From NCBI GenBank assembly GCA_031180805.1, contig JAPSLL010000019.1, forward strand, positions 1 to 64,000: a stretch of 64,000 bases of DNA, given 5' to 3'. Below the pieces are notes generated by a model. The model saw nothing but the letters and a program-made list of their open reading frames with translations, was not told the DNA's origin and ran no database searches. Source of the DNA: Bacillus sp. (in: firmicutes). Lineage in GTDB: Bacteria; Bacillota; Bacilli; Bacillales; Bacillaceae. Below are positions 1 to 64,000 of this stretch, in pieces (position 1 is the stretch's first letter; every line of letters starts with the position of its first letter). The translations under genes were made by a program, and so were the position numbers.

Positions 1-117
1 TTTTATTTCATGTTGCTAATCATGGTACTTATCATCGGGAACATCACAACTATGTTAAGACAACATGGGGTTGCTTCGACAATGACTGACTTCGCTTTAT
101 ATTGGTATCAGAGTTAA
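1..117 (+). CDS. C-terminal end of a membrane protein (partial)
   Basis: An open frame runs in from the left edge and stops with TAA at 115-117. The visible 38 residues begin with a hydrophobic segment (MLLIMVLIIGN), consistent with a last membrane helix, followed by a short polar tail ending YWYQS. The hairpin at 126-160 follows directly, which supports a real gene end. The family cannot be named from this fragment. Confidence 0.6.
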   Translation, partial: FYFMLLIMVLIIGNITTMLRQHGVASTMTDFALYWYQS

Positions 118-125
118 GTCAAATA

Positions 126-160
126 AAGCATGTTTTGAAGTTATTTCAAAACATGCTTTT
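126..160. terminator. Bidirectional intrinsic terminator
   Basis: A perfect inverted repeat (AAGCATGTTTTGAA and its complement, 5-nt loop) is flanked by A and T runs. It lies between the partial gene ending at 117 and the convergent TetR gene ending at 219, so it can serve both. Confidence 0.8.
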
Positions 161-218
161 AAAAAATGTTCGAAAGCTAACCTTTAGTGAAGGTATCTTT
201 ATAGCCTTTTTTTCAAGC

Positions 219-824
219 TTAATAGTCTTCCTTCAATAAAGCAGATGTTAATATAGTTAAACTTGGTGTAATAAATTGTTCGCCTAACAATAGTTTCATC
301 ATTGATAAGCCTTGTATTGAGGCGAAAAAATAATATGCCATTTCTGTAGCATCTCCATTTTTAAACTGACCAAGCTTCTGTCCTTTTTTGATAAGAATAA
401 CAGTTTGTTTCATCATGGCTTCACTTTGCTTTTTTAGCTGTTGAACTTGATGAGATGGATTATCTGCTGAAATGGCCTGGTTCATAATCATAAGAAAATT
501 TGCGAATTCATCATCTTTTTTAAAGTCATTTAAAATTTCTAATGAAAATTCTTTGATAACTTCATTTGGCGGCAAGTCATTTTCAAACCGTTTAACAATA
601 TGCTCTAAACCTAAAGTTGCGTAGGAAATAAGCTCATTAAATAAATCATCTTTCGTTTTGTAATGACGATACAATAGTCCAGTGCTGATGCCAGCACTTT
701 CTGCAATATCTTGTACTCCAGTTGCCGCAAATCCTTTCTTAGCAAATAGTTTAATCGCAGCAGAATGTATTTTGTTTTTAGTAGCCAATCTCATTGCTTC
801 AAATTGTTCTTTTGTTCTAGGCAA
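219..824 (-). CDS. TetR/AcrR family transcriptional regulator
   Basis: A 201-aa protein with an N-terminal TetR helix-turn-helix (KGFAATGVQDIAESAGIS then GLLYRHYKTKDDLF, about residues 25-65) and a helical ligand-binding C-terminal half. It is expected to be a DNA-binding repressor released by a small ligand. I start at the TTG at 822-824 because AAAGGAGGGG (831-840) sits at proper spacing before it; an upstream in-frame TTG at 845 would lie on the wrong side of this site. It follows a GNAT gene by a short gap, so the two are probably co-transcribed, and the acetyltransferase may be a target or partner. The ligand is unknown. Confidence 0.88.
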   Translation of the reverse strand: MPRTKEQFEAMRLATKNKIHSAAIKLFAKKGFAATGVQDIAESAGISTGLLYRHYKTKDDLFNELISYATLGLEHIVKRFENDLPPNEVIKEFSLEILNDFKKDDEFANFLMIMNQAISADNPSHQVQQLKKQSEAMMKQTVILIKKGQKLGQFKNGDATEMAYYFFASIQGLSMMKLLLGEQFITPSLTILTSALLKEDY

Positions 825-857
825 ACGCTCCCCCTCCTTTAACAAGAAATTTTATCT

Positions 858-1478
858 TTATTTTTTCACGTATCTCAATGACAATAAATTATTAATTCCG
901 TTTTTCTTTGCTATCTTTTCCGGTATAGATTTTCGTTTGTATTCTTTAAACCCTAATTTCTCATACAAACGCATTGCCGGAATATTCGTGTCAGCAACCT
1001 CTTCAATTAGATAATCATGATAAGGGGTGTTTTGAATAATATGCTGAATCATTTGTGAGGCAACACCCTTCCCTCTGAATTCAGAAGCTGTTCCAACAAA
1101 CTCAATTGATCCTGTTTTGGGTGGAAAATCTTTATAAGGGGATTCAAATTCCTTTTTTAGAAAGATACCTGCCATGATCCCCTTGATAAAACCTAAGTGC
1201 TTTCTTAATTCATTTTTATTTAATCGTACAGATAAGGAGTTACCATCTGTACATGCAGTCATTCCTGCGACTTTATTATCTACCATAGCTACATAGAATT
1301 GGTCTAAAACAAACATGTGGGCAAAAGCCTTTGCAAGAATGTTTTTGTCCTTTGAAAAATAAACAAGCCATTGAGCAAAGCCTTCAGCAAAAATTTCAGC
1401 CATTTGATTTCTTACATCAATATCTTTATCTATTCTATCTGCTTTAATGATTTTTAGCTTATTATCATCTGTTTTCAT
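858..1478 (-). CDS. GNAT family N-acetyltransferase
   Basis: A 206-aa GNAT fold protein. The acetyl-CoA pyrophosphate-binding motif A is visible as EFRGKGVASQMI (about residues 134-145), followed by the typical IPAMRLYEKLGFKEY motif B. It should transfer acetyl from acetyl-CoA to an amine; the substrate is not predictable. The start is preceded by AAGGAG at good spacing. It is the first gene of a probable two-gene operon with the TetR regulator downstream. Confidence 0.85.
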   Translation of the reverse strand: MKTDDNKLKIIKADRIDKDIDVRNQMAEIFAEGFAQWLVYFSKDKNILAKAFAHMFVLDQFYVAMVDNKVAGMTACTDGNSLSVRLNKNELRKHLGFIKGIMAGIFLKKEFESPYKDFPPKTGSIEFVGTASEFRGKGVASQMIQHIIQNTPYHDYLIEEVADTNIPAMRLYEKLGFKEYKRKSIPEKIAKKNGINNLLSLRYVKK

Positions 1479-1687
1479 AAAAATTCTCCTTTTTAATGAA
1501 TGAATATATTTTCATTATAAAACCTTTCGATAACAGCGGTCAAATACTAATTGTATCTTACCTAAGTTGACAGGAATCGTATCTTTATAAGGGAGTAAAA
1601 ACTAATAATAAAGTGATGCTTCTTAATTAAAATATCGCATCACGTTATTAACGTAGCTTATTAATAAAAACTGGATATCTTTAATTC

Positions 1688-1747
1688 TTTACATTTGAAT
1701 TATATTGTATTAGTATAGGAAAGTATTTTAAATCATACTTATCCTAT
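1688..1747 (+). promoter_or_regulatory. Sigma-A promoter with inverted repeat for the YeeE/YedE gene
   Basis: TTTACA (1688-1693), 17 nt, TAGTAT (1711-1716) form a good promoter. An inverted repeat (ATAGGAAAGTAT ... ATACTTATCCTAT, 1715-1747) overlaps the expected transcription start and could be an operator or a 5' hairpin; the binding factor is unknown. Confidence 0.6.
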
Positions 1748-1768
1748 AGGTTATAGAGGTGAATGAAA

Positions 1769-3028
1769 TTGTCACAAACAGCAGTAAACACTACTAAACA
1801 GTTGAATGTTAAATCGACTTCAACGACTTATGTAACAAACCTTAGCCCAATGCAAAAGGGATTCGTTGCAGTCGGGCTTATTATATCTCTAATTCTATTA
1901 TTTGCTATTGTTCATTCAACTAATTGGATACAAGGCAGCCTATTCATTATAGGTTTATTATTAGGAGCAACATTGCTTTATGCCCGCTTCGGATTTACTT
2001 CTGCTTTTCGTAGACTAGTTTCAGTAGGAAATGTTCAAGGACTTCAAGCACATATGCTAATGTTTGCTGTCTCAACTACATTATTTGCTATTATTCTAAG
2101 TACTGGCTTTAGCTTTACAGGTATTACGCCACAGGGGTATGTTTCTCCTGTTGGGGTTAGCGTTATTTTTGGGGCTTTTCTTTTCGGAATAGGCATGCAG
2201 CTCGGAAATGGATGTGCATCAGGAACGCTATATAATTTAGGTGGAGGCTCATCTTCTATGCTCCTCACTTTAATTGCCTTTATCTCAGGTTCAACTCTTG
2301 GAGCTTATCATCTGCCATTTTGGAATAACACACCTGCCCTACCGCCGATTTCTTTAGCAGAAACTACAGGTCTTGGATATTTTGGCGCTTGGCTTATTCA
2401 AATGGTTGCATTTATCGCGATCTACTTGATTACCATTCAGATTGCGAAAAAGAAAAACCCTCCAATGATGAAGCCACTTCCGACAACAACTGGTTGGAAA
2501 AAGGTTTTACGTGGGTCATGGCCATTATTTACGGCAGCGATTGTTTTAGCAGTACTAAATGCTTTAGTCCTTACAATTCGCGGAAATCCATGGGGAATCA
2601 CTTCTGCCTTTGCTTTATGGGGTGGAAAATTTCTTGATATAGTGGGAGCAGATGTTTCCAGCTGGGGTTATTTTGCTGGAGCAAACGGAGAAGCGCTTAA
2701 AAACACAGTCCTAGCGGATTCAACAAGTGTGATGAACTTTGGAATCATTTTGGGTGCCTTTATTTCCGCATCCTTCCAAGGTACGTTTAAGCCGAAAAAA
2801 ATGAAATTGGGTGTAGCCGGTGCGGCTATTCTTGGAGGCTTGTTAATGGGATATGGTTCCCGTCTTGCATTCGGATGTAACATTGGCGCCTATTTTGGCG
2901 GTATCTCTTCCTTTAGCATTCACGGATGGGTTTGGGCCGTCATGGCGATGCTCGGAACATTCGTTGCATTATTTATCCGTCCATTATTTGGGCTACGGGT
3001 TCCATCATCAAAAGACACATTTTGTTAA
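1769..3028 (+). CDS. YeeE/YedE family sulfur-compound (thiosulfate-type) transporter
   Basis: About 419 residues and multi-pass membrane. It contains the two family signatures built around essential cysteines: GNGCASGTLYNLGGG in the first half and AFGCNIGAYFGG in the second, an internal duplication typical of YeeE/YedE. Characterised members take up thiosulfate, so this is probably a sulfur-source importer; the exact substrate is inferred from family. The TTG at 1769 is preferred because GAGGTGA (1756-1762) abuts the ATG at 1763 but lies 6 nt before the TTG. It is a single-gene unit with its own promoter and a strong terminator. Confidence 0.85.
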   Translation: MSQTAVNTTKQLNVKSTSTTYVTNLSPMQKGFVAVGLIISLILLFAIVHSTNWIQGSLFIIGLLLGATLLYARFGFTSAFRRLVSVGNVQGLQAHMLMFAVSTTLFAIILSTGFSFTGITPQGYVSPVGVSVIFGAFLFGIGMQLGNGCASGTLYNLGGGSSSMLLTLIAFISGSTLGAYHLPFWNNTPALPPISLAETTGLGYFGAWLIQMVAFIAIYLITIQIAKKKNPPMMKPLPTTTGWKKVLRGSWPLFTAAIVLAVLNALVLTIRGNPWGITSAFALWGGKFLDIVGADVSSWGYFAGANGEALKNTVLADSTSVMNFGIILGAFISASFQGTFKPKKMKLGVAGAAILGGLLMGYGSRLAFGCNIGAYFGGISSFSIHGWVWAVMAMLGTFVALFIRPLFGLRVPSSKDTFC

Positions 3029-3037
3029 TTACATTTT

Positions 3038-3072
3038 AAGCTTGCAGAATTAATTTTTCTGCGGGCTTTTTT
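3038..3072 (+). terminator. Intrinsic terminator after the YeeE/YedE gene
   Basis: AAGCTTGCAGAA pairs (with two G-U pairs) with TTCTGCGGGCTT around a 7-nt loop and runs into a T6 tract. Confidence 0.85.
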
Positions 3073-3130
3073 ATATGCTTTTTATTCATACTCTAGGCAC
3101 ACACTTTCCACAGGAAATCCTAAAATTCAG

Positions 3131-3159
3131 TTGACACAATCGTAGAATTTAAGTAAGGT
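3131..3159 (+). promoter_or_regulatory. Promoter of the M-box/corA transcript
   Basis: A perfect TTGACA (3131-3136) is followed after exactly 17 nt by TAAGGT (3154-3159). It lies just upstream of the M-box, giving a start near 3166. Confidence 0.6.
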
Positions 3160-3177
3160 GATTTATAGTTAAATAAG

Positions 3178-3335
3178 TCTTCTGTTAGGTGAGGCTCCTG
3201 TATAGAGATACGCTGCTGCCCAAAAATGTCGAAAGACGCCAATGGGTCAACAGGAAAAATCGGATTAAGGTTTTTCTTAACGTAGCTGGTATTAACCTAT
3301 GCTATACAGTGCTAAAACTCAACGTGGGGGGACCA
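3178..3335 (+). ncRNA. M-box (ykoK) magnesium riboswitch
   Basis: The leader carries the conserved M-box blocks GTTAGGTGAGGCTCCT, then GCTGCTGCCCAAAAATG, then GTCGAAAGACGCCAATGGG and TCAACAGG. M-box RNAs compact when Mg2+ is plentiful and terminate transcription. The expression platform is the hairpin at 3369-3400, and the controlled gene downstream is a CorA-type Mg2+ transporter, exactly the expected target. Confidence 0.93.
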
Positions 3336-3368
3336 TTCTAAATGTACGATTCATTTTACTTTTTGAAC

Positions 3369-3400
3369 CCCCTTTCTATAAAAGAAAGGGGATTTTTTTT
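3369..3400 (+). terminator. M-box expression-platform terminator
   Basis: CCCCTTTCT pairs with AGAAAGGGG across a short loop, followed by A and eight T residues. It is the regulated stop between the M-box and corA. Confidence 0.9.
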
Positions 3401-3415
3401 GGAGGTGAGGATGAA

Positions 3416-3517
3416 ATGGACGCTGAGGATCCCTATAGTATATGGTTTAAAAGGTTTTATTTGAGGTGTTTAATTTCTCCTCATATTACCAAAGAGAATG
3501 TAACAACAACTCTCTAA
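3416..3517 (+). CDS. Possible leader peptide between M-box terminator and corA (33 aa)
   Basis: GGAGGTGA (3401-3408) directly follows the terminator T-run and is ideally spaced for the ATG at 3416. The reading frame encodes 33 residues starting MDAEDPYSIWFKRF. A second ATG at 3411, closer to the ribosome site, would give a 17-residue peptide in another frame. The acidic/proline start resembles the ribosome-destabilising N-terminus of enteric MgtL (MEPDP...), so a translational Mg2+ sensor is conceivable. The strong ribosome site is the main evidence; the function is inference. Confidence 0.45.
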   Translation: MDAEDPYSIWFKRFYLRCLISPHITKENVTTTL

Positions 3518-3597
3518 TATTTATGTAAAACTCAAAACGACTTAATTTGTCGGTATCATAACATTTCCTTTTATAGAAGTAAAAAGAGGTGAAAAAA

Positions 3598-4536
3598 ATG
3601 CTTAATATATACAAAACATCGAATGAAGGTAAAATTGTTGAAATAAAAAATATTGAAGAAAACTGCTGGATAAATATTTTTAATCCAACATTCGAAGAAC
3701 TCAATCTCGTTTCTAAACAATGCAAAATTCCCTTTGAATTTTTGGAAAGTCCGTTAGATTTAGAAGAAAGTGCTCGAGTTGAATATGATAAGGAAACGAA
3801 TTGCACGTTAATAATCAATGATTTTCCAATTATTGATAGCAGCAATCAGCATTTTCATTCTTATATTACAATCCCTATTGGAATAACGTTAAGTACTAAT
3901 TACTTTATAACTGTTTGTAATCAGCCAAGTAGCTTAATCGAAAATTTAATCAAAAAAAATGTCAACACAACGATGAAGAGTCGTTTTGCATTAGAGATTT
4001 TATTGGCGATTTCAACACAATATATTGATAACTTAAAACAACTTAACAAACAACGCCTTAAAATTGAGAAGACTTTGCGTGATTCTTTAACAAATAAGCA
4101 ACTTTATGACCTTATGGAGATTGAAAAAAGTCTAGTTTATTTCCTCACTTCTTTAAAGGCTAATGGCGATGTTCTAAGAAAAATGTTTCTTACTACGTCC
4201 GTAAAATTATATGATGCAGATAAAGAGCTTTTAGAGGAAGTAAGGATTGAAAATACACAAGGAATCGAAACGACAGAATTATATACAAGAATTTTGAGCA
4301 GTATAACGGGATCTTATTCATCGCTAATATCCAATGAATTAAATAATACAATGAAAACTCTAACGTTATTTACAGTTTTTTTAACTCTTCCTACACTTGT
4401 ATTTAGCTTTTTTGGGATGAATGTCAATTTACCAATTGTTGCTGAAAATCCTTTTTCTTGGGTCATTACGTTAATAATAGCCTTGCTCTTAATTATGTGG
4501 ATAGGTTTAGTACTATGGAGAAGAAGAATAGTTTAG
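3598..4536 (+). CDS. corA: CorA family magnesium transporter
   Basis: A 312-aa protein with a long cytosolic N-terminal domain rich in charged helices and two C-terminal membrane segments. The diagnostic GMN motif (FFGMNVNLP) ends the first membrane helix, and a short positively charged tail (WRRRIV) closes the protein. CorA forms a pentameric Mg2+ channel. The ATG at 3598 is chosen because AAAGAGGTGA ends 5 nt before it; an upstream GTG lies inside that ribosome site. Control by the M-box means expression at low Mg2+. The segment CCTTTT about 15 nt before the ribosome site could pair with AAAAGAGG and mask it. Confidence 0.93.
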   Translation: MLNIYKTSNEGKIVEIKNIEENCWINIFNPTFEELNLVSKQCKIPFEFLESPLDLEESARVEYDKETNCTLIINDFPIIDSSNQHFHSYITIPIGITLSTNYFITVCNQPSSLIENLIKKNVNTTMKSRFALEILLAISTQYIDNLKQLNKQRLKIEKTLRDSLTNKQLYDLMEIEKSLVYFLTSLKANGDVLRKMFLTTSVKLYDADKELLEEVRIENTQGIETTELYTRILSSITGSYSSLISNELNNTMKTLTLFTVFLTLPTLVFSFFGMNVNLPIVAENPFSWVITLIIALLLIMWIGLVLWRRRIV

Positions 4537-4700
4537 ATTCAGAAAAAAGCAGTCGACAAGAAAAAATAAAGGGTTCTGTTTTGAGGTGCTTTTCTAAAAA
4601 AATTATACTGAGATGACAGTCGTTATGGCATTGTAAATAGCTTCTTTAGTTATTTTAATTCCGAACTCTATTCAACTAGACAGAAAATGCATCTTATTAT

Positions 4701-4731
4701 TTGTCGTAATTTTCTCTTGAATTAGTATAAT
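4701..4731 (+). promoter_or_regulatory. Promoter of the guanidine-riboswitch transcript
   Basis: A perfect TATAAT (4726-4731) has a TTGTCG (4701-4706) 19 nt upstream. The spacing is long, so the -35 assignment is uncertain, but the -10 lies about 35 nt before the riboswitch. Confidence 0.5.
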
Positions 4732-4766
4732 ATTTGTGTAAAATATAAATCAATTGCATAGTTAAA

Positions 4767-4847
4767 GGTTTTCTAGGGTTCCGCAATTTACGATTGGTCT
4801 GGTCCGAGAGAAAACTCACAGCACCTGCTGTGTCACGGAAGGATAAA
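4767..4847 (+). ncRNA. Guanidine-I (ykkC/yxkD) riboswitch
   Basis: The conserved ykkC blocks are present in order: TCTAGGGTTCCG, GGTCTGGTCCGAGAGAAA, CACAGC, ACGGAAGGATAAAAGCC. This RNA senses guanidinium and turns genes on by preventing termination. The downstream pair of SMR exporters is a classic target. Confidence 0.95.
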
Positions 4848-4894
4848 AGCCTGGGAGATAACTGTTTATCAGTTTCTCTCAGGCTTTTTTGTTT
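4848..4894 (+). terminator. Riboswitch-controlled terminator
   Basis: AAGCCTGGGAGA...AACTG pairs with CAGTT...TCTCTCAGGCTT followed by a T-rich tract. Its 5' arm overlaps the end of the guanidine aptamer, as expected for an expression platform. Confidence 0.88.
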
Positions 4895-4927
4895 TTTGTA
4901 ATTATTAAAATTGGAGGTGTCATCTAA

Positions 4928-5269
4928 ATGAATACAAACTGGATTAAAGTAATTGTTGCTGCTTTTTTTGAAGTGTTTTGGGTTATTGGATTGAAACACG
5001 CTGATGACTTTTGGACTTGGGCTGGAACCGTTATATCAATCATTGTCAGTTTCTATGTAATGATAATGGCAGGACGAAAACTTCCCGTAGGAACTGTATA
5101 TGCAGTTTTTGTAGGATTAGGTACAGCAGGAACTGTTATTGCTGAAATCCTTTTCTTTGGAGAACCATTTAAAATGAGTAAAATACTAATGATTTTACTG
5201 TTATTAGCTGGTGTAATTGGATTGAAATTAGTTACTACGGATAAAGTTAAGGAAGGGGCTGAATCTTAA
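4928..5269 (+). CDS. ykkC: SMR family guanidinium exporter subunit, YkkC-like
   Basis: A 113-aa small multidrug resistance protein with four membrane helices and the conserved membrane glutamate in helix 1 ([16 protein letters not shown]). SMR proteins of the Gdx/YkkCD type exchange guanidinium for protons. Its TAA overlaps the ATG of the next gene by one base, so the two are translationally coupled and probably form an antiparallel heterodimer. Control by the guanidine-I riboswitch supports guanidinium as substrate. Confidence 0.93.
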
Positions 5270-5583
5270 TGGCTTGGATTTCTTTAATTTTAGCTGGTTT
5301 ATGTGAAATGTTTGGGGTTGTGATGATAAATAAACTCCATAAGGACCGTAATTGGAAATCCCTTGTTCTATTAGTTGTTGGATTTGGAGCAAGCTTCCTA
5401 TTTCTATCATATGCAATGGAAACACTCCCTATGGGCACAGCTTATGCAATTTGGACAGGGATCGGTGCTTCTGGTGGAGCAATACTAGGAATGCTACTAT
5501 ATGGAGAATCAAAAGATTGGAAAAGATTAGTCTTCATCTTTATGGTTTTAGGTGCAGCAATAGGGCTAAAGCTTGTTTCATAA
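5269..5583 (+). CDS. ykkD: SMR family guanidinium exporter subunit, YkkD-like
   Basis: A 104-aa four-helix SMR protein with the helix-1 glutamate in LAGLCEMFGVVMINK and the SMR motif PMGTAYAIWTGIGASGG. Only one polar loop differs markedly from its partner, typical of paired SMR subunits with opposite topology. It is the second gene of the riboswitch operon and is followed by a terminator. Confidence 0.92.
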   Translation: MAWISLILAGLCEMFGVVMINKLHKDRNWKSLVLLVVGFGASFLFLSYAMETLPMGTAYAIWTGIGASGGAILGMLLYGESKDWKRLVFIFMVLGAAIGLKLVS

Positions 5584-5605
5584 TTTAAATGAGGTTGTAT
5601 AGAAG

Positions 5606-5638
5606 AAGCCTAATATTAATTTTAGGCTTTTTCTTCTT
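5606..5638 (+). terminator. Intrinsic terminator after the SMR pair
   Basis: AAGCCTAA pairs with TTAGGCTT across an 8-nt loop, followed by a T-rich tract. Confidence 0.8.
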
Positions 5639-5639
5639 A

Positions 5640-6067
5640 AACTCCCTCAGTTCGATATGTAGCTCTCTCGAGGATTTTATAAATTTCTAATAAACAGTAA
5701 GACTCATTTCGACAAGGTGTGTATCGGAAATTCTTTCTATTCGTTGAATTTGTCTAGTCTTGCATTCTCAATTCATAAGGGGATCACTTGAGTTAGATTG
5801 GACTCTAAACACGTATCTTACTGAGAGGCTCTATTTTTTCATACCTGATATTTAACATTCTACAGGATTTTTTCACCGGTACAGAAGTAATTTATCATAG
5901 TAGTTCAATAAAAAATACGATTCTTCTTTATTAAAGTATCACTACCCTTTATTTGAAAAAACGCATTTCTTTTATATAATTTTTTATTTATTACCTTTAT
6001 TAACATAAAATTGACCCCTTTTCTTTCATAAGAAAAGTCATTAAACGTACAATTATTTGGTACTTGG
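5640..6067. other. Non-coding gap of about 430 nt
   Basis: No reading frame with a ribosome site, no convincing RNA motif and no repeat is visible. A weak stem (CTTTTCTT/AAGAAAAG near 6018-6038) could end the MFS transcript arriving from the right, but it has a poor T tract. Confidence 0.4.
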
Positions 6068-7324
6068 TTACACCCCCTTAGTTTCTACCGATGCTGACTG
6101 GTATAATAGCCTTTTTGATGGTAAAAAACAGAGTATACATAATGTTATCGATAATATCATCATCAATAAAACTCCTATTATGACAACAGTTTGAATAGAA
6201 CTATTTTGAGCCATAATCCCCATAATGCTAGTTACAATAATCACTAAAATTGCTTGAATTAGACTATATACACTCCCAATCCGTCCCATCACATCAACTG
6301 AGATATTGTTCTGATAGAATGTAAGAAAACCAGTATTCGCATAAGCGATAAAAAAGGCAAGGAGAAAGAAACCAATTGCTGCAACGAAAAACGAGCTTGA
6401 AAAGGCATAAATGATATACCCAGCTGAGACTAAAACAGAACCTATTCCTATCAACAATGAGGTTTCAATCTTTTTAACGAGAAAGGCGTTAATAAACGCT
6501 CCAACCGCAATACCTGCTCCAGCAATCGTGACGAGAAAGCCGTATTCACTGTCTGATAATAAAAGGACCTCTTTCGCAAAAGTAGCTTCGAGTGAATCAA
6601 CGGCACTCGCCATGATAACCATTACGCCATTAAACAAAAAGTAAATCATCATGACATAGCGATATCGGTAGCTGTATTGGGCAACAACAGACCAGTCCTT
6701 TTTTATTATTTCCAATGATAATCTGTTACTCTCCGAAGGAACAAAAGCTCCCTTCTCCACATCAGGCATTACTAAAGTAATAATTCCTGATATAAATAAA
6801 GCAACTGCATTTATATAGATTGCAAATATTGGAGTACCCATTAAAAACAATAATCCTGCGACTGCTGGACCTAATAAAAATGCACCTGATGTAACTAGAC
6901 TATGAAGAGAATTAAATTGTTTTCTTTGTTCTTGCGGAATTAGCTTTGTTATATAAGTCATTGATGTTGGTCCAAATATTGAACTGGCCATATTGATAAT
7001 AAATACAATTATGTAAATTAGAGCAATAGATGAAAAGAAAGGTAATATAGCTATAAATGTAGCTCTGAATAAATCAAGAAAAACCATTAATTTTCGTTTG
7101 TTTAATCGGTCAATCATACTACCTGCCCAAAAGTTAGAAAATAAAGTAGCCAAAGACTTTATAATATAAAGGCCTGATACAGCAAGTGGTGAGCCAGTCA
7201 TATCCAAAACGATTAAATTAAGAGATAAAAAATAAATCCAATCACCGATATTTGAGATTCCAATTCCTAGCAATAAAATCGCTGGATATTTCCAAGTCAC
7301 TAGTTTTTTCTTTATGTTCATCAA
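6068..7324 (-). CDS. MFS transporter (MefA-like drug efflux group), T-box controlled
   Basis: A 418-aa protein with about 12 membrane helices. The helix 2-3 loop motif (GSMIDRLNKRKLMVFLDLFR) is the MFS signature of drug and macrolide exporter-type families. The N-terminal half lines up with the MFS_3/MefA group (SNIGDWIYFLSLNLIVLD). A proton-driven exporter is most likely; the substrate is unknown. The striking feature is the complete T-box leader upstream (7385-7676), which ties expression to an uncharged tRNA, so a role in amino-acid or peptide transport, or in response to an antibiotic that blocks tRNA charging, should be considered. Confidence 0.85.
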   Translation of the reverse strand: MMNIKKKLVTWKYPAILLLGIGISNIGDWIYFLSLNLIVLDMTGSPLAVSGLYIIKSLATLFSNFWAGSMIDRLNKRKLMVFLDLFRATFIAILPFFSSIALIYIIVFIINMASSIFGPTSMTYITKLIPQEQRKQFNSLHSLVTSGAFLLGPAVAGLLFLMGTPIFAIYINAVALFISGIITLVMPDVEKGAFVPSESNRLSLEIIKKDWSVVAQYSYRYRYVMMIYFLFNGVMVIMASAVDSLEATFAKEVLLLSDSEYGFLVTIAGAGIAVGAFINAFLVKKIETSLLIGIGSVLVSAGYIIYAFSSSFFVAAIGFFLLAFFIAYANTGFLTFYQNNISVDVMGRIGSVYSLIQAILVIIVTSIMGIMAQNSSIQTVVIIGVLLMMILSITLCILCFLPSKRLLYQSASVETKGV

Positions 7325-7383
7325 TTAATCCCCCTATCACAACGAAAAAAACTAAAATGATTAGATTATTTATTAGAATACGC

Positions 7384-7430
7384 AAAAAAACCCCGTCCCC
7401 AAGACTCTATAAACTAAAGTCTTGGGGACG
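7384..7430 (-). terminator. T-box terminator
   Basis: On the minus strand CGTCCCCAAGACT pairs perfectly with AGTCTTGGGGACG (7394-7406/7418-7430), followed by GGG and seven T residues. It is mutually exclusive with the T-box antiterminator just upstream. Confidence 0.9.
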
Positions 7431-7676
7431 AGATTTATTAAATCGTGGTGCCACCCCAGTTTATTAATATGTCACCATATTAATCTTTTCAGGTACAATC
7501 ATCATATACCTTAGCTCTATAACGGGAGCTCCCGTCACACCATCCCCCAAAAGGTTCCGATATAACACTCAGAGGCTTGTTTCAATAAATCATCCTTACT
7601 CCTTTTCACCAAACGGAGCTCTCTGTAAAGAAATGATTTTATCTACTTTTCTCTTCAACGCATTTATTTATTTATT
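7385..7676 (-). ncRNA. T-box leader (tRNA-sensing riboswitch)
   Basis: On the minus strand the canonical T-box GGGGTGGCACCACG (7457-7444) precedes the terminator. A Stem I region carries AGAGAGCT, a GGTG apical element, a specifier loop (AGTA opposite GAA) and the CTCTGAGTG closing strand. Reading the usual GAA-N-XXX layout gives specifier CAA (7579-7577), glutamine; a serine AGC reading (7577-7575) is possible. The TGGC bulge (7453-7450) demands a tRNA with discriminator G73, which fits Gln or Ser and argues against Lys or Thr. Specifier identity is inference. Confidence 0.88.
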
Positions 7677-7682
7677 ATTACT

Positions 7683-7711
7683 ATTCTACTGAAGTTAGCA
7701 TTTTTTGTAAA
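7683..7711 (-). promoter_or_regulatory. Promoter of the T-box/MFS transcript
   Basis: Minus-strand TTTACA (7711-7706), 17 nt, TAGAAT (7688-7683), giving a start near 7676 just before Stem I. Confidence 0.65.
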
Positions 7712-7854
7712 TGAAAAATCTGTCAATAAAAATAAAGTTTTTCATTGATTAGATGTTAATTTACAGCATCATAATTCGTCATGTTTAACAGTCAGCTATC
7801 CATTTAAAAAATATAAGAAAACTATTTATAAGTTATACACTACTTACAAGATTT

Positions 7855-8826
7855 TCAATTGTGCTCTATATCCTTTACACATCTAAATCCTAGATTCCCG
7901 CTCGAGCTATCAATCGTATTATGGGTCCGGGCTGCTACACGATATCGATTACAATAGGAATCGTGGCATAAATAAGATCCGCCTCTCATAGACTTTGTAT
8001 GACCATTTGTTGGACCTTTCGGATTTACTAATGAATCTGTCTGGTGAAACGTTGGGTGAAACCAATCAGAACACCACTCCCATACATTCCCTGCCATATT
8101 AAAAAATCCGTATCCATTCGGCTCATAACTATCTACTGGTGCTGTACCAATAAATCCATCCTCAGCTGTATTAATAGAAGGAAATTCCCCTTGCCAAATA
8201 TTACACATATGCTTGCCATGAGGAGATAATTCATTACCCCAACAATATTTATTCTGCACAAGCCCACCTCGAGCAGCATATTCCCATTCTGCTTCTGTAG
8301 ATAGCCTTTTACCTGACCATTCGCAATATGCCATTGCATCATTCCATGATATATGAACAACTGGATGATTCCATCTGTCTTCTATAGAGGAATTGGGACC
8401 CTCTGGATTTTTCCAATATGCACCTTCAACTACACGCCACCAAGGTGTATTCCTTGGAACTCTCGTATAAAGAGCAGCATCTTCTTCAGATAGAAGCAAA
8501 TGAAAAACAAAGGACCACCCATACTTTTCTGCATCTGTTTTATAATTGGTTTCTTCCACGAAATATGCAAATTCCCTATTAGTAACTGCATATTTATCCA
8601 TGTAAAACGGACTTACCTTTACTTTTCTTATCGGTCCTTCTCCGTCCAAAGGAAATCCTTCTTTATCCTCTGTTCCCATTAAGAACTCTCCACCTTGAAG
8701 AAAAATCATATCGTCCATAGAAGTAGATTTTCTTTTTTTAAAGCTTAATTTTTCTTCTAAATTTATATCGTTCGTTGCCTCTCTACTAACGGAACAGCAC
8801 GATTTATGCTTTATATCCTTTTCCAT
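7855..8826 (-). CDS. Formylglycine-generating enzyme (sulfatase-modifying factor)
   Basis: A 323-aa FGE-sulfatase (SUMF1) fold protein: MIFLQGGEFLMG near the start, RLSTEAEWEYAARGG in the middle, GNVWEWCSDW and the C-terminal GFRCV. The active-site cysteine pair is intact (C287 and C292 in RGGSYLCHDSYCNRYR), unlike SUMF1-like paralogues of other function. FGE uses copper and oxygen to turn the sulfatase CxPxR cysteine into formylglycine. There is no signal peptide, so it acts in the cytosol. The ATG at 8824-8826 follows AAAGGTGA by 5 nt. It ends an operon with two CHR transporters and lies near the cysteine-type sulfatase, its obvious client. Confidence 0.92.
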   Translation of the reverse strand: MEKDIKHKSCCSVSREATNDINLEEKLSFKKRKSTSMDDMIFLQGGEFLMGTEDKEGFPLDGEGPIRKVKVSPFYMDKYAVTNREFAYFVEETNYKTDAEKYGWSFVFHLLLSEEDAALYTRVPRNTPWWRVVEGAYWKNPEGPNSSIEDRWNHPVVHISWNDAMAYCEWSGKRLSTEAEWEYAARGGLVQNKYCWGNELSPHGKHMCNIWQGEFPSINTAEDGFIGTAPVDSYEPNGYGFFNMAGNVWEWCSDWFHPTFHQTDSLVNPKGPTNGHTKSMRGGSYLCHDSYCNRYRVAARTHNTIDSSSGNLGFRCVKDIEHN

Positions 8827-8839
8827 AGTAATCACCTTT

Positions 8840-9376
8840 CTAGAAAATAAATCCTCCTACAATACCTGCTCCCAATATAACAAACAAAGGATGAGCTTTC
8901 CATCTCATTAAAAAGTAAAGTGCTGCTAAAAAAATAAGCAAGAGCAAAACCATTTCCTTATTCACATGTATAGAAATAACATTATTGGAATAAGCAAATT
9001 TTAGTGCAGCATATACAATTAAGCTTGTAACGATAGGTCTCAAGCCATAAAATCCTGCTTTGACAAGTTTATGTTCATTTATCTTAGTAAAGCAAATCGC
9101 CATAAGGAGAATAATCATCAATGAAGGAATCGTCATAGCTAATGAAGAAATAATTCCCCCAGGTATTCCTGCAAGTTGATAGCCAACTAGTGAAGCACTA
9201 TTTGTCGCAATCGGTCCTGGGGACATTCCAGCAATCGCCATCATATCGGTAAATTCACTTGTACTTATCCATTCTCTTGAAGCAGCACCCTGCTCAATAA
9301 CCGGGATCATGGCATAGCCACCGCCAAAAGAAAGCGTTCCGATTAAAAGGAAAAATAAAAATAGTTGAATGAGCAT
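8840..9376 (-). CDS. Chromate transporter family (CHR) half-size protein B
   Basis: A 178-aa membrane protein with the CHR signature LSFGGGYAMIPVIE near the N-terminus and GMSPGPIATNSASLVGY, followed by several helices. Short-chain CHR proteins work as pairs encoded side by side; this one follows its partner by 15 nt. Chromate is a sulfate analogue and CHR proteins are anion (chromate/sulfate) transporters. Next to a sulfatase and an FGE, export of the sulfate released from substrate is a reasonable inference. GGGAGG precedes the ATG. Confidence 0.88.
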   Translation of the reverse strand: MLIQLFLFFLLIGTLSFGGGYAMIPVIEQGAASREWISTSEFTDMMAIAGMSPGPIATNSASLVGYQLAGIPGGIISSLAMTIPSLMIILLMAICFTKINEHKLVKAGFYGLRPIVTSLIVYAALKFAYSNNVISIHVNKEMVLLLLIFLAALYFLMRWKAHPLFVILGAGIVGGFIF

Positions 9377-9391
9377 GGTATTCCCTCCCTT

Positions 9392-10006
9392 CTAACTTGC
9401 CTGATGTACTTGATGGCTCTCTTTTTCTTTCTCATCATTTTCAAGCTTAACTACAATCCCTAATTTCTCTTTTACTTTCGTAATAACAATCCCCAATATC
9501 GCACCTAATACAATAACTAATATAGGATGCAGCTTTAGTACAATCATCCCGATCACCATTACAATGGATAATAGTGCTGTTGATTTATCAATTATCGATG
9601 TTTTACTGATTTTTATAGCAGCATAAGTGATAAGAGCAACTACAGCACCACTAATCCCTTTAAAAGCTGCCTGAACATAGACATTATCTTGAAAGTACAA
9701 ATATAGGCTTCCTATTGTTACGACAATTATAAAAGTTGGAATAAGCGCACCAAGCATTGCAACAATGGCACCTAGTACTCCCCCAATCCGATAACCAATA
9801 AATATGGAGGCATTAATCGCAATAGCACCAGGTGCTGTACCAGCTAAGGCTAAAGTATCTGAAACTTCCCCCATTTTCATCCATTTTTTTCTATATACGA
9901 TTTCCCGCTCAATAATTGGTATCATTGCATATCCGCCACCAAAGGTTACAGGGCTCATTTTAAAAAATACCCAAAATATATTTAACAGTGATACGATTTT
10001 TTTCAT
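9392..10006 (-). CDS. Chromate transporter family (CHR) half-size protein A
   Basis: A 204-aa CHR domain protein with VTFGGGYAMIPIIERE and AGTAPGAIAINASIFIGYR, then five or so membrane helices and a charged cytosolic tail. It is the first gene of the CHR-CHR-FGE operon. A 25-bp palindrome centred about 80 nt upstream is nearly identical to one in front of the RpiR-type gene, so this operon is probably in that regulator's control. Chromate resistance is the classical phenotype; sulfate handling is favoured here by context. Confidence 0.88.
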   Translation of the reverse strand: MKKIVSLLNIFWVFFKMSPVTFGGGYAMIPIIEREIVYRKKWMKMGEVSDTLALAGTAPGAIAINASIFIGYRIGGVLGAIVAMLGALIPTFIIVVTIGSLYLYFQDNVYVQAAFKGISGAVVALITYAAIKISKTSIIDKSTALLSIVMVIGMIVLKLHPILVIVLGAILGIVITKVKEKLGIVVKLENDEKEKESHQVHQAS

Positions 10007-10074
10007 CTTATCTTCCTCAATCTATTTTTAGAATCGAACGAATGAGTTTCCTGTTCTTTTCTTACATCATTACA

Positions 10075-10099
10075 CCTTTTGTCCAAAATGGATAAAAGG
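10075..10099 (-). promoter_or_regulatory. Palindromic operator of the CHR-CHR-FGE operon
   Basis: A 25-bp palindrome with arms CCTTTTGTCC and GGATAAAAGG. It matches the site at 15317-15341 in 22 of 25 positions. On the minus strand its inner part reads TTGGAC, a plausible -35 followed 16 nt later by TAAGAA, so a bound protein would block the promoter. Confidence 0.65.
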
Positions 10100-10164
10100 C
10101 GGTAAAAATAATGAATAATATTCATAGTGTATAATATTAATCAATAAGTACATCAACAAAGAAA

Positions 10165-10202
10165 AGAGAAAATTCTTATAGCAAAAACAATAAGAACTTT
10201 CT
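10165..10202 (-). terminator. Probable terminator after the sulfatase gene
   Basis: On the minus strand GTTCTTAT pairs with ATAAGAAT across a 10-nt loop, followed by a T-rich tract. It separates the sulfatase unit from the CHR-FGE operon. Confidence 0.55.
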
Positions 10203-10297
10203 TCTTTTCCCTTTAGCCTTCAATAATAATCATTGTTGAGCTTCACAGTCCCCAGCAAAAAGAGCCTTTGCCATGTTTTTCTTTACTAGTTGCTTAA

Positions 10298-11788
10298 TTA
10301 TTTATTATGTTTCTCTAATCCTAAACGTACATATTGTTCGTCTGGTGCATCGCTTTTTTGCATAAGCTCCACTAATTTATCGCTCATTTCTCTTTCTAGA
10401 ACACTATCGGCTATAGGATTTTTTTGTTTAGGATCATTTTCGATATCAAATAATAGGTTTCCAGATTTATAAGTATTATAAAAACTCTTTACTGGGATTT
10501 TTAAATAAGGTGAATTGTTTGTAAATCTAGTCCCCGGCATTAGTTCTGCTTCATTTATTGCTTCTTGACTTAAGAAACCTCTCATTGCTGTAACTGCTAA
10601 AGTATGATTATATAAGGGTCCATTTTCCTCATTAGCAGAGGCTCTCATATAGGTGTATCTTCCATCATGAATATTCACATAGGAACCATGTGTGCCAAAT
10701 AGAATAGAATCATGATTCTCTTCTTTCTCCTTCTCTAAGATTGGAAGAAGAGAATTTCCCAATACCATTGTGTTATCAAAAGGAATATTAAAATAATCCA
10801 TTAGTGTAACGGGAATATCTATTGTTTGTGATAACGCTGAACATCTAGTACCCCCAACTGTAATATTAGGAATGTGAATAAAAAATGGGATATGAATCAC
10901 TTCTTCATATAATGGAGCGATATTCTTCCCAACCCAATTATGTTCTCCTAACAAGAAACCATGATCAGTATTAACAATTAGAAGTGTATCTTTCCACATA
11001 TCATGCTCATCCATGAAATCCAGCACTTTTCCAAGATGATAATCACACATACTAATTAAAGCAGCATATTCCTTTTGAAGGGCTTCTAAATCCCTGTCTT
11101 CGTAATCTCCTTCACTTAACTGTTGATACGCTGGCCAGTATGGTATATCCTTTTTATCTTCACAATCATATATCTGTCTATATTTTTCTGGTACATAGAA
11201 CGGTTCATGTGGGTCAAAGCATTCAATCTGTAGGAACCAATTGTCTTTTTCTTTATGAGTGCTTAAAAAGTCGAGACCTGCAGCAATCGTTTGAACACTA
11301 GACATATCTTCTTCTCTTTGTTGTCTAGTTCTATTCGCAAAATGTTGAAGGACAGATATACCTTGCTTGTTCATTTTATGCTTATTTTCGTTTGGTAGGG
11401 CTTCACCTCTTGCTATCCATCTGTCGCCTTCCTGTCCTCTAAATCCTTCCCACGTAGAATAACGGTTATGATAAGTTGCTCCCCCGTCCTCAAAATAATG
11501 GGAATGATCTGTTACTAAATGTGTGTATACTCCCTTTTTTTGCAATTCTTCAAATACAGAACCATCAAATGATTCAAGTGGTCCCCATTGGCGATGTAGA
11601 AAATTATAATTTCCTGTATGCAATTCTCTTCTTGCTGGCATACAGGGCATACTCCCCCCATAAAATTGATCAAAGGTCACCGTTTTTTCCTGCAGACGTT
11701 TGAAATTTGGGGCATGCACCCATTCATTATTATAATTTGGAAGAAAGTTTCGAGATAAAGTATCAAACATGACCATGACGGCTCTCAT
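10298..11788 (-). CDS. Cysteine-type sulfatase, cytosolic
   Basis: A 496-aa alkaline-phosphatase-superfamily sulfatase. The formylglycine signature CMPARRELHTG (C49, P51, R53, T58, G59) fits CxPxRxxxxTG exactly. Metal ligands are visible as D9 (MFDT) and D275-H276 (NTDHG), and K288 follows in the usual GEHNWVGKN context. There is no signal peptide, so it must act on an imported substrate, which fits the PTS permease encoded upstream. C49 needs conversion to formylglycine, presumably by the FGE encoded downstream. The promoter region carries two TTCCCAA repeats shared with the PTS gene. The substrate is unknown; a sulfated sugar is inferred. Confidence 0.93.
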   Translation of the reverse strand: MRAVMVMFDTLSRNFLPNYNNEWVHAPNFKRLQEKTVTFDQFYGGSMPCMPARRELHTGNYNFLHRQWGPLESFDGSVFEELQKKGVYTHLVTDHSHYFEDGGATYHNRYSTWEGFRGQEGDRWIARGEALPNENKHKMNKQGISVLQHFANRTRQQREEDMSSVQTIAAGLDFLSTHKEKDNWFLQIECFDPHEPFYVPEKYRQIYDCEDKKDIPYWPAYQQLSEGDYEDRDLEALQKEYAALISMCDYHLGKVLDFMDEHDMWKDTLLIVNTDHGFLLGEHNWVGKNIAPLYEEVIHIPFFIHIPNITVGGTRCSALSQTIDIPVTLMDYFNIPFDNTMVLGNSLLPILEKEKEENHDSILFGTHGSYVNIHDGRYTYMRASANEENGPLYNHTLAVTAMRGFLSQEAINEAELMPGTRFTNNSPYLKIPVKSFYNTYKSGNLLFDIENDPKQKNPIADSVLEREMSDKLVELMQKSDAPDEQYVRLGLEKHNK

Positions 11789-11840
11789 CTTATTTCTTCT
11801 CCTCTCTTGTATCTATCATTTTATGATTTTATTACTTATT

Positions 11841-11910
11841 ATTATATAATTACTTCCATTGTTTTTGGTTTGGTACGAACAAGTTGGGAAAATATCCACG
11901 ATTTTGGGAA
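11841..11910 (-). promoter_or_regulatory. Sulfatase promoter with paired TTCCCAA sites
   Basis: On the minus strand a perfect TATAAT (11846-11841) lacks a good -35. TTCCCAA copies lie at 11890-11884 and 11910-11904, 20 nt apart, with the nearer one 37 nt from the -10. The PTS promoter has the same arrangement at the same distances, which suggests activator sites. Confidence 0.65.
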
Positions 11911-11991
11911 AACACTCAAAGGTATTTAAGATAAGAAGCATCTATTTCCTATTTAGGATGATGTTTTTTCTATTTTTTTCCGTACTTCCAT

Positions 11992-12020
11992 TAAAAAAAG
12001 GAGGAAAATCCCCTCCCTTT
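11992..12020 (-). terminator. Intrinsic terminator after the PTS gene
   Basis: On the minus strand AAAGGGAGG pairs with CCTCCTTT (one bulge), followed by a T7 run. It makes the PTS gene a separate unit from the sulfatase. Confidence 0.75.
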
Positions 12021-12032
12021 TACTCCTCACGT

Positions 12033-13988
<1,956 letters not shown>

Positions 13989-14173
13989 TTACACTTGAGA
14001 CAAATCATATCAACACATCTTGTGTCTATAGCTATACTTAATTTAACAATGTAATTGAAAATCTATTTTACATCGGATATTCATGTACCGATTTCTCTAG
14101 TCATTGCCCTTCTTTCTTTGTATAAATAATATCTATTAAGTAAAATATCTATTTTGAAAGCGCCCTCTAACGT

Positions 14174-14243
14174 ATTATAAAATAATAGTATTCGTTTTGG
14201 AGTCCTTTTCATTAGTTTGGGAAAGCGCTTCAAAGTTTGGGAA
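14174..14243 (-). promoter_or_regulatory. PTS promoter with paired TTCCCAA sites
   Basis: On the minus strand TATAAT (14179-14174) has no good -35. TTCCCAA copies lie at 14223-14217 and 14243-14237, 20 nt apart, the nearer one 37 nt upstream of the -10. This geometry is identical to the sulfatase promoter. Confidence 0.65.
14220..14233 (-). promoter_or_regulatory. Possible CcpA cre site
   Basis: GGAAAGCGCTTCAA matches the idealised TGAAAGCGCTTTCA in 11 of 14 positions and overlaps the proximal TTCCCAA site. Catabolite repression by competition with the activator is a natural reading. Confidence 0.5.
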
Positions 14244-14297
14244 TAGATTTAACATCTTAGATTGTTCATTAAATAGGTTCCAAGAAGGGCGATACAT

Positions 14298-14336
14298 AAA
14301 AAACCTCGCCTTTATTTAAATAAAGACAAGGTTTTA
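14298..14336 (-). terminator. Intrinsic terminator after the RpiR-type gene
   Basis: On the minus strand a long palindrome (ACCTTGTCTTTATTTAAATA and partner, with G-U pairs) ends in a T6 run. It lies 130 nt past the RpiR-type stop codon. Confidence 0.8.
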
Positions 14337-14466
14337 ATCATTGATTCATCAGGATATATTAATGTTTCTTAGCATAAAGAACTATTTGTAAAAAGCAATT
14401 GTAAACAAAGTAAGATTGATTAATGCATGTTACTATAAGTCATCTACCTTTTACGTAACTAGGTTA

Positions 14467-15234
14467 CTAAATTTTTCTATTTAGATATTCAACATAATTG
14501 TAAACTAGCATTTCAATAATGACATGTATAGGGCTATATAAAGAATAAATATTCGTACCCGTTGGAGAGGGTGGATCAATATACGCTTGGATACTAAATG
14601 TAGAATGATTTACTAACCAATTACTTGAATTAGCCGTAATCCCTAAAATCTTAACATTTTTAAGTATAGGAGTAGTTAATGCCTCCTTTAGAATTGGGTT
14701 ATTACCTGAACCTGAAAAAACGATAAGTAAGTCTTTCTCACACATTCGTTCTATCATTATATGGTAAAGACTTGTATGACCAAATGGTAAAACCTGCATT
14801 TCCTTTCCCAATCCTAAAAACATTCTCTGCATTTCTGAGGCTTGATTTTGCTGAGCCCAGCCTGTGCCAATAATATAAATATGCTCACTATTGTCAATAG
14901 CTTGAAAAATTTCATCTAGATTCTGATTTTTTAAATTATTTATCGTATTCGTCACACTATTTACTATTTGTTCATCCAAATTACTATGTACAACTTGATT
15001 GTCTGTAAAAATCTCTCCCCATTTTATAAAATTTTTCAACTCAGTAAATCCAGAAAACCCCAATTTTTGAGCAAATCTTAATACAGATGATTTAGATGTT
15101 AAACTGTTATGAGCAAGTTGATTAATGCTTAATTTGTGAATACCTTGTTTATTTTCAAGAACGTACTTTGCAATTGCAAGCTCACCTTCACTTAAAGAGC
15201 TATATTTTTCATTTATAAGGCCTTCTAGCTTCAT
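14467..15234 (-). CDS. RpiR/MurR family transcriptional regulator
   Basis: A 255-aa protein with the N-terminal RpiR helix-turn-helix (INQLAHNSLTSKSSVLRFAQKLGF, about 38-61) and a C-terminal SIS sugar-phosphate-binding domain (YIIGTGWAQQNQASEMQRMF, about 118-137, and LLIVFSGSGNNP). Such regulators sense phosphosugars. It lies upstream of and in the same orientation as the PTS gene. The palindrome 80 nt before its start, shared with the CHR-FGE operon, overlaps its putative -35 and suggests autoregulation. AAAGGGG precedes the ATG. Confidence 0.9.
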   Translation of the reverse strand: MKLEGLINEKYSSLSEGELAIAKYVLENKQGIHKLSINQLAHNSLTSKSSVLRFAQKLGFSGFTELKNFIKWGEIFTDNQVVHSNLDEQIVNSVTNTINNLKNQNLDEIFQAIDNSEHIYIIGTGWAQQNQASEMQRMFLGLGKEMQVLPFGHTSLYHIMIERMCEKDLLIVFSGSGNNPILKEALTTPILKNVKILGITANSSNWLVNHSTFSIQAYIDPPSPTGTNIYSLYSPIHVIIEMLVYNYVEYLNRKI

Positions 15235-15311
15235 ATGAACAGCCCCTTTCTATCTACAATTTGAGTCCTTTTTTTCTTTATTAATCCTCAAAAATTGTTT
15301 AATTTATCATA

Positions 15312-15346
15312 ACATACCTTTTATTCAAATTGGATAAAAGGTATGT
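15312..15346 (-). promoter_or_regulatory. Palindromic operator of the RpiR-type gene
   Basis: A long palindrome with arms ACATACCTTTTAT and ATAAAAGGTATGT. Its 25-bp core (15317-15341) matches the site at 10075-10099 in 22 positions. On the minus strand it contains TTGAAT, a candidate -35 followed 16 nt later by TAAATT. Confidence 0.65.
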
Positions 15347-15514
15347 GGTAGTACCAAAGTAATACTTGTATATATAGCTTGAGAAGCAAATGCAGCATCT
15401 CTAATTATCTGCAATTCTGTACTAATTTATAACAATTGCCACAATCTATTGCCTTTTAAGTATCGTCCAACGAAACTCCTAATTTCCTTACTTTTTTGAA
15501 GCGATCTTTGTAAA

Positions 15515-15546
15515 TAAAAAAACATGAGAACTCTCCCATGTTTTTA
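15515..15546 (-). terminator. Intrinsic terminator after the ROK gene
   Basis: On the minus strand AAAACATGGGAG pairs with the partner TCTCATGTTTT and is followed by a T-rich tail. The stop codon of the ROK gene lies just upstream. Confidence 0.8.
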
Positions 15547-15552
15547 AAAAAA

Positions 15553-16734
15553 TTATGCTTGCCAATTAAAATGTGCATTATAAATCTCAATAGCACCACC
15601 TAATGCAACAGACTTTTCTCCTATTGTGCCTTTTTGAATGGTGATAGTAGATTTTATGTATATATTTTCTTCTATCGTTTTCTTCACTTCTTGATAGTAA
15701 GCAGGATATTGATAAATCAGCTTTCCATGTAGAAATACTTTTGTTGGATGTAGGATATTAATCATATTACTAATGCCAATACCGTAATAATAGGCTGATC
15801 GTAAAACCAGCTCTTTCACTGTAGGGTCATTATTTTCTAATGATTCCTTTATAAAATCAATTGCATTAACTTGATCTTTCGAAAAGGAAACTGCCTTTTT
15901 CTCTACTATTTCTTCCAATAACGCTTGATAAGTAGTATAAGCAGCTAAACAACCTTTTTTTCCGCAAATACAATCTCTTCCATTAATATCAATAACGATA
16001 TGCCCGGCTGCACTGGAGTCACCTGCTTTATTATTGCCTGGCATACCTCTCTCTAAAAAGCCTGTCCGGACTCCGTACCCATTAATACAATATAAAATAG
16101 ATTCATCTAATAAACTATTTAAATAGTATTCAGCATATGCAGCTGTAGTTGCTCCATTATTTAAAGTGATTGGCACAGGAAATTCTTCGTTTAGCATTTG
16201 TACAATTGGAGCATTATGCCATTCTCTAGCAAGACTATCTGGATTTAAGATAATCCCTTTTTCCCGATCGAGTGGACCTACAGAGCCTATTCCGATACCC
16301 AACAAAGCTTCATCTTTTATCTTATGCTTGTTAAGTACTTTCTTTAAATATGAGACCAATTTAGGTATTACCTTTTCTGGTGTATCTGTTACATGGAACT
16401 TAAATTGAATTTTTTCCAATTCTTCAAATAATATATTCGTTAAAATAGCTGTTACATGGGTTCTTGAAATATCTATTCCTATCACATATGCGGCATTTGG
16501 AACTATCGCATAGTAGGTAGGTGGTCTTCCTCCTGAAGGTACTCCTTTTCCATCATTATAAATATACCCTTTATCCTGTAACTCGTAGATTATTCTTGTC
16601 AAGGTAGTTTGAGGTAGATGAAAAGCTTGGAGCATTTCGATTTTAGAGGTTCTTCTGCGCATATGAATATATTTATAAATTTGTTTCTTAATATTGTTTT
16701 TTTCTGAGCTATCTAATAAGAATTCCTTTAACAT
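15553..16734 (-). CDS. ROK family transcriptional regulator (NagC/XylR type)
   Basis: A 393-aa protein: N-terminal winged helix (MLQAFHLPQTTLTRIIYELQ), then an actin-like sugar kinase-type domain starting YVIGIDISRTHVTA, with the ROK zinc motif GRDCICGKKGCLAAY about two thirds along. These regulators bind DNA and respond to a sugar or sugar phosphate. I chose the ATG at 16732-16734, which follows AGAGTGATAGG; an earlier TTG at 16764 has no ribosome site. It is the outermost gene of the sulfatase/PTS locus and is a candidate binder of the TTCCCAA pairs, though nothing in the sequence proves this. Confidence 0.88.
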   Translation of the reverse strand: MLKEFLLDSSEKNNIKKQIYKYIHMRRRTSKIEMLQAFHLPQTTLTRIIYELQDKGYIYNDGKGVPSGGRPPTYYAIVPNAAYVIGIDISRTHVTAILTNILFEELEKIQFKFHVTDTPEKVIPKLVSYLKKVLNKHKIKDEALLGIGIGSVGPLDREKGIILNPDSLAREWHNAPIVQMLNEEFPVPITLNNGATTAAYAEYYLNSLLDESILYCINGYGVRTGFLERGMPGNNKAGDSSAAGHIVIDINGRDCICGKKGCLAAYTTYQALLEEIVEKKAVSFSKDQVNAIDFIKESLENNDPTVKELVLRSAYYYGIGISNMINILHPTKVFLHGKLIYQYPAYYQEVKKTIEENIYIKSTITIQKGTIGEKSVALGGAIEIYNAHFNWQA

Positions 16735-16888
16735 CCTATCACTCTGTTCTCCATTTTTTATCAATATATCATAAATATGTGAGAGTTCGAAAGGTTAATA
16801 CCTATTAGTAGCTAAGAATAGTGGGAATTAGCAAAACTAACGGAATCACATAATCAATATAAGATTAAACCTCGATTTACGTGGGTAT

Positions 16889-17086
16889 CTAATTGTCCTT
16901 TTTCTTAGCATCAAGTTTTCTTGAACAGTAGAAGCATAATAAACCGATAACTAAAGAAATAAGAAAGGGAATTGCTCCAAGCATAGGCATAATAATTGCC
17001 CAATAAAGTAGATACGCACTTATAGCAAAAATAAACCAACTGATTATTAGTAAAAAGCTTGATATAAACTCCTTTAATGCGTTCAA
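16889..17086 (-). CDS. Small membrane protein of unknown function
   Basis: A 65-aa protein with two hydrophobic segments (SSFLLIISWFIFAISAYLLY and IPFLISLVIGLLCFY) and a basic tail (SRKLDAKKKDN). A TTG start at 17084-17086 is chosen because GGGAGG lies 7 nt before it, whereas the ATG at 17090-17092 touches that site. It stands alone between the ROK gene and the divergent DMT transporter. I do not recognise it. Confidence 0.65.
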   Translation of the reverse strand: MNALKEFISSFLLIISWFIFAISAYLLYWAIIMPMLGAIPFLISLVIGLLCFYCSRKLDAKKKDN

Positions 17087-17232
17087 GAACATTCCTCCCA
17101 ATTTATTTCTATTTCACCATATAAAAATGCTTGTAGATTTCTTCATACATATATTATTTCCTTTTTCACCATCCTTTTGAAAAGCCATTCTACTTGAATG
17201 ATAGAATTAGGCAAAATTTCGAAACAAATGTG

Positions 17233-17262
17233 TTTAAAGTCTGTTTATTTTTGTGACATAAT
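17233..17262 (+). promoter_or_regulatory. Promoter of the DMT transporter gene
   Basis: CATAAT (17257-17262) is preceded by an extended -10 TGA and, 18 nt upstream, by TTTAAA. Confidence 0.5.
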
Positions 17263-17299
17263 AAGAAGCGTTGGGTTTTTATAGAAATGAGGTGTAAAA

Positions 17300-18241
17300 A
17301 TGTTCGCGGCTCTTTTAGGAATCGGAATTGGTTTCAGCTTGGCTATACAAACAGCCATTAATTCTCAATTGAGGAAATTTGTTATTTCACCCTTTTTAGC
17401 TTCAATGGTCTCATTTTTAATTGGTACAGTTTTTTTGGCTATTATTACAATAATAAGTGGATCATCGTTAGGCATTCCTTTTAGCCTGATCTCAAGCCAA
17501 CCAATTTGGATTTGGTTTGGAGGTTTTTGTGGTGTGATTGCACTAACGACAAATATTCTTCTCTTCCCTAAACTTGGAAGTGTAGAGACATCTGTTATGC
17601 CAATCATAGGAATGATTATGATGGGGATGTTAATTGATAATTTCGGATGGTTTAATTCAATAGAACATTCCTTTGGGATAAGCCGAATACTCGGTGTTTT
17701 CTTACTCTTATTAGGAGTAGCTTTAGCTGTAGTTGTACCAGAAGTTAAGGCAAACCGTCATGCCTCCGCAATAACAAAGCAAAATCAGGTAAACCGATGG
17801 ACATGGCGTATTATTGGAATCGGGGCAGGAATGTTTATGTCCATTCAGGCAGCTATCAATGGACAGTTAGGAGTAGTTCTCCACTCACCGTTCCATGCTG
17901 CATTTGTTTCCTTCTTTATTGGTTCCGTAACGTTAATGATTTTAGTGGGCTTAAAAGAGCGGAGTTTCACTAATATCAAGGAACCCATCAAACAATCCGC
18001 TCCTTGGTGGGTATGGATTGGTGGTATTATAGGTGGAATTTATGTACTAATTAACGTTTATCTTGTTGGGCAAATTGGTACAGGACAAACCGTAATTCTT
18101 GTCTTATTTGGACAGATTACTGGTAGCCTTCTAGTAGAACAATTCGGGTTATTAAAATCTGTAAAGAATCGAATAGTACCAATTCAAATATTAGGTCTAG
18201 TTATCATGCTCAGTGGTGTATTTTTAATAAAAATGATTTAA
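17300..18241 (+). CDS. DMT family transporter (DUF606/YdcZ type)
   Basis: A 313-aa, about ten-helix protein that is an internal tandem duplication. Both halves start alike: IGIGFSLAIQTAINSQLRKF near residue 7 and IGAGMFMSIQAAINGQLGVV near residue 175, each followed by SPF..A.VSF.IG. This is the DUF606 fold, known as single or fused copies, within the drug/metabolite transporter superfamily. Its substrate is unknown. The ATG follows a GAGGTG site. It is monocistronic with a terminator at 18395. Confidence 0.85.
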   Translation: MFAALLGIGIGFSLAIQTAINSQLRKFVISPFLASMVSFLIGTVFLAIITIISGSSLGIPFSLISSQPIWIWFGGFCGVIALTTNILLFPKLGSVETSVMPIIGMIMMGMLIDNFGWFNSIEHSFGISRILGVFLLLLGVALAVVVPEVKANRHASAITKQNQVNRWTWRIIGIGAGMFMSIQAAINGQLGVVLHSPFHAAFVSFFIGSVTLMILVGLKERSFTNIKEPIKQSAPWWVWIGGIIGGIYVLINVYLVGQIGTGQTVILVLFGQITGSLLVEQFGLLKSVKNRIVPIQILGLVIMLSGVFLIKMI

Positions 18242-18358
18242 CTGCTATGCAAAATTGATGAAGTTCATAAAACTAGATATGAATCGACTGCTGACGATGA
18301 TCAATTAGTTGTGGAGACAGTCACATCTATCGTAGAAAAACGGAAAGATAGGGCATAA
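18242..18358 (+). pseudogene. Open stretch, possible 3' remnant of a lost gene
   Basis: Immediately after the DMT stop a 38-codon open frame encodes a polar helix-like peptide (...ADDDQLVVETVTSIVEKRKD...) ending TAA, without an ATG, GTG or TTG start or ribosome site. It reads like the tail of a protein and precedes a strong terminator, so a deletion remnant is likely. The family is not recognised. Confidence 0.3.
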
Positions 18359-18394
18359 TTAGCTTATAATATTTAATAAATAAGAAATTTATAG

Positions 18395-18427
18395 ATGATC
18401 TTCCAACCTAGGAAGATCATTTTTTTG
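18395..18427 (+). terminator. Intrinsic terminator
   Basis: ATGATCTTCC pairs perfectly with GGAAGATCAT across a 6-nt loop, then T7. Confidence 0.88.
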
Positions 18428-18469
18428 TGAATTCCTGTACTTAAACTCTCTCTGTTTGTTAACTATGGC

Positions 18470-19006
18470 TCACAACGTTTTATACTCGTTTTGCAGAAGA
18501 CCATACACATCGACATCCTCATACGTATTTTGCAAATGTTTATTTTGCCTTAATGTTCCTTCTTTTTGTAAGCCAGCTTTCTCTAATACTTTTTTCGATG
18601 CGATGTTTCTTGTTATAGCTGATGCGCAAATTTTGTTTAAGCTCAGGTTAAATCCAAATTCGATCATCTTTTTTACCGCTTCTGTCGCAAACCCTTTTCC
18701 CCAATACTCTTTCCCAATCCAATACCCGAGCTCACCTTTATTATGATGTTTATCAACCCTTAACGTAATCGTACCGATTATTTCATTTAATTCCTTGCAA
18801 ACTATTTTTAAAGGGTATTCATCCCCCTCGTTCATTTGCTTTGGTTGAATTGATATCCACTCCTTAGCATGTTTTAATTCATATGGATGTGGAAGACCAA
18901 TAATATCCGCCAAAACTTTGTCGTTTGCTAAATCTCGAATTCTAGTTGTATCTTCTTCTTTAAAAGGCTGTAAAATTAAACGTTCAGTTTCTAATATCAA
19001 ATCCAT
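18470..19006 (-). CDS. GNAT family N-acetyltransferase (RimJ/RimL-like)
   Basis: A 178-aa Acetyltransf_3 protein beginning LETERLILQPF, with GYWIGKEYWGKGFATEAVKK as the acetyl-CoA loop (about 92-111) and NIASKKVLEKAGLQKEGTLR near the end. RimJ/RimL relatives acetylate N-termini or amine compounds. An AGAAGG site precedes the ATG. Single gene, no evident partner. Confidence 0.85.
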   Translation of the reverse strand: MDLILETERLILQPFKEEDTTRIRDLANDKVLADIIGLPHPYELKHAKEWISIQPKQMNEGDEYPLKIVCKELNEIIGTITLRVDKHHNKGELGYWIGKEYWGKGFATEAVKKMIEFGFNLSLNKICASAITRNIASKKVLEKAGLQKEGTLRQNKHLQNTYEDVDVYGLLQNEYKTL

Positions 19007-19177
19007 CCTTTATCCCTTCTTTTCTTCTTTTTCTCTAATTTACCTCGCCGCTTTCATCAGTTTCAATTGTAAAATCCCATCTCATTTATATTAATTGTTT
19101 TATATCATTATCCTTAGCAAGTCCTATCTTTATCTCTTTCTCCCCTTCATTTATTCGTACCTATTTCTCTCATTAAT

Positions 19178-19206
19178 AAAGAAAAGGCAACGGATCCTCC
19201 GCTGCC
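19178..19206 (-). terminator. Terminator after the methyltransferase gene
   Basis: On the minus strand GGCAGCGG pairs with CCGTTGCC around a short loop and runs into TTTTCTTTATT. Confidence 0.8.
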
Positions 19207-19247
19207 ATTTTCGTTCTTTTCTAAGAAAAGCAATCTATCTTAGCTTT

Positions 19248-19985
19248 TTACTTTTTGGCCGAAATAATCAGAAACATAGGTCTACGAAGTTCATCTTTCA
19301 TTTCAGGTATTGTGTTTAGCATTTCCTTAGAAGGGATCGGTTCTTTAACAGCACTAATCGTAAAACCAGCCTTAATTACGTCATTTAAATAAGTTGAAAT
19401 TGTCCGGTGATATTTTGTGACGTTATTCGTTAGAAATGTTGTTTCACGAATTCCTTCTGATTGATAATGATCAACCGCCCAATGCAATCTGTTCCCTTTG
19501 TCATCATAGTACCAGTCTTGCTCATCTCGTGACGTAAAAATTGGGTGCTCTACTGAAAAAACAAAAGAACCTTCAGGCTTTAAACTATCATATACCCTTT
19601 TGCAGATTTCACTAAAAGACTGAATGTAATGAAAAGCTAACGAACTGAGCACGACATCAAATTGACCGTTTGAAAAATCTATTTCTTCTATCGGCATTTG
19701 AATATATGAAATCGCTGGATCATCTGTTTTTTCACGTGCCTTTTGAAGCATCTTTTTAGAAATATCAACTCCGATAACAGAGCTTGCTTGTTGCTCCCGA
19801 GCGTAACGGCAGTGCCAGCCGAAGCCACAGCCTAAATCAAGTACACTTTTATTTTTCAGCTCAGGCAGCAGCGCTTTAAAAACATGCCATTCACCTGCAG
19901 CCTCAAGTCCCTTAACTGAACGTGGCATTTTTTCATATTCTGAAAAGAACTGAATATCATCATATTTGTTTTGTTTCATCTTCAT
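19248..19985 (-). CDS. Class I SAM-dependent methyltransferase
   Basis: A 245-aa protein with motif I VLDLGCGFGWHCRYA (about 49-63), the acidic motif VIGVDISKKML (about 71-81) and post-motif FDVVLSSLAFHYI. It is of the Methyltransf_11/25 type; substrate unknown, small molecule likely. An AGGAG site lies 4 nt before the first ATG, and a second ATG two codons on is also possible. A 13-bp perfect hairpin lies upstream and probably ends the small gene at 20144. Confidence 0.85.
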   Translation of the reverse strand: MKMKQNKYDDIQFFSEYEKMPRSVKGLEAAGEWHVFKALLPELKNKSVLDLGCGFGWHCRYAREQQASSVIGVDISKKMLQKAREKTDDPAISYIQMPIEEIDFSNGQFDVVLSSLAFHYIQSFSEICKRVYDSLKPEGSFVFSVEHPIFTSRDEQDWYYDDKGNRLHWAVDHYQSEGIRETTFLTNNVTKYHRTISTYLNDVIKAGFTISAVKEPIPSKEMLNTIPEMKDELRRPMFLIISAKK

Positions 19986-20004
19986 CCATCTCCTATAAGG
20001 TAAA

Positions 20005-20047
20005 ATAGCCTCCTAAAAACAATACGGTATTCTATTTAGGAGGCTAT
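20005..20047 (-). terminator. Long hairpin between the 57-aa gene and the methyltransferase
   Basis: ATAGCCTCCTAAA pairs perfectly (13 bp) with TTTAGGAGGCTAT; on the minus strand it is followed by TTTTA. The inner part holds a second palindrome (AATACGGTATT). Confidence 0.65.
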
Positions 20048-20143
20048 CTATCTTCTTCTAACCACTTCCTACACCTCAATCAAATTATTCATGTACGTTC
20101 TTCATCTAAACAACTCATTAGTTGTGATTGAATAAGCTAAAAT

Positions 20144-20317
20144 TCATTTATCAGATTGTCCCGTTGGCAAATACTTTGTAAAATACGCTGCACCAAGGAT
20201 ACAAATGACCGATAATGTCCAAATAATGATTCCTTCCCATGGAAAATCAATAGCTAAGCCAACTGTTTGGATGACAACGCTTAGTAATAGAAATAGCATA
20301 GTTAATCTTTTCTTCAA
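20144..20317 (-). CDS. Small two-helix membrane protein (57 aa)
   Basis: A 57-residue frame with TTG start at 20315-20317, preceded by AAAGGAG at 8 nt. It has a basic N-terminus (MKKRLTM), one hydrophobic segment (LFLLLSVVIQTVGLAI), a short loop (DFPWEG), a second segment (IIIWTLSVICILGAAYF) and a polar tail. It has the look of a genuine Bacillus small membrane protein. Function unknown. Confidence 0.7.
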   Translation of the reverse strand: MKKRLTMLFLLLSVVIQTVGLAIDFPWEGIIIWTLSVICILGAAYFTKYLPTGQSDK

Positions 20318-20473
20318 CTTTTTTTCTCCTTTTTTCTATATAAATTCAACGATTTTCGTACACATTCCTGCTTAAAATTGAACATTACGGAAAGGTATAA
20401 AAAGTTAATCAGCTTTAACAAAGGCTATTCTATTGATTATTGTTTATTAACTTTGTTAATTGGTTCGGAGAGC

Positions 20474-20575
20474 ATGAGAATCCTGCTTAGAGAAGCGTGT
20501 CAATGGGAGGCTAAAGGAGCCCAGACTGCCCGCGGAAAGGGATTGACTGAAGCGGAAATCAACACCCAAGTTTAA
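20474..20575 (+). other. Short ORF of 33 aa, possibly a gene fragment
   Basis: ATG at 20474 after CGGAGAG encodes a 33-residue peptide ending ARGKGLTEAEINTQV. Base composition is richer in G+C than the surroundings. The ending resembles the KGLTEEEI-type tails of small antitoxin or DNA-binding proteins, but no partner is nearby. It may be a fragment; I cannot assign it. Confidence 0.3.
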
Positions 20576-20620
20576 CAGAGCGTTATTTTAAAAATAGTAT
20601 AAAAATTTCCCCAACAGACA

Positions 20621-20648
20621 TTGAAGCGAACGTATATTCGTGTATAAT
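20621..20648 (+). promoter_or_regulatory. Promoter with LexA (SOS) box for the DinB gene
   Basis: TTGAAG (20621-20626) and TATAAT (20643-20648), 16 nt apart, enclose CGAACGTATATTCG (20627-20640). This matches the Bacillus LexA box CGAACNNNNGTTCG with one mismatch, so damage induction is predicted. Confidence 0.75.
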
Positions 20649-20677
20649 ATTTATAAGCGAGCAAAGGAGGAAGTTCT

Positions 20678-21148
20678 TTGAATTCCATTGATTTAATTAT
20701 TTTAAATTTTAATGAAGTTAGAAGAAGAAGCATAAAGGTTTGGACATCTATTCCAGAGGAAAAGCTCCATTGGAAGCCGGATGCTGAAGCAATGAGCTGT
20801 ATTGAAATGATTCGACATGTACTTGAAAGTGAACATTATTACCATCTTGCACTATTAAATAGAGGGAGTTTATCTGCTTTCAATTCTCCATTTGAAAACA
20901 GACCATTTACTACAGTTCATGCAGAGTTGGAGTTTGCAGAACCTTATCGAGCTAAGTTCATCGACACAGTTAAGTCATACTCTGAAGAAGACTTACAAAC
21001 GATAAAAATTGACCGCTCTGACTCAGGATACATAAGAGATTTAGGTGACATGCTCCTACGTATTGCCTATCATGAATCAGTCCATACAGGTCAGTTACTC
21101 GATTACTTAAGAACAGCAGGAGTTCCAAGAATTCGCATCTGGGATTAA
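20678..21148 (+). CDS. DinB family protein
   Basis: A 156-aa four-helix DinB/YfiT-type protein. The metal-binding histidines are visible: one in EMIRHVLESEHYY (about 45-57) and the pair in AYHESVHTGQLLDYL (about 129-143). The family includes damage-inducible proteins and bacillithiol or mycothiol transferases; the activity here is unknown. The TTG start at 20678 follows AAAGGAGG by 7 nt. The LexA box in its promoter links it to the SOS response, matching the family's name. Confidence 0.88.
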   Translation: MNSIDLIILNFNEVRRRSIKVWTSIPEEKLHWKPDAEAMSCIEMIRHVLESEHYYHLALLNRGSLSAFNSPFENRPFTTVHAELEFAEPYRAKFIDTVKSYSEEDLQTIKIDRSDSGYIRDLGDMLLRIAYHESVHTGQLLDYLRTAGVPRIRIWD

Positions 21149-21225
21149 TTCTATTTATAGGTACTTTCACAATGGTGTACACCTTTTTAAAATCGAATGC
21201 CATGGTTATAAGTGCAAGCAATCGT

Positions 21226-21253
21226 AAAAGGGTGAAGTTATTTATCTTCACCC
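21226..21253 (-). terminator. Terminator between convergent genes
   Basis: GGGTGAAG pairs with CTTCACCC across an 8-nt loop; on the minus strand TTTTA follows, so it mainly serves the gene ending at 21274. Confidence 0.7.
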
Positions 21254-21273
21254 CTCAATTAAATATGAATTAT

Positions 21274-21816
21274 CTAATCGTTTATTTCAACAAATTGTTG
21301 AAGGTTATTTTCAATATATTTATTTATTTTGCAAATAGTCATCGGCGCAATTTTATTGAACTCGTCATATAACGAATTGATTGATTCCTGGAGCTCTTTA
21401 TTAAAATTCAAATGCTCACGGGTAATCGCAAAGGCTTCTAATGTAGCTGGGTGATCATGTCGTTTTAGTACTAATTCAATTTTATCAAGCAATGAAACCA
21501 GCGAATCATCATCAAAATACTTTATACTAGCTTTAAGTGCTGACCAACTTTTCGGCTGAGCCATAAAATATGCGCTCCACCAATAAAACTCAGGAATTGA
21601 TTTACTGACATGATGATAATACACATAAAACATAAATAATGCTTGCTGCCCTTCGGTTAGTTGCTTGTAAAACTGTTCTTTCATTTCGGAAATAGGAATA
21701 CTGGCTTCCTCTTTCATTCTACCTTTATACACATTAATAAGAGGTTCAAAGCATCCTTTGCTAAGGTCAACACGTGTTAATAATTCATAATCATGACGAT
21801 TCATCTTTACTAGCAT
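21274..21816 (-). CDS. Conserved-looking hypothetical protein
   Basis: A 180-aa mostly helical soluble protein with an aromatic stretch in the middle (FMFYVYYHHVSKSIPEFYWW) and no signal peptide or recognisable catalytic motif. GGGAGTGAT lies at good spacing before the ATG. It stands between convergent dinB and the MBL gene. I do not recognise the family. Confidence 0.75.
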   Translation of the reverse strand: MLVKMNRHDYELLTRVDLSKGCFEPLINVYKGRMKEEASIPISEMKEQFYKQLTEGQQALFMFYVYYHHVSKSIPEFYWWSAYFMAQPKSWSALKASIKYFDDDSLVSLLDKIELVLKRHDHPATLEAFAITREHLNFNKELQESINSLYDEFNKIAPMTICKINKYIENNLQQFVEIND

Positions 21817-22015
21817 ATATGATCACTCCCTATGCAAATTATACAGCATTTGGAAATGAGCGTATATCTTATATTTATACTACAAAAATTAAAGTTTATA
21901 AATATAAGCCTTATTTCACTGAAAAATGCACCAGCTAGGAAAGTATGAATAAACCTCTCTCCACTTTTTCATCCCTTCACAAAAAGATGTGGTTTTTTTA
22001 TATTTCCCCCATATT

Positions 22016-22702
22016 TTATGAAGAAAATTCCCCACCATGATAACAATAGTAGGTTTCTGCTTTAAGATTTTTAATTTTACTCAAAGACTTTTCTGCAGTC
22101 TCAATATCTAAGCAAAATTGTGGGTTAGCAATGATTAATTTTTGCTCTTCATTAACAGCGGCATCACCTGTTATAACACTATTTAAGCTTGGGAAATATA
22201 ATGAAATATGCCCTGATGTATGCCCTGGGGTAGCGATTACTTTACATTTGTTATCTAAAATCATATCACCGTCACGTACCTTTACATCGATCGGAACATG
22301 CTTCAAGTTTTTTAACTGTTGGATAAAAAGCTTGCCGAACTCTATTTCTTCATCAGGCATTTTTTCAAGCATTTCTTCAGCTTGAACGAGTCTCTCTGAC
22401 TTTATTTCTCCACTAATGTATTTAGCTTCAACTTCACTAGCAATAATGGTTATCCAAGGATATTTTTCTTTAAAATCATATAAAGAACCTATATGATCAT
22501 CATCATAGTGTGTAATAATGATATTTTTTAAATCCTTCATTTCATAACTATTTTTTATGATTTCATTTTCTATTAATGATAGAAAATTTGAATATCCTGT
22601 ATCTACAAGGGTTAATTCATTATTGTCGATAATTAGACTAGGATAAATATAATTTTTTTGGCTATTAAACTCAAATTTAATTGGTAGCTCTATTATTTTC
22701 AT
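22016..22702 (-). CDS. MBL fold metallo-hydrolase
   Basis: A 228-aa metallo-beta-lactamase fold protein. The metal motif reads ITHYDDDHIGS, so the second histidine of HxHxDH is an aspartate. Further ligands appear as TPGHTSGH, VITGDAAV and a late YCYHGGE. The family includes lactonases, glyoxalases and RNases; the substrate is not predictable. The ATG at 22700-22702 is preferred because it follows a GTGGAGTGAGGG ribosome site that a longer frame would contain. It probably forms an operon with the lipoprotein gene just upstream. Confidence 0.85.
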   Translation of the reverse strand: MKIIELPIKFEFNSQKNYIYPSLIIDNNELTLVDTGYSNFLSLIENEIIKNSYEMKDLKNIIITHYDDDHIGSLYDFKEKYPWITIIASEVEAKYISGEIKSERLVQAEEMLEKMPDEEIEFGKLFIQQLKNLKHVPIDVKVRDGDMILDNKCKVIATPGHTSGHISLYFPSLNSVITGDAAVNEEQKLIIANPQFCLDIETAEKSLSKIKNLKAETYYCYHGGEFSS

Positions 22703-22737
22703 TTCCCTCACTCCACTTACGAGATCATTTAATCTCA

Positions 22738-23202
22738 CTACTTAACCTCTATAACAAATGCATAAACGGCATCTCCATTTGATACGTTTTCCTGCTTTTC
22801 ATCCATCCATCCTGTCCCATATGAATAATAATAAATACCTTTTTCCATAGGTGCAGAAAAACGGTTATTTTCAACATGAATTTCAGTTTCTTTATGATTA
22901 TTTATTTGGGAAACATGGATTTCATTTGGCTTTGGCTCATAATTCATTTCGAACGTTATCTGTTCACCTGCTTTTACTTCAATCGGCTTTTTCCCTTCTA
23001 ATAATTCGACTGGTCCAGCCGTATCGGCACATATTCCTTTCCCATTAGAATGCCAACAATATGATCCAAGTGTTGTAGAATAGCTTTTATTCGCAATTTG
23101 TATCGTTGCTTTCGGCGGTTCTTCCCCTGATAAGCCATCATGTGAACATCCCATTATCATCATACCAAGTAGAATGATGATGCTTAATAAGTTCCATTTC
23201 AT
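22738..23202 (-). CDS. Putative lipoprotein
   Basis: A 154-aa protein with a lipoprotein signal peptide (LLSIIILLGMMIMGC, lipobox cysteine about residue 19), followed by a beta-rich extracellular domain with conserved-looking GSYCWH and GIYYYSYGTGWM motifs. AAAGGAGG lies before the ATG. It is followed at once by the MBL gene. Function unknown. Confidence 0.8.
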   Translation of the reverse strand: MKWNLLSIIILLGMMIMGCSHDGLSGEEPPKATIQIANKSYSTTLGSYCWHSNGKGICADTAGPVELLEGKKPIEVKAGEQITFEMNYEPKPNEIHVSQINNHKETEIHVENNRFSAPMEKGIYYYSYGTGWMDEKQENVSNGDAVYAFVIEVK

Positions 23203-23313
23203 CCATATTCCTCCTTTTTAATATAGACGAATTTACTTCAGTAGCGTTACCTATTTTTCTCGAAAATTTTTGCTTCATCTAATATTGAATTAGAGACTCG
23301 CTATTTTCACATA

Positions 23314-23344
23314 AAAAAAGCGTATCTCTTTACATTGAGATACG
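23314..23344 (-). terminator. Intrinsic terminator
   Basis: On the minus strand CGTATCTC pairs with GAGATACG across 8 nt and runs into CTTTTTTT. It ends the YoaP-like gene. Confidence 0.85.
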
Positions 23345-23360
23345 TTTAAATCAAGTTTCA

Positions 23361-24119
23361 TTAGACTAGCTCCTTTATTCGTTTCGTTGCAGAGTGAACG
23401 GTCAGTCTATGAAAGGAAATTGACTTATTCTTGTATATAACTCCGTACACACCATATGGAGTAGGGGAAAGACGTAATAATTGGTCTCTCGTTTTTAAAT
23501 CAATGATTTCTAAAGATATTCCTAGATGATTTGCTGCTTCCACAATATTGTCTGTTGAAACATCGATAAACGGACATTGCTGTGTACGAATGATCGTTAA
23601 GCCGTTATATGATTCAAGCCGCTCATCCCAATTATTCGGGAAATATGGCGTAACAGCATGTTTTAGCTTATAAACTAGTAATTCAAATCCATATGGTGCC
23701 TCATCAACCTTTATAAAATTATTTTTCATAAAAATATCCTTACTAGGTGTCCAAGAGGTGTCAGGATTCGTAACGACGATTACACCAGCTTTATTTTGTT
23801 CCTTTGCATCTTGTATACATTGTTCAATCAGCTTTGTAGCATAGCCTTTTCCCGTAATATTTACCCATAAGCAGTGAATAACGAGATAATTTTCCCCATA
23901 GATCGCACGTGAACAATTTTCAATCGGCACATATTCAATAAACCCTGCTGGCTTGTTATTCTCCATGATTTTTATATACTTTAAGCCTTCGTTTAATCGC
24001 TCGACAAGCCATTTGTTCTTATTTATGTAACCTGTTGAATTTGGCTTACTCCGCAAACAATAGCTTCCTGCTTCAGCTATATTCTCTTCAACTATTTGGA
24101 CCATTTCAATTGTTTTCAC
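23361..24119 (-). CDS. YoaP-like GNAT acetyltransferase with C-terminal YoaP domain
   Basis: A 252-aa two-part protein. Residues 1-150 form a GNAT domain with WVNITGKGYATKLIEQCIQD as the acetyl-CoA loop. Residues 170-252 match the YoaP-type thioredoxin-like domain (IIRTQQCPFIDVS, then LEIIDLKTRDQ). The GTG start is preceded by a purine-rich site. Substrate unknown. It heads a run of acetyltransferase genes on this strand. Confidence 0.82.
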   Translation of the reverse strand: MKTIEMVQIVEENIAEAGSYCLRSKPNSTGYINKNKWLVERLNEGLKYIKIMENNKPAGFIEYVPIENCSRAIYGENYLVIHCLWVNITGKGYATKLIEQCIQDAKEQNKAGVIVVTNPDTSWTPSKDIFMKNNFIKVDEAPYGFELLVYKLKHAVTPYFPNNWDERLESYNGLTIIRTQQCPFIDVSTDNIVEAANHLGISLEIIDLKTRDQLLRLSPTPYGVYGVIYKNKSISFHRLTVHSATKRIKELV

Positions 24120-24142
24120 TCTGTTTCTTCCACCTTCATTAG

Positions 24143-24532
24143 TTATTGATTGTCAAGCTTTAAAAATCTAGGAATAAAAAACAATGGATAGATTAATAAA
24201 TAAAGATTTGGTATCCACCAGGAAGGATCAAAATCATTCCTTAATACCCAAAACGATATCGCCTGTAACCCAGAACAAGAAGTGAGAACCAAGGAAATCA
24301 GTGCCATTTTACTCCAATTTGGATTTCCTTTTTTATAGAAATAGAGACTAGTAAGTCCAGTTATTGAAATGAGGATATCTAATGGCAGGAATGACCAATT
24401 CCATGCACTTAATATCGGATTGTTATAATCTTTGAAAAGATAGGAGTCAGGAATAATATGTAATAATGTTATTAACCAATATAGGATAAAACCTACATCT
24501 GTTATCCAGAAAAATACCTTTAATGTTTTCAA
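24143..24532 (-). CDS. DUF5360 (YvaD-like) membrane protein
   Basis: A 129-aa protein with four membrane helices and the feature WNWSFLPLDILISITGL characteristic of YvaD-like proteins. GAGGTGA is well spaced for the TTG at 24530-24532; two earlier in-frame starts lie too close. It precedes the YoaP-like gene by 23 nt and is likely co-transcribed. Function unknown. Confidence 0.75.
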   Translation of the reverse strand: MKTLKVFFWITDVGFILYWLITLLHIIPDSYLFKDYNNPILSAWNWSFLPLDILISITGLTSLYFYKKGNPNWSKMALISLVLTSCSGLQAISFWVLRNDFDPSWWIPNLYLLIYPLFFIPRFLKLDNQ

Positions 24533-24650
24533 CAAATTCACCTCTTCTAAATAAATGACATTACTAGATTACGTTAATAAAAGGAAAAAGTTTCAAATTA
24601 ACATAGTTTTTAGAGGAGGTGACATTCTCAAAAAATCATTAACCCTGTAT

Positions 24651-25262
24651 TTATCTATTACTATGATCTAGCACTCCTTCTTTGTTTCGTTTTTCGATAA
24701 ATTCATCTTTCGTTAATCCAAACATGATTAAATTTAAATATTTTCCGTTCATATATACATTCTGCCGGCGAATTCCTTCTTGAACACAGCCAAGCTTTTT
24801 CATCATCCTTGCAGATCCCTCATTTCCTTCAAGAACATAGTCGTTAAATTTATTTAACCTTCGTTCTAAAAAGGCATATTTTAAAAGAATGTTCATCGCT
24901 CTTGTACCATAACCCTGCCCTCGGAAGTCTTTATCAATGACGATGCCAATACTAAACGTTCCATTTCTTTCATCAATACTGTTTAAATTAATACCTCCAA
25001 TGCCTTTACCTGCTAAATTTTCAATCGTAAACATGATTCGTCCATTCGTTGAGGAAAAATTAGCATTTTCCTCTGCGAATTTTTTCGATCCTGCAATGGT
25101 AGGTGGTAATTCTGTAGCACATTGTAAGAGACGCCGTGCAGGAGTATCAAACTTACCTAAATAGTCACCTGCCCAATCCTCTGGCTGAATTGCGCGCAAC
25201 CGCACTTCTTCATCCTGCCAAAAATAATGACTATAATCTATTCTTTGAGAAATATCTTCCAT
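24651..25262 (-). CDS. GNAT family N-acetyltransferase
   Basis: A 203-aa Acetyltransf_3 protein starting MEDISQRIDYSHYFWQDEEV, with motif A as VIDKDFRGQGYGTRAMNILL (about 125-144) and NEGSARMMKKLGCVQEGIRR near the end, close to SpeG/RimJ-type enzymes. The ATG at 25260-25262 follows AAAGGAGA. It lies 26 nt after another GNAT gene, and the three GNAT genes at 24651-26487 look like one operon. Confidence 0.85.
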   Translation of the reverse strand: MEDISQRIDYSHYFWQDEEVRLRAIQPEDWAGDYLGKFDTPARRLLQCATELPPTIAGSKKFAEENANFSSTNGRIMFTIENLAGKGIGGINLNSIDERNGTFSIGIVIDKDFRGQGYGTRAMNILLKYAFLERRLNKFNDYVLEGNEGSARMMKKLGCVQEGIRRQNVYMNGKYLNLIMFGLTKDEFIEKRNKEGVLDHSNR

Positions 25263-25288
25263 AGTAAACACTCTCCTTTGCCAAAAAC

Positions 25289-26041
25289 CTAATCTTTTAG
25301 GCGATACCAATATTTATATATCTCTTTAAATCCTAGTTTAGAGTATAGCTTTAATGCTGGTACATTATCCGACACAACTTGAAGATAGGAGGATTTGGCA
25401 CCATTTTCCTTTCCCCATCGTAAAATAGATTTGATTAGTTTAGTGCCATATCCTCTATTTCGGTAGTTTTCAGAGGTCACAATATCAAATAGCCCTATGT
25501 ATTCTCTTTCTAGTACACACATCCCACAGGCAAGTATTTCACCAGAATCATTGGATAAATAAAAATAACCTGTCTTATGAATGATATTACCTAACATTTG
25601 TTTTAACGTCTGTTTATCTTTTTCATCTACATGATTTAACTGACAAAAGCTATTAAACCAATCGTCATGTAAATATTCATAAACAGTAGCATATTCATTT
25701 ATTTCAACAACGACATCTTTTAAAGACAGAATTTGAACACTCGTCAATCCGTCTTTCGTATAGCCTTTGTGTTCAAGTGTTATATCTAGCTCTTCAGGGA
25801 ATACTCGTTCCGTCAGTTTATAAACTATTCGCAAATTTTGGTTTTGATAGACTTTTTCAGCATATTTTATTTTCTTATGCAAATCCTCACTTGAAGCATA
25901 AAGGGGATTAATTGAATTTGCTCTTTTCGTATATCCATTAGAAAATCGTAAAATCCATCCATCAAAAATATTCGTTTGGATGGCTGGTAGTGCATTCATT
26001 GATAATTCCTCAATCTTTTGAATCAGTTTTTTACTAGTCAT
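25289..26041 (-). CDS. GNAT family N-acetyltransferase
   Basis: A 250-aa protein with an N-terminal region (NIFDGWILRFSNGYTKRANS) typical of two-part GNAT proteins and a C-terminal catalytic GNAT domain (ENYRNRGYGTKLIKSILRWG, about 195-214; ALKLYSKLGFKEIY). The ATG at 26039-26041 follows AAAAAGGAG. Middle gene of a three-GNAT run. Substrate unknown. Confidence 0.85.
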   Translation of the reverse strand: MTSKKLIQKIEELSMNALPAIQTNIFDGWILRFSNGYTKRANSINPLYASSEDLHKKIKYAEKVYQNQNLRIVYKLTERVFPEELDITLEHKGYTKDGLTSVQILSLKDVVVEINEYATVYEYLHDDWFNSFCQLNHVDEKDKQTLKQMLGNIIHKTGYFYLSNDSGEILACGMCVLEREYIGLFDIVTSENYRNRGYGTKLIKSILRWGKENGAKSSYLQVVSDNVPALKLYSKLGFKEIYKYWYRLKD

Positions 26042-26076
26042 TGTACAGCTCCTTTTTCTAAAGGCGGATTCGATTT

Positions 26077-26487
26077 CTAGCAAACTTCTAAAATACATCT
26101 GAAACGTTCTACCCCAGGATATTTTTCACCTAAACTCGTTATTTTAAATCCACACTTTTCATAAAAATCCACAGCCTCTTTATCGGTCTCTGCAAATATA
26201 ACAGTTAAAGCATGTACCTCTTTGATATACCGAATCATCTCGCTTCCTATTCCTTTTCCCCGATGATTCGGCATTACAGCAAGATGCTTTATTTCACAAC
26301 GATTTTGACCTAGCAATTCAATTCCAATACAGCCAATTACAAGCTCATCTAACATATATCCATATAGCCTTCTTGCAACTGTTTGAATATATGCTTGGTA
26401 TTCCTGTTCAACCTTCTGTTTTTTGGTTGCGAACGATAAAAGCTCACGTAATTGAGGATGTATAAGATTCGCATTTATTTCTACCAT
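26077..26487 (-). CDS. GNAT family N-acetyltransferase
   Basis: A 136-aa minimal GNAT domain: IKHLAVMPNHRGKGIGSEMI (about 67-86) and EAVDFYEKCGFKI. AGAAGG precedes the ATG. It is the first gene of the three-GNAT run, 35 nt upstream of the next. Confidence 0.83.
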   Translation of the reverse strand: MVEINANLIHPQLRELLSFATKKQKVEQEYQAYIQTVARRLYGYMLDELVIGCIGIELLGQNRCEIKHLAVMPNHRGKGIGSEMIRYIKEVHALTVIFAETDKEAVDFYEKCGFKITSLGEKYPGVERFRCILEVC

Positions 26488-26547
26488 CCGTACACTTCCT
26501 TCTGCATTAATGACATGCTACCATAATGTATCAAAATTACTAACACC

Positions 26548-26910
26548 CTACCATTTAGTCATTGTTGCCTCAAAAAATGTTTTGTTCTTTTCATATATAA
26601 TCGACTGTTCACCTTCATTGTTTCTATATAACTTTGTTCCGAGAGTTAATGAATTTGAATCACCATTCTGTACATTGAGCTCAGGATCTGTATCACCATC
26701 AACTATATTTCTAGTAACCTCTCCAATAAATTCACCGACATCATTTTTATGAACCTCACTATTGGTTAATCGGTAAATTTTGTTATCAACTTGAACAAAC
26801 TCATATACCCATGAAGCTTCCGCGGTAGATAAAGGAGTTTTAGAGGATGGTTCATCGTGATTACATGCAACTAAAATCATTGAAATAAGCAATATAACGA
26901 TTATTTTCAT
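26548..26910 (-). CDS. Putative lipoprotein
   Basis: A 120-aa protein with a lipoprotein signal (VILLISMILVAC, lipobox LVAC) and a small polar domain of unknown fold. I chose the ATG at 26908-26910 because AGGTGA lies 5 nt before it. Upstream of the GNAT run but separated by about 60 nt. No family recognised. Confidence 0.75.
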   Translation of the reverse strand: MKIIVILLISMILVACNHDEPSSKTPLSTAEASWVYEFVQVDNKIYRLTNSEVHKNDVGEFIGEVTRNIVDGDTDPELNVQNGDSNSLTLGTKLYRNNEGEQSIIYEKNKTFFEATMTKW

Positions 26911-26977
26911 GATTCTCACCTACTATCTAATAATCTTTAGTGAATTTATCCATTTTATCGAATAAGTGATGAGACTT

Positions 26978-27781
26978 TCACTTTTTCCTCCCAATATAAA
27001 GTAAATGACTAGACCCCCCCAGAATATAAGGATCTGTTGCATGCTCTATTATGAATTGAATGACTTTTTCTTCTTCTCCTTTATTCTTCCAATAATCCCA
27101 GCTATCTTCATGCAAAATTGCCCCTACGTTTGAGCCTAATAGCTCTAGAGTTTCAAAGCCGTTCTCCTCCATAAACGGTTTAATTTCATCAATATTAAAA
27201 TAGTATGCACCTGTAAATCGTCCTTCATCTAAATGATTGAAGCAACCGGTTTTCGAAAAATCATTTATTGCATCCATGCTATCATTTGGTTTCCATTTCT
27301 CAGGTGATAAGAGTGATGTAAAAATATGCCTGATTCTTGGCATAAACGCGACAAATATGATTCCTCCTTTTTTTGTAACTCTATTTAACTCCTTGATCGC
27401 TTTTACCCTGTCACCTTCATCCTGCAAATGGTACATTGGGCCGAGCATTAGAGAAGCGTCAAACTGGTCACTCGCTACCATATTTAGCTCCCTTGCATCT
27501 GCGACAATAAAATCTTTGAATTTACCGTTTATCGCCAGCTCTTCCACTTTCTTTTTCGCTTGTTCAACTAATATAGGTGTCAGGTCAACAAGTGTCACAT
27601 CATAGCCCACTTTTGCTAATTCAATTGAATATTTCCCTGGTCCTGCCCCGATATCGATTATTCCACCTATTTTCGGTAAGTATTTTTTTATGTAAAACCA
27701 ATTCACTTGAAATTCGATAGGCTCCCTATCAAGCCTACCCCATTCATCAAATTGACTATAGTAGTTTATTAGTTTACTCAT
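26978..27781 (-). CDS. Class I SAM-dependent methyltransferase
   Basis: A 267-aa protein with motif I GIIDIGAGPGKYSIELAKVG (about 40-59), acidic DVTLVDLTP and FDASLMLGPMYHL, the last typical of Methyltransf_25/11 small-molecule enzymes. GGAGG lies 9 nt before the ATG. Substrate unknown. Single gene. Confidence 0.87.
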   Translation of the reverse strand: MSKLINYYSQFDEWGRLDREPIEFQVNWFYIKKYLPKIGGIIDIGAGPGKYSIELAKVGYDVTLVDLTPILVEQAKKKVEELAINGKFKDFIVADARELNMVASDQFDASLMLGPMYHLQDEGDRVKAIKELNRVTKKGGIIFVAFMPRIRHIFTSLLSPEKWKPNDSMDAINDFSKTGCFNHLDEGRFTGAYYFNIDEIKPFMEENGFETLELLGSNVGAILHEDSWDYWKNKGEEEKVIQFIIEHATDPYILGGSSHLLYIGRKK

Positions 27782-27883
27782 ATAGGTTCCTCCAATTGTT
27801 TGTTTTCAATATCGATTCGAGCAATTGTAGCTAAATTACATTCAGGCACAGGCTCCATATAAAGTTAAAAAAGAATCCGTCCT

Positions 27884-28429
27884 TTAAGCCTCCCAAATCC
27901 TCTCAACATGAACTGAATGCCCTAAAACTGTTAATTTATATACATCGGGATTTGTCAGCTGACGCCACTCATTAAATCCAAAGTGTTGATCAAAGGAGCG
28001 TAAGATTAATGACATTAAATTGCCATGAGTAACAATCGCTATATGTTCTGCATCCTTTTGTAAAAATAACTTGAACGTCTCGATTCATCGCATCCTTACT
28101 TGATTCTCCACCTTCATACGTAAGCTCCAAATCTGCAAATGATGCCTTTAGCATTTCCAACCAATTTTCATTTGGTGCCTTACATAGAGTCCTTTCAGAT
28201 AGCCGGTAATCTACTTGAATCGTACGTCCTAGCTGTTCTGCTAATGGTTTTATCGAGTTCAATGCTCTTGTATATGGACTTGCTATGATACAATCGATCG
28301 GTTTATCTAAGAAAAATGTGCAAGCTCCTTCGCTTGCATTAAACCATTATTTGTTAAGCTGCTTTTAGGCTCTTGCCCCTTTGCCTCACAATGACGGATC
28401 AAATATATGACTTTTTCTTGTCTATTCAT
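27884..28429 (-). pseudogene. Histidine phosphatase family gene with two frameshifts
   Basis: Read in pieces, the minus strand encodes a phosphoglycerate-mutase-like protein: VIYLIRHCEAKGQEP (active-site RHxE), then after a shift near 28310 LDKPIDCIIASPYTRALNS, and after a second near 28070 LFLQKDAEHIAIVTHGNLMS and a normal end at 27884. The first shift falls in a T run (one T too few); the second lies around GTTCAAGTT. All catalytic blocks remain, so decay is recent. The ATG is at 28427-28429. Confidence 0.8.
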
Positions 28430-28556
28430 TTTTCCACTCCAATAAGCAATAGTTATTTGTTCTCGTTATCCTATCTATCACCATAGCTAGCCAAGAAAAT
28501 TCACAATAAAAGTTACTCTATTTTTGCTAGCTTTACATGAATGAAAAGCTATATAC

Positions 28557-28586
28557 AAAAAAGGGACTAATCAAAGCGATTAGTCC
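28557..28586 (-). terminator. Intrinsic terminator after the 37-aa gene
   Basis: On the minus strand GGACTAATC pairs with GATTAGTCC around a short loop, then CTTTTTTG. Confidence 0.85.
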
Positions 28587-28700
28587 TCATCTTGATGCTT
28601 TATATGCGTCATATTTTTCCCGAAAAAAATGACTAACTGAAAGTGCCAATGTCGATAAGAAGTCACTTATAACAGATAAAACACCGACAATAAGTTCCAT
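28587..28700 (-). CDS. Small amphipathic peptide gene (37 aa)
   Basis: ATG at 28698-28700 preceded by AAGGAG at 9 nt; the frame ends 1 nt before a strong terminator. The product starts MELIVGVLSVISDFLSTLAL, a single hydrophobic helix, followed by a basic tail (FFREKYDAYKASR). Size and layout recall membrane-active peptides or small stress proteins, but no antisense RNA or partner is evident. Function unknown. Confidence 0.6.
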   Translation of the reverse strand: MELIVGVLSVISDFLSTLALSVSHFFREKYDAYKASR

Positions 28701-28778
28701 AATTACCAGCTCCTTCAAGTTGATTATCCCATTTTCAACTTGAATATTCCATACATTTCTATTTCCAAAATATCACTT

Positions 28779-29511
28779 TTACTCCAAATTGCCTTTCCCT
28801 AAAGAAAAACCATCAAATAACCGTCCACCATAGGGCAATAAAATATGATCTACTAATTGAATTACTGCCGTTTTGCCACCAGTTCGATAAAAAACATCAA
28901 AGGCCTCGATAAATTGCATTGAGAATTCCTCATCATATTTTCTTAACGAGCGAATCGTCCATTTCGATGCACCCATCCATTTACGATTTGTTCTAAGAAC
29001 GAATTCACTTGCTAGCTCTGCAAGGGTGTTAGCAATAAATATTTCTTCTCCACGATTATAACAACCGATAAAATCTTCAAGTGCATCAGTTATAAAATAT
29101 CGCTTTGCATTGATCGTTTCTTGAGACCATTCTTCTGGACCTTTAGCTAATAGCCTTTTCGCTTCCCTTTTAATACATTCAACTACACCATCATCCTTTA
29201 AAATTATTCCTTCTGATACCATAGTTGGTAAGGATGGCCTTGCCCGCTTACAGTCATCATCGAAAAATTGTTGGTATGAGGTAAGATTATGCACAAATAC
29301 TTCAATAGCCCAGCCGAAATCTATTAACGACTCACGATAAGATGAACGAACGCTTTGATCAAAAATAACAAGATCAAGATCAGATGTTTCTGTTTCTTCA
29401 CCACGAGTAACACTCCCGGCTAATAAAGCTCCTTGACAATTTGGAAAATACTTATCAATAAATTGATGTGCTGCTTCGAGAGGACTTATTTTATGTAACT
29501 CCCCAATTCAT
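28779..29511 (-). pseudogene. Nucleotidyltransferase-domain protein with a 5' frameshift
   Basis: The minus strand encodes an adenylyltransferase-like protein: AALLAGSVTRGEETETSD equivalent region at about residues 30-50 (GSVTRGE...SDLDLVIFD), then a helical C-terminal domain. The only proper start is the ATG at 29509-29511 after GAGGTGA, but it is one base out of frame; removing one G from the GGGG run at 29501-29504 restores a continuous protein starting MNWELHKISPLE. Either the gene is broken or an unusual ATT start is used. An internal GTG at 29294 would lose the catalytic motif. Confidence 0.65.
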
Positions 29512-29590
29512 TCACCTCTATCTCCTAATCCTTGTAACTAACTAAATAAGAATGCTTTTTTTCTATCGTAACGAAAATTTTTTCAACAGT

Positions 29591-29974
29591 TCAGCTAAAA
29601 TCTTCAATCATTGAGAGCTTCCCATCATGAAAACGAAAGATAGATTTTCCTTTTAATTGTAGCTTATCACCCCGGTTTAATCCGTTTGGCAAATCCATTG
29701 CAAGGGTTGCTTCATACTCAATTTGTATTTCTACTTTGTCATCGATTTCTTGATAATCGATTATTGTCTGATGTCGATTAGAAAAAAACTTCGCAGACTT
29801 TTCAGCTAGACTTCTAAATTCATCAATACCTTTTGTTTCTGCAGTCAATTCACCATTAGCATAATTTCTAAATACAATTCCATTATCTAGAAGCTTTATC
29901 ATTTCCTCGATATGAAACGAATTGTAAGACTCAAGATATTTTTCAATGATTGTTTTACGCTGTTCACTATCCAT
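29591..29974 (-). CDS. NTF2-like (SnoaL) family protein
   Basis: A 127-aa single-domain protein with an N-terminal helix (IIEKYLESYNSFHIEEMIKLL) and beta strands ending SIFRFHDGKLSMIEDFS, the usual end of SnoaL-like NTF2 folds. These act as small-molecule isomerases, hydrolases or binding proteins. The ATG at 29972-29974 follows AGGAGTGA by 7 nt. Single gene, function unknown. Confidence 0.8.
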   Translation of the reverse strand: MDSEQRKTIIEKYLESYNSFHIEEMIKLLDNGIVFRNYANGELTAETKGIDEFRSLAEKSAKFFSNRHQTIIDYQEIDDKVEIQIEYEATLAMDLPNGLNRGDKLQLKGKSIFRFHDGKLSMIEDFS

Positions 29975-30020
29975 AAAATCATCACTCCTAAATAGATTAT
30001 TAAATATATATTCCACAGAA

Positions 30021-30384
30021 CAGATAAATTCCCTTTATATGTAAGAACTGATGCTACGATCAAATAATTTAAGAACAATACCTAAAGAAGACCGTTATCG
30101 TAAACGTATCTCCTCCAAACTATGCAACTAGGTAATTTAAACTATTTATAGCCAATCGAAAAACACCATTATTTCCCACTCAGGCGTTCTAGCTTTTTCT
30201 ATGCTATAATAGAATAGAATGTTGTAGGAAAAACACCACATTTTAAGGATCTTCTCTATTTTATAGGATGAAAGTAATAAGGCTCTTCATTTCCACATTT
30301 CTTCATGAATAATCCCCATAGTATTTAGAAAAACCGAATGAAAAATTTCATTCGATTAATTAGGAAAAGGAAAGGGTGTTAAGG
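30021..30384 (+). promoter_or_regulatory. Intergenic region with extended -10 promoter and 5' hairpin
   Basis: TGC-TATAAT (30202-30210) is an extended -10 without a clear -35. The predicted leader of about 165 nt contains a perfect palindrome CGAATGAAAAATTTCATTCG shortly before the ribosome site of the gene at 30385. No known riboswitch motif is recognised. Confidence 0.4.
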
Positions 30385-30681
30385 ATGAATTTAGATGCTG
30401 ATACGATTTACTGTTTGGAAAACCCTGAAGCAGGAATAAAAAGAATCGCTACTGGTAAAGAGTTAAAATATGAGGATATCGTTAAAGAGGTTTTTGGTGT
30501 TGCGGATATTAATGACCTCATGATGATGATTGAATATAACAAACAGTTTCAAATAAGTGTTTGCAATGCTCGCGGAATTACTGAGGATCAAATTAAATTA
30601 GAAATGATTTTCCGCGTTGCTACTGAGCAGGATAAGAAACAAGCAATTGCCATGAACACTGAAGGTAATGTATCATCTTAA
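30385..30681 (+). CDS. Hypothetical protein preceding an alkyltransferase-like gene
   Basis: A 98-aa soluble acidic protein (MNLDADTIYCLENPEAGIKR start) with no motif I recognise. The ATG at 30385 follows AAAGGGTG by 6 nt. It ends 25 nt before the alkyltransferase-like gene and is likely co-transcribed with it, so a link to DNA damage or alkylation is possible but unproven. Confidence 0.7.
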   Translation: MNLDADTIYCLENPEAGIKRIATGKELKYEDIVKEVFGVADINDLMMMIEYNKQFQISVCNARGITEDQIKLEMIFRVATEQDKKQAIAMNTEGNVSS

Positions 30682-30706
30682 TCGCTTTAATGAAAGAGGT
30701 TTCGAA

Positions 30707-31021
30707 ATGCTTCCCTTTACAGAACACGTAATACGAATTATTAAAAATATTCCTCCTGGAACTGTAATGACGTACGGACAAATTGCAAGGCTAGCAGGAA
30801 GTCCTAGAGGCGCCCGACAGGTTGTAAGAATCCTTCATTCAATGAGTGAAAAACACCAGTTGCCTTGGCATAGAGTTGTGAATTCAAAGGGAGAAATTGC
30901 GCTGAAGGATCCTGAGGCGTTCCATGCCCAATATACCTTTCTGACCGATGAAGGAATTATCATTGGTTTAAATAATCAAATTAATCTTAAATTATACCAA
31001 TTTATTCCTGATGAATTCTAA
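30707..31021 (+). CDS. Alkyltransferase-like (ATL) protein, MGMT family
   Basis: A 104-aa version of the O6-alkylguanine-DNA alkyltransferase DNA-binding domain: IPPGTVMTYGQIARLAGSPR with the recognition helix RGARQVVRIL. The active-site PCHR is PWHR (about residues 51-54), the hallmark of ATL proteins, which bind O6-alkylguanine without repairing it and recruit nucleotide excision repair. The ATG at 30707 follows AAAGAGG; an earlier in-frame start has none. It is followed by a terminator. Confidence 0.9.
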   Translation: MLPFTEHVIRIIKNIPPGTVMTYGQIARLAGSPRGARQVVRILHSMSEKHQLPWHRVVNSKGEIALKDPEAFHAQYTFLTDEGIIIGLNNQINLKLYQFIPDEF

Positions 31022-31026
31022 CAAGA

Positions 31027-31055
31027 AAAAGCCCTCTTATCAGAGGACTTTTCCT
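31027..31055. terminator. Bidirectional terminator
   Basis: AAGCCCTCT faces AGAGGACTT across 4 nt, with T tracts on both sides (perfect with a G-U pair on the minus strand). It serves the ATL gene and the convergent lipoprotein gene. Confidence 0.75.
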
Positions 31056-31069
31056 TCAAAGATACTCAA

Positions 31070-31387
31070 TTATTGATCTTTGTTATTTTCGTCACCCATA
31101 TCTTCTGCATCTTCAATGACATCTTCTGGATCTCTATTCCCATCATTTTCATCATCTTTATTGATTGTGTCGTTTTCATCAACACCAGGTACTGTATTAT
31201 CGCCATCATTATTATTACCATTTGTATCTGGTGTATTATCCCCGTTGTTACCATTATTATTGTTATTATCATCCTCTAATACATCATCTGGTGCTGGAGC
31301 CGGATCAGGTTCATTATTATTACAGCCGACCGCTACCATAAAAGACATCATAATCGACGCAAGCGTAAGAAGCCATTTTCGATTCAA
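31070..31387 (-). CDS. Low-complexity Asp/Asn-rich lipoprotein
   Basis: A 105-aa protein with a lipoprotein signal (IMMSFMVAVGC) and a mature part composed almost wholly of D, N, G and E in short runs. Such acidic tails may bind divalent cations at the cell surface; function unknown. The repeats mirror a TTATTATT-type DNA tract prone to slippage. Single gene. Confidence 0.8.
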   Translation of the reverse strand: MNRKWLLTLASIMMSFMVAVGCNNNEPDPAPAPDDVLEDDNNNNNGNNGDNTPDTNGNNNDGDNTVPGVDENDTINKDDENDGNRDPEDVIEDAEDMGDENNKDQ

Positions 31388-31496
31388 AGTAAATCCTTCC
31401 TTTCAAATTAGATTTTAATCACGTTTATTTTCTCCATGGAAAACATTAATATGTATCGCTAGCATTATTTTTTACTTTTTTCACAACCGAGCTAAA

Positions 31497-31536
31497 TAAA
31501 AAACCTTCCAACACAATTTCTGTCAGAAGGTTTGCA
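31497..31536 (-). terminator. Intrinsic terminator
   Basis: On the minus strand AAACCTTCTGACA pairs with TGTTGGAAGGTTT and runs into T6. Confidence 0.8.
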
Positions 31537-31547
31537 TAGCAGAAGTG

Positions 31548-31751
31548 TTATACGTTCGTTTTTTCCCATTCTGTGTACAAACCAGTTCCATTGCATGAAT
31601 GACATTCAGCTGTGTGTCCTATATATGTTGTAGCGATCGTTTCAAAGCCAACGCCTTTACAAATTGGGCATTTCCCCTCAAGTCGCATTTTTTCTATATG
31701 CTTTTTCCGATTTGCATCATACCAATTCGCTAAAAATGTTAAAAGCTTCAT
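31548..31751 (-). CDS. Small zinc-ribbon protein
   Basis: A 67-aa protein with two CxxCxGxG-type knuckles (CPICKGVGFE and CHSCNGTGLY), as in the DnaJ zinc domain, following a short basic helix. Zinc binding is likely; function unknown. The ATG at 31749-31751 follows AAAGGTGAT. Confidence 0.75.
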   Translation of the reverse strand: MKLLTFLANWYDANRKKHIEKMRLEGKCPICKGVGFETIATTYIGHTAECHSCNGTGLYTEWEKTNV

Positions 31752-31968
31752 TATCATCACCTTTTTCATACATTGTATTCAAAGAGTGAGGACAAGGTGA
31801 TTGGAATACAAAACTTATTTTAAGAAATACTTATTATGTATCCTACACATTCAGTAAAAACGAATTTCTCATACTTCGCTCCCTTAAGTTTTTTACAGTA
31901 GCACACAATGTTTTTGAATCAGTCTTGAAATTCCTAAGGTCCCTGAAAAGTCCTTTCACAAGGAAATA

Positions 31969-32781
31969 CTATAATTTGTACCTTTCATCCAAGAAATCAT
32001 AAAATTTGCCCTTCATTTCCTTCCGCTTTTCAACAATTAATACGGAATACAACACACCGTAAAAATAACCTGCAAACGATGACTTAATAGACCCGATCTT
32101 TTTGGCAAATACCGTTTGTTTAAAGGCATAAATGACCTGATCAATGACATCTTCAAGCTCCTTTTGCAAATTCATTTTGTTATAGACAAGGATAACTCGT
32201 TTCCAAAGGTGATAAATATCAATTGCTGAAAAAAATGGTTTTGCAGTTTTGATAAATTGAGGATCAATTGTATCTGGTAAAAAGCTCGTATCTAACTGTT
32301 CAACCATCGGCTCAATCTGTCCCTTAACGTTATTAGGTTTTAGATCTATCTCACAGAGTGAGTCTTGCTTTTTCTCTGTTTTATTAGGAGTGTCAGCTGG
32401 AGTGACAGCATGCGGTGACACATCATTTTTTAAAGAATCGATTGATGCAAAAGCTTGAATAATAAGGATGTTCACACCTTGCTTCCCGTTCATTCTTGCG
32501 GTAGGAACTTTTTTAATAAGCCCCTTCTCAACAAACTTCTTTACAGCACGCATTGCTGTTCGACGACTTACATTTGCCTGCTCAGCAATATACTCATATT
32601 TTGCAAAGGAAACGCCAATGACTTTAACGGAATGTCGCCAAATTTGCTGAAGCACCTTTAAATCTCCTTCTGATAATTCCCATTTATGCTTATATAAAAA
32701 TCCACGTACAGCCTTATCCATCTCTTCTGTGCTTTCGAACGATTGATATGTTTTAATTGTTTCAAAAGTAAGTTTTTCCAT
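31969..32781 (-). CDS. Helix-turn-helix protein, replication-initiator-like
   Basis: A 270-aa protein with an N-terminal winged helix-turn-helix (SFAKYEYIAEQANVSRRTAM, about 60-79, then AVKKFVEKGLI), a polar linker (about 120-165) and a helical C-terminal domain ending FYDFLDERYKL. The layout recalls plasmid or phage replication and DNA-binding proteins found singly on Bacillus chromosomes. The ATG at 32779-32781 follows AAGGGAG. The AT-rich gap upstream with a short GTGAC/GTCAC palindrome could hold its binding site. Confidence 0.7.
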   Translation of the reverse strand: MEKLTFETIKTYQSFESTEEMDKAVRGFLYKHKWELSEGDLKVLQQIWRHSVKVIGVSFAKYEYIAEQANVSRRTAMRAVKKFVEKGLIKKVPTARMNGKQGVNILIIQAFASIDSLKNDVSPHAVTPADTPNKTEKKQDSLCEIDLKPNNVKGQIEPMVEQLDTSFLPDTIDPQFIKTAKPFFSAIDIYHLWKRVILVYNKMNLQKELEDVIDQVIYAFKQTVFAKKIGSIKSSFAGYFYGVLYSVLIVEKRKEMKGKFYDFLDERYKL

Positions 32782-33098
32782 GATTCTACTCTCCCTTAAA
32801 AAGATTCTCAAAGGTTGTCCATACTTTGAAAAACCTCTGTCATTTCATATATAGGGATGTAGTGACCGTCGGGTAGCGTCACGGACAAAATTTTTAAAAT
32901 TTTTTTTAGAAATGAACGCGTTAGTGTGAGACTTCTGCTTAGAAATTAATTCAATCGCAAAGTTGGAATTTATTTTATTAATTTATAAATTAATTTTTTT
33001 AATATAATAAGAAATATATTTTAATTTATTCAATTCAACCATTTACTTCTTTAATCCCTTTATGTAATATTGAATTATAAATACTAAAGGAGGGAAAT
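32782..33098. other. AT-rich divergent intergenic region
   Basis: About 315 nt between divergent genes. A locally GC-rich block at 32862-32886 contains GTGAC...GTCAC in an otherwise very AT-rich sequence (long A/T tracts at 32990-33050). No ORF. It likely holds promoters for both sides. Confidence 0.4.
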
Positions 33099-33473
33099 AT
33101 GGCGTATCCTCTTATTTCAGAGTGCCCTGTTTGTAATAAGCAATTAAAAATCACAAAGCTACAGTGCACTCATTGTCATACTACAATTGAAAATGAATTT
33201 GAACTTTCAAAATTTGCAAGGCTTAACAAGGAACAGCTTAGTTTTATTGAAACCTTTCTAAAGTGCCGTGGAAATATTAAAGAAGTGGAAAAGGAACTTG
33301 GTATATCCTATCCTACCGTTCGTGGGAAATTAGACGACATCATCTCATCTCTAGGATTTCCTACCACTAAGAAGGTTGAAAAAATTGATCGTAAAAAAGT
33401 AATTTCAATGCTGGAGAAAGGTGAAATAACAGCCGAAGAAGCAATTAAGATATTAAATGGGGAGGAATCCTAA
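33099..33473 (+). CDS. DUF2089 family protein
   Basis: A 124-aa protein with an N-terminal zinc ribbon (CPVCNKQLKITKLQCTHC) and a helix-turn-helix-like block (GNIKEVEKELGISYPTVRGK, about 68-87) characteristic of DUF2089, then a C-terminal EKGEITAEEAIKILNG helix pair. Probably a DNA-binding regulator of the operon. AAAGGAGGG precedes the ATG. First of three genes. Confidence 0.85.
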   Translation: MAYPLISECPVCNKQLKITKLQCTHCHTTIENEFELSKFARLNKEQLSFIETFLKCRGNIKEVEKELGISYPTVRGKLDDIISSLGFPTTKKVEKIDRKKVISMLEKGEITAEEAIKILNGEES

Positions 33474-33474
33474 A

Positions 33475-33864
33475 ATGAGTGAGGAAATTTCAAGAATATT
33501 AACAATGGTTGAAGAAGGAAAGCTGGATAAAGAAAAGGCTGCTGAATTAATCAATGCACTGCAAGAAAACGGTAATCAAGTCAATCTAAATAAACAGACC
33601 TCTGCCTCCTACTTAAATAAAATGCTAAAAATCCGTGTTACTTCAGAAGATGGTGACAATGTTAATGTTAATCTGCCAATAAAACTCATAAAAGCTGTTT
33701 TAAAGGTAGGAACAAGTATCGCTGAAAAATTTCCCGAATCTGAGAAATATATAAAGGATATAAATGTTGAACTTTTAATTGAAGCTATTGATAATGAATT
33801 GGACGGACAAATTGTCGATATTACCTCAGCAAACGGAGACAAAGTACTGGTTGTTATTGAGTAA
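33475..33864 (+). CDS. SHOCT-like domain protein
   Basis: A 129-aa protein: an N-terminal SHOCT-like helix pair (ISRILTMVEEGKLDKEKAAELINAL) of the same type that ends the preceding DUF2089 protein, then a beta domain (LKIRVTSEDGDNVNVNLPIKL). The ATG at 33475 follows GGGGAGG and lies one base after the preceding stop. Related proteins accompany YvlB-type stress genes. Function unknown. Confidence 0.8.
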   Translation: MSEEISRILTMVEEGKLDKEKAAELINALQENGNQVNLNKQTSASYLNKMLKIRVTSEDGDNVNVNLPIKLIKAVLKVGTSIAEKFPESEKYIKDINVELLIEAIDNELDGQIVDITSANGDKVLVVIE

Positions 33865-33865
33865 A

Positions 33866-34138
33866 ATGATAAAGATAAAAATTAAAGTGAAAGCCAGAAG
33901 ATTTATTATTCTGGTCCCGTATGCCTTTTTACATCTTTTCCTTAGAATCCTCACTTCAAAGAGAATCCATGTGCTTGTAAATCGTGCAATTGAAAAAAAG
34001 GTAAAGAAGAATTTTCAAATCCCTTATATAAATTGGGATGATTTAAAGCTCTTGCTAAAGGAACTTTCAAAGGAAAAAGGTCTCCTGTTGCTTGAAACAA
34101 GCTTTAAAGACGGAACAGAATTTACTATTAAGTTATAA
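33866..34138 (+). CDS. Small basic membrane-associated protein
   Basis: A 90-aa protein starting MIKIKIKVKARRF, very basic, with a hydrophobic patch (FIILVPYAFLHLFLRIL) and a polar helical C-terminus. It begins one base after the SHOCT-like gene stop, with only a weak ribosome site, so translational coupling is likely. Third gene of the operon. No family recognised. Confidence 0.7.
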   Translation: MIKIKIKVKARRFIILVPYAFLHLFLRILTSKRIHVLVNRAIEKKVKKNFQIPYINWDDLKLLLKELSKEKGLLLLETSFKDGTEFTIKL

Positions 34139-34175
34139 AGCACAATTCCTCTGTACATTGGAATTGTGCTTTTTC
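34139..34175 (+). terminator. Operon terminator
   Basis: AGCACAATTCC pairs perfectly with GGAATTGTGCT across 10 nt, then TTTT. Confidence 0.88.
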
Positions 34176-34334
34176 TCTGCAAGTGGTACTGCATAAATCG
34201 CACAAAACATCAGAAATAACGATAATCCTTTTTTTGATACCGTACGTGTTAGTACATGGTAATTTACGTATAATTTTAGACATAAAAATCCTTCAAAGGT
34301 GTTTCTGAAATTAATTGTTCAAACATTATCTTTG

Positions 34335-34445
34335 CTAAGATGAAGAATCAATGCTGTCTCTCACTAATTCAACAATAGCTTTTGATGTTGAATTCCCATC
34401 AAAATACGGTTCCACTATAACCTTACTATGAAAATACTTATCCAG
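34335..34445 (-). pseudogene. C-terminal remnant, glycosyltransferase-like
   Basis: A minus-strand open frame without a start, overlapping the DoxX stop, encodes a peptide with VIVEPYFDGNSTSKAIVELV and a TAG at 34335. The YFDG-x-x-S-x-x-IV ending resembles the C-termini of some glycosyltransferases and teichoic-acid polymerases. It is probably a deletion scar. The family call is weak. Confidence 0.35.
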
Positions 34446-34872
34446 CCAAAATAACAGCTATCAAAAATAGTATTTGTAATAACGTTCGTGGCAAAAGAGA
34501 AGTGCTTGGCCTTCCACCAATGGTGATCCCTTCTCGTGCTGCGCGAATATTAGCTGGAAACATAACAATAAGTAAGAGTGCCAAACCAAATGAAGCAATA
34601 GTTGAAGTGATGGGAATTAATAAACCTATGGCGCCTACGATTTCGAATATCCCTGTAATGGTCACGATGAAATCTGGATTTGACAGAGATGGAGGGACCA
34701 TTTTAATAAGATCCGGGCGTCTTTTTCCCCAATGAGCCGTTGCTGTAAATATAAACATTAGAGCAACAGCGAATCGTAAAGAAGTTTCCCAACCATCAAA
34801 ATAAGACAGTCCAAGAAAACCGCTCAACCGAAAAATTAAGAATGACACAATCAATAGGATAAACGGAGCCAT
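34438..34872 (-). CDS. DoxX family membrane protein
   Basis: A 144-aa four-helix protein with the DoxX features FTATAHWGKRRPDLIKMVPP and FEIVGAIGLLIP. DoxX proteins are poorly understood inner-membrane components linked to redox stress. Its end overlaps a likely remnant of a deleted gene. AAGGAGG precedes the ATG. It is followed upstream by the vat gene in the same direction. Confidence 0.85.
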   Translation of the reverse strand: MAPFILLIVSFLIFRLSGFLGLSYFDGWETSLRFAVALMFIFTATAHWGKRRPDLIKMVPPSLSNPDFIVTITGIFEIVGAIGLLIPITSTIASFGLALLLIVMFPANIRAAREGITIGGRPSTSLLPRTLLQILFLIAVILAG

Positions 34873-34919
34873 TCTGATTCCTCCTTATATTAAAAACCTC
34901 GGAAGCATGTTACTACTTT

Positions 34920-35573
34920 TCATATATTATTTTTTAAATGTCTTAAATTCTTTATATCTCCATTCACTATCACATCAATATGAGCAGAAATAATCTCGAT
35001 GTCTAAATCCCACCATTTAATTTCTAGCAATTCGTTAACAATTTCTTCTGAGAAACGATTTTTAATTTTCTTTCCAGGATTCCCACCGACGATCGTGTAA
35101 GGCTCTACATCCTTCGTAATAACTGATTTAGCTGCTATAATTGCACCATCCCCTATTTTTATTCCGGGCATAATGACAGTATCCATTCCAATCCAAACGT
35201 CATTTCCAATTATTGTATCACCTTTAAATGGCAGCTGCTCTAACGTTGGCATATATTTCTCCCAACCGTGCCCGAAAATATTGAATGGGTACGTAGAAAA
35301 ACCATCCATTCTATGATTAGCTCCATTCATAACGAACGTTACTCCAGGTGCGATGGCACAAAATTTTCCTATGACAAGTTGATCACCGAAAAATTCGTAG
35401 TGGTATAACACTTGTTCTTCAAAGGATTCACCATTTCTTGCATCATAATATGTGTAATCACCTACAGTAATGTTTGGTCTAGTAATTGTATTTTTAATAA
35501 ATTGTACAGCATCATTTCCTTTAATCGGATATTTTTCTTTAGGATTTGGCCCATGTTGCTTGCTTGATTCCAT
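34920..35573 (-). CDS. vat: Vat family streptogramin A O-acetyltransferase
   Basis: A 217-aa left-handed beta-helix xenobiotic acetyltransferase. It starts [20 protein letters not shown], typical of Vat proteins; the catalytic histidine is H87 in [13 protein letters not shown]; hexapeptide repeats follow ([31 protein letters not shown]) and [13 protein letters not shown]. Vat enzymes acetylate the hydroxyl of group A streptogramins. It lies 16 nt after vgb in the same operon, so both streptogramin components could be inactivated together. Activity is inferred from intact motifs. Confidence 0.88.
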
Positions 35574-35589
35574 AGCAGCTACATCCCTT

Positions 35590-36486
35590 TCATGATTTTT
35601 GTAAAATTCTTAGTCGACCTATCTTATTGCATTCCTCAGCAAACCAAATCGCATCATCGGGTCCTAATACAATTCCATGTGGCTCGGCATTTTGTGTAGG
35701 AATCACATATTCTGTAATTTCACCTGTCATTGTAATTCGACCAATTTGATTACTTCCCCATTCCGTAAACCATAAAGCACGATCAGGACCTGTTACTATT
35801 GCATGTGGGCGAGCATTTGCAGTAGGGATAGTATATTCACTTATTGATCCCGATGGAGTAATTCTACCGATTTTATTTCCGTTAATTTCTACGAACCAGA
35901 TGGCTTTGTCAGGTCCACTTGTAATACCTACAGGACCAGCATGCTTTGTAGGCAAAAGGTAATTTGTTACCTCTCCAAATGCTGTAATCCGTCCAATTTG
36001 ATTACTTTGATTCTCAGTAAACCAAATCGCATCATCTGGCCCAGCAACAATAAAGGAGGGATAGGCACTAGGATTCGGTAAATCATATTCAATCATTTCA
36101 CCTGATGGTAAAATCCGTCCAATTCTATTTCCGTTCATTTCCGTAAACCAAATGTCTCCATTGTGCCCTTCTGTTATTCCAAAAGGTGCTGAATTTGGGT
36201 GCGGCAAGACATATTCAATTATTTCACCTTCTACTGTTAGCTTTCCAATTTTATTAGCCTTATTTTCCGTAAACCATACATCCCCCATGGTTGTGGAGAT
36301 TATCGACATCACACCTGCATTAGAAGTTGGAACAGCAAAATGAGTGACTTCTCCGTTAACTGTCATTCGACCAATTTGATTGGCTTTATGTTGTGTAAAC
36401 CATAACACACCATCTTTTCCTGTGGCTATTCCATAAGGGCCTGAATCTATGTCGTCAAGTTCGTATTCTTCTATTTTTACAATCAA
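35590..36486 (-). CDS. vgb: Virginiamycin B lyase (streptogramin B resistance)
   Basis: A 298-aa seven-bladed beta-propeller with repeated WFTE...NQIGRI blades. The residues known to matter in staphylococcal Vgb are present at the same numbers: Y18, H228 (ARPHAIV), H270 (AEPHGIV) and E284 (WFAEE). Vgb linearises quinupristin/virginiamycin B by breaking the ester bond through elimination with Mg2+. The TTG start at 36484-36486 follows GGGAGG by 6 nt. It is the first gene of a vgb-vat pair, as in mobile resistance units, but no mobile element is visible here. Confidence 0.93.
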
Positions 36487-36553
36487 GTAAATCCTCCCTC
36501 TCTATCTAGAATTTGTATAAATAATTCGTTTGAGAATAATTGGATTCCTGTCA

Positions 36554-36661
36554 ATGAAATTTGTTATGGCTCATAAATCATTAGGAAATATTCTTTGCAT
36601 CATTTCTATTTTGATTTCTATCATTGTAATCATTTATTATATTGGTCACTTAATTAAGTAG
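36554..36661 (+). CDS. Possible small single-helix membrane protein (35 aa)
   Basis: Between vgb and the gene at 36671 the plus strand holds a 35-codon frame (ATG 36554, or 36566) encoding a hydrophobic helix (ILCIISILISIIVIIYYIG) and a short polar tail. No good ribosome site is seen, so it may be chance; the composition is typical of real small membrane peptides. Confidence 0.3.
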   Translation: MKFVMAHKSLGNILCIISILISIIVIIYYIGHLIK

Positions 36662-36670
36662 ACTATTTGA

Positions 36671-37168
36671 TTATGACAAGTTCTCTTCTAGTTGAATAAT
36701 TTTTTTAATGATTTCTTCTCGCTTAATTTCTTCTAAAGGAAGCAACCTTGGCGGAGCTGGCAAGTTAAATTCAATATGTGAATGAGATAACTCAAACAGT
36801 AGAGTTCCTATCTTTTCTTCATGTTGATTTTCAATCACAATCCAAAAAACGCGTTTTTCATGATGAGGTGTGCCCCACTTTGCCTTTTCCATCGAATTTC
36901 TAAAGTGTAGACACTCACCAATAACAAAGTCATCCTCTTTCGTTTTTTCTGTAGATTGAAAACCATTTTCTTTTAATCGTTTCCAAATTGGTGGAATAAG
37001 TTTATCTAAATACATGCCATATGTTGCATCTTCATATTTCGGAAATAGCTGTTCAAGCTCTTTGATATTCCTGTTCAGTACTTCTCTCCAATATTCTTTT
37101 ATATAAATAGATAGCATTTCTCCTAGCTCATAGATTGTCATTTCCGGTTGAATATTTACTGTTGTCAT
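36671..37168 (-). CDS. Hypothetical protein
   Basis: A 165-aa soluble protein with helical ends (MTIYELGEMLSIYIKEYWRE start) and a short beta centre (KRVFWIVIENQHEEKIGTLLF). GGAGG precedes the ATG. Divergent from a MerR-type regulator 150 nt away, so it may be a target. No family recognised. Confidence 0.7.
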   Translation of the reverse strand: MTTVNIQPEMTIYELGEMLSIYIKEYWREVLNRNIKELEQLFPKYEDATYGMYLDKLIPPIWKRLKENGFQSTEKTKEDDFVIGECLHFRNSMEKAKWGTPHHEKRVFWIVIENQHEEKIGTLLFELSHSHIEFNLPAPPRLLPLEEIKREEIIKKIIQLEENLS

Positions 37169-37317
37169 ATGAATCCCTCCTTGTTTTTCATCCTACAAAT
37201 CAAGCTTACAACATTAAAGCCAATTCTAAAGTTTTTGGAAAATATGGGTGAATTTACAATACTTAATTTGATAAACTTTACATAGGTATACAGTTGATAA
37301 ATATAGGAGTGGCTTCA

Positions 37318-38004
37318 TTGAAGAAAATAAGACCTATAGATATTGCAAAAAAATTAAATATTAGTACAAGCACTTTAAGAAGCTATGAAGATAGAGGAAT
37401 TGTTCCGAAACCTGAACGGTCATCCACTGGTTACAGAAACTATACAGAGGAACATATAGCATATTTTGAGTGTATTGTAGCTATGTCTCCTGGGTTTGGC
37501 ATGGATATAACATCAGCTGTTTTAAAAAAGTTGCAACAAAAAGAACTAGACGCTGCTCTTTGGATACTAAATAATGCCCAAGTAGCAAATTATGAAGACA
37601 AAATGATTATTGATCGTGTAAATAAACACCTGGAAAACTTGAATTATGAACACTCTATGTCTATTGGGGAATTGTCAGTTCAGACAAATATTCCTCCTTC
37701 GACAATTCGATATTGGGAAAGGGAAGGATTTATTACGTCCAAAAGAGGAGAGCTTAATAACTATCGCCTATTTGACCCATTCCAGCTCATAAAAGTATTA
37801 TTGATGAAAATAACTCAAAACGCAGTTTATTCATATGAGGTCATTCAACTAAAAAAGGAGATTAAGGAATTAAACCAACATGATCTTGAGAAAGTAAGAA
37901 TCGTAATAGATGCTATTCAAAGACATTTGAATAAACGTAACCAAAAACAGCTTAAAGGAATATTTTCTCTATATAAATTGTCCGAAATATTAAGCCTTCA
38001 TTGA
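37318..38004 (+). CDS. MerR family regulator with two HTH domains
   Basis: A 228-aa protein with two MerR-type winged helices: residues 1-70 (IAKKLNISTSTLRSYEDRGI, then GYRNYTEEH) and about 112-180 (IGELSVQTNIPPSTIRYWER, then NNYRLFDPFQ), plus a C-terminal coiled region. Double-headed MerR proteins are uncommon. No effector domain or cysteine metal site is visible. The TTG start at 37318 follows AGGAGTG. It lies divergent from the gene ending at 36671 and near vgb-vat. Confidence 0.8.
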   Translation: MKKIRPIDIAKKLNISTSTLRSYEDRGIVPKPERSSTGYRNYTEEHIAYFECIVAMSPGFGMDITSAVLKKLQQKELDAALWILNNAQVANYEDKMIIDRVNKHLENLNYEHSMSIGELSVQTNIPPSTIRYWEREGFITSKRGELNNYRLFDPFQLIKVLLMKITQNAVYSYEVIQLKKEIKELNQHDLEKVRIVIDAIQRHLNKRNQKQLKGIFSLYKLSEILSLH

Positions 38005-38052
38005 ATATATAGTTTTTTTCTATGATATTGTTCACACCTTTAGCATGGATGC

Positions 38053-38088
38053 AAAAACGCCACCCATTATTACGGGATTGGCGTTTTT
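38053..38088. terminator. Bidirectional terminator
   Basis: AAAAACGCCA and TGGCGTTTTT form a 10-bp stem, with A and T runs on both sides, after the MerR gene and facing the hydrolase gene ending at 38160. Confidence 0.8.
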
Positions 38089-38159
38089 AGCTAATGTAAA
38101 TCCATTAACTTTTGTTATCCACTCTGACATTTCCCGCCGTAACATTAACTAATTACGCT

Positions 38160-39179
38160 CTAGCCATTTGCACTAAGCGCCAACAAATGTTTCAGGTTGT
38201 CATCAATAAATTTATTATCGACACTGTTAATTCCGCGACCAGCGAAATGACCCCAGATCGATTCAATAGGATAACAAGCAGCATTCGGTATAAGCTTAGC
38301 TTCGTATTTGTTATCGTCTGTCGTACAGAATAAATCCGTGCTCCCTGGCATGATACAGGTAATTGCTTTAATGTTTTTAAGTGCTGCATTGAAATCACCA
38401 TTATAAGCGGGGTTTGCACTAATATTTGCATTTTGACCTGTCCATAACATTGCTAGGACATTGTGCGGATTCATCTTCATAAAGCTATCTTCCCAGAATC
38501 CTGCCACAAAACCTTCTAATGAGTCATACCCCATTTCACGATAAAGTTCCTCTCTGTAAAACGCTTGCGATACCCCCCACCCCGCATAGACATTGCCAAC
38601 AGCGCGCATGTCTGCAGAAGTCAACTTGTTTAGTTTATTTGAATCGAAGCCTACTGCAGCCATGAGGGCAGCTTTCATTCCGTTCAAGACCACATACGTT
38701 TGTGGCCAAGTCTTTGCACCTCCACAGAAAGGTGCAATTCGTTCCACCATGTCGGGATAACTTGCTCCCCATTGAAATGATTGTATGGCTCCCATTGACC
38801 AGCCAACAACGAGAGCAATCTTTTGTATGCCGAATTTTTCAGTCACCAGCCGATATTGGAATTTAACGTTGTCATAGATGGTTACCTGAGGAAAATTAGC
38901 ATTGTCGAATGGCGCAGGCGTGTTACTAGGAGACGAAGATAATCCGTTCCCTAGCAGATTTGGAACGATAATGAAATATTTCCTCGGATCTAGTGCTATA
39001 CCGTTTCCGATCAACCATTCATTCTGAACATGCTGATCGCCAAAAGCAGTTGGATAGATGATGACATTATCTTTCTTTACATTCAATTTTCCATAAGTCT
39101 TATAAGCCAGAAAAGCATTCGGTAACGTCACTCCTGATTGCAATGTTACGTCACCTAAATTAAAAATCTCATAATCCAT
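38160..39179 (-). CDS. Alpha/beta hydrolase, MetX (homoserine O-acetyltransferase)-like
   Basis: A 339-aa alpha/beta hydrolase. It starts LGDVTLQSGVTLPNAFLAYK, like MetX enzymes, with the nucleophile elbow VGWSMGAIQSFQW (about 125-137), a C-terminal aspartate region (PGSTDLFCTTDDN) and the histidine in WGHFAGRG. It may acylate or hydrolyse rather than make acetylhomoserine; the MetX-specific residues are not all evident. The ATG at 39177-39179 follows AAGGGAG. It is divergent from a LysR regulator, and both genes look richer in G+C than neighbours. Confidence 0.82.
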   Translation of the reverse strand: MDYEIFNLGDVTLQSGVTLPNAFLAYKTYGKLNVKKDNVIIYPTAFGDQHVQNEWLIGNGIALDPRKYFIIVPNLLGNGLSSSPSNTPAPFDNANFPQVTIYDNVKFQYRLVTEKFGIQKIALVVGWSMGAIQSFQWGASYPDMVERIAPFCGGAKTWPQTYVVLNGMKAALMAAVGFDSNKLNKLTSADMRAVGNVYAGWGVSQAFYREELYREMGYDSLEGFVAGFWEDSFMKMNPHNVLAMLWTGQNANISANPAYNGDFNAALKNIKAITCIMPGSTDLFCTTDDNKYEAKLIPNAACYPIESIWGHFAGRGINSVDNKFIDDNLKHLLALSANG

Positions 39180-39320
39180 TGTCTTGTCGCTCCCTTCAAA
39201 ATGAAACACAAACATTTAGAATGTATATCTTGTTGTTAGTATAAAGCTGTGATAACCTCAATAAAAGTGAACAAAATTCAAAGCTATATTCAAAAATATT
39301 GATAGTAAAAAGGGGGTAGT

Positions 39321-40232
39321 ATGGTGGAATTGCGCCAACTGATTACGTTCCGCACGGTTGCATCAACTTTAAATTTCAGTCGGGCTGCGGAAGTGCTGAA
39401 TTACGTCCCATCCAACGTTACGATGCAAATAAAAGCATTGGAGGAAGAGCTTGGTGTTCGTCTTTTTGACCGATTAGGCAAGCAGCTCGTTCTCACAACT
39501 GCGGGTAAACGCTTTTTGACTCATATTCAAAGTGTCCTAGACAAATTGGATGAAGCTCGCAGTGTCGTTCATGATAATGAAAGTCTAAGCGGTACGTTAA
39601 CGATAAGTGCCAACGAGGTTCTTTGCGCCTATCGGCTTCCAGTTGTCTTTAAGCTTTTTCGTTCTCGTCACCCGAACGTTCGACTCATCTTCCGCTCTGT
39701 TCCTAATCAGCAACTCAAGCAAACGCTATTTGAGGGTACTGCAGATGTCGTTTTTATGCTAGACGAACCCATTCTCTCAACAGGACTTACTGTAGAACCT
39801 TTGCTAGAAGAAACCTTCCGCTTTTTCGTCGCACCGGATCATCATCTTGCGAAACGAACTGTACTCCAGCATGAAGATTTTCACGAAGAAGTGTTCCTTG
39901 TTAATGAAAAGGGTTGTACCTATCGAACCATGTTTGACCGATCATTTGAGAAGAAGGGCATTGATAGTATTACTTATTTAGAATTTCAAAATGCCGAAGC
40001 CATTAAACAATGTGCAATCACAGGAATCGGTATTGCCTTTCTTCCTGAAATAACAGTGGAAGCAGAAGTGAAACGAGGTGAACTTGTTGCTCTTTCATGG
40101 CAAATTCCCAATTTACATGTATATACACAGATGGCATGGCATAAAGACAAATGGCTTTCACCTATTATATTATCTTTTATTGAGGCAGCAAGAGAGGTTA
40201 TAGCTATGGATGAGGAGAATAAAACCGTTTAG
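39321..40232 (+). CDS. LysR family transcriptional regulator
   Basis: A 303-aa LysR protein: HTH at 1-60 (TLNFSRAAEVLNYVPSNVTM, then LEEELGVRLFDR) and a periplasmic-binding-protein-like effector domain (about 90-290). It is divergent from the MetX-like hydrolase gene, the usual arrangement for a regulator and its target. AGGGGG precedes the ATG. The effector is unknown. Confidence 0.88.
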   Translation: MVELRQLITFRTVASTLNFSRAAEVLNYVPSNVTMQIKALEEELGVRLFDRLGKQLVLTTAGKRFLTHIQSVLDKLDEARSVVHDNESLSGTLTISANEVLCAYRLPVVFKLFRSRHPNVRLIFRSVPNQQLKQTLFEGTADVVFMLDEPILSTGLTVEPLLEETFRFFVAPDHHLAKRTVLQHEDFHEEVFLVNEKGCTYRTMFDRSFEKKGIDSITYLEFQNAEAIKQCAITGIGIAFLPEITVEAEVKRGELVALSWQIPNLHVYTQMAWHKDKWLSPIILSFIEAAREVIAMDEENKTV

Positions 40233-40459
40233 TTATTTTACGAATATTAACCTAACTTCTGAGGTTATCTAAGTGGTGCTTTCTATCAGGAAACTTAATA
40301 TATACCTATAATAGTAAGGCATATTAGTGTGATAACTAAGAGCCTTACTAATGCTCCTCTATATACTCACCCTATATTAAGGGATTGGCGTAAACGTAGT
40401 TCAGTAATTTTAACAACTAACACTAATCCATTTTGATTTATGTATACAAAATTATTACT

Positions 40460-40678
40460 TTAAAGCCAAATAAGCAGCCTTCCAAATGTGCCCCATAAAA
40501 AAATGATCAGTACCATTAACACTGCAACAGTGAGTAACCAGGCCCTTTCAAATAGATTGTACTGTTTCCTCACTGCATACCACTCTGCAATAAGAATGAC
40601 GATAAAGAGAATGAGAAAATCACCAACGATATCTAGAAGCTTCCACAGGACAATATTGGTCAAATGATGAGCTAGCAT
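40460..40678 (-). CDS. Small membrane protein
   Basis: A 72-aa protein with two hydrophobic segments (DFLILFIVILIAEWYAV and WLLTVAVLMVLIIFLWGTF). GAGGGGGAG precedes the ATG. Unknown function, no clear partner. A hairpin (AGTAAGGC/GCCTTACT near 40316-40352) lies beyond its end but lacks a T tract. Confidence 0.7.
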   Translation of the reverse strand: MLAHHLTNIVLWKLLDIVGDFLILFIVILIAEWYAVRKQYNLFERAWLLTVAVLMVLIIFLWGTFGRLLIWL

Positions 40679-40793
40679 AACGTCTCCCCCTCTTTAAAAG
40701 TTTATTCCAAAAAATCAGGATAATCTTTTTTATTTTTGACGCTACTCCCCCTCTGCTTCCCCTGTATATAAAGGGTGAAAGGTGGTGAGAGAA

Positions 40794-41012
40794 ATGGCAG
40801 TTGAAACATTACTTGAAACTCAGCTAAGCCTTGTTTTTGACATGGGATTAGATGAAAACGGGAAGGCAAAAACGAAAAGAAAAAGCTACAGCAATGTGAA
40901 AGCATCAGCAACACCAGATCAATTGCTTCAGGCTGCACAAGCGATCGCAAGCTTGCAAACAGAAGCGCTTCTTTACGTGGAACGAAATGATACAAACCAA
41001 ATCAACGCGTAA
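40794..41012 (+). CDS. DUF1659 family protein
   Basis: A 72-aa beta-strand/helix protein of the DUF1659 type (LVFDMGLDENGKAKTKRKSY, then TPDQLLQAAQAIASLQ). DUF1659 genes usually sit beside DUF2922 genes, as here. The ATG at 40794 follows GGTGGTGAG. Function unknown. Confidence 0.85.
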   Translation: MAVETLLETQLSLVFDMGLDENGKAKTKRKSYSNVKASATPDQLLQAAQAIASLQTEALLYVERNDTNQINA

Positions 41013-41047
41013 GGAGGATGGCGCAAACAACGAAAGGAGGGAGAAAA

Positions 41048-41266
41048 TTGGCTAAAACACTTGAACTTCAATTTATAAATAGTGCAGGAAAAACAGTCAA
41101 AATCAGCATTGATTCACCTATCGAACCAGTTGACCAAGCTACACTAAATGCTGCAATGGATTCCATTCTTGCTGCAAACATCTTCGTTTCAAACGAAGGA
41201 GATTTTGCCACGAAAAAAGGCGCAAGAATCATTGATCGCAATGTGACAGCCATTACTCTTATGTAA
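41048..41266 (+). CDS. DUF2922 family protein
   Basis: A 72-aa protein with the DUF2922 layout (LELQFINSAGKTVKISIDSP, then a helix, then KKGARIIDRNVTAITLM). The TTG start at 41048 follows AAAGGAGG by 7 nt. Partner of the DUF1659 gene 35 nt upstream; function unknown. Confidence 0.85.
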   Translation: MAKTLELQFINSAGKTVKISIDSPIEPVDQATLNAAMDSILAANIFVSNEGDFATKKGARIIDRNVTAITLM

Positions 41267-41272
41267 AATAAT

Positions 41273-41313
41273 GGGGACAGTCCCCAAAAAAGGATTGGGG
41301 ACTGTCCCTTATT
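41273..41313. terminator. GGGGACAGTCCCC-type hairpin (repeat and terminator)
   Basis: A 14-bp perfect stem (GGGACAGTCCCCAA and complement) with each arm itself nearly palindromic, flanked by A/T runs. It separates convergent genes. A second copy of the same element lies at 59154-59203. Confidence 0.8.
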
Positions 41314-41319
41314 TAAGCA

Positions 41320-42207
41320 TTATTCTTCTCCAAAAATTTTCCTAAATACGGATTGGCTTTCATCCATCAATATTCCCCGAACAAAGTTATCATTTTCTTG
41401 TTCTATAAATTGGTATTCAAATTCAATTTCATCAACATTTATAAAACCTTGATTTGATTGTAATACCTTATCATAATCACTAAGTTTACTTTGATCTAGT
41501 ACATCTAATAACAACTCGTCATGACGAAACAGCTCTTCCATTACTGATGCAATACGGTTATTACGACCAATACCACCCATTGGGTCATACTTTCTCATAT
41601 TCATATAATCAACTAGCTGTTCTGCTTCTGTTAATCTCATTTTCCCTTCCTTAAATTCACTTTCACCTTGCTTAAAATCAAACTCGTTGATTACCTCGAC
41701 TCCATTATTTTTTTCAATATAGCTTCCAAGCATATTAGGGTCAACATTAACAACTTTTGATACCTTTATTCTAAATGCTTCTTCAACCGCTTCTTTTGTC
41801 ACCGGTTTGTAATCCTTATCATTTGCATAAAGATTTTTAGGAATTGTAATATATTTGGCACTACCAGTTTCTTTATTCAGATTCATTAAAATGACGCTTG
41901 GGCCACTTTCCTCAATATGTGTAACGAATAAATAATTAACACTTTGTTTTTCACTGGCTTCCTCTGTACCCTCACCAATTCCAACACTTGCCAAATTTCG
42001 TTTATCAAATGACTCTGAAACATTAAAAAACAATATAAGAGCAACTGCAACAGCTAATAATGAGGCAAATAGAGGTGTATAGTTTTTTCTTTTCATTTTA
42101 TTGTAAACCTTATCGATCGTCCGCTCCTTCATCCTTTGTTCAAACTTTATATCTTTATAGATTGTTTTATCCAATGAGTCCTTTAATTTGGTCAACTTTT
42201 CCTCCAT
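41320..42207 (-). CDS. Anti-sigma factor with extracellular LCP (LytR-CpsA-Psr)-like domain
   Basis: A 295-aa protein: cytosolic N-terminus of about 45 residues, one membrane helix (LFASLLAVAVALILFFNV), then an outer domain with LCP features (VINEFDFKQGESEFKEGKMR, LTEAEQLVDYMNMRKYDP, GGIGRNNRIASVMEEL). In LCP enzymes these arginines bind polyprenyl-phosphate donors; only part of the site is evident, so it may sense rather than catalyse. The gene starts inside the ECF sigma gene (41-nt overlap), which identifies it as its anti-sigma factor. Confidence 0.8.
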   Translation of the reverse strand: MEEKLTKLKDSLDKTIYKDIKFEQRMKERTIDKVYNKMKRKNYTPLFASLLAVAVALILFFNVSESFDKRNLASVGIGEGTEEASEKQSVNYLFVTHIEESGPSVILMNLNKETGSAKYITIPKNLYANDKDYKPVTKEAVEEAFRIKVSKVVNVDPNMLGSYIEKNNGVEVINEFDFKQGESEFKEGKMRLTEAEQLVDYMNMRKYDPMGGIGRNNRIASVMEELFRHDELLLDVLDQSKLSDYDKVLQSNQGFINVDEIEFEYQFIEQENDNFVRGILMDESQSVFRKIFGEE

Positions 42208-42736
42208 GTTCCATTACCCCCTTTATGTACACATGCTTGAACTTTTCTCTCCCGCGACTTAAGCGGACCTTCACGTTAGATTCACTAATTGATAAAACAT
42301 GTGCTATCTCTTTAATTGATAATTCCTCGTAATAAAATAGATTTAATACTTCTCTATATTTTAAAGGAAGCTTAAATAGGCAGTTTGCTATTAAACAAGA
42401 ATCATCCTTTTCGATTACACATTCCTCAGCACCTTTTTCCTTACTAAATGCCGATATTTTCCCTAAAGTGAATTGATATAATTTATTTTTCGGGCTTCGA
42501 AGAAAATCTTTTGATTTATTAACGCCTATTTGAAAGAGCCAAGTCTTTAACGTTGATTTCCCTTCGAATTGATCGTACTTCTGTGAAAATGTAATAAATG
42601 TTTCTTGGACAATATCCTCAGCAGATGACCAATTTTTCACATAGGAATAAACTAGCTTCAATAATGCCGTTCCATGTAACTCCATAATCTCCCGCAGAAA
42701 CTGCTCATCAACAAAACCCTTTTTACTGTTCAACAT
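42167..42736 (-). CDS. ECF-type RNA polymerase sigma factor
   Basis: A 189-aa sigma-70 family protein with region 2 (VYSYVKNWSSAEDIVQETFI, then FSQKYDQFEGKSTLKTWLFQ) and region 4 (LPLKYREVLNLFYYEELSIK, EIAHVLSISESNVKVRLSRG). It should direct a small envelope-stress regulon and its own operon. The start is the ATG at 42734-42736 after GGGGGTGA; the spacing is short, so the next TTG is an alternative. Translationally coupled to the overlapping anti-sigma gene. Confidence 0.9.
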   Translation of the reverse strand: MLNSKKGFVDEQFLREIMELHGTALLKLVYSYVKNWSSAEDIVQETFITFSQKYDQFEGKSTLKTWLFQIGVNKSKDFLRSPKNKLYQFTLGKISAFSKEKGAEECVIEKDDSCLIANCLFKLPLKYREVLNLFYYEELSIKEIAHVLSISESNVKVRLSRGREKFKHVYIKGVMEHGGKVDQIKGLIG

Positions 42737-42856
42737 TCTCACCCCCATTTAACAAGCTATCCTTTAGACGGTACATTTGTCATTTGGTTACAATTTATGC
42801 AAAAAAAGAGTGCTACTTATATAAAAGTAACACTCCTAAATGGAAGAGGATAGGTT

Positions 42857-44827
42857 TTAATCTCCACCACCTCCTCCATCACCACCACCGTCGCTTCCAC
42901 CACCGAAATCAAAGGCCCAATCACCACCACCACCACCGGTATCACCGCCAGATGAACTACTGGTCCGTTTCTTAGGTGTAACCTTTTCCTCTGTTACGTG
43001 CTTTAGCGGCTTTATGACAGATTCAATGCTATTCATTATCTCTTCATCAAATAACACAATATCGTCAACTCGTTCATGAGGATATTTCCTTTTAAACCTG
43101 GAAATAAATTGCTTTCCAACACCTAAGACAATTGCAGTCTGTACGTATGTCATGAAACTTTCCTGTCTTTTTTCTTTCGGAATCCCACCGTATTTCAGAA
43201 TCCTTCTCCATCTCTTCACTGCTTCACGCTTAATAATCATTTCCTTTGATAGCTTTACTCTTGGCGTTAAGATAATGAGTAAAATCGATAAAATAACAAG
43301 GTTAAAATACGTGACAATACTAGTATCATTGTGACTTTGCGCTGCGAAAAAAAAGCTTCCAATAAAATAAAAACATGCAGCTCGCTTTTTTAACGAGTAC
43401 TTCCAAACGAGAAAGGCTCCTATTATGAAGCAAACGGCCGATAGACAAATAGTTAGCCACGATTTCGCATCAGCAATAAACATCGATAACACGAGAATGA
43501 GATGAACGATAACGAGCGCTACACTAAACACCTTTAACAAGCGATTTTCCTTTATACTAAATTCTACTTGAAACTCTTTTTCAATTGCTTTTTTCCAATC
43601 CTTTACTTCACTTAATAGTCTACGTAATTTACGTTTATATCCCTTTTGGTTTCTTTCCTTCTTTGTTGGCTCAGCAATACTGTCTAAAATAAACCCCTGA
43701 GTCCCATCAGGATGGTGACGAAACAGCCACCTTAACAGGAATAAATCCGCATCCTTTAACGACCTTCGTTTACCTGTATAACTAAAAAGCAATGTAATCT
43801 TCGGGGTATTCCTCACTTTCTGGAAACGATAACTAGCTGGAACCTTTTTGATACTGAGAATGCCCTTCTGGTAGATTGAAAAAACACCTGCAAGAAAATC
43901 ATGAAGCCTTATCTCTCCTTTACGGTAAACATAAATCTGGAAAACAGGGCTCCAGCTCTCAATTTCAGACAGTGGTATAGAACGTGCCTTCCATTTTGCT
44001 ATTAATATATGAGCTTTCAGCAGGGAGAAAAGAACGAGTCCAATAAGTACCCATTGTATAATCGATAATACCTTTGCAACAAGTTCAAACCTTGACTCAC
44101 GAAGCTGATAATTTTCTTCACGTGCAATCGCATCCTTTAATCTCTCTTCCCTTGTAGTCGAGGAGTTTTTTACACTCATTCCTGATAAATGATTTGCTGG
44201 AAATAAATAATACTGTGTCAATGTATCATATTCTGAAATCAAATCGGTTTTATATGTCATTGAATATCCTTTTTGTTCAGTAAATTCTCCACCATTTCGA
44301 TTATAAGAAAACATTTCGATCTCTTTCTCTTGATAGCTATGTGGAAAGAAGAGGACTTCAATGGTAACATTGTGCAAATCCGCTTCATTGAAGGTGAAAA
44401 AGTTCCATTCTAATTCTGCCGTATCTTGATATTTTTTCGCTGCTTCATTTATTCGGTACCTATAATAAATTTGCTTCACTTCATCCTTAGCATCAAGCTT
44501 CGAAAAATAAGAGCTATCTCTATTACTATACTTAACATTTAATCCCTCTAGATTTTCATAAGAGAATTCCCCTAGCCTTTTTCCTTGAGGTGGAAGATAG
44601 CTTTCAAAAAACTCTACACCTTCATGACCTAGTAGTTCTAAGCCTCGTTCAGCATATTCCATCTCTCCCTTAACGTTATAGGTGAAAATCTCCTGAACAT
44701 ATAAATCACCGTCAGGAAGAACCTGAGCTAGAACATCTACTTTGTCAATCTTAAAAGAGTTATCATTTTGACAGCCTGTTAAGATGATGATGAACAATAA
44801 ACCAATGAATCTATAAATTTGTTTCAC
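42857..44827 (-). CDS. DUF2207 domain membrane lipoprotein
   Basis: A 656-aa protein with a lipoprotein signal (LLFIIILTGC), an extracellular DUF2207 domain (about 25-225), a membrane helix near 248-270, a large cytosolic part with two more hydrophobic blocks around 430-520, and a glycine/aspartate-rich tail (GGGGGDWAFDFGGGSDGG...), typical of DUF2207 proteins. Function unknown; such proteins are thought to act at the envelope. Single gene between the sigma operon and the divergent MCP. Confidence 0.85.
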   Translation of the reverse strand: MKQIYRFIGLLFIIILTGCQNDNSFKIDKVDVLAQVLPDGDLYVQEIFTYNVKGEMEYAERGLELLGHEGVEFFESYLPPQGKRLGEFSYENLEGLNVKYSNRDSSYFSKLDAKDEVKQIYYRYRINEAAKKYQDTAELEWNFFTFNEADLHNVTIEVLFFPHSYQEKEIEMFSYNRNGGEFTEQKGYSMTYKTDLISEYDTLTQYYLFPANHLSGMSVKNSSTTREERLKDAIAREENYQLRESRFELVAKVLSIIQWVLIGLVLFSLLKAHILIAKWKARSIPLSEIESWSPVFQIYVYRKGEIRLHDFLAGVFSIYQKGILSIKKVPASYRFQKVRNTPKITLLFSYTGKRRSLKDADLFLLRWLFRHHPDGTQGFILDSIAEPTKKERNQKGYKRKLRRLLSEVKDWKKAIEKEFQVEFSIKENRLLKVFSVALVIVHLILVLSMFIADAKSWLTICLSAVCFIIGAFLVWKYSLKKRAACFYFIGSFFFAAQSHNDTSIVTYFNLVILSILLIILTPRVKLSKEMIIKREAVKRWRRILKYGGIPKEKRQESFMTYVQTAIVLGVGKQFISRFKRKYPHERVDDIVLFDEEIMNSIESVIKPLKHVTEEKVTPKKRTSSSSGGDTGGGGGDWAFDFGGGSDGGGDGGGGGD

Positions 44828-45037
44828 TGTCTCTCCCCATTATCTGTAATATTATCCCTTTTAGTCTAACTTACAATCTACTGGAACGTCTCGTTACTAA
44901 AGGACGATATAAGCCAACAAAATACAGGAGCAACAGACTACGATTTTCCACTTTGTTGAAATTCCACTGAATATAAAGGTATAATGTACTAGAAATTTAT
45001 CCCGATTTTATTCTATAAGACTGAGAGTGTGAAGAAA

Positions 45038-46579
45038 ATGATATACAAGAAAAACAAGCTTATGCTACTCATTACAAGTTTAGTCATTATTTTGGTTATT
45101 ATCGTTAATATTTTAGGTCGTTTTTATCATTTATTTGACCATGGACATGTAATGGAGCATAGTGTTACATCCTTTGAAATTGAAAAGAACTTCAGTCTGC
45201 TTTTAAATCTATTGCTATTTATCCCAATTTTATTAGTCGTAGCAAGCTTCGTACTATATAAGAAAAACCCTTCTCATCAAGCTATTCCCTACCTTCTTAC
45301 ACTTGCATTAACATTTGGTAGCATTGCCATCATCTCAGGTGGAGGTGGTAGAGTCGAGTTTCATTTTAGTATTTTTATGGTTGTTGCTGCACTTGGATAC
45401 TACCAAAATATTAAATTACTCATCTTGATGACATCGATTTTCGCACTTCAGCATTTGCTTGGATTTTTCATTATTCCTGAGGTTGTTTTTGGTGTACATA
45501 GCTATTCATTTTTTATGTTAATTATCCATGCTTGCTTTTTACTTTTAACGTCAAGTGCTGTTGGGTGGCAGGTCGTTTCAACGAAATCAATCGAAGATGC
45601 TTTAATGATTCAGCATAGAGAGCAAAGAGGGAAAATCATTGAGGAGATTGTGACAAGTCTTTCTTCGAATTCAAAGCAGCTTACACAGCTTTCACAGCTA
45701 TTAAAGAACGATGCCCAATCTACGTTTCATTCGAGCTCACAGCTTTCAGAGGCCATTTCCCAAGTAGCTAGTGGATTTGAAGCACAGATGCATGCAGTCG
45801 AAAAGAATGTTGCCATTATTTCTTCTATTTCATCAGGGATTCAAACCGTTAGTCAAAATGCACAAAATGCTACAGAAAAAGCCAACAAATCTGCCGAACA
45901 AGCAAATAAAGGTTCTAAATTAGTATTAGATTTGTCTAAACAAATCACTGACATAAATCAATCAGTTGAGGAGTCATTTCGTACAATTACAACATTACAT
46001 AATAGCTCACAGGATATTGAACATATTATTGAAGTCATTTCAACGATATCGGAGCAAACGAATTTATTAGCATTAAACGCATCAATTGAGGCTGCTCGTG
46101 CAGGGGAGTATGGAAAAGGCTTCTCAGTTGTTGCAAATGAGGTTCGCAAGCTTGCAGAACAATCAGCAGAATCCTCGAAGCATATCGCTGCCTTAGTGAA
46201 ACAAAATCTTGTCGAGGCAAATAAATCTGTTACCGCAATGGAACGAGTGAAATCTAACGCAAAGTCTGGATTAGCGTTAATTCAAGATTCTAATCGTGTC
46301 TTTAACCAAATCTTTGAGTCATCGAATTCAGTTGCAACTCAAATAGGTGAGATTTCTACACTTGCTGATAAATTAAGCTTATCGTCTGAAACAGTCAATT
46401 CTTCTATGGTCGATATGGCATCAGTTACAGAAAAGTCAGTACAAAGTACACAGCATGCTCAACATACGACTGAGAAACAGCATCAGCAAACAGAAAAAAC
46501 AATGAAGGCTGTCTTTGATTTAAGTCAAGTTATCGATGAATTAGAAGCGGTTATCACAAAATTGCAAGTAGAGCAGTAG
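45038..46579 (+). CDS. Methyl-accepting chemotaxis protein with multi-pass sensor region
   Basis: A 513-aa chemoreceptor. Residues 1-180 hold about six membrane helices with little outside, so it may sense membrane state or a small permeant signal. No HAMP domain is obvious. The C-terminal MCP signalling domain contains the hairpin tip [40 protein letters not shown]-type core. The ATG at 45038 is 9 nt from GAGAGT; a GTG at 45029 is possible. Single gene followed by a terminator. Confidence 0.88.
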
Positions 46580-46610
46580 ATTCCTTTACAAGCTTTATCT
46601 TTAAAGTAAA

Positions 46611-46647
46611 CAAACCAGTCCACATGTTAGACCAATGGACTGGTTTG
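46611..46647. terminator. Bidirectional hairpin terminator
   Basis: CAAACCAGTCCA pairs perfectly with TGGACTGGTTTG; it lies between the MCP gene and the convergent lipoprotein gene. T tracts are short on both sides. Confidence 0.65.
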
Positions 46648-46698
46648 AATAAATACTTGAATAGTAATTTTAAAAGATACTCCTGCTAATCTAGTGAA

Positions 46699-47208
46699 TT
46701 AGCTATTCACTTCTGCGTTAATGCTTGATTTCATTAAGTCTACACTTTCGAATAAGCTGCCGATTTTTTCATCAGCCTTCATAAATGTTTCGTTTGCAGC
46801 ATCTAAAGATGGTGCGTCTTTTTTCAGTTCCTCTGCCTTTGTCTCATATGATGCTTGAAGATCCTTAATTGCAGCTTCTAAATCCGCCTTCTGGTCTTTT
46901 AAATTAGCTGGAACCTCTATCTTCTTTAAATTCTCAGCAACAGCTGCTGCTGATTCACTCGCTTTTGTTTTCATTTCAGCAGTTGGTTCTGTTTCTGAAA
47001 GCTCATATGCATTTAAATCGCCATCCACTTCATTAATAGATTGCGTGATAGATACATAAAACTTCATTAATTCCTTTTTCGCATCTGTTTTCGAATCAGC
47101 TGTATCCTCTGATGCTCCAGCTGTCTCTTTATTTTCACCTTTATCCGCACAAGCTGTTAAGCCAATTGATAAAATCAGTACGGAAAATATAAACCATAGT
47201 TTTTTCAT
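46699..47208 (-). CDS. Putative lipoprotein, coiled-coil
   Basis: A 169-aa protein with a lipoprotein signal (FIFSVLILSIGLTAC) and a mature part of long helices (KKIEVPANLKDQKADLEAAI, DLQASYETKAEELKKD), rich in A, E and K. It resembles the YkyA-type helical lipoproteins but I would not name it. The ATG at 47206-47208 follows GGAGG; the longer frame has no ribosome site. Single gene. Confidence 0.78.
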   Translation of the reverse strand: MKKLWFIFSVLILSIGLTACADKGENKETAGASEDTADSKTDAKKELMKFYVSITQSINEVDGDLNAYELSETEPTAEMKTKASESAAAVAENLKKIEVPANLKDQKADLEAAIKDLQASYETKAEELKKDAPSLDAANETFMKADEKIGSLFESVDLMKSSINAEVNS

Positions 47209-47470
47209 CTGTTTGTCCTCCATTTTGTCTAGTCTTGTGTAGTCACTAAAAAATAAAGCTTCTTCGCTTTCCACCTTTTGTATTATAGAGAAATCAATAA
47301 CCAATTTCAACCAATAATTAGAAAAAAGAGTCATAGGGTAATTTTCTTGTAGATATCCTCTAGTAGTCTACTAGTAAAACTGCCTTTTTTACCGAAATCC
47401 ATTCATGTCCCTATCCATTTTCACTAATGCTTCATAGTATACAGTACCTAATTTAAAGGCGGTGATATGT

Positions 47471-47566
47471 ATGGGTTACAATGGAGGTTATAACAATAGC
47501 TTTGCTTTAATCGTTGTCTTGTTTATTTTATTAATTATCGTTGGGGCTTCTTTCTTTAATTACTAA
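47471..47566 (+). CDS. YjcZ family sporulation protein (31 aa)
   Basis: A 31-codon gene: MGYNGGYNNSFALIVVLFIL and onward to SFFNY, the YjcZ pattern of a Gly/Tyr/Asn start and one membrane helix. GGCGGTGAT precedes the ATG. YjcZ-like peptides are made in sporulating Bacillus cells, supporting the organism call. Confidence 0.9.
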   Translation: MGYNGGYNNSFALIVVLFILLIIVGASFFNY

Positions 47567-47602
47567 TCTCAAATTCATCCTCATTAATTGTTTCATACGC
47601 AA

Positions 47603-47634
47603 AAAAGGAAGGGGATCATTCCCTTCCTTTCACC
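47603..47634. terminator. Terminator between convergent genes
   Basis: GGAAGGG and CCCTTCC form a stem with A6 on the left and T-rich right side. On the minus strand it is followed by a T6 run and serves the TerC gene; it may also end the yjcZ transcript. Confidence 0.8.
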
Positions 47635-47660
47635 ACTAAATCATTTACATATTGACTATG

Positions 47661-48341
47661 TTATGCTTTCAATAAAGCCTCTTCTGCCTTCTTACTTGCG
47701 GCTTTCTTTTGTGCATATTTACCTGCTAAAATAACAACAGCAATGACTAAAATTTCAAAGCTATATTTAATAAAGCTATTTTCAAAGAATCCGCCTAAGA
47801 AGTGTTCACCAACAATCATTTTTGAAGCAGTCCATGCTAAGACACCCGCACCAATTGTCACGATAATTGGGAATCTATCAATCCACTTAAGAATAATTGT
47901 ACTTCCCCACATAACGACAGGAACAGAAATTAATAATCCAACGATAACTAATAGCATATTACCATGAGACGCACCAGCTACAGCCAATACATTATCTAAT
48001 CCCATCAATGCATCAGCAACGATGACTGTACGCAATGCTACCCAAAAGTTTTCACCCGCTTTTACGTCACCGTGGTCATCGTCATCAACTAGCAATTTAT
48101 ATGCGATGATGACAAGTAAAAGTCCACCGACTAAGTGTAAACCAGGGATTTCTAATAGCCAAACAACGGCTAATGTAGCGATAATCCTGATGATAATCGC
48201 ACCGACTGATCCCCATAAAATAACCTTCTTTTGTTGTTGCTTCGGTAAGTTTCTTGCAGCTAGTCCAATTAGGATCGCATTATCACCAGCTAAAACTAAA
48301 TCAATAACAACGATAGATAAAAGTGCAGTGAGAAAGTCCAT
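47661..48341 (-). CDS. TerC family manganese exporter-type membrane protein
   Basis: A 226-aa TerC protein with about seven helices and the conserved acidic motifs VVIDLVLAGDNAILIGL and VIVADALMGLDNVLAVAG. In Bacillus, TerC proteins (YceF, YkoY) act as Mn2+ exporters that metalate secreted proteins. The leader carries a yybP-ykoY Mn2+ riboswitch, which fits this role directly. Single gene with its own promoter at 48603. Confidence 0.92.
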   Translation of the reverse strand: MDFLTALLSIVVIDLVLAGDNAILIGLAARNLPKQQQKKVILWGSVGAIIIRIIATLAVVWLLEIPGLHLVGGLLLVIIAYKLLVDDDDHGDVKAGENFWVALRTVIVADALMGLDNVLAVAGASHGNMLLVIVGLLISVPVVMWGSTIILKWIDRFPIIVTIGAGVLAWTASKMIVGEHFLGGFFENSFIKYSFEILVIAVVILAGKYAQKKAASKKAEEALLKA

Positions 48342-48396
48342 TCAATCATAACCTCCAAGTTAGAAATATAATGCTATTCTTATAGAAATTTAACAA

Positions 48397-48434
48397 AACA
48401 AGAAAGAGACCTTTGCCAATATGGCAAAGGTCTC
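48397..48434 (-). terminator. Mn2+ riboswitch terminator
   Basis: On the minus strand a 13-bp perfect stem (GAGACCTTTGCCA/TGGCAAAGGTCTC) with a 3-nt loop, then TTTCTTGTTTTG. Confidence 0.9.
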
Positions 48435-48530
48435 GCTAAGCACAATTCTTATGCCAACAAAGCCGATGAACCTTAGTTCATGTGTAATGACGACTTTGTT
48501 TCAGGTGTTTTCCTGACGCTACTCCCCTTT
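48428..48530 (-). ncRNA. yybP-ykoY manganese riboswitch
   Basis: On the minus strand the aptamer starts AAAGGGGAGTAGCGTC and ends with CGGCTTTGTTGGCATAAG and TTAGCGAGACC, the defining yybP-ykoY blocks. High Mn2+ turns expression on by preventing the adjacent terminator. Its target here is a TerC-type exporter. Confidence 0.93.
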
Positions 48531-48574
48531 ACGGTGAAGAAGTTCAAACAATAACGTTCTATAAGATAGTTAAT

Positions 48575-48603
48575 ATTATACGCTCCGTTTTCGCCTATGT
48601 CTA
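48575..48603 (-). promoter_or_regulatory. Promoter of the Mn2+ riboswitch/terC transcript
   Basis: Minus-strand TAGACA (48603-48598), 17 nt, perfect TATAAT (48580-48575). Confidence 0.7.
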
Positions 48604-48616
48604 TAAAATTGTGAAT

Positions 48617-50065
48617 TCAGGCTTTCATTTGTTCAATACTTGCAGACGGCAGCTGCAACGATATAATCGTTTGTCCTTCTGTGCTTTTCTTTAATATGAG
48701 GTCTCCACCTTGAGCCTTTGCAAGCAGTAGGCTAAACGGCAACCCTAAGCCTAAACCACGCTCAACATGCTTTTTATTTTCCCCGCGATAAAAACGTTCA
48801 AAAATAAAAGGCTGTTCTTTCTCTGAGATCCCGTAGCCATTATCAATCACATCAAGAACAACGAAGTTACCATGAGCATAGAGCTCTACTGCTATTTCTC
48901 CTTTGTCTTTTTCTTTCACTGCATGAAGGCTATTATTTAATAGATTTACAATAATTTGCTGGAGGCGAACATGGTCAGCCAATGCTATAAGATGGCCTCC
49001 TTTAACAGTAAATGTTAATGTCACTCGTTCTAGCTGTGACTGATGAACAATTTCCCATTGGTAGACAATTTCCTTTACGACTTTTGCTAAATCAATTTTC
49101 TCCCGCTTCACTTTAATTGTGCCAGCACTAAATCGATTAAAATCTAATAAGTCCTCAACCATCGCTTGTAATTTTTTTGCTTCCTTTAAGGACATAGTTA
49201 AAAATTCCTTTTTCTTATTATCAGAAATAATGTCATCATTAACAGCCTGAATCAATGCACTCACTGAAGTTATCGGGGTTTTCAGCTCGTGAGTGACTCC
49301 AGCTAACAATTCTGTACGCAATGCTTCAAGCTGTTGCAGTCGATTCGTCATTTCCTTGAAGGAAATAATTAGCTCGTGCAACTCCTTTTCCGGGACCTCC
49401 TCATTCAGCTGGATATCATAGTTCCCCCGCATCAATTCCCCTGCTGCTGCTGCCACTTGCTCAATAGGTCGAGCCATTTTTCTTGATAAGAAATAAATAA
49501 CAAACCAGCCTAGAATAGCTAGACCAATTAATAAAAGAGCTAATAACTGATACTCCTCTGGGTTAATATTTTTAAAGCCGCCAATCTCTTGGACAATAAT
49601 AACCGCTCCAATCACTTCTTCATCATACTTAAATGGTGAAACGACAGCATACATTGTTTGATTATTTGCAAGAGTAAGCTTTTGTACGGTTAATTCGCTT
49701 GGAATTTCAATTAAGCGGTTCAATTCCTCTGGATGGATTTCCATTTGAGGACCAGGCCCTCCCCTTTGTAAAACTTTCATTCCCTCTTCTGTTTTTATAT
49801 AGTAATGAAGAGGCACACGATTATTTACGATTTTTTCACGGGTTTCAAAATTAAACCTTTCATCTGAAAAGCTTCCATACTCAAGTCTTTCTGAAACATC
49901 CTGGGCGAGTAATTTCGTTAGCTCAAGCTGATTTTCGATTGTGTTATGCCTTATCCAAAAGATAGAAACGATAGCAATAAGGATAAGTCCAATTATTAGC
50001 GTTAGTAAATATCTTCTTGTCCAAAATATAAGCAATGGTGTTTTTTTATTGTTTTTAGTTAACAT
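48617..50065 (-). CDS. Sensor histidine kinase with HAMP domain
   Basis: A 482-aa kinase: membrane helix near 12-35, extracellular sensor (about 36-170), second helix (LLALLLIGLAILGWFVIYFL), HAMP, HisKA with LLAGVTHELKTPITSVSALI and HATPase with VLDVIDNGYGISEKEQPFIF and RGLGLGLPFSLLL. The ATG at 50063-50065 overlaps the response regulator's stop codon, so the two are coupled. It probably responds to cell-envelope or drug stress, judged from the efflux operon next door. Confidence 0.9.
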   Translation of the reverse strand: MLTKNNKKTPLLIFWTRRYLLTLIIGLILIAIVSIFWIRHNTIENQLELTKLLAQDVSERLEYGSFSDERFNFETREKIVNNRVPLHYYIKTEEGMKVLQRGGPGPQMEIHPEELNRLIEIPSELTVQKLTLANNQTMYAVVSPFKYDEEVIGAVIIVQEIGGFKNINPEEYQLLALLLIGLAILGWFVIYFLSRKMARPIEQVAAAAGELMRGNYDIQLNEEVPEKELHELIISFKEMTNRLQQLEALRTELLAGVTHELKTPITSVSALIQAVNDDIISDNKKKEFLTMSLKEAKKLQAMVEDLLDFNRFSAGTIKVKREKIDLAKVVKEIVYQWEIVHQSQLERVTLTFTVKGGHLIALADHVRLQQIIVNLLNNSLHAVKEKDKGEIAVELYAHGNFVVLDVIDNGYGISEKEQPFIFERFYRGENKKHVERGLGLGLPFSLLLAKAQGGDLILKKSTEGQTIISLQLPSASIEQMKA

Positions 50066-50735
50066 AGAATTGGTAGCCCAATCCCCGAAGTGTTTTAATT
50101 TCACCATCAGCTGGATCCCACCCACTTAATAATTTTCGAATTCGTTTGATTGCAAGGTCAACTGCACGGTCACTTCCTTCATAATCATACCCCCACACGT
50201 TTTCAATCAGCTGTTCACGTGTAAATGTTTGGTTTGGATGCTCTGCTAAAAATAAAAACAACGACAGATCCCTAGGTGTAAATAAAATTTCTACACCGTT
50301 AAGGAAAATTTGATGTGAGAGAAAATTAATTTTTAATGTACCATATAATTTCACTTTATCTGCATCCTCTAGCTGCGGAGACCTTCGCAAGACAGCACTT
50401 ACTCTAGCAAGAACCTCCTCGGCAACAAATGGCTTTGTAATATAATCATCAGCACCGCCATCAAAGCCTTGAAGCTTTTCGTTTGTATCAGATAAAGCGG
50501 TGAGCATAATGACTGGGCATGAGCTTTTTTCCCTAATTTCCTTTAATACAGACCAGCCGTCTAACTTCGGCATCATCACATCTAAAAGAATAAGCGATGG
50601 CTTTACTTCATCAACCTTTTGTAAGGCAGCCATTCCATCATAGGCATATTGAACCTCATAGCCATCTTTTTCTAAATATGCTCCTAAAACCATGGAAATT
50701 GCTAGTTCATCCTCTACTACTAATATTGTCTTCAT
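50055..50735 (-). CDS. OmpR-family response regulator
   Basis: A 226-aa regulator: receiver domain with phospho-aspartate D52 (LILLDVMMPKLDG), T/K switch (LTALS, TKPF) and a C-terminal winged helix (LFTPRDLSLFLFLAEHPNQ, VWGYDYEGSDRAVDLAIKRI). It is first in the RR-HK operon and lies just downstream of the adaptor-ATPase-permease operon, its likely target. Confidence 0.92.
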   Translation of the reverse strand: MKTILVVEDELAISMVLGAYLEKDGYEVQYAYDGMAALQKVDEVKPSLILLDVMMPKLDGWSVLKEIREKSSCPVIMLTALSDTNEKLQGFDGGADDYITKPFVAEEVLARVSAVLRRSPQLEDADKVKLYGTLKINFLSHQIFLNGVEILFTPRDLSLFLFLAEHPNQTFTREQLIENVWGYDYEGSDRAVDLAIKRIRKLLSGWDPADGEIKTLRGLGYQFYVN

Positions 50736-50796
50736 TATTCCCAGTTCCTTTTGTATGATGTTTTGTATTGATTATACTATTCAATAATAAAAATAG

Positions 50797-50846
50797 AAAA
50801 AAAGACTGTCTCAGAAATTAGGGGCAGACCCTGTTGAGACAGCCTC
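50797..50846 (-). terminator. Terminator after the efflux operon
   Basis: On the minus strand GGCTGTCTCA faces TGAGACAGTC across a large loop, then T7. Confidence 0.8.
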
Positions 50847-50852
50847 TAAGGC

Positions 50853-52028
50853 TTAATGACGCAATGCTTCTAATGGGCTTAGACTTGCTGCTTTATTTGC
50901 TGGGAAAATACCAAAGGCAACCCCAATAATGATTGAGAAGCTAACAGCAACTCCTACAGCTAACCAGGAGATTGTCATCCCCATATCAAGTAATACAGAT
51001 AAACCTTTAGCACTTCCGATTCCAATGAGAACACCTAACAATCCACCGAATCCACTTAGTACAGTAGCTTCAATTAGAAATTGAATGAGAATATCCTTCC
51101 GCTTCGCACCAATTGCTTTACGGATGCCGATTTCTCTCGTTCGTTCTGTTACGGAAACGAGCATAATATTCATAATTCCGATTCCGCCAACAATAAGGGA
51201 AATACTTGCGATTCCTGCTAAAAGCAATGTCATCGTATCTGTAACAGATGTTAATGCTTCAGCAACATCAGACTGATTGCGAACATTATATTGTGTATCA
51301 TCTCCGCCAAATTGGCTATATAGGAAGCGTTCAATTTTCGCCATTCCTAATTCAACCGTTTCCTCTGACGTCATTTTCACATCAACGGAGTTAATGACCG
51401 TTTGCCCTAAAAACCGTTGTGCAGTTGTAAATGGAATCAACACCATATCATCTACTGAGCCTTGTAGCTCTTCACCTTGTTCAGTCAGAACACCAATGAC
51501 CTTAAAGGTCGTTCCGTCAATTTTCACTTCATTGCCGACTGGACTTGTAAATCCGAACAATTCTGTTGCGACATTTGCTCCAAGTACCGCGACTTTATTG
51601 CGACTATCCTCGTCAATATCTAATATAAAGCGTCCGGAGCCAAGCGTCGTTTCCTGAACCTCCTCATATACTGGTGTAACACCATTAATTGTCACACTAT
51701 CCATGCTTGTTGTCCCATTTTTCACCGTCCCACTGCCTGAAACTGTCGGTGAAACGGCAGCAACCTCGGAATAATCTGCGAACGCCATCACCTCATCATA
51801 ATCTACAACTTCCTCTGTGCTTGTATTTCCTTGAATATTGACAGATACCATCGTTGTCCCTAATGCAGAGACATCCTCTGAAACCGATTGTGAGGCACCT
51901 TGCCCTAACGATACAAGTGCAATAACAGCGGAAACACCGATAATAATCCCTAACATCGTTAAAAATGCTCTAAGCTTGTTTGTAGTGATATTTTTAAAAG
52001 CGATTTTTATTGCTTGACCGATTTTCAA
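50853..52028 (-). CDS. ABC transporter permease, MacB type
   Basis: A 391-aa permease with the MacB/FtsX layout: one N-terminal helix (AFLTMLGIIIGVSAVIALVS), a large extracellular domain (about 45-260), and three C-terminal helices (SISLIVGGIGIMNIMLVSVT, TREIGIRKAIGAKRKDI). Its ATG overlaps the ATPase stop codon (ATGA). With the adaptor and ATPase it forms a tripartite-like exporter as in YknXYZ; substrate unknown, peptide or drug likely. Confidence 0.92.
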   Translation of the reverse strand: MKIGQAIKIAFKNITTNKLRAFLTMLGIIIGVSAVIALVSLGQGASQSVSEDVSALGTTMVSVNIQGNTSTEEVVDYDEVMAFADYSEVAAVSPTVSGSGTVKNGTTSMDSVTINGVTPVYEEVQETTLGSGRFILDIDEDSRNKVAVLGANVATELFGFTSPVGNEVKIDGTTFKVIGVLTEQGEELQGSVDDMVLIPFTTAQRFLGQTVINSVDVKMTSEETVELGMAKIERFLYSQFGGDDTQYNVRNQSDVAEALTSVTDTMTLLLAGIASISLIVGGIGIMNIMLVSVTERTREIGIRKAIGAKRKDILIQFLIEATVLSGFGGLLGVLIGIGSAKGLSVLLDMGMTISWLAVGVAVSFSIIIGVAFGIFPANKAASLSPLEALRH

Positions 52029-52726
52029 TGGACGAGCGCCTCCTCTCTTTCATAGATTTTTCCATCTTGGATACGAATAACTCGCTTCGCTTGATTCGCA
52101 ATATCCAAATCATGGGTAATGAGAATAATCGTATGACCTAAATTGTTTAGCTCCTTAATAAGACTCATCACTTCAATCCCAGTTTTACTATCTAATGCTC
52201 CTGTTGGTTCATCCGCTAGAAGAATCGGAGGATTTCCAGCAAGAGCGCGGGCAATTGCCACACGCTGCTGCTGTCCTCCTGATAATTCAGTTGGCTTATG
52301 GCTCGCACGTTCTGCTAAGCCTACCTTTTCTAATGCATTCATGACGATTTCTTTCCGACTGCTCGTATTCATTCCACGATAAATAAGGGGAAGCTCGACA
52401 TTTTCATACGCAGATTGCTTTTGTAATAGATTAAAAGATTGAAAGATAAACCCGATCTTTTGATTTCTCACATCAGCTAATTGTTTTTGTTTAAGGGAAA
52501 ACACATTTTTGCCATCTAAAAAATATTCTCCTGAATCTGGCATGTCCAAGCACCCGATCATATTCATGAGCGTTGATTTTCCCGAGCCTGATGGTCCAAT
52601 GATGGCAATAAAATCTCCTTTGTTAACAGAAAAGCTGACATCATCTAAAGCCTTTACCGTTTCACCGCCAAGGGTATAATGCTTACTAATATTGCGAATT
52701 TCTACGATTCGTTCCTTCTCCATCAT
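52025..52726 (-). CDS. ABC transporter ATP-binding protein, MacB/LolD type
   Basis: A 233-aa ATPase: Walker A GPSGSGKST (about 43-51), Q-loop FQSFNLL, signature LSGGQQQRVAIARAL, Walker B ILLADEPTGALD and H-loop ITHD. It overlaps both neighbours by 4 nt, confirming one operon. Confidence 0.95.
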   Translation of the reverse strand: MMEKERIVEIRNISKHYTLGGETVKALDDVSFSVNKGDFIAIIGPSGSGKSTLMNMIGCLDMPDSGEYFLDGKNVFSLKQKQLADVRNQKIGFIFQSFNLLQKQSAYENVELPLIYRGMNTSSRKEIVMNALEKVGLAERASHKPTELSGGQQQRVAIARALAGNPPILLADEPTGALDSKTGIEVMSLIKELNNLGHTIILITHDLDIANQAKRVIRIQDGKIYEREEALVH

Positions 52727-53778
52727 TGTCCAGTACCTCCACGATTTCCACCCATGTTACCTGAAGGCATTCCACCTGAAGGCATGTCACCACCTGGGAA
52801 ACCACCTTGCATCATTCGATCCTTCATATCTCCCGTACCGCTTTCATCATCACTGCTTGATTGAATTGTTGGCAGAACAATTTCTTCTCCCTCACTTAAA
52901 CCACTTGTGATTTCAGCAACCTCTTCGTTTTGAAGCCCAACCTCAACTGTTTTTTGCGTTGTTTGCGGCTCAGTTGCTGTATCTCCTTTTGCCGTTTCAC
53001 CGGATTCCCCCTGTTGATTTTGCTCCTCTGTTGTTTCTGTGCTTGCATTTTCAGCTTTAACAAGAACATAATACTCATCCCCTTGCTTTTGCACAGCTGA
53101 AACAGGAACTGTAAGGACATTTTCTTTGCTTTCTGTTGTTATAGTTGCTTCTGCCGTCATCCCGACTTTAATACCTGTAGGCTCATTGATTTTGACATTA
53201 ACAGCAAACTGGGCAACACTGCTTTCTGATTCATTCGCCTCTTTTGATACGCTCGTTACCGTACCAGTAAATTCTTGATCAGGTAGCGCACTTACATCGA
53301 TTTGAGCTGTTTGTCCAACCTTAACTTTGGAAATATCTAATTCATCAACATTTACAACCATTTGTAAATTGCTATAATCTGTTACTTCGATTAGCTCTGC
53401 ACCCATCGATACCATATCTTCTGCTTCAACATTTAACGTTGTAATTTCACCGGAAAAAGGTGCTTCAATTGGGTCAATATCATCATCCTCAAAGGTAATT
53501 AAATCGTCCCCTTCCTCGACCGTATCTCCAACTTCAACAAGCACTTCCTCGACTACAGCATTATTCTCCTCTGAAAGAATCACTTCATTATTTATCGTTG
53601 AAATACTTCCTGTTCCACTTATATTTACCTGTACATTTCCTAGCTCTGCAACTGCTGTTTGTGTTTCCGTAACTGGTGCACCAGCCTGTTCGTTTTTATT
53701 ATTGAAAAATGCATAGGCTGTAACTCCACCTCCAACAATAAGTACGAATACAATAATTGAGATTATCCATTTTTTCAT
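52723..53778 (-). CDS. Membrane-fusion (HlyD/RND-type) efflux adaptor
   Basis: A 351-aa adaptor: N-terminal membrane anchor (WIISIIVFVLIVGGGVTAYA), lipoyl-like half motifs (VVEEVLVEVGDTVEEGD, IEAPFSGEITTLNVEAED), beta-barrel, and a Gly/Met-rich tail (MMQGGFPGGDMPSGG...). Such adaptors couple MacB-type permeases to the wall region in Gram-positives. The ATG at 53776-53778 is 9 nt from GGAAGG. First gene of the three-gene exporter operon. Confidence 0.9.
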   Translation of the reverse strand: MKKWIISIIVFVLIVGGGVTAYAFFNNKNEQAGAPVTETQTAVAELGNVQVNISGTGSISTINNEVILSEENNAVVEEVLVEVGDTVEEGDDLITFEDDDIDPIEAPFSGEITTLNVEAEDMVSMGAELIEVTDYSNLQMVVNVDELDISKVKVGQTAQIDVSALPDQEFTGTVTSVSKEANESESSVAQFAVNVKINEPTGIKVGMTAEATITTESKENVLTVPVSAVQKQGDEYYVLVKAENASTETTEEQNQQGESGETAKGDTATEPQTTQKTVEVGLQNEEVAEITSGLSEGEEIVLPTIQSSSDDESGTGDMKDRMMQGGFPGGDMPSGGMPSGNMGGNRGGTGQ

Positions 53779-53859
53779 TTTTATCATCCTTCCTTTTTTA
53801 ACGATTTATTTTATTAGGCTGTTATCGTAAACTTTGATGCTTTTTATTAGTAGTCGTTT

Positions 53860-53965
53860 TGATTGATTTCCGCTACAGTGCTCGTTTACCTTTCCACGGG
53901 ATGGTGGTGAGCCTCCTTGGTGTATATACCTCCTTGAGTCTCACACTTACGCTCCAAAATCTTTA
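53860..53965. repeat. Degenerate copy of a Bacillaceae intergenic repeat
   Basis: The block GATTTCCGCTACAGTGCTCG ... CTTTCCACGGGATGG ... GTGAGCCTCCTTGG ... GTCTCACACTTACGCTCC follows the order of a palindromic intergenic repeat (TTTCCGCTGCAGGCGCTCG / TTTCCGCGGGG / GAGCCTCCTCG / GGTCTCACC) that I recall from many Bacillus-related genomes. It is decayed here. Recognition is from memory of the pattern. Confidence 0.5.
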
Positions 53966-54035
53966 CAAAGTTTAGATAGGGTTTCCTAATTAAAGTGAAC
54001 ATGCTGCTTACATGAATTAGGATAAGCCTCTAATG

Positions 54036-54053
54036 TGTCAGGTAAATGTCAGG
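54036..54053 (-). promoter_or_regulatory. Direct repeats upstream of the exporter operon, candidate response-regulator site
   Basis: TGTCAGG occurs at 54036-54042 and 54047-54053, an 11-bp period typical of OmpR-family tandem sites. On the minus strand they read CCTGACA and sit upstream of the adaptor gene. Confidence 0.45.
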
Positions 54054-54081
54054 ATGAATTTTTTTATTCAACTATTTCCTA

Positions 54082-54117
54082 AAATAAAAAAATAACCCCA
54101 ATTTCTTAGAGTTATTC
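54082..54117 (-). terminator. Terminator overlapping the end of the SDR gene
   Basis: On the minus strand AATAACTC pairs with GGGTTATT (one mismatch) and runs into T7. Confidence 0.75.
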
Positions 54118-54876
54118 TTTATGCCTATTTCGTAAATCATCTGCATTTTCTTTTGATACAAACCCTAATTCCCGCCAAGCGTTTTCTGTTGACCATGGCT
54201 TCTTTCGATTATTAGAAACACCGTAATAGGTTCCATACTTTACTGTCGTTTGTAGGGCTAGGTCAAAAAGCTGGATTGTATCTTTGTGGGTTAATAATGT
54301 ATGAGTGAGCCGTTCATCCTTTGCTACTGCCTTCGCTTCATCTTGATGAACACTACCAATTCGCAAATTGATAACAGAGAGGCTTTGTTCCTTTTCATGT
54401 GCTAAAATATGCCCAAGCTGTTCAGATGCTAATTTAAGAACGCCATATAAGCTTCTTGAAAAAGGGTAATCTTTAATCGTAATTTCTCTCCCTAATATCG
54501 AGTAGCCATCCTGTTCATAATAATCTGTTGTATGATTGCTGCTTGCATAGACAACCTTTGGAATTCCGAGTGTCTGTGCTGCATGAAAAATATAGAACGA
54601 AGTGATAAAATGAATCGTCGTCATTTGCTGAAAATGGTCAATCGTATGTAAGTCATTATCGGTTTTAATCGTTAATAAATTAACTAGTGCATCAGTATCT
54701 TTCGGAATAGCCCGCAGCAATTCCTCGTAATTAGTCGCATCGATTTTTTTGAATTCAACTTGTTCTTTCGGCCTGTTTTTATCTAATACAGTAAATTGAT
54801 AGCTTTCCTGTAATCCGTTTATTAAAATCGAACCGATCGTCCCTGCTCCTCCGATAATAGTTACCTTCTTTTTCAT
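54112..54876 (-). CDS. NAD(P)-dependent epimerase/dehydratase-type (extended SDR) oxidoreductase
   Basis: A 254-aa Rossmann protein: GGAGTIGSILINGL (about 9-22) for nucleotide binding, VVYASSNHTTDYY and the catalytic YGVLK (YxxxK) around 144-148. It is close to uronate dehydrogenase-like and sugar-nucleotide epimerase-type SDRs; the substrate is not clear. It stands alone, followed by its own terminator. Confidence 0.85.
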   Translation of the reverse strand: MKKKVTIIGGAGTIGSILINGLQESYQFTVLDKNRPKEQVEFKKIDATNYEELLRAIPKDTDALVNLLTIKTDNDLHTIDHFQQMTTIHFITSFYIFHAAQTLGIPKVVYASSNHTTDYYEQDGYSILGREITIKDYPFSRSLYGVLKLASEQLGHILAHEKEQSLSVINLRIGSVHQDEAKAVAKDERLTHTLLTHKDTIQLFDLALQTTVKYGTYYGVSNNRKKPWSTENAWRELGFVSKENADDLRNRHKE

Positions 54877-55002
54877 ATTTACCCTCCATCATTAGTAGGT
54901 GTATTTACTTACCCTCTTTGGCATTGCCAATCAGTGAAATTTTGTTACGTATAGAGTGTGTTATCAAGTGGCAAATCATTCGATGAAGGAGAGAGGAGAC
55001 AT

Positions 55003-55046
55003 AAAAAAAGAATTTTGCACCGTTACCGGACAAAATTCCTTTTTTT
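55003..55046 (-). terminator. Terminator after the soluble MCP gene
   Basis: GAATTTTG and CAAAATTC form the stem with A/T runs outside; on the minus strand T7 follows. Confidence 0.85.
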
Positions 55047-55056
55047 ATCTATTTCA

Positions 55057-55902
55057 TTATAGAACGATTTCTTCCATTAAATCCTTCAGCTTGTTTGATG
55101 TTTCTGTCAGGTTTTCTATTTCTAACATAAATTCAGTTACAAGCTTAGCTTCCTCTTGTGATGATTTTGCAATTTCTCCAAAATCCTCCTGCAACCGTTC
55201 AATTGATTTTTTAATCGCACTAAGCGTTTCTTCTATACTAACTGTTGCTTCCTTAGAATCAATGGCAAGCTTTCTTACTTCAGTAGCTACAACGCCAAAT
55301 CCGGCACCTGCGCTACCGACTCTCGCTGCTTCGATCGCAGCATTTAAACCAAGTAAATTTGTCTGGTCACTTATTCCTTTTATTGTGCCTGCTACTTCTG
55401 TAATCTTCGCAGAATGCTTAACTGTGCTTTTTGTATTTTCAGCTATTTGCTCAGAAGTTGCCGATAATTCCTCTGAATGTGCTGCAATATGCTGTACCTT
55501 ACCTAAGAGAGATTCAGCAATACTATCTATCGCCGTCACAATATGGTTGAAGGTATCCTGTTTTTTTGTACTAATTGCAGCATTAACCGCTGCAACAATT
55601 TGCTCATTCTCATCTTTAATAGGAAAAGATATACTCACAAAAGGGACGCCAAATTCAGCCTCTGGCACCTTCACAACAGTCGTTCCAGTTTTATTTACCA
55701 TTTTAAAATTCACATACCCTTCTGGAAGCGGTTCTCCAGGTTTATGACCAAAATCCAATTCCTTGCTCGGTGAGTAAAATAAATATTTTTCATGATCAAA
55801 TACTGTAATCATCGTTTCTTCTCTTAAAATCATTTTGATATAAGGGATAGATGTTATAAATGCTTGTACTTTATCCAAATAATAAAACTCCTTTATTCTC
55901 AT
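55057..55902 (-). CDS. Soluble methyl-accepting chemotaxis protein
   Basis: A 281-aa chemoreceptor without membrane helices. The N-terminal 115 residues form a small sensor domain ([20 protein letters not shown], then [15 protein letters not shown]), and the rest is the MCP signalling hairpin ([33 protein letters not shown]). Its short sensor recalls cytosolic receptors such as HemAT-like or YfmS-type proteins; the ligand is unknown. Confidence 0.88.
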
Positions 55903-56125
55903 TTACATTATTTTTATCGACAGATTTTAATAATTCTAAAGTAAATAAATACTTCAAATTCAAATAAAGTTGTGATGATACATAATTAGTGAACAAACTT
56001 CTATCTATCCCTTCACAGCTTATCAAACTTCCTCTGTCAATTAATGCAATGTATGTTTAAAAATCACTCAATATTTTTTAAATTTTGGGTATCATACATT
56101 TATAGAAACATTATTTACCAATAGC

Positions 56126-56194
56126 AATATGACATTTGTCATATTCCTTATATGACAGCTATGTCTGCCAAAATCTCTTTCATCATTTTATACT
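56126..56194 (+). promoter_or_regulatory. DesR-binding sites and promoter of des
   Basis: A perfect palindrome ATGACATTTGTCAT (within 56126-56145) and an imperfect one ATGACAGCTATGTC (56152-56165) lie upstream of TATACT (56189-56194) with a poor -35. This matches the tandem DesR sites of Bacillus des promoters. Confidence 0.8.
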
Positions 56195-56224
56195 TAGTGT
56201 ATCAATATTGAAAGGAACGAAAAA

Positions 56225-57235
56225 ATGACGATACAATCAACTAAACAATTAAGGAAGCAGGTTGCTCCCTATGAGAAAGCAAATACAAAAGCAAGTATAA
56301 AGCAGCTTATCAATACGTTAGGCCCATATTTTCTTCTATGGTTTCTTGCATATCAAAGCTTGTCTATTTCTTATTTTCTGACGCTCGGCATCTCAGTGAT
56401 TGCAGCAGGGTTTTTAGTTCGGGTATTTATCATTTTTCATGATTGTTGTCATTACTCCTTTTTTAAAAATCGAAATGCAAATAAAATTTTAGGAACAATA
56501 ACAGGTGTATTAACATTATTTCCATACAGTCAATGGCAGCATGATCACTCGATTCACCATGCTACTAGCAGCAATCTTGATAAGCGGGGCACAGGGGATA
56601 TATGGGTTTTGACAGTTGATGAGTATTTAGCTGCTCCACTATGGCGAAAAATTGCTTATCGAATTTACCGCAATCCTTTCGTCATGTTTGGCCTAGGTCC
56701 AATCTATGTCTTTCTCATTATGAATCGATTTAATAAAAAGGGTGCAAAGAAAAAGGAACGATTGAACACATATTTAACGAATTTTCTCATTGTTTTTGTC
56801 GCAGTACTTCTTAGCTGGCTGATCGGTTTTGAGTCATTTCTTCTTGTTCAAGCGCCAATCTTTTTAATCTCAGGTACACTCGGAATTTGGTTATTTTATG
56901 TCCAGCACACATTTGAGGATTCTTATTTTGAGGAAAACGATGAGTGGAGCTATGTTAAGGCTGCTGTTGAGGGTAGCTCTTATTATAAGCTTCCAAAGCT
57001 CCTCCAATGGCTTACAGGAAATATTGGGTATCATCATGTACATCATTTAAGCCCAAGAGTTCCTAATTATAAGCTTGAGGACGTTCATAATAATACCGAA
57101 CCGTTACAAAATGTCCCAACAATAACACTATTAACGAGCTTAAAATCGTTAAAATTCCGCCTTTGGGATACAAAAAACAAAAAATTTGTTGGCTATGATG
57201 CCATTTCACTTTATAAAAAAATGGGTGAACAGTAA
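56225..57235 (+). CDS. des: Membrane fatty-acid (delta-5 type) desaturase
   Basis: A 336-aa acyl-lipid desaturase with the three histidine boxes HDCCH (about 76-80), HDHSIHHATS and YHHVHHLSP, and four membrane helices. It introduces a double bond into membrane phospholipid acyl chains at low temperature. DesR sites upstream and desKR downstream complete the cold-response module. AAAGGAACG precedes the ATG. Confidence 0.95.
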   Translation: MTIQSTKQLRKQVAPYEKANTKASIKQLINTLGPYFLLWFLAYQSLSISYFLTLGISVIAAGFLVRVFIIFHDCCHYSFFKNRNANKILGTITGVLTLFPYSQWQHDHSIHHATSSNLDKRGTGDIWVLTVDEYLAAPLWRKIAYRIYRNPFVMFGLGPIYVFLIMNRFNKKGAKKKERLNTYLTNFLIVFVAVLLSWLIGFESFLLVQAPIFLISGTLGIWLFYVQHTFEDSYFEENDEWSYVKAAVEGSSYYKLPKLLQWLTGNIGYHHVHHLSPRVPNYKLEDVHNNTEPLQNVPTITLLTSLKSLKFRLWDTKNKKFVGYDAISLYKKMGEQ

Positions 57236-57352
57236 GACTAACAATGACGGTAAAGAAACTCTATGGTACACTAAAATATGTAAGTTTCAACCTGAAAATT
57301 AGCTAACTTCAAAGGGCTAACCAAAGCCCGATATACAGAAAGTAGGATTAAC

Positions 57353-57387
57353 AAAGCAATTGGTTTCCTGAGCCAATTGCTTTTATT
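57353..57387 (+). terminator. Attenuating terminator between des and desK
   Basis: AAAGCAATTGG pairs perfectly with CCAATTGCTTT, then TTATTT. It lies just before the desK ribosome site, so desKR probably gets reduced read-through. Confidence 0.8.
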
Positions 57388-57400
57388 TAAAGGAGAAACG

Positions 57401-58537
57401 TTGCATATGAATGGCTTGACAAAGAAAAAACGGCTTATACCGTTTCAAAAATTCAATGGAATTTCCCCTTATATATGGGCTTTTCTCAGCATATTACCGT
57501 TCTATTTTATCTTTCAATCTTCTTCAACGATCGAAATAGTCGTCGGAATCATTTTAACAATTCTCTTTTTTATTACGTTTCGCTACGGTTTTATCATAAA
57601 GGGATGGCGAGTCTTTCTTTTAACTTGTATTCTAATTGGAATATCGTTTACAACGACATACCTTTTTAATTATTTTTATTTTTCCTTTTATATCGCGTAT
57701 TTTATCGGGAATATCAAGGAACGCATCTCCTTTATGACGTTATATATTATTCACTTAGTTAGTACGGCAGGAGCACTTAATGCTAGTATCTTTTTACATG
57801 AAAATTTACTACTTCAGCAGCTTCCCTTTGTATTAATTAGCTGCATAAGTGTTATCCTTCTTCCCTTTAGCATTTCCAATCGAAAGGAACGGGGACAGCT
57901 TCAAGAAAAGCTTGAGGATGCGAACAAACGGATATCGGAATTAGTGAAGATAGAAGAACGACAACGAATTGCTCGTGACCTTCATGATACATTAGGGCAA
58001 AAGCTATCGATGATTGGATTAAAAAGTGATTTGGCGAGAAAAATCATTTATAAAGACCCGGAAAAAGCACGAACTGAATTGGTTGAGATTCAGCAAACTG
58101 CGCGAACGGCTTTAAACGAAGTGAGAAAAATCGTTTCACAAATGCGGGGAATTCGCTTACCCGAGGAAATTCAGCATGTGAAACAAATTTTGAACGCAGC
58201 GCAAATCACATTAGTAAGTGATGATGATTTTACGATCGATAATGTGCCATTACTAACAGAAAATATTTTAAGCATGTGCCTAAAGGAAGCTGTAACAAAT
58301 GTTGTAAGACATAGTGGTGCAACGACTTGTCACATTTCAATCAATCAATCATTAACAGAGGTTGAAATGATCATCAAAGATAACGGAATAGGTCTTACTA
58401 ACGATACGTATCGAAAAGGAAACGGCTTGTCTGGAATGAAGGAAAGGCTTGAATTTGTTAACGGAACACTTGATATTTACTCAGAGGCAGGAACAACATT
58501 AGTCATAAAAGTACCAAATGGGGTAAAGAAAGCGTAA
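57401..58537 (+). CDS. desK: DesK-type thermosensor histidine kinase
   Basis: A 378-aa kinase: about five N-terminal membrane helices (residues 20-170), then a coiled linker, HisKA_3 dimerisation domain with ERQRIARDLHDTLGQKLSMI (phospho-histidine in DLHDT) and a HATPase domain (EAVTNVVRHSG, KDNGIGL, GLSGMKERLEF). DesK senses membrane thickness on cooling. The TTG at 57401 follows AAAGGAG by 5 nt; the ATG at 57407 is an alternative. Confidence 0.93.
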   Translation: MHMNGLTKKKRLIPFQKFNGISPYIWAFLSILPFYFIFQSSSTIEIVVGIILTILFFITFRYGFIIKGWRVFLLTCILIGISFTTTYLFNYFYFSFYIAYFIGNIKERISFMTLYIIHLVSTAGALNASIFLHENLLLQQLPFVLISCISVILLPFSISNRKERGQLQEKLEDANKRISELVKIEERQRIARDLHDTLGQKLSMIGLKSDLARKIIYKDPEKARTELVEIQQTARTALNEVRKIVSQMRGIRLPEEIQHVKQILNAAQITLVSDDDFTIDNVPLLTENILSMCLKEAVTNVVRHSGATTCHISINQSLTEVEMIIKDNGIGLTNDTYRKGNGLSGMKERLEFVNGTLDIYSEAGTTLVIKVPNGVKKA

Positions 58538-58552
58538 GAAGGAGGAGAAGGG

Positions 58553-59152
58553 ATGATTCGAATTGTCATCGCTGAGGATCAGCAAATGCTTCTTGGTGCA
58601 TTAGGATCGTTACTGAATTTAGAGGATGATATGGAGGTAGTCGGAAAAGCAAGTAATGGTGAGGAAGCACTTGCGCTTGTTCAAAGGTTTAATCCAGATA
58701 TTTGCATTATGGATATTGAGATGCCTGGAATGACAGGTCTTGAAGCAGCTGAAAGACTGAAAGGCCTCGGCTGCAAGGTGCTCATTTTAACTACCTTCGC
58801 CCGTTCTGGATACTTTCAACGTGCTTTAAAGGCTGGGGTTAGTGGATATTTGTTGAAGGATAGTCCTAGCGAGGAATTAGCAAACTCGATAAGAAACATC
58901 ATGTCCGGAAGAAGAGTATATGCACCTGAGTTAATGGATGATATCTATAGTGAGGAAAATCCATTAACAGAACGCGAAAGAGAAGTGCTAGAGCTCGTTG
59001 CAGACGGCAAAAACACAAAGGAAATCGCCGACCAGCTCAGCATCAAAACAGGGACGGTTCGCAATTATATATCGACCATCTTAGAAAAGCTTGATGTAAA
59101 AAACCGAATCGAAGCCATATCACAATCAAAGGAAAAGGGCTGGTTTAAATAG
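58553..59152 (+). CDS. desR: DesR-type response regulator (NarL/LuxR family)
   Basis: A 199-aa regulator with receiver D54 (DICIMDIEMPGMTGLEAAER) and a C-terminal LuxR HTH (LTEREREVLELVADGKNTKE, IADQLSIKTGTVRNYISTIL). Phospho-DesR activates des by binding the sites near 56126-56167. It lies 15 nt after desK. Confidence 0.95.
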   Translation: MIRIVIAEDQQMLLGALGSLLNLEDDMEVVGKASNGEEALALVQRFNPDICIMDIEMPGMTGLEAAERLKGLGCKVLILTTFARSGYFQRALKAGVSGYLLKDSPSEELANSIRNIMSGRRVYAPELMDDIYSEENPLTEREREVLELVADGKNTKEIADQLSIKTGTVRNYISTILEKLDVKNRIEAISQSKEKGWFK

Positions 59153-59153
59153 A

Positions 59154-59203
59154 GGGGACAGTCCCCCAATGCGTTAAAGCGCTGGGGGACTGTCCCCTAT
59201 TTT
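59154..59203. terminator. GGGGACAGTCCCC-type hairpin, second copy
   Basis: A 15-bp perfect stem GGGGACAGTCCCCCA and complement with a 14-nt loop, then a T-rich tract. It ends desR and overlaps the stop end of the convergent GH154 gene, whose last residues it encodes. Confidence 0.85.
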
Positions 59204-61021
59204 TACAGTTTTTTTAGAAAACTGGATGATTATATGTTCATTTGCGAACGTAATCTTTGGCTTCAGATGAAACGAATCACTAAACGTTTTTTCGCCGTAT
59301 ACTGCACTTGCTAGCATCGTAACACCTGGACGAACCTTCGTTTTGATCGTTGGAATGACAGTCCGTGGGTTTATGAGATTCGTATTTGCATTAGGGAAAA
59401 TCAATTCTGCCTTTCCATTTCCATAAAGTGCTTTTACCCCACTAGCTCCTAGTTGATTCCGTACAAAGGCTTGCTTTTGCTCTAGAATCTTCATAAGCTC
59501 ATCATCATTCAAGCCTAGAGCAAACCCACCGTCAGCTGCATCTAGCTCTCGGTTTGTTTCAATGCGATGAATTCTGACATGCCATGGGTTTCCTGGGACA
59601 AGCCATGTCTTCACTTCAACATCATGCCATGGCTTCCATTTCATATAGAGATAATCTTCCTCTACGAGTAATTGTTCACTTTTTCGTTTTACGCGATAAA
59701 GATTGTCTCCTTCACTTAAAGCGAGCATACAATCAAATGCCCCCTGTGCCAAGCCCCATTCTGCCCTTGGGACACTAAAGCCAAAGACATTTGAATAGAC
59801 AAACTTTTCATATTTTGCCGATGTATGAGTATGCTCGTTTGTTGAAATATGCCCTGTGTTAAAAGCAAGAAGGTGGCTATTTGTGTCATCTTTATATAAT
59901 GCTAAATGTGGCAGCCTTTGGATCGATTTCGGTTGCACATCTTTCGGATATTCTTCTTCCTGGACCTGCCAAAACGGATGCTCTTCATCAAAGGCGAGCG
60001 GTAAAAAGGTCTTTAATGCCCAATACGGTGAGCCGGGAGAATTGTAGTTTTCCGCCATTACAAGATTAGGATAAGCATAGCCGACGGTTAATCGATTTGA
60101 CTCGTTAAAGATCGGCTTATTAAACCACCAACGTAAATTTCTAAGGATAAGCCCCTTCATTACTCCTAATGAGAAAGGCTCGATATTGGCAAAGACACAT
60201 GCGCTCCAAAAGGCAGATTGTGCGAAACGATACGTTAGACTTCTTCCATAAGGAAGTGCAGACCCATCTGAAGCAAACCAATGAATGAAATCCTTCGCAA
60301 ACACTTCCGCCCTATTTTTATATGTATCAGCGCGAATCGGATCTTCCTTCTCCATATATTTCGCATAAATTAATGAATAATAATGGATGGCAAAAGGACC
60401 GTAATAATCGCAATGACCATCAATTCCATCGGCGTACCAGCCATTCCCTAAATAAAATTCATCAATTCGCTGTAAATTTCGTTCAACAAGCTCTTCATCG
60501 TAAGGCTCTCCTACAAATTTTAAGCCGATGTTGACAAGAACCGGGAAGAATAGCCAATTACAATCATGTGCTTTCACATGATTGATTTGGCTAAGCCATC
60601 CACTTAAATTTGCTCGTTCTTGTTCGTTAAGTGGCTCCCAAATTTTATCAGGAATGAGGAGGAGCGCTAAACCAAAGACAGCCATTTCAACAATGCGTTG
60701 GTCATAATCGTTTATCCTTCCCCAATATTCCTCATGCGCTGGGTTTGTTCCATTTTTTATTCCTTGTAGATGAAAATCCCATATATCGTATTCTTTAGCA
60801 TCTCCAGCAAGTAATGGAACAAGTCCCCAAAGGATACGGGAAAAGCCTTCCATGCCCGCGATAGAATCGGAATACGCCACACCAGAGTTCCCTAATTGTA
60901 GTCTAGCAAAGCCATCACTATAGGATGATTTTAACGGGTTACATATTCGTTTTAACGCTTCCTTCACATCCTCCTTCGTCTTAAGAGGATTTGTTTTTAT
61001 TTCGGCTTGGGTCGTCTTCAT
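59174..61021 (-). CDS. DUF2264 protein (GH154-type glycoside hydrolase)
   Basis: A 615-aa protein of the DUF2264 family, now classed as GH154 with beta-glucuronidase activity reported for members. Family blocks are visible: GMEGFSRILWGLVPLLAG, NDYDQRIVEMAVFGLALLLI, NWLFFPVLVNIGLK, DGIDGHCDYYGPFAIHYYSL, then a beta-rich C-terminal domain. No signal peptide, so it acts in the cytosol. The ATG at 61019-61021 follows AAGGAG by 11 nt. The C-terminal GDSPPAL is encoded by a repeated hairpin, so the natural end may have been replaced. Forms an operon with the GH88 gene. Confidence 0.88.
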   Translation of the reverse strand: MKTTQAEIKTNPLKTKEDVKEALKRICNPLKSSYSDGFARLQLGNSGVAYSDSIAGMEGFSRILWGLVPLLAGDAKEYDIWDFHLQGIKNGTNPAHEEYWGRINDYDQRIVEMAVFGLALLLIPDKIWEPLNEQERANLSGWLSQINHVKAHDCNWLFFPVLVNIGLKFVGEPYDEELVERNLQRIDEFYLGNGWYADGIDGHCDYYGPFAIHYYSLIYAKYMEKEDPIRADTYKNRAEVFAKDFIHWFASDGSALPYGRSLTYRFAQSAFWSACVFANIEPFSLGVMKGLILRNLRWWFNKPIFNESNRLTVGYAYPNLVMAENYNSPGSPYWALKTFLPLAFDEEHPFWQVQEEEYPKDVQPKSIQRLPHLALYKDDTNSHLLAFNTGHISTNEHTHTSAKYEKFVYSNVFGFSVPRAEWGLAQGAFDCMLALSEGDNLYRVKRKSEQLLVEEDYLYMKWKPWHDVEVKTWLVPGNPWHVRIHRIETNRELDAADGGFALGLNDDELMKILEQKQAFVRNQLGASGVKALYGNGKAELIFPNANTNLINPRTVIPTIKTKVRPGVTMLASAVYGEKTFSDSFHLKPKITFANEHIIIQFSKKTVKIGDSPPAL

Positions 61022-61065
61022 TGGATCGATCACTCCTTATCTCGAAATTTACCTTCAACCTTTCA

Positions 61066-62193
61066 TTACCAAACTATCTCTCTATCACCCTTTAACATTG
61101 TTAAGCCTTCAACAAAATAATAGTCTCCATAAATAAGTGGAACATCGATGTTTTTCCCCTCCGGATAGTGACTTGTTCCATGGAGAATTAGCCCGTCTTG
61201 ATCTGGATTTTGGAAGTCACCATAGTTTTCGTAGAGGGAGCGAAGAATCTTTGTTCCAGCCTCGTGATAAATGCTCTCCTCTGTTGCCGCTACATGCTTT
61301 GATAACTGAAGTAATCCACATGCCGCAATTGCACCTGCTGAAGAGTCACGGTATTTCGTAACTTCTTCCGGAAGTCTGAAATCCCAATATGGTACATAAT
61401 CGTCTGGTAAATTTGCAATAAAGAAATGAGCGACATTTTTTGCCGCCTGTCGGAAGGAATCCTTTTTCGTATAACGGTAAAGTAATGTTAAGCCATAAAT
61501 TGCCCATGCTGTCCCCCGCGACCATGCTGAATCTGGTGCAAATCCTTGTCCGCCAATCGCCTCTACTCGTTCCCCTGTTGTGGAATCAAAGCGAATAATA
61601 TGATGAACAGATCCGTCCTTGCGAATAAAATGATTTAATACTGTCTCCCCATGCTTTTCAGCTATTAAGCGAAACCTTGGATCACCCGTTTCCTCAGATG
61701 CCCAAAATAACAGCGGTAAATTCATGACACAATCAATGATTGCCCAGCCTGAATTATCTTCTCCTTCATGCCATGGATTCCAGGCACGTATGAAATTTCC
61801 CGCGGAATTAAATCTTCCTGCAAGCATATTCGCGACTAAAAGCGCACGTCGTTTTGAATCATCAGCACCGAATATTTTGTACCTTGCAACACTAGTTAAC
61901 GTCCACATAAAGCCCATATCATGGTCAAGGCGATAGTAATCTGTTATACAATCGTCAAGCCGCTCCTCACAGTGCTCTGCTATTTGCTTTAATGAATCAT
62001 CGTTTGTTTCCCGGTAGACAAGCCATAGTAGCCCTGGCCAAAAGCCAGCCGTCCACCAGTGAGGCTCCTCTAATCGGTATGTGCCTTGAACACTAGCATG
62101 AGGAAAGTTCGCCCCAATCCGCTTACTCATTGCCAAAACCTTTTGTTCAACATTTTGCCATGCCTCGTCAACCCAATGATTGGTTTTCGTCAT
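61066..62193 (-). CDS. GH88-family unsaturated glucuronyl hydrolase
   Basis: A 375-aa alpha/alpha-barrel hydrolase. The catalytic aspartates are visible as D92 (RLDHDMGFMW) and D154 (IIDCVMNLPLLFW). GH88 removes 4,5-unsaturated uronic acids from polysaccharide lyase products by a hydration mechanism. No signal peptide. The ATG at 62191-62193 follows AAAGGAG. It precedes the GH154 gene by 44 nt. Substrates could be glycosaminoglycan, ulvan, xanthan or gellan fragments. Confidence 0.92.
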   Translation of the reverse strand: MTKTNHWVDEAWQNVEQKVLAMSKRIGANFPHASVQGTYRLEEPHWWTAGFWPGLLWLVYRETNDDSLKQIAEHCEERLDDCITDYYRLDHDMGFMWTLTSVARYKIFGADDSKRRALLVANMLAGRFNSAGNFIRAWNPWHEGEDNSGWAIIDCVMNLPLLFWASEETGDPRFRLIAEKHGETVLNHFIRKDGSVHHIIRFDSTTGERVEAIGGQGFAPDSAWSRGTAWAIYGLTLLYRYTKKDSFRQAAKNVAHFFIANLPDDYVPYWDFRLPEEVTKYRDSSAGAIAACGLLQLSKHVAATEESIYHEAGTKILRSLYENYGDFQNPDQDGLILHGTSHYPEGKNIDVPLIYGDYYFVEGLTMLKGDREIVW

Positions 62194-62290
62194 TGTTTCC
62201 ACTCCTTTATTGATAACCCTTACAAAATATGCTTACCCAAAGCAAAACATGTTCTTTATCATGTGATTCATTATCTATATGCAGCAAACG

Positions 62291-63901
62291 CTATGAAATC
62301 TGTCCTCTAAATTCCATCGGCGTAACACCGACATTGTTTTTAAAAACTTTAATAAAATAGCTTTGATTATCATAGCCTAATCTTTCACAAATTTTCCCGA
62401 CTGGCTCGATTGTATGCTCGAGTAGCTCCTTTGCTCGATTGATTTTTAATTTTGTGACATACTCAACAAATGTTTCACCAACCTCCTTTTTGAAAAGACG
62501 GCTGAAATAGCTTGGATTTAAATAAAGATAGCTTGCCACTTCATCAAGACTGATTTTCCTTTCTAAATGCATGGAAACATATTTGCATGCTTCCATCACT
62601 TCACGGCGCCTAGACCCAGCGGTAATTTTCGCAACTGAGTGCATAACCGTTCGAAAATAGCTGTTTAACCAATCACTTAATTCATATAATGAATCAATAT
62701 TTAAAATTTCCTCATGAAGAACCTCCAACGTATAGGTTGTTTCAAAAAATTGCAGTGCCTTTAATTTTACCTTAAGGTCCAATACGAGCTTTAACACCCA
62801 ATCCTTCACTGCATCTGAGGAAATATGCTGCTCCCTAAAATGCTGTATCCACCCTTTAACAGTCGGAGCGACTCTTTCTTCATTCCGCTCAAGGATAAGC
62901 TGTCTAACCTCTGTTGAAGCTTCCTCATACCATGAAAAAATTCTGTCTGTAAAATATGTGTCTGTTCGCTTCTTTTCAATGGCATCCTTCCCCATATAAA
63001 AGCGCTGATTCGTGTTCATTAACATTGTTCCAAGCTCATGCTTTAACGATTGCTCATTATGAAAAACATCGCCAATCATCATCGATAACGATACATGCAA
63101 ATGGTGGGCAACAGCTCGTTGGACCTTTCGCAGGCACTCTGCTGCATTCCCAAAGCAATCCGATTTTAACGTTGGTTTAAAAGGGAAAAAAATGAACGAT
63201 TCCTTTGATTCAAAGGAAAAATATACTGGGGTTATCTGTTCCCTTTCTAGAATCTCTAAAATAACATTTTGCAGGGAGAAGCTCAGCACATCTGCTGATT
63301 GATATGCGTCCTTTGCTAGCTTGTAATCTTGAATTAAGCACAGTACTGGAATATACGATTGTTTTTGCAAATGTAAGCCAAAGGAGCTTGCTTCCTCATA
63401 CCATTCCTTTGAATGATAAATAGATTGATAAATTGTTTTACGAAGGAAGTCACGCTTCATTGATTCTTTATTTCGTTCTACAATTTGCTGCAGGTGCAGC
63501 TCCTTTTCCTTTTTTTGCTGCTCAGCATCAAGCTTCGCCTTAATTCTCATCAGGACAGCTGTTAAGTCCTCTGGATTAAGAGTGTCCTTTAATAAGTAAT
63601 CCTGTACGTTTAGCTTTAATGCCTGCTGGGCAAATTCAAATTCATTATGGCAGGTTAACACACAAACTTGTAAGCTATCATCCTGTTCTCGTAATCTTCT
63701 CGTTAATTCAATCCCATTTAATTTCGGCATCCCTATATCTGTTATTAATAGATTCGGCATCTGTTGCAAGGCATGCTGAAGTGCGCTCTCACCATTTTCA
63801 TGAACACTTATAAGCTCAAAGCCTAGTCGGTTCCATTCAATCGTTTCCGATAAAAACTCTAAGACAGGATAATCATCATCTACTAGCATCACTTTATACA
63901 T
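62291..63901 (-). CDS. YesN-type response regulator with AraC DNA-binding domain
   Basis: A 536-aa regulator: N-terminal receiver (D55 in LLITDIGMPKLNG, K in DYLLKD), a long central helical region and a C-terminal AraC double HTH (KISLDEVASYLYLNPSYFSR, ERLGYDNQSYFIKVFKNNVG). YesN/YesM systems control carbohydrate genes. The ATG at 63899-63901 is chosen at the end of a GAGGAGGT site. Overlaps the upstream kinase gene by 8 nt; the GH88-GH154 operon is the apparent target. Confidence 0.9.
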   Translation of the reverse strand: MYKVMLVDDDYPVLEFLSETIEWNRLGFELISVHENGESALQHALQQMPNLLITDIGMPKLNGIELTRRLREQDDSLQVCVLTCHNEFEFAQQALKLNVQDYLLKDTLNPEDLTAVLMRIKAKLDAEQQKKEKELHLQQIVERNKESMKRDFLRKTIYQSIYHSKEWYEEASSFGLHLQKQSYIPVLCLIQDYKLAKDAYQSADVLSFSLQNVILEILEREQITPVYFSFESKESFIFFPFKPTLKSDCFGNAAECLRKVQRAVAHHLHVSLSMMIGDVFHNEQSLKHELGTMLMNTNQRFYMGKDAIEKKRTDTYFTDRIFSWYEEASTEVRQLILERNEERVAPTVKGWIQHFREQHISSDAVKDWVLKLVLDLKVKLKALQFFETTYTLEVLHEEILNIDSLYELSDWLNSYFRTVMHSVAKITAGSRRREVMEACKYVSMHLERKISLDEVASYLYLNPSYFSRLFKKEVGETFVEYVTKLKINRAKELLEHTIEPVGKICERLGYDNQSYFIKVFKNNVGVTPMEFRGQIS

Positions 63902-64000
63902 TAGGTCTTTTACCTCCTCTTGATACATACATCATGATTATTGTTCCGCCTCCGTTCGAGCTATTCACTTCCATATGAAATGCTTCACCGAATGTCATGC
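63894..64000 (-). CDS. C-terminal end of a sensor histidine kinase (partial)
   Basis: Entering from the right edge, the minus strand encodes TFGEAFHMEVNSSNGGGTII and a basic tail ending at TAA 63894. The first part matches the closing strand of YesM-type HATPase domains (FG..F.....S..G.GT...). It overlaps the YesN-type regulator start, confirming a kinase-regulator pair. Confidence 0.75.
   Translation of the reverse strand, partial: MTFGEAFHMEVNSSNGGGTIIMMYVSRGGKRPNV

Follow-up and report, generated by a model that had tools for sequence, protein, structure and literature searches.

A Bacillus locus for probable cytosolic desulfation of a PTS-imported sugar, with a CHR pair as candidate sulfate exporter

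A 64,000-nucleotide stretch of contig JAPSLL010000019.1 from Bacillus sp. (here called the window) carries genes for a phosphotransferase system (PTS) protein, a sulfatase, a formylglycine-generating enzyme (FGE), two half-size CHR proteins, and two regulators. This locus raises the question of whether its genes serve a single pathway and, if so, what the CHR pair contributes to it.

Composition of the locus

Seven genes were located at 7855..16734, in the order ROK, RpiR, PTS EIIBCA, sulfatase, CHR, CHR, and FGE. All of them are on the minus strand, and all seven proteins exceeded the Pfam cut-offs in a Pfam profile search. The initial annotation had described seven genes on one strand, and the coordinates and Pfam matches bore this out; its two half-size CHR proteins, PTS EIIBCA, and RpiR-type and ROK regulators were confirmed by Pfam as well. 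The genes and operators are as follows.

15553..16734, minus strand: ROK-family regulator with an N-terminal extension (NagC/Mlc-like), proposed repressor (PF00480, 124 bits)
15316..15341, minus strand: palindromic operator copy 1, upstream of rpiR and followed by TATGAT (-10-like) (assembly scan)
14467..15234, minus strand: RpiR-family regulator with HTH_6 and SIS domains, proposed activator (PF01418, PF01380)
14217..14243, minus strand: direct repeat TTCCCAA-N13-TTCCCAA upstream of the PTS gene (TATAAT at 14174-14179, 64 bp from the repeat start)
12033..13988, minus strand: PTS EIIBCA, beta-glucoside type (TIGR01995, 748 bits versus a cut-off of 614.7)
11884..11910, minus strand: direct repeat TTCCCAA-N13-TTCCCAA upstream of the sulfatase gene (TATAAT at 11841-11846, 64 bp from the repeat start)
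10298..11788, minus strand: Cys-type sulfatase without a signal peptide, with C49 in C-x-P-x-R, D9, D275-H276, and K288 (PF00884, 98 bits)
10074..10099, minus strand: palindromic operator copy 2, upstream of CHR-CHR-FGE (assembly scan)
9392..10006, minus strand: CHR half-transporter a, a short-chain CHR protein (PF02417, 159 bits; clade analysis)
8840..9376, minus strand: CHR half-transporter b, a short-chain CHR protein (PF02417, 152 bits)
7855..8835, minus strand: FGE with the catalytic cysteine pair present (PF03781, 284 bits; match to 6s07, 5e-123)

The operators stood before four transcription units (rpiR, PTS, sulfatase, and CHR-CHR-FGE). In the 4.58-Mb assembly, the palindrome (at up to three mismatches) and the TTCCCAA direct repeat were each found in only two places, and the reversed-pattern control gave 0 for both. 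Because the two operator types joined the four transcription units and no further copy of either was detected in the assembly, the locus was not a chance neighborhood; it is one regulatory unit.

FGE, sulfatase, and PTS

The FGE contained the FGE domain and the active-site cysteine pair that mark its class. The cysteines were C290 and C295 when counted from the GTG start and C287 and C292, the numbers given in the initial annotation, when counted from the in-frame ATG at 8826. When the protein was aligned with 6s07, an FGE chain, the two cysteines in the GGS-LC-x4-C-NRYR stretch lined up.

In the case of the sulfatase, C49 was located within GSMPCMPARREL, and the protein combined the alkaline-phosphatase-superfamily sulfatase fold with the C-x-P-x-R motif, as type I (S1) sulfatases do. 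No signal peptide was apparent on reading its sequence, and the first core strand was at the very start of the protein. Hence, the proposal of an FGE beside a signal-less Cys-type sulfatase held up on Pfam matches, motifs, and the 6s07 alignment. The intracellular glycosulfatase of Bifidobacterium is a precedent, and no paper on it was among the matches listed from the open-licence PMC literature; our reading of the locus does not draw on it.

The AlphaFold model of the sulfatase had a mean pLDDT of 91. When it was compared with the folds of choline, arylsulfate, carrageenan, ulvan, GAG, and phosphonate enzymes, all of them were within a few Z units, so that the comparison singled out no substrate, and structures of phosphonate monoester hydrolases (PMH) ranked near those of sulfatases. 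A PDB sequence search yielded distant relatives only, with PMH and SpAS sulfatases among the best matches. These results could be read to mean that the hydrolase is a PMH or a phosphodiesterase and that the pathway handles phosphonates, not sulfates. The single N-terminal Asp and the D-H metal site, an arrangement found in PMH, point in the same direction. In addition, one gene of a comparable pneumococcal island is annotated as PEP phosphonomutase-like in some strains, according to the portion of PMC3283741 available. We considered the phosphonate reading very improbable and treated the enzyme as a sulfatase.

The PTS protein carried EIIA, EIIC, and EIIB domains in a single chain (Pfam) and belonged to the beta-glucoside IIABC subfamily (NCBIfam). 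It was 71%, 64%, and 64% identical to the PTS proteins beside sulfatase orthologs at loci L049, L053, and L052, respectively. The window cluster contained no glycosidase gene; eight near-full-length GH1 matches of more than 430 bits were found elsewhere in the same genome.

The CHR pair, its clade, and the operators

Both CHR proteins contained the Chromate_transp domain and were encoded by half-size paired genes, as expected for the CHR superfamily. One explanation is that they form an efflux pump for chromate resistance whose position next to sulfatase genes is accidental. The Pfam name and the family are in line with it, as is the chromate efflux reported for the short-chain CHR pair YwrBA of B. 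subtilis in the available part of PMC8940164, and so are the scores on the general model TIGR00937, namely 85 and 101 bits for the window pair and 80-96 bits for the ordinary CHR proteins tested. On the B. subtilis-type ChrA/ChrB models (NF053760/NF053759), however, the window pair reached only 70-88 bits (best scores, 88.0 and 76.0), whereas a second CHR pair in the same genome (C86) reached 182-206 bits; none of these scores reached the equivalog cut-off of 250, and the 166-209 bits of six ordinary CHR proteins were likewise below it. The C86 pair lies beside an Lrp/AsnC gene, which is the arrangement described for chrS-ywrBA. The YwrBA pair resembles the window pair in that two half-size CHR proteins share one operon, but it is accompanied by ChrS, an Lrp-type regulator, and a chromate phenotype (PMC8940164, in part). 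Furthermore, the window pair adjoins FGE on one strand, shares its operator with rpiR, and belongs to a sulfatase-linked clade. A chromate pump placed here by chance is therefore improbable.

The clade was represented by 37 matches in 33 neighborhoods, of which 30 were counted; L045, L048, and L054, which had been found through their sulfatase, were left out. The 30 controls were the ordinary CHR genes ranked next by similarity to CHRa rather than a random draw. Two of them came from G115. G283 was skipped, as were matches that form the second half of a clade pair, and an intermediate match (G274, 118 bits) was assigned to neither group. Both groups include some stretches that are shorter than 20 kb because the contig ended there. 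A Cys-sulfatase, FGE, or anSME-like gene was present in 15 of the 30 clade neighborhoods, compared to none of the 30 ordinary CHR neighborhoods (p 6e-6), and in 8 of the 18 clade loci outside the genus of the window. In a FastTree phylogeny, midpoint-rooted and built from halves of 140-260 aa, a 0.98 split separated the 13 halves from sulfatase-ortholog loci, which grouped with the clade, from the 59 control halves and the C86 pair. On the clade side, the halves from L076-L079 joined those of the window weakly (0.35 and 0.73). Because of the length range, the tree does not include the fused C28 CHR gene or one of the L076 halves, which is short. These sequence comparisons supported the placement of the window pair in a clade that is separate from ordinary CHR pairs and recurs beside sulfatase and maturase genes.

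In the remaining 15 of the 30 clade loci, neither a sulfatase nor a maturase gene was present within about 10 kb, and the CHR genes had unrelated neighbors (e.g., AtuA family, Fe-ADH, and DeoC/LacD aldolase). Since half of the clade loci were of this kind, the cargo may extend beyond sulfate. The pair might export another anion from the pathway or from carbon overflow, such as sulfite or an organic acid, and it fits this idea that TauE/SafE, the alternative in the same slot, is named a sulfite exporter. Against it, the product of a sulfatase is sulfate, of which chromate is an analogue, and CHR genes adjoin FGE, or ROK plus FGE, on the same strand in the window and at L152, L162, L166, L171, and L173. 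We regarded export of an anion other than sulfate as rather unlikely, and sulfate remained the cargo that we favored.

The operators were also traced in relatives. The window ROK starts with an ATG at 16734 (alternatively, a TTG at 16764), and its matches to the NagC and Mlc models were below the cut-off. ROK homologs of 34-46% identity were found near palindrome-bearing CHR genes. Specifically, at up to six mismatches the palindrome preceded CHR in all 8 clade loci that hold a ROK of at least 34% identity, in 1 of 22 other clade loci, and in 0 of 30 controls (background rate, 0.3% of 2000 random 320-bp stretches); the consensus was written after five matches had been seen (L156, L162, L166, L171, and L173), so that only L158, L160, L174, and L175 are independent tests, and L174 and L175 look like a single neighborhood in two related genomes. 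L158 is a clade locus that carries the palindrome without ROK; at L172, where the only ROK is distant (23%), the palindrome is missing. The palindrome was also absent before CHR in seven sulfatase-ortholog loci outside the 30 (L045, L048, L054, and L076-L079), where no ROK was visible.

The direct repeat, at one mismatch, preceded the sulfatase ortholog at L049, L052, and L053 (3 of 21 loci scanned), and an RpiR homolog of 48% identity was present at L049 and L052. L065 has an RpiR homolog of 40% identity, yet no direct repeat was found there at one mismatch. At L052 and L053 the -10 element was a weak CATGAT, which at L053 tied with another hexamer at 55 bp. Co-occurrence in relatives suggests that ROK is the putative binder of the palindrome and RpiR that of the direct repeat.

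Related systems and the proposed pathway

The comparisons with published systems draw on the available portions of the papers cited. The initial annotation had presented PTS uptake of a sulfated sugar as new, a claim that did not stand: a pneumococcal PTS-sulfatase-modifying enzyme-TauE operon was read in 2012 as a route for sulfated-sugar uptake, desulfation, and export (PMC3302838). The island, SPH1922-1930, is also treated in PMC3283741, according to which sulfatase activity could not be detected for it and growth in vitro showed no phenotype; deletion of its ROK gene raised PTS and sulfatase transcripts (PMC3302838, PMC3283741). PTS, sulfatase, sulfatase-modifying enzyme, anion exporter, and ROK genes are common to the island and the window if the CHR pair is counted as the presumed exporter, and the pathway proposals are alike. 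The island has a lactose-family multi-gene PTS and a TauE exporter, whereas the window has a single Bgl-type EIIBCA and the CHR pair, with no TauE/SafE among the ten window proteins scanned. The window also has an RpiR tier; the portions of PMC3302838 and PMC3283741 at hand contain no mention of one for the island.

The mapped relatives gave a mixed picture of conservation: the exact seven-gene order was not seen at their loci, but its modules were. At least 587 relatives were seen, and 80 were kept. In a six-frame survey of 91 loci, TauE/SafE or CHR was present at 13 of 27 PTS-sulfatase loci, 3 of 11 GPH loci, and 3 of 53 others; the remaining 14 PTS-sulfatase loci had no TauE or CHR in the available DNA, and some of them were on short contigs. 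The nearest organization was that of Faecalibacterium (L078), with anSME, RpiR, PTS, sulfatase, CHR, CHR, and GH1. Cassettes with TauE in the exporter's place occurred in Listeria, Enterococcus, Streptococcus, and a Mollicute, and since they span several genera, the pathway looks wider than the printed pneumococcal case. LicT-PTS-sulfatase-anSME-TauE(-FGE) cassettes of Listeria, Enterococcus, Vagococcus, and Streptococcus moroccensis (L066-L069, L088, and L090) have a BglG/LicT-type antiterminator and TauE where the window has ROK and CHR. They contained TauE in 6/6 cases, an anSME-like gene in 6/6, and FGE in 4/6; their sulfatases were 59-65% identical to that of the window, and their PTS proteins were 55-56% identical where a long PTS open reading frame was compared (5/6 loci).

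Sinigrin is a sulfated glucoside. In Companilactobacillus farciminis, a Bgl-type EIIBCA like that of the window is tied to sinigrin uptake and, together with a 6-phospho-beta-glucosidase, gave sinigrin degradation (PMC8660893), which further undercut the novelty of PTS uptake. In that system, the aglycone is freed by the 6-phospho-beta-glucosidase, and the word sulfatase does not occur in the text of PMC8660893.

We consider it probable that the locus serves catabolism of a sulfated sugar, most likely a beta-glucoside-like one, with cytosolic desulfation, sulfate exit via CHR, and two-tier control. Judging from its family, the Bgl-type EIIBCA would import and phosphorylate the sugar. The intact motifs suggest that FGE would act in the cytosol on C49 of the sulfatase, converting it into formylglycine, and that the sulfatase, which lacks a signal peptide, would cleave the sulfate ester inside the cell. 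The freed sulfate may then leave through the CHR pair, which by its gene associations would occupy the place of TauE/SafE in related cassettes. ROK would bind the palindrome and repress rpiR and chr-chr-fge; RpiR would sense a sugar phosphate, bind the TTCCCAA repeat, and activate the PTS and sulfatase genes. In both cases the candidate binder comes from co-occurrence and the direction of control from site position. Several observations weigh against the overall reading: the 14 PTS-sulfatase loci without TauE or CHR, the 15 clade loci without a sulfatase or maturase gene nearby, the CHR genes of sulfatase-ortholog loci that lack the palindrome, the missing glycosidase, the closeness of PMH structures, and the negative activity and growth results for the pneumococcal island.

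The interpretation offered in the initial annotation was thus partly supported. The concept of uptake, desulfation, and export was already in print, but CHR in the exporter role looks new, as had been claimed, given that no paper linking CHR to sulfatases or sulfate export was found in searches of the open-licence PMC literature, where the papers listed were judged by title and opening of the abstract. The broader proposal, for which we see an even chance, concerns a CHR branch that includes the window pair together with dozens of other short-chain pairs. During the breakdown of sulfated sugars, this branch would have sulfate export as its physiological role; it would be interchangeable with TauE/SafE in one slot of the PTS-sulfatase cassettes and wired into the pathway by the ROK operator. 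The paired operators render the control scheme directly testable. If true, the proposal would explain how cells that desulfate sugars in the cytosol escape the sulfate load, and it would assign a natural function to the short-chain CHR proteins, whose main known role is in chromate resistance. The export of chromate by other members of the superfamily would then represent one side branch of a family that handles sulfate.

The CHR clade and its neighbourhoods

At this locus we observed genes, motifs, sites, a CHR clade, and gene associations. When window protein CHRa was searched against 298 genomes, 37 other matches at 147 bits or more formed a clade grouping with the window pair. Below 147 bits were the second halves of clade pairs, one intermediate (genome G274, 118 bits), and ordinary CHR proteins at 102 bits or less. 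In a 142-leaf tree, the window pair lay with the 66 halves of the clade and with 13 taken from sulfatase-ortholog loci, and a 0.98 split separated all of these from 59 control halves and the second CHR pair of the genome (contig C86).

A Cys-sulfatase, FGE, or anSME-like (radical-SAM/SPASM maturase-like) gene was present in 15 of 30 clade neighbourhoods versus none of 30 controls (the ordinary CHR loci ranked next by similarity to CHRa), and in 8 of the 18 clade neighbourhoods outside the genus. The other half of the clade loci (15/30) had no sulfatase or maturase gene nearby. Directly after CHR on the same strand came FGE, or ROK and FGE in either order, in L152, L162, L166, L171, and L173 (L numbers denote mapped neighbourhoods).

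B. subtilis-type chromate exporter models gave the window CHR proteins 70-88 bits versus 166-209 bits for six ordinary proteins tested, and the cut-off of 250 was reached by neither set; the general model TIGR00937 scored both alike (85-101 and 80-96 bits, respectively). The C86 pair lies beside an Lrp/AsnC gene, and a third, fused CHR gene is on contig C28. Because the C86 arrangement is that of chrS-ywrBA, a CHR pair beside an Lrp/AsnC-type gene in the excerpt of PMC8940164, a chromate role has a candidate of its own elsewhere in the genome.

Operator sites and predicted regulators

Four sites were located in the intergenic DNA of the locus:

15316-15341 (-), palindrome CCTTTTATCCANTTTGRAYAAAAGGT, copy 1, before rpiR
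10074-10099 (-), palindrome CCTTTTATCCANTTTGRAYAAAAGGT, copy 2, before CHR-CHR-FGE
14217-14243 (-), direct repeat TTCCCAA-N13-TTCCCAA, before the PTS gene
11884-11910 (-), direct repeat TTCCCAA-N13-TTCCCAA, before the sulfatase gene

Across the assembly (4,582,535 bases, 119 contigs), the palindrome was found at only 2 places with up to 3 mismatches (one also listed on the opposite strand) and the direct repeat at only its 2 places with 0 mismatches permitted; reversed-pattern controls for both gave 0 matches.

In the 30 clade neighbourhoods, a palindrome-type site preceded CHR in all eight loci with a ROK gene at 34-46% identity to the window ROK and in 1 of the 22 remaining loci (L158), compared with 0 of 30 ordinary CHR loci. 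The criterion was at most 6 mismatches to a consensus shaped with the help of five of the eight ROK-holding loci, and 0.3% of 2000 random 320-bp stretches reached it. Based on this co-occurrence, the palindrome is most likely the ROK operator. No palindrome was found before CHR in L045, L048, L054, or L076-L079, and no ROK was seen in these loci. A LysR-type gene took the place of ROK beside clade members in L045 (Pfam-confirmed) and in L048, L054, L163, L169, and L176 (by sequence likeness), which is perhaps a second way to wire the same CHR pair.

An identical TATAAT was present at the PTS and sulfatase genes, and each direct repeat begins exactly 64 bp upstream of it. L049, L052, and L053 also have the repeat, differing by 1 mismatch, in front of their sulfatase orthologs; its distance to the -10 element there was 65 bp (TATAAT in L049, a weak CATGAT in L052 and L053). 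Since L049 and L052 also carry an RpiR gene at 48% identity, the direct repeat is most likely the RpiR site; on the L053 contig, about 0.5 kb of sequence precedes the sulfatase gene. The repeat lies upstream of the -35 region, a placement suggestive of activation. Within the PTS direct repeat, the cre-like sequence TGAAGCGCTTTC at 14221-14232 (-) suggests CcpA control overlapping the putative RpiR site.

Other elements were seen near the locus:

7421-7667 (-), T-box leader (Rfam RF00230, 128 bits), before an MFS transporter gene (6068-7324)
4762-4859 (+), Guanidine-I riboswitch, before two small membrane genes read as SMR-like (4928-5583), an arrangement compatible with guanidine export
3174-3336 (+), M-box magnesium riboswitch, before a gene read as CorA-like (3589-4536)
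1763-3028 (+), PF04143 sulfur-transport (YedE/YeeE-like) membrane protein gene, separated from the sulfatase locus by a few kb, with neither palindrome nor direct repeat in the assembly-wide scan

Sulfatase cassettes in relatives

Among 297 other relatives, long matches to the sulfatase came from 9 (11 matches, 42-50% identity); its further matches among these relatives were short contig-end pieces and many distant sulfatases. Eighty named loci with up to 65% identity were retained from at least 587 relatives, and the comparison comprised 91 loci. A PTS gene was found in 27 of these; TauE/SafE or CHR accompanied it in 13 (TauE in 10, CHR in 4, both in L077), and the other 14, about half, had no visible exporter of either family. 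Among the 53 loci without PTS or GPH, 3 had such an exporter gene (L118, L098, and L104; Fisher 1.8e-5 versus the PTS loci, with loci phylogenetically non-independent). A GPH symporter without PTS occurred in 11 of the 91 loci, 3 of them with CHR. The TauE, radical-SAM/SPASM (anSME-like), BglG-type, EIIC, GH1, GH3, and GPH labels were built on Pfam-confirmed representatives and extended with home-made HMMs, which means that PTS genes of other types could have gone undetected.

Cassettes of LicT, PTS, sulfatase, anSME, TauE, and FGE genes were present in Listeria aquatica (L069), Streptococcus moroccensis (L068), Vagococcus (L088), and Enterococcus (L090), with variants in Listeria grayi (L066), Enterococcus ratti (L067), and the Mollicute Mesoplasma photuris (L087; a sulfatase-FGE-PTS-TauE row at 10001-15776). 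A Faecalibacterium (L078) had the order anSME, RpiR, PTS, sulfatase, CHR, CHR, GH1. The exact seven-gene order of the window was found in none of the relatives' loci mapped. A sulfatase ortholog (50% identity) was also seen on a Lokiarchaeota-binned contig (L114, 8516-9979), where it may reflect contamination or transfer. Contig C111 of the window's own genome (L059 and L060) carries a second FGE and three more PF00884 genes, surrounded by genes read as ABC-transporter-like and Gfo/Idh-like.

Proposed pathway and its precedents

In the simplest account, a sulfated sugar would enter through EIIBCA and be phosphorylated, the FGE-activated cytosolic sulfatase would remove the sulfate either ahead of a glycosidase or after it, CHR would export the sulfate, and ROK and RpiR would exert two-tier control. 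Counting against this account are the clade loci that lack a nearby sulfatase or maturase gene, the PTS-sulfatase loci that lack a visible exporter, the failure to find the seven-gene order among the mapped loci, and the negative activity and growth results for the pneumococcal island. The substrate, cytosolic activity, CHR cargo, and direction of regulation are what we infer here.

The initial annotation regarded PTS uptake of a sulfated sugar as new, a claim that did not hold in light of two precedents. The pneumococcal island, a PTS-sulfatase-modifying enzyme-TauE operon with a ROK regulator, was interpreted in PMC3302838 as taking up a sulfated sugar, desulfating it, and exporting the sulfate. 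For this island, the excerpt of PMC3283741 reports that PTS and sulfatase transcripts rose on ROK deletion, that 4-methylumbelliferyl sulfate gave no detectable sulfatase activity, and that there was no in vitro growth phenotype, yet fitness in mice was affected. Sinigrin degradation via a Bgl-type EIIBCA and a 6-phospho-beta-glucosidase has experimental support in the excerpt of PMC8660893. Thus, the general pathway is not new. Literature searches on a connection of CHR to sulfatases or to the export of sulfate found no paper on such a link. What looks new here is the proposal that the CHR pair acts as exporter, together with the operator logic.
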